This document shows, in pieces, positions 1-6,744 of a stretch of DNA of 6,744 nt. Each line of letters opens with the position of its first letter. Position 1 is the stretch's first letter. The DNA comes from Candidatus Bipolaricaulota bacterium (GTDB lineage Bacteria; Bipolaricaulota; Bipolaricaulia; UBA7950; UBA9294), in assembly GCA_030612565.1 (NCBI GenBank), contig JAUWNQ010000028.1, forward strand, positions 1-6,744, given 5' to 3'. The notes beneath the pieces were generated by a model. That model saw nothing but the letters and a program-made list of their open reading frames with translations. It had not been told where the DNA came from and made no database searches. The translations under genes were made by a program, and so were the position numbers.

Positions 1-1
1 C

Positions 2-415
2 ATGTTCAAGGACTTCGAAGCCAGTCTTAGTATCAAGCGGCTGGATGCGATCTTAGCTCAGTTGTGCTCGGAAAAGGTTCAGTTGAGGATGCCGAGATTT
101 GAACTCATCTCGGAGTTCTCCCTTGCGGACACCCTCGCTCAGCTTGGAATGCCCGATGCCTTCACGGGAGCCGCCGACTTCTCGGGGATGGACGGCACGC
201 ATGATCTGTTCATCGGCCACGTGGCGCACAAGGCTTACGTTGCGGTGAATGAGGAAGGAACCGAGGCCGCGGCGGCCACTGGTGTGTCGATGGAACTTTC
301 GATCCCACAGTACGAAATGATGCTGATCGACCGTCCCTTCATCTTCCTCATCCGCGCCATCGAGACAGGGACGATCCTGTTCATCGGGAGGGTGATGGAC
401 CCGAGTAGACGCTGA
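2..415 (+). CDS. Serpin family protease inhibitor, C-terminal part (5' end outside window)
   Basis: This is the last 137 residues of a serpin; the rest lies off the left edge. The ATG at position 2 aligns with an internal residue of the two complete serpins downstream, so it is not the true start. Serpins trap serine or cysteine proteases by a suicide mechanism in which the cleaved reactive loop inserts into beta-sheet A. Visible family landmarks are MPRF, LGMPDAF, ADFSGMDG, the hinge EEGTEAAAAT (residues 84-93) and the C-terminal DRPFIFLIR...GRVMDPS. The hinge has Thr at P14 and Ala at P12-P9, as expected for an inhibitory serpin. Counting 17 residues from P17 puts P1 at about Ser100; alignment on the SIP motif of alpha-1-antitrypsin favours Leu99 with Ser100 as P1'. 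The loop is one residue longer than in alpha-1-antitrypsin. Secretion cannot be judged because the N-terminus is missing. Family assignment is very secure; target specificity is inferred. Confidence 0.95.
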   Translation: MFKDFEASLSIKRLDAILAQLCSEKVQLRMPRFELISEFSLADTLAQLGMPDAFTGAADFSGMDGTHDLFIGHVAHKAYVAVNEEGTEAAAATGVSMELSIPQYEMMLIDRPFIFLIRAIETGTILFIGRVMDPSRR

Positions 416-449
416 CCTGGGAGGCTGCCGTGTTCGACGAAGATGTAGG

Positions 450-491
450 GGCAACTCGGGTGTCAACCCAAGGGAGCAGTCAGTGGTTGCC
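450..491 (+). other. Compound inverted repeat after the first serpin gene
   Basis: GGCAAC (450-455) can pair with GTTGCC (486-491), and inside it GGGT (458-461) pairs with ACCC (466-469) around a 4-base loop. It starts 35 bases after the serpin stop codon. It could end or stabilise the upstream transcript, but there is no T-run after it, so it is not a classical intrinsic terminator. The rest of 416-539 holds no gene that I can support. Confidence 0.25.
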
Positions 492-539
492 GTGGAGAAG
501 CAAACCTCCTGTCCGCACCACACGCCCAGCCCCGGTGAG

Positions 540-569
540 TTGACAGCAAGTGGCGACTCCTGCTATCTT
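540..569 (+). promoter_or_regulatory. Predicted sigma-70-type promoter for the beta-helix/serpin gene
   Basis: A perfect -35 box TTGACA (540-545) is followed after 18 bases by an extended -10, TGcTATCTT (TG at 561-562, hexamer 564-569, 4 of 6 matches to TATAAT). Transcription would start near 576, giving a leader of about 54 bases before the start codon at 630. It lies in the only sizeable gap upstream of the fusion gene, and no comparable promoter is seen in the gap before the third serpin. The two downstream genes are therefore probably transcribed from here, and the first serpin is likely a separate unit. Confidence 0.65.
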
Positions 570-575
570 GAGACA

Positions 576-598
576 AGAGCGGTAAGTCACAGAGCGGT
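576..598 (+). repeat. Direct repeat AGAGCGGT x2 at the predicted transcription start
   Basis: AGAGCGGT occurs at 576-583 and again at 591-598, a 15-base period. The copies continue as AA and TAA. The first copy overlaps the predicted +1 of the promoter at 540-569. The position would suit an operator or an mRNA leader element. The repeat itself is seen directly; the regulatory role is a guess. Confidence 0.35.
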
Positions 599-613
599 TA
601 ATATGAATCTCTA

Positions 614-621
614 AGAGGAGG
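614..621 (+). promoter_or_regulatory. Ribosome binding site that decides the start of the fusion gene
   Basis: AGAGGAGG lies at 614-621. The frame offers GTG at 621, ATG at 624, ATG at 630 and ATG at 633. The GTG overlaps the Shine-Dalgarno sequence and the ATG at 624 is only 2 bases away. The ATG at 630 has an 8-base spacer and is the best choice; 633 is an alternative. Confidence 0.7.
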
Positions 622-629
622 TGATGGGG

Positions 630-3600
630 ATGATGTGGAAGAGAAAGGCATTACGAGGAGTATCTCTGGCGCTGGGCATCCTTACTGTAGCCTGGCTAAC
701 GTTCCCAATTGTCATTGTCGCGCAGGAGGTCCCCGAGTGCACAATATGGGTGCAACCTGGCGAGTCCATTCAGAAAGCTATCGATCAGGCGCCGGAAGGT
801 GCGGTGATCTGTCTGAGTCCAGGAACCTATGAGGAGAATTTGGTCATCGAAAAGAGCCTCACACTGCGTGGAGAGGGAGAAAACCCAGATGAGGTGCGGA
901 TCACTGGAGCCATGGAGGATCATCCGGTGATTCAGATCGAAAGTGAACGAGAGATCGAGGTGGAGATCGAAAACCTCGCTATTTCCGACGCAAAGGGAAG
1001 ATCAGCCGATGGGATAAAGGTAGCTGGCAAAGTACGGGTCTTGATCAAGAACGTCTACATCTCTGACAACTGGTGGTATGGCCTTTCGGTAGGAGGTGAA
1101 GCTCGCCTGACCCTGATTGATTCGAGCGTCTCCCAGAACCACATCAGCGGCCTGTTGGTCGATGGTACAGGTCAAGTGGAGGTGCGCGACAGCCGTTTCG
1201 CGGACAACAAGGCATTCGGAGTCATCGTTATGTCTGGCGACGCCCAAATAAAGGGCACGAATAACGCGTTTCACGGCAATGGAGCCGATCTAGGCGGCTT
1301 TGCCTCTGCCAGCCTGAGAGCGCCCCTCGCCCTTCAGACTGACAGAGATCAACTCTCCGTTCCGGAGGATGTCGCAAGCCTCCAAGAGGCGATCGATGCC
1401 ATTGCGCCTGGAGGGACGATTACCATCTCTGCGGGAACTTTCACTGAGGGGGTCACCATCTGGAAGCCGGTGATGATCCAGGGCGCTGGTCCCAAAGAGA
1501 CGGTTCTAACGGCGCTTCCCGAGCGACACGTCGTAATCTCGATCCTTGCGGAAGCGGAACAGGTAACCCTCACGGGACTCACAGTCGCTGAAAGCGATGG
1601 GCAAGGTCTCGCCATCTACGGGCAGGACGTGGCTCTCCGAAATGTCCGGGTGATCGATAACGATCGCTGGGGGCTGTGGGCGGGAGGAACTGCAACCGTC
1701 TCCCTCCAGGGCTCCACAGTATCTTCAAACTGGGTCGGAGTTCTCATAGAGAGCTCGGCTCGGGTAGATATGACAGGCTGTACAGTGGATGGGAACAGGA
1801 CCGGCCTCGCAGCGGGAGGCTCCGCCCTGGTGGTTCTCCAGGATTCCACCATCTCCGCGAATGAGGATGGCCTGTGGGTGGGTTCATCGGCCCAGCTGAG
1901 CCTTCAGAACTGCACCGTCTCCGGAAACGGCGGTGATGGCCTCACAGTGGCAGGCTCGGCCCAGGTGACCCTCACAGGTTCGACCGTCTCCCACAACTGG
2001 TCAGACGGCCTGGAGGTCAGCGGTTCAGCACAGGTGACCATTATAGATTCAGTCATCTCTAGCAACTGGTGGAATGGCCTCGACGTGTGCGGCTCGCCTA
2101 ATGTGACGCTCACCGAGTGCGCCATCTCCGATAATGGCTATTCCGGGCTGGCGGTGAGGGAATCGGCTGAGATGACCGTAGGAAACTCCACCATCTCAGG
2201 AAACGAGTATGGCTTCGAGATCGACGACTCGGCTGTCGTGACCATCGTCGATTCAACCATCTGTGATAGCCTCTATGATGGTATCATAGTTAACCGCGCG
2301 GCTGAGTTGTCCCTCGTCGGTTCTACGATCTCCAATAATGAGTACGAGGGCCTCGAGGTTTGGGGCACGGCTACCGTAACGGTCCAAGACTGCCACTTCC
2401 TGAACAACGAGGGATTCGGGATCGTCGTCCGTTCCGGAGCGGTGCAGATATCCGGTACGAACAACGTGTTTCGCGGCAATGGAGCCGACCTGGGTGGCTT
2501 TGCTCCTGCCAGCCTGAGAGCGCCCGTCGTTCCCCAGTCAGACCGGGATCAACTCGCCGTTCCAGAGGACTATCCGCGCCTTCAAGAGGCGATCGACGCC
2601 ATCGTACCCGGAGGAACGATCACCGTCTCTGCGGGAACCTTTGTTGAAGGGGTCACCATCTGGAAATCGGTGATGATCAAAGGCGCTGGCCCTGACAAGA
2701 CGATCTTAAAAGGATTGCCCGACGGGAAAGTAATCGTTTTAGTGTTGGCAGAGGTAGAAAGAGTGCACCTTCAGGATCTGAAGATTGCCGGAAGTGAGCG
2801 GGATGGGCTTGTGGTCTATGGCAGCGATGTGACGCTTCAGAACGTCAAGGTTTGTGATAACAGGTGGGACGGTCTTGAGGTATGGGGTGGCGCTGAGGTG
2901 ACCGTCAGGGACTGTACCATGTCGGGCAATGCGGACGGCATCGACGTGCGGAACTCGGCCACCTTGATCCTCGAAAATTGCACCATTACCGATAACCGAA
3001 ACAACGGTCTCTTTGTGTTCGACTCCGCCGTGGTGGCCTTGGCCAACGCCACGATCTCGGGCAGCGCCTACGGCCTGGCGGTAGGAGGCTCGGCCCAGGT
3101 CGTCGCTCAAAGCATGACCATTTCCGATAGCGGATTTGACGGCGTCCGTGCAGACGACTCGGCGCAGCTAAGCCTTATCAATTGTACGATCTCGAACAAC
3201 GGTTCGGAAGGTGTCGACGTATCCGACGAGGCCCGGGTGACCGTCAAGGAGTGCAGTGTCTTTGACAACGGATCGGACGGCCTGGGAGTCTCCGGCTCAA
3301 GCCAGGTAAACGTCAAAAGCAGCCTGATTTCGGATAACGCTGGCAATGGAATAAACTGCAAAGAAGAGGCAGTGGTTCACATCCAGGACAGTCATATCCT
3401 GCGCAATGCAGGCTACGGAGTGAGCGCTCATCTGCCGGACTGCGTTGAGGATTACTACTCGTCGAGCTTGAAGTTTGCGGGTGAGGTCAGCGGCAGCGGC
3501 AACACTATCCCCGGCCCTGACGAGCCCGACGGCAACCAAAAAAGCGCTGTGTGCCCAGACTCGCTAAGCTTCTTACAGGAAGGAGCCGCGCGATCGGAGG

Positions 3601-4790
3601 GGGACCAGGTAACCACATCACAGGCAGCGGAAGCCAATTTGGCAGACCTGGTTACCGGAAATACAGCATTCGCGTTCAATCTGTATCAGAACCTTTCCCA
3701 GGAAGGCGGGAACCTCTTCTTCTCCCCGTACAGTATCTCGTTGGCCCTGGCGATGACCTATGCCGGTGCTCGAAGCACGACCGAGGAGCAGATGGCTGAG
3801 ACGCTCCATTTCACTAAGCTCGGACAAGACCGTCTCCACCCCGCGTTCAACGCCCTGGCACTAGAACTCGCCAGTCGGGGTGGAGTTCCTTCCCTCGCGA
3901 AAGAAACGGAAAAAGGGAAGCGTTTTCAGTTGAACATTGCCAACGCCCTATGGGGACAGGATGGCTACGGATTTCTTCCCGACTTCACCGCGCTCTTGGA
4001 GACGCGCTACAGTGCTGGTCTGCGCCTTGCTGACTTCATCAGTGCCCCCGAAGATGCTCGCCGTGATATCAACGACTGGGTCTACCGGAAAACGAGCGAA
4101 AAGATCGACAACCTGCTCCCTACAGGCTCGATTACCCCCCTGACACGGCTGGTACTCGCCAACGCGATCTACTTCAACGCGTCATGGCTTTCACCCTTTG
4201 AAAAGGAAGCTACTCAGAGTGGTTCCTTCCACCTACTAAACGGTGATCAGGTCACTGTGCCAATGATGAAGCAAGAACATGGTTTCCGCTATGCAAAAGG
4301 AGACGACTACCAAGCTATCGAACTCCCCTACTTTGGCGAGCAAGTTTCGATGCTAATTTTGCTTCCCGCTGCTAGTTCGTTCGAGAAATTCGACCGATCC
4401 CTGGACGCCAAGGAACTTGCGTTAATTATTGAGGGGTTGAAGTTCGAAACCGTTGATCTTACCATGCCCAAGTTCAGACTTACCTCGGAGTTCTCCCTTG
4501 CGGACACCCTAGCACAGCTTGGGATGCCGGACGCCTTTACGGGAGCCGCCGACTTCTCGGGGATGGACGGAACTCGTGATCTGTTCATCGGCCACGTGGC
4601 GCACAAGGCCTTTGTGTCGATCGACGAAGCCGGTACAGAAGCGACTGCGGCCACAGCGGTGGTCGTAGACTGGCGCGGCGTATCTCCGTCTCCGATCCCC
4701 GTCATCATCGACCGCCCGTTCATCTTCCTCATCCGCGACATCGAAACAGGGACCATCCTGTTCATCGGACGGGTGATGGATCCCAGTTGA
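630..4790 (+). CDS. Secreted parallel beta-helix / serpin fusion protein
   Basis: This gene encodes 1386 residues. Residues 1-31 form a signal peptide: basic KRK, a hydrophobic core and probable cleavage at IVA|QE. Three beta-helix modules follow. Each opens with a capping motif of the type QxAIDxxPxG...GT(F/Y)xExxxIxK (from about residues 38, 244 and 644), then runs into 22-24-residue coils of the type SAxVTLxxSTISxNxxDGLxVxG. The helix closes near residue 935, and a linker with two cysteines reaches a complete serpin domain (about 1003-1386). Serpin landmarks include NLFFSPYSISLALAMTYAGA, LVLANAIYFNASW, ELPY, MPKF, LGMPDAF and DRPFIFLIR. The hinge is EAGTEATAAT (1333-1342), and counting from P17 puts Arg1349 at P1, implying trypsin-like targets. 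The serpin domain has no cysteine, while the helix part has about 16. Beta-helices of this kind bind or cleave polysaccharides or act as adhesins; I see no known lyase active site, so a binding or display stalk is inferred. Serpin inhibitory function is well supported; the combined role is inference. Confidence 0.96.
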   Translation: MMWKRKALRGVSLALGILTVAWLTFPIVIVAQEVPECTIWVQPGESIQKAIDQAPEGAVICLSPGTYEENLVIEKSLTLRGEGENPDEVRITGAMEDHPVIQIESEREIEVEIENLAISDAKGRSADGIKVAGKVRVLIKNVYISDNWWYGLSVGGEARLTLIDSSVSQNHISGLLVDGTGQVEVRDSRFADNKAFGVIVMSGDAQIKGTNNAFHGNGADLGGFASASLRAPLALQTDRDQLSVPEDVASLQEAIDAIAPGGTITISAGTFTEGVTIWKPVMIQGAGPKETVLTALPERHVVISILAEAEQVTLTGLTVAESDGQGLAIYGQDVALRNVRVIDNDRWGLWAGGTATVSLQGSTVSSNWVGVLIESSARVDMTGCTVDGNRTGLAAGGSALVVLQDSTISANEDGLWVGSSAQLSLQNCTVSGNGGDGLTVAGSAQVTLTGSTVSHNWSDGLEVSGSAQVTIIDSVISSNWWNGLDVCGSPNVTLTECAISDNGYSGLAVRESAEMTVGNSTISGNEYGFEIDDSAVVTIVDSTICDSLYDGIIVNRAAELSLVGSTISNNEYEGLEVWGTATVTVQDCHFLNNEGFGIVVRSGAVQISGTNNVFRGNGADLGGFAPASLRAPVVPQSDRDQLAVPEDYPRLQEAIDAIVPGGTITVSAGTFVEGVTIWKSVMIKGAGPDKTILKGLPDGKVIVLVLAEVERVHLQDLKIAGSERDGLVVYGSDVTLQNVKVCDNRWDGLEVWGGAEVTVRDCTMSGNADGIDVRNSATLILENCTITDNRNNGLFVFDSAVVALANATISGSAYGLAVGGSAQVVAQSMTISDSGFDGVRADDSAQLSLINCTISNNGSEGVDVSDEARVTVKECSVFDNGSDGLGVSGSSQVNVKSSLISDNAGNGINCKEEAVVHIQDSHILRNAGYGVSAHLPDCVEDYYSSSLKFAGEVSGSGNTIPGPDEPDGNQKSAVCPDSLSFLQEGAARSEGDQVTTSQAAEANLADLVTGNTAFAFNLYQNLSQEGGNLFFSPYSISLALAMTYAGARSTTEEQMAETLHFTKLGQDRLHPAFNALALELASRGGVPSLAKETEKGKRFQLNIANALWGQDGYGFLPDFTALLETRYSAGLRLADFISAPEDARRDINDWVYRKTSEKIDNLLPTGSITPLTRLVLANAIYFNASWLSPFEKEATQSGSFHLLNGDQVTVPMMKQEHGFRYAKGDDYQAIELPYFGEQVSMLILLPAASSFEKFDRSLDAKELALIIEGLKFETVDLTMPKFRLTSEFSLADTLAQLGMPDAFTGAADFSGMDGTRDLFIGHVAHKAFVSIDEAGTEATAATAVVVDWRGVSPSPIPVIIDRPFIFLIRDIETGTILFIGRVMDPS
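1029..1238 (+). repeat. Beta-helix module 1 coils (3 repeats of 23-24 codons)
   Basis: Three in-frame degenerate coils start with KVRVLIK, EARLTLID and TGQVEVRD, each ending in a G-(L/V)-x-V turn. This is the shortest of the three solenoid modules. It follows the capping segment encoded from about 738 and ends with the NNAFHGNGADLGG closing motif near 1260-1300. Confidence 0.75.
1180..1700 (+). repeat. Large internal direct duplication, copy 1 (1200-base offset)
   Basis: This stretch matches 2380-2900 with a constant offset of exactly 1200 bases (400 codons) and no visible indel. Over 1384-1489 against 2584-2689, I count 17 mismatches in 106 bases, about 84% identity. It spans the end of one module (NNAFHGNGADLGGFA), the capping segment (VPED...LQEAIDAI.PGGTIT) and the first coils of the next. 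Similarity is strongest between about 1260 and 1500 and fades on both sides. Confidence 0.85.
1623..2438 (+). repeat. Beta-helix module 2 coil array (12 repeats of 66-72 bases)
   Basis: Twelve consecutive coils of 22, 23 or 24 codons cover these 816 bases exactly. They start at QDVALRN, then TATVSLQ, SARVDMT, SALVVLQ, SAQLSLQ, SAQVTLT, SAQVTII, SPNVTLT, SAEMTVG, SAVVTIV, AAELSLV and TATVTVQ. An Asn in the SxN turn recurs in most coils, typical of an asparagine ladder in right-handed parallel beta-helices (PbH1-type repeats). Confidence 0.85.
2380..2900 (+). repeat. Large internal direct duplication, copy 2 (1200-base offset)
   Basis: This is the partner of 1180-1700. It carries NNVFRGNGADLGGFA, then VPEDYPRLQEAIDAIVPGGT and the first coils of module 3. 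The two copies start a fresh capped solenoid each, so the protein grew by duplicating a whole module boundary and not only single coils. Confidence 0.85.
2823..3428 (+). repeat. Beta-helix module 3 coil array (9 repeats)
   Basis: Nine consecutive 21-23-codon coils start at SDVTLQN, GAEVTVR, SATLILE, SAVVALA, SAQVVAQ, SAQLSLI, EARVTVK, SSQVNVK and EAVVHIQ. The array is followed by a closing segment with SGSGNTIPGPDEPDGNQ that looks like the natural C-terminal end of a stand-alone beta-helix protein. Confidence 0.85.
3648..3882 (+). repeat. Near-identical serpin N-domain segment, copy in fusion gene
   Basis: These 235 bases match 5022-5256 without gaps. I count 12 mismatches, about 95% identity. 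The segment encodes LVTGNTAFAF through ELASRG (first helices and strand s6B). Similarity drops abruptly at the downstream edge, where the two genes have different insertions (GGVPSLAKETEKGK against GEDTGDTEETKEEE). Confidence 0.85.
4485..4615 (+). repeat. Serpin C-domain segment shared with the first serpin
   Basis: These 131 bases match 110-240 without gaps, with 12 mismatches by hand count (about 91%). They encode SEFSLADTLAQLGMPDAF through HVAHKAF. The corresponding part of the third serpin is clearly more different (NLKAPLTDLGMPDAFVFGTADF), so this segment groups the first two genes. Confidence 0.8.
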
Positions 4791-4850
4791 GAAACATCTT
4801 GAGGATAACGCAGTGGGGACGGAAGAGGTCTCCCAATGAGAAACCAAACA

Positions 4851-4857
4851 AAGGAGG
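4851..4857 (+). promoter_or_regulatory. Ribosome binding site that decides the start of the third serpin
   Basis: AAGGAGG sits 5 bases before the ATG at 4863. An in-frame ATG at 4836 would add nine polar residues (MRNQTKEDE) in front of the signal peptide and has only a weak GGAAGAGG upstream. The 4863 start gives a normal signal peptide and is preferred. Confidence 0.75.
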
Positions 4858-4862
4858 ATGAG

Positions 4863-6164
4863 ATGACTTCACTAATCAAGAGATTCACCCTGGGTTTCAC
4901 TATCCTGATCGTGACGATAGGGGTGATCGGTCTTTGTTGGAACGTTTTAGCCACTAACGGAGATCAAAATCCATCGCAGGAAGAGACCACTCCTAATGTG
5001 GCAATAGCTGATCTGGGAGAACTGGTCACCGGAAATACAGCATTCGCGTTCGATCTGTATCAGAACCTTTCCAAGGAAGGCGAAAACCTCTTCTTCTCCC
5101 CGTACAGCATCTCGTTGGCCCTGGCGATGACCTATGCCGGTGCGCGAAGCACGACCGAGGAGCAGATGGCTGAGACGCTCCATTTCACCCCCCTCGGACA
5201 AGACCGTCTCCACCCCGCGTTCAACGCCCTGGCGCTAGAACTCGCCAGTCGGGGTGAAGATACGGGCGACACGGAAGAAACAAAAGAAGAGGAGCGGTTT
5301 CAGTTACACATCGTCAATGCGCTATGGGGACAGGATGGCTACGGATTCCTTCCCGATTTTCTCGATGTCATCGCCGAGAACTACGGCGCTGAGCTGACAC
5401 AGCTCGATTTCATGCGGCAGCCGGAAGCTGCAAGGCTCACCATCAACAACTGGGTGAGCGATAAGACCGACAAGAAGATCAAGGATCTGCTACCTCCAGG
5501 CTCAATCGCACCCGACACGATGCTCGTCCTCACCAGCGCGATCTACTTCAACGCGACCTGGGAGTACCGTTTCGATGAGCGCTTTACCCATGATGATCCA
5601 TTCACCCTACTCGATGGCAGTCAGGTTACTGTGCCGATGATGCAGCAGATCAGACAGTTCAAGTATGTTGAGGGTAAAGGGTATCAAGCGGTCGAGCTCC
5701 CCTACGTCGGCGACGAACTTTCGATGGTCATCTTGCTCCCTGCAGCCGACCGATTTGAGAAGTTTTCCCAAGAACTGAACGCTCAGCAGGTTCGTGACAT
5801 CCTGAATAACATGAAGGATACGGAAGAGATCCACCTATACATGCCAAAATTCGAGTACACCTCGGAGTTCAACCTGAAGGCACCCCTCACTGATCTCGGC
5901 ATGCCAGACGCCTTCGTATTTGGGACCGCGGATTTCTCGGGGATGGACGGAAGCCGGGAGCTCTTCATCGGTGCCGTCTTCCACAAGGCCTTTGTCTCAG
6001 TGGACGAGAATGGTACGGAGGCAGCAGCTGCAACCGCCGTAGATATGCCCTGTGCGCTGGCCACTGAGGTCAAGCTCGACCGCCCTTTCATCTTCCTCAT
6101 CCGCGACAGCGAAACCGGGACCATCCTGTTCATCGGGCGGGTGATGGACCCGAGCGAGAGCTGA
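4863..6164 (+). CDS. Secreted serpin family protease inhibitor
   Basis: This gene encodes 433 residues from the preferred start. Residues 1-30 form a signal peptide: MTSLIKRF, a long hydrophobic core and probable cleavage at VLA|TN. Cys25 precedes a Trp and lacks a good lipobox (IGLC), so a lipoprotein is less likely. A short polar linker leads into a full serpin domain (about 50-433). Landmarks include NLFFSPYSISLALAMTYAGA, INNWVSDKTDKKI (helix F), IYFNATW, ELPY, MPKF, LGMPDAF, ADFSGM and DRPFIFLIR. The hinge ENGTEAAAAT (382-391) is of the inhibitory type. Counting from P17 gives P1 at about Ala398, with Cys397 next to it; Cys397 is the only cysteine of the mature protein. It lies 72 bases after the fusion gene with no clear promoter between, so co-transcription is likely. 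It has an acidic Glu-rich insertion after ELASRG. Target proteases are unknown; extracytoplasmic protease inhibition is inferred from the family. Confidence 0.96.
   Translation: MTSLIKRFTLGFTILIVTIGVIGLCWNVLATNGDQNPSQEETTPNVAIADLGELVTGNTAFAFDLYQNLSKEGENLFFSPYSISLALAMTYAGARSTTEEQMAETLHFTPLGQDRLHPAFNALALELASRGEDTGDTEETKEEERFQLHIVNALWGQDGYGFLPDFLDVIAENYGAELTQLDFMRQPEAARLTINNWVSDKTDKKIKDLLPPGSIAPDTMLVLTSAIYFNATWEYRFDERFTHDDPFTLLDGSQVTVPMMQQIRQFKYVEGKGYQAVELPYVGDELSMVILLPAADRFEKFSQELNAQQVRDILNNMKDTEEIHLYMPKFEYTSEFNLKAPLTDLGMPDAFVFGTADFSGMDGSRELFIGAVFHKAFVSVDENGTEAAAATAVDMPCALATEVKLDRPFIFLIRDSETGTILFIGRVMDPSES
5022..5256 (+). repeat. Near-identical serpin N-domain segment, copy in third serpin
   Basis: This is the partner of 3648-3882, with 12 mismatches in 235 bases. 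The differences include both synonymous changes and a cluster at TK/TP after ETLHF. The identity is much higher than in the remainder of the two serpin genes. Confidence 0.85.
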
Positions 6165-6173
6165 GTGCGTACG

Positions 6174-6229
6174 GGAGGGAGCGGCAAAGACGGCCTCCAG
6201 AAGCTCCAGTGGCTGCAATGCCGCCCTCC
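6174..6229 (+). terminator. Candidate stem-loop between the converging genes
   Basis: GGAGGG (6174-6179) can pair with CCCTCC (6224-6229), and CGGCA (6182-6186) with TGCCG (6219-6223), giving 11 pairs with a 2-base bulge and a 32-base loop. It begins 9 bases after the stop of the third serpin. No T-run follows on either strand, so intrinsic termination is doubtful; it may act as a transcript end barrier. Confidence 0.3.
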
Positions 6230-6230
6230 G

Positions 6231-6272
6231 CGCGAACCTCGGCCTCCCCCTCTTCCTCTCCCCTCATTCGCG
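6231..6272 (+). other. C-rich, G-poor tract flanked by an inverted repeat
   Basis: CGCGAA (6231-6236) and TTCGCG (6267-6272) are perfect inverted copies. Between them is an unbroken 23-base pyrimidine run (6243-6265). In the plus-strand transcript this is the kind of C-rich, unstructured RNA used as a Rho loading site, which would suit the end of the serpin operon. The rest of 6165-6297 shows no gene. Confidence 0.3.
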
Positions 6273-6297
6273 ATAGGCCCCCGGAAGCTGGAAGCAA

Positions 6298-6744
6298 CTA
6301 CCGGAGAAGTAGTAACGCGAAGATCACCACGGCGGCAGCAAGGACAATGAACGAGAGAGTGCGATCTGGAGGAGCAGGGGCGTCCGGGACTGCTTCCTCG
6401 TGATAGTCGAAGTCCCATCGCCACTCGGCCGTGCGAGGGCCTTCGAGTGTCGACACGGCAAGGCGTAGCGTCAACGAGAAATCCTCGTTTAGGCGCGCTC
6501 GTTGCAGCAACCTCGAATCGCAGACCGCCGCCGGGGGCAGAACAGGGCAGCCACGAAGAATCTTCCGAGATTCCGCCGGTAGAATCATCGTCGATTCATC
6601 TGCCTCGAACAGAACCTCCGGACGCACGATGTACCACTGTTGATCGCCGGGCAGCTGAAGAGAAGACTCGTCCCAGTCAATCGTGATCGCCTCGTCGATC
6701 ACATTCCACAACTCGAACTGCAGATCGAGCAGGCGGCCCATCGG
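6298..6744 (-). CDS. Unrecognised protein with C-terminal membrane anchor (5' end outside window)
   Basis: The stop codon lies at 6298-6300, and the frame stays open to the right edge; 147 residues from the first visible Met are shown. That Met (codon at 6739-6741) may be internal, since only one upstream codon is visible. The stretch FELWNVIDEAITIDWDESS followed by LPGDQQ has the alternating pattern of an immunoglobulin-like beta-sandwich. It recalls small bacterial surface lipoproteins of unknown function that carry an ITIDW-type strand; this is a memory-based impression. Two cysteines (GCPVLPPAAVCD) could form a disulfide. A Pro/Ala linker (PDAPAPPD) leads to a membrane segment (about 128-147) that ends the protein with a single Arg. 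The likely arrangement is an extracytoplasmic domain held by a C-terminal anchor. It converges on the serpin operon and is probably transcribed independently; no functional link can be shown. Confidence 0.7.
   Translation of the reverse strand, partial: PMGRLLDLQFELWNVIDEAITIDWDESSLQLPGDQQWYIVRPEVLFEADESTMILPAESRKILRGCPVLPPAAVCDSRLLQRARLNEDFSLTLRLAVSTLEGPRTAEWRWDFDYHEEAVPDAPAPPDRTLSFIVLAAAVVIFALLLLR

Follow-up and report, generated by a model that had tools for sequence, protein, structure and literature searches.

The window, a stretch of 6,744 nucleotides from a Candidatus Bipolaricaulota bacterium, encodes in one gene a signal-like peptide, a long parallel beta-helix and a complete serpin. 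This beta-helix/serpin architecture is real, conserved and made of known parts, and it is apparently undescribed, since no such family was found in the open-access literature (which misses most subscription papers), in line with the initial annotation, which knew of none. The frame is open without interruption from 621 to 4790 in a mechanical ORF scan, and ATG 630 is most likely the start codon, because a Shine-Dalgarno-like AGGAGG (616-621) lies 8 bases ahead of it (Table 1). Pfam assigned the protein to Beta_helix (PF13229; E 5e-114, 377.6 bits, seven stretches) and to Serpin (E 7.8e-113, profile positions 2-370 of 370), with the fused head a full-length member of PF00079 (377.9 bits against a cut-off of 27), and third-position GC is similar in the two parts of the gene (0.66 and 0.65). 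A protein search with residues 1000-1389, on long candidates only, found the same build in P0008, P0009 and P0027, which align end to end with the window protein at 83, 82 and 66% identity, junction included. A search with the beta-helix part led to the same four proteins (a fused serpin in 4 of 97 beta-helix relatives, window included), and these are all the fused proteins known; the searches with the serpin part, the beta-helix part and one further query scored the 7992, 7993 and 8000 candidates that shared most words. Because the whole architecture and its junction recur in three other proteins, the fusion is neither a chance event nor an assembly artefact, and an assembly join or frameshift at 3400-3700 is ruled out. 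The single frame joining all three parts, as first read from the letters, is thus borne out by the ORF, by Pfam and by these relatives. A viral or plasmid origin was rejected, as a search of IMG/VR with the fusion alignment gave no viral relative and plasmids and phages held no near DNA match to the window.

Table 1. Features of the window and what each assignment is based on (nucleotide positions; residue numbers are those of the fusion protein)
Feature	Position	Strand	Basis
Beta-helix/serpin fusion gene, 1386 aa (P0001)	630..4790	+	ORF scan, Pfam, Shine-Dalgarno-like motif
Signal-peptide-like N-terminus, residues 1-32, ending VIVAQ, without lipobox Cys	630..725	+	Sequence read by eye
Right-handed parallel beta-helix, three modules (residues about 33-243, 244-643, 644-928)	726..3413	+	Pfam, AlphaFold2, motif location
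Putative beta-helix C-terminal cap, residues 929-985, GSGNTIPGPDEPDGNQ...CPDSLSFLQE	3414..3584	+	Cap profile
Linker, residues 986-1008, about 23 residues	3585..3653	+	Alignment; low model confidence
Serpin domain, residues 1009-1386	3654..4787	+	Pfam; 8gxv (E 3.2e-81) as nearest solved structure
Hinge plus reactive centre loop, with Arg1349 (4674-4676) as proposed P1	4632..4709	+	Alignment to 8gxv
Stand-alone serpin, 433 aa, signal-like N-terminus; ATG 4863 behind AAAGGAGG; hinge at 6012	4863..6164	+	Pfam, sequence
Third serpin, C-terminal fragment truncated at the window edge; its hinge at 257	2..415	+	ORF, Pfam

The beta-helix part of the fusion spans about 950 residues, and its second and third modules start near a repeated QLxVPED...LQEAIDAI motif. 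The suggested structure prediction of the chain held for its first part, where AlphaFold2 gave a continuous beta-helix for residues 28-687 (mean pLDDT 95.1, 8 sequences), but not for the third module plus serpin (residues 638-1386), where the mean pLDDT was 57.7 and most of the serpin fell below 50. Foldseek neighbours of the rod were phage receptor-binding proteins or tailspikes, alginate epimerases and PL6 lyases, which would suit a rod that is itself an active polysaccharide enzyme or epimerase, the serpin only guarding against proteolysis as proposed for cellulosomal serpins. We regard this as highly improbable, given that the matches are weak and generic to the fold (query-normalised TM 0.11-0.38 and 8-16% identity among the 50 matches listed) and that the rod sequence is largely a near-regular tandem of coils, each of about 23 residues. 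An assignment to NosD copper maturation (TIGR04247) was rejected at 139.1 bits against a curated cut-off of 300, and by Pfam the fusion is no autotransporter passenger, its C-terminus being a serpin and not an outer-membrane beta-barrel. With a coil-turn pattern that was chosen after the sequence had been read, aromatic residues were counted at the turn in 12 of 20 window coils and 11 of 15 coils of P0027, and they make up 28% of turn residues in the window protein versus 4.8% overall (13% versus 5.4% in 71 other relatives). As a lead only, these turn aromatics may form a ligand-binding ladder or face.

The rod closes with a short cap, for which a profile matched 41 of 105 beta-helix relatives in its first round, 38 of the 41 no more than 40 residues from the C-terminus. 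By the third round the count had risen to 78 of the 105, of which 70 lay equally close to that end, with the widened rounds partly circular as they re-used the same sequence set (93 database proteins and 12 genome ORFs, some duplicated, e.g. P0149 and the L106 ORF). Judged from these profiles, the cap is the usual C-terminus of the beta-helix family, with the serpin placed directly after it; because the cap is usually C-terminal in the relatives, the serpin appears to be joined where such proteins normally end. Two relatives continue beyond the cap, P0187 with SurA-like/rotamase and TPR parts and P0186 with about 220 more residues.

The initial annotation had described the serpin as complete and apparently inhibitory, and both the full profile coverage and the hinge GTEATAAT (residues 1335-1342, from nucleotide 4632) agree with this. 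According to the accessible text of PMC8233489, the P17-P9 hinge of inhibitory serpins reads ExGTEAAAA (x = E, K or R), with small residues; EAGTEATAAT in the window is of this inhibitory type and departs from the strict motif at P16 (Ala) and P11 (Thr). The closest solved serpin by sequence is the bacterial chloropin of Chlorobium limicola (PDB 8GXV), a proven inhibitor for which the available portion of PMC10090351 gives thrombin and KLK7 as targets and DNA and heparin as cofactors. Chloropin shares the hinge type of the window head, and its P1 Arg aligns with Arg1349. However, it has Arg-Ser at P1-P1' where the window head has Arg-Gly, and its crystallised chain of 375 residues consists, as far as that text goes, of the serpin only, without a rod. 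We compared the loops of P0214-P0235, P0237-P0239 and the four fused heads. The hinge is conserved in all four fused heads, and all four also have basic residues near P1, although the exact P1 position is uncertain in P0008, P0009 and P0027 because their loops differ in length. Pro-Cys is found near P1 in 20 of 25 stand-alone relatives, including the window's own, and the stand-alone P0226 and P0232 share a basic loop with P0008 and P0009. The window of highest entropy falls in the reactive loop (1.65 versus a mean of 0.76), but a second region equals it, so the loop was rejected as the sole hypervariable part.

We consider it fairly probable that the fusion protein works as a suicide inhibitor of trypsin-like proteases that is tethered and whose head recombines. 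The protein would be secreted and probably held at the surface as a protease trap, with the beta-helix as a long rigid rod that might fix it to the cell surface or a glycan matrix. The C-terminal serpin would trap trypsin-like serine proteases, i.e. be cut after Arg1349, insert its loop and form a covalent complex. The rod would be retained, while the head would be renewed via recombination with stand-alone serpins, which would alter the reactive loop and with it the target; we infer that selection acts on specificity. Tethering by the rod is plausible, and the case for a surface-held protein is made by the rod, since Pfam found no dockerin in the fusion and reading by eye no lipobox; alternatively, the protein may be released.

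The fused heads do not form one clade but are mosaics with stand-alone serpins, the window neighbours included. Across modules 1 to 3, the rods of the window protein and P0008/P0009 are 85-94% identical, and the serpin heads of the same proteins 65-66%, with 10% in the loop. The rods of P0008 and P0009 share 84, 98 and 88% in modules 1-3, and as these values are uneven, the rods may recombine too. A tree was built from 65 serpins. On it the fused heads force four label changes, all four are united in 0% of the 200 bootstrap replicates, and the window head groups with the stand-alone P0235 (100/100). Through the trimming motif the tree lacks the full-length L108, L112, L113 and L119, 2 of 12 outside serpins and 3 of 4 multidomain serpins; P0236 (690 aa) and P0240 (truncated) were excluded by hand, and a tree of mosaic genes does not equal a history. 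Because some joins involve long branches, an AU test was run without P0027, L115, L117, L118 and L121; it rejected a single clade of the three remaining fused heads (p = 2.3e-11) and, weakly, a clade of the P0008 and P0009 heads (p 0.039). In a blockwise comparison, three consecutive blocks of 30 residues are identical between the P0009 head and the stand-alone P0232. The window head, starting with its fourth block, is nearest successively to P0216, P0220, P0235 and P0222. The fused and the downstream serpin of the window agree in 67 of 73 synonymous codons over the first part, in 71 of 141 over the middle and in 18 of 24 over the last part, and none of 10000 permutations, with codons treated as independent, gave as large a contrast between the first part and the rest. 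The left-edge fragment shares 87-95% identity with the fused head over the pair of 20-codon blocks that precede the hinge block, dropping to 68% for the hinge block itself and to 35% for the loop block. Sequence has thus been exchanged between heads and stand-alone serpins while the rod architecture persisted, which is solid. Equal lengths of the longest contig (11298 for P0008 and P0217, 6636 for P0009 and P0222) suggest that each of these pairs may lie on one contig. Neither the three serpin sequences of the window nor the recombinant heads had been remarked upon in the initial annotation, and the same applies to the trypsin-like proteases on the same beta-helix family considered below.

Among at least 46 GTDB loci, most of them weak matches, the top match to the fusion alignment was a Candidatus Bipolaricaulota contig (L001). 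Serpins occurred in 25 of 100 Bipolaricaulota genomes searched, none of them in an open frame longer than 619 aa, and the fusion model matched somewhere in 96 of 100, with six candidates scored per genome where more existed; the 3.7-Mb genome G049 had 78 first-look candidates (six scored) and perhaps a large beta-helix expansion. A genome scan with the downstream serpin of the window gave no matches. None of the Bipolaricaulota neighbourhoods fetched contained a serpin ORF fused to a beta-helix, with L110, L115 and L127 not judgeable because their serpin ORFs end at the contig edge; a TAG lies upstream of the L110 serpin ORF. Separate genes were found close together. In L117 a beta-helix gene precedes the serpin gene by about 100 bases, in L106/L001 by about 1 kb with an opposite-strand ORF between, and in L127 the two lie close by in reversed order; the separate beta-helix ORF of L001 carries the same C-terminal cap as the window rod. 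Such proximity, together with the shared cap, might point to neutral domain shuffling in which the stop between a beta-helix and a serpin gene was lost and the two parts have no joint function but act as two proteins, which cleavage within the linker perhaps sets apart. We find this decidedly unlikely, as all four proteins retain the fusion, at identities as low as 66%, with the linker and both parts in frame. The ORF between the two genes in L001 (12293-12673, minus strand) resembles a MazF/PemK-type toxin gene. At the right end of the window, a minus-strand ORF (6298-6744, at least 147 aa, open at the edge) has a hydrophobic C-terminal stretch and gave no hit in Pfam or NCBIfam at a threshold of 0.001.

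Related rods also carry proteases. A Trypsin_2/Trypsin domain is present in 10 of 97 beta-helix relatives (seven of the ten were scanned and confirmed), and at least three such proteins, L165, L166 and L167, lie in the Bipolaricaulota genomes G001, G049 and G088; a scan for this type gave matches in 96 of 100 genomes, but among the matches listed the PKD part by itself was nearly always responsible. These proteins and the metagenomic P0125 and P0147 have a beta-helix of the same family as the window, with a nearly identical cap in L167, but an N-terminal trypsin-like protease instead of a C-terminal serpin. It is therefore conceivable that the rod-borne serpin serves to restrain, or protect against, the bacteria's own rod-borne trypsin-like proteases by way of the alike scaffolds, and a basic P1 would suit such a target. 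G001 and G049 also hold serpins, but a co-occurrence of 2 in 3 genomes versus 25 in 100 overall is too small to carry meaning, and recombining loops better match shifting outside targets, so that we judge this explanation unlikely. A wider form of the tethered-inhibitor reading is bacterial warhead exchange, where exported rods would swap heads with tandem stand-alone serpin cassettes to yield a repertoire of surface-mounted traps that are matched by protease-bearing sibling rods; we offer it tentatively, as a possibility somewhat short of probable. Protease and inhibitor on related rods, probably within one phylum, make the question of the serpin target testable. Moreover, the fused serpins point to inhibitor-head recombination in bacteria. 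Recombination of this kind is also a mode of animal serpin clusters.

The initial annotation was right about a true fusion with an inhibitory-type hinge, but its premise that serpins are normally single-domain needs correction. Serpins with several domains are frequent among long proteins and not rare in themselves: a further Pfam family was present in 75 of the 120 serpin proteins listed of 133 found, window included, with partners such as ankyrin, LRR, RCC1, chagasin/META and histidine kinase, among others. As the search was confined to candidates of about 764 aa or more and shorter proteins lay outside it, these counts are not comparable with dockerin serpins. PinA is reportedly a dockerin-bearing serpin of cellulosomes. 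Like the window protein, cellulosomal serpins combine a serpin with a positioning module, and a protective role has been proposed for them in the accessible part of PMC5301203; however, their module is a dockerin, that of the window protein a beta-helix some 950 residues long. Prokaryotic serpins are described as relatively enigmatic in function (PMC8233489, available text), and the beta-helix/serpin family links one to a defined scaffold. The scanned P0088 (ankyrin-serpin, from Sedimentisphaerales), P0084 (LRR-serpin) and P0010 are likewise longer proteins that end in a serpin, but their N-terminal modules are unrelated to the rod. P0010 (chagasin-META-serpin), and by listing also P0037 (chagasin and serpin), combine two inhibitor classes per chain. 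Serpin is the sole family listed for P0002-P0007 (896-941 aa), and P0002, when scanned, had two serpin stretches in one chain. In the scanned P0104, a C-terminal serpin follows PAS, histidine kinase and response regulator domains.
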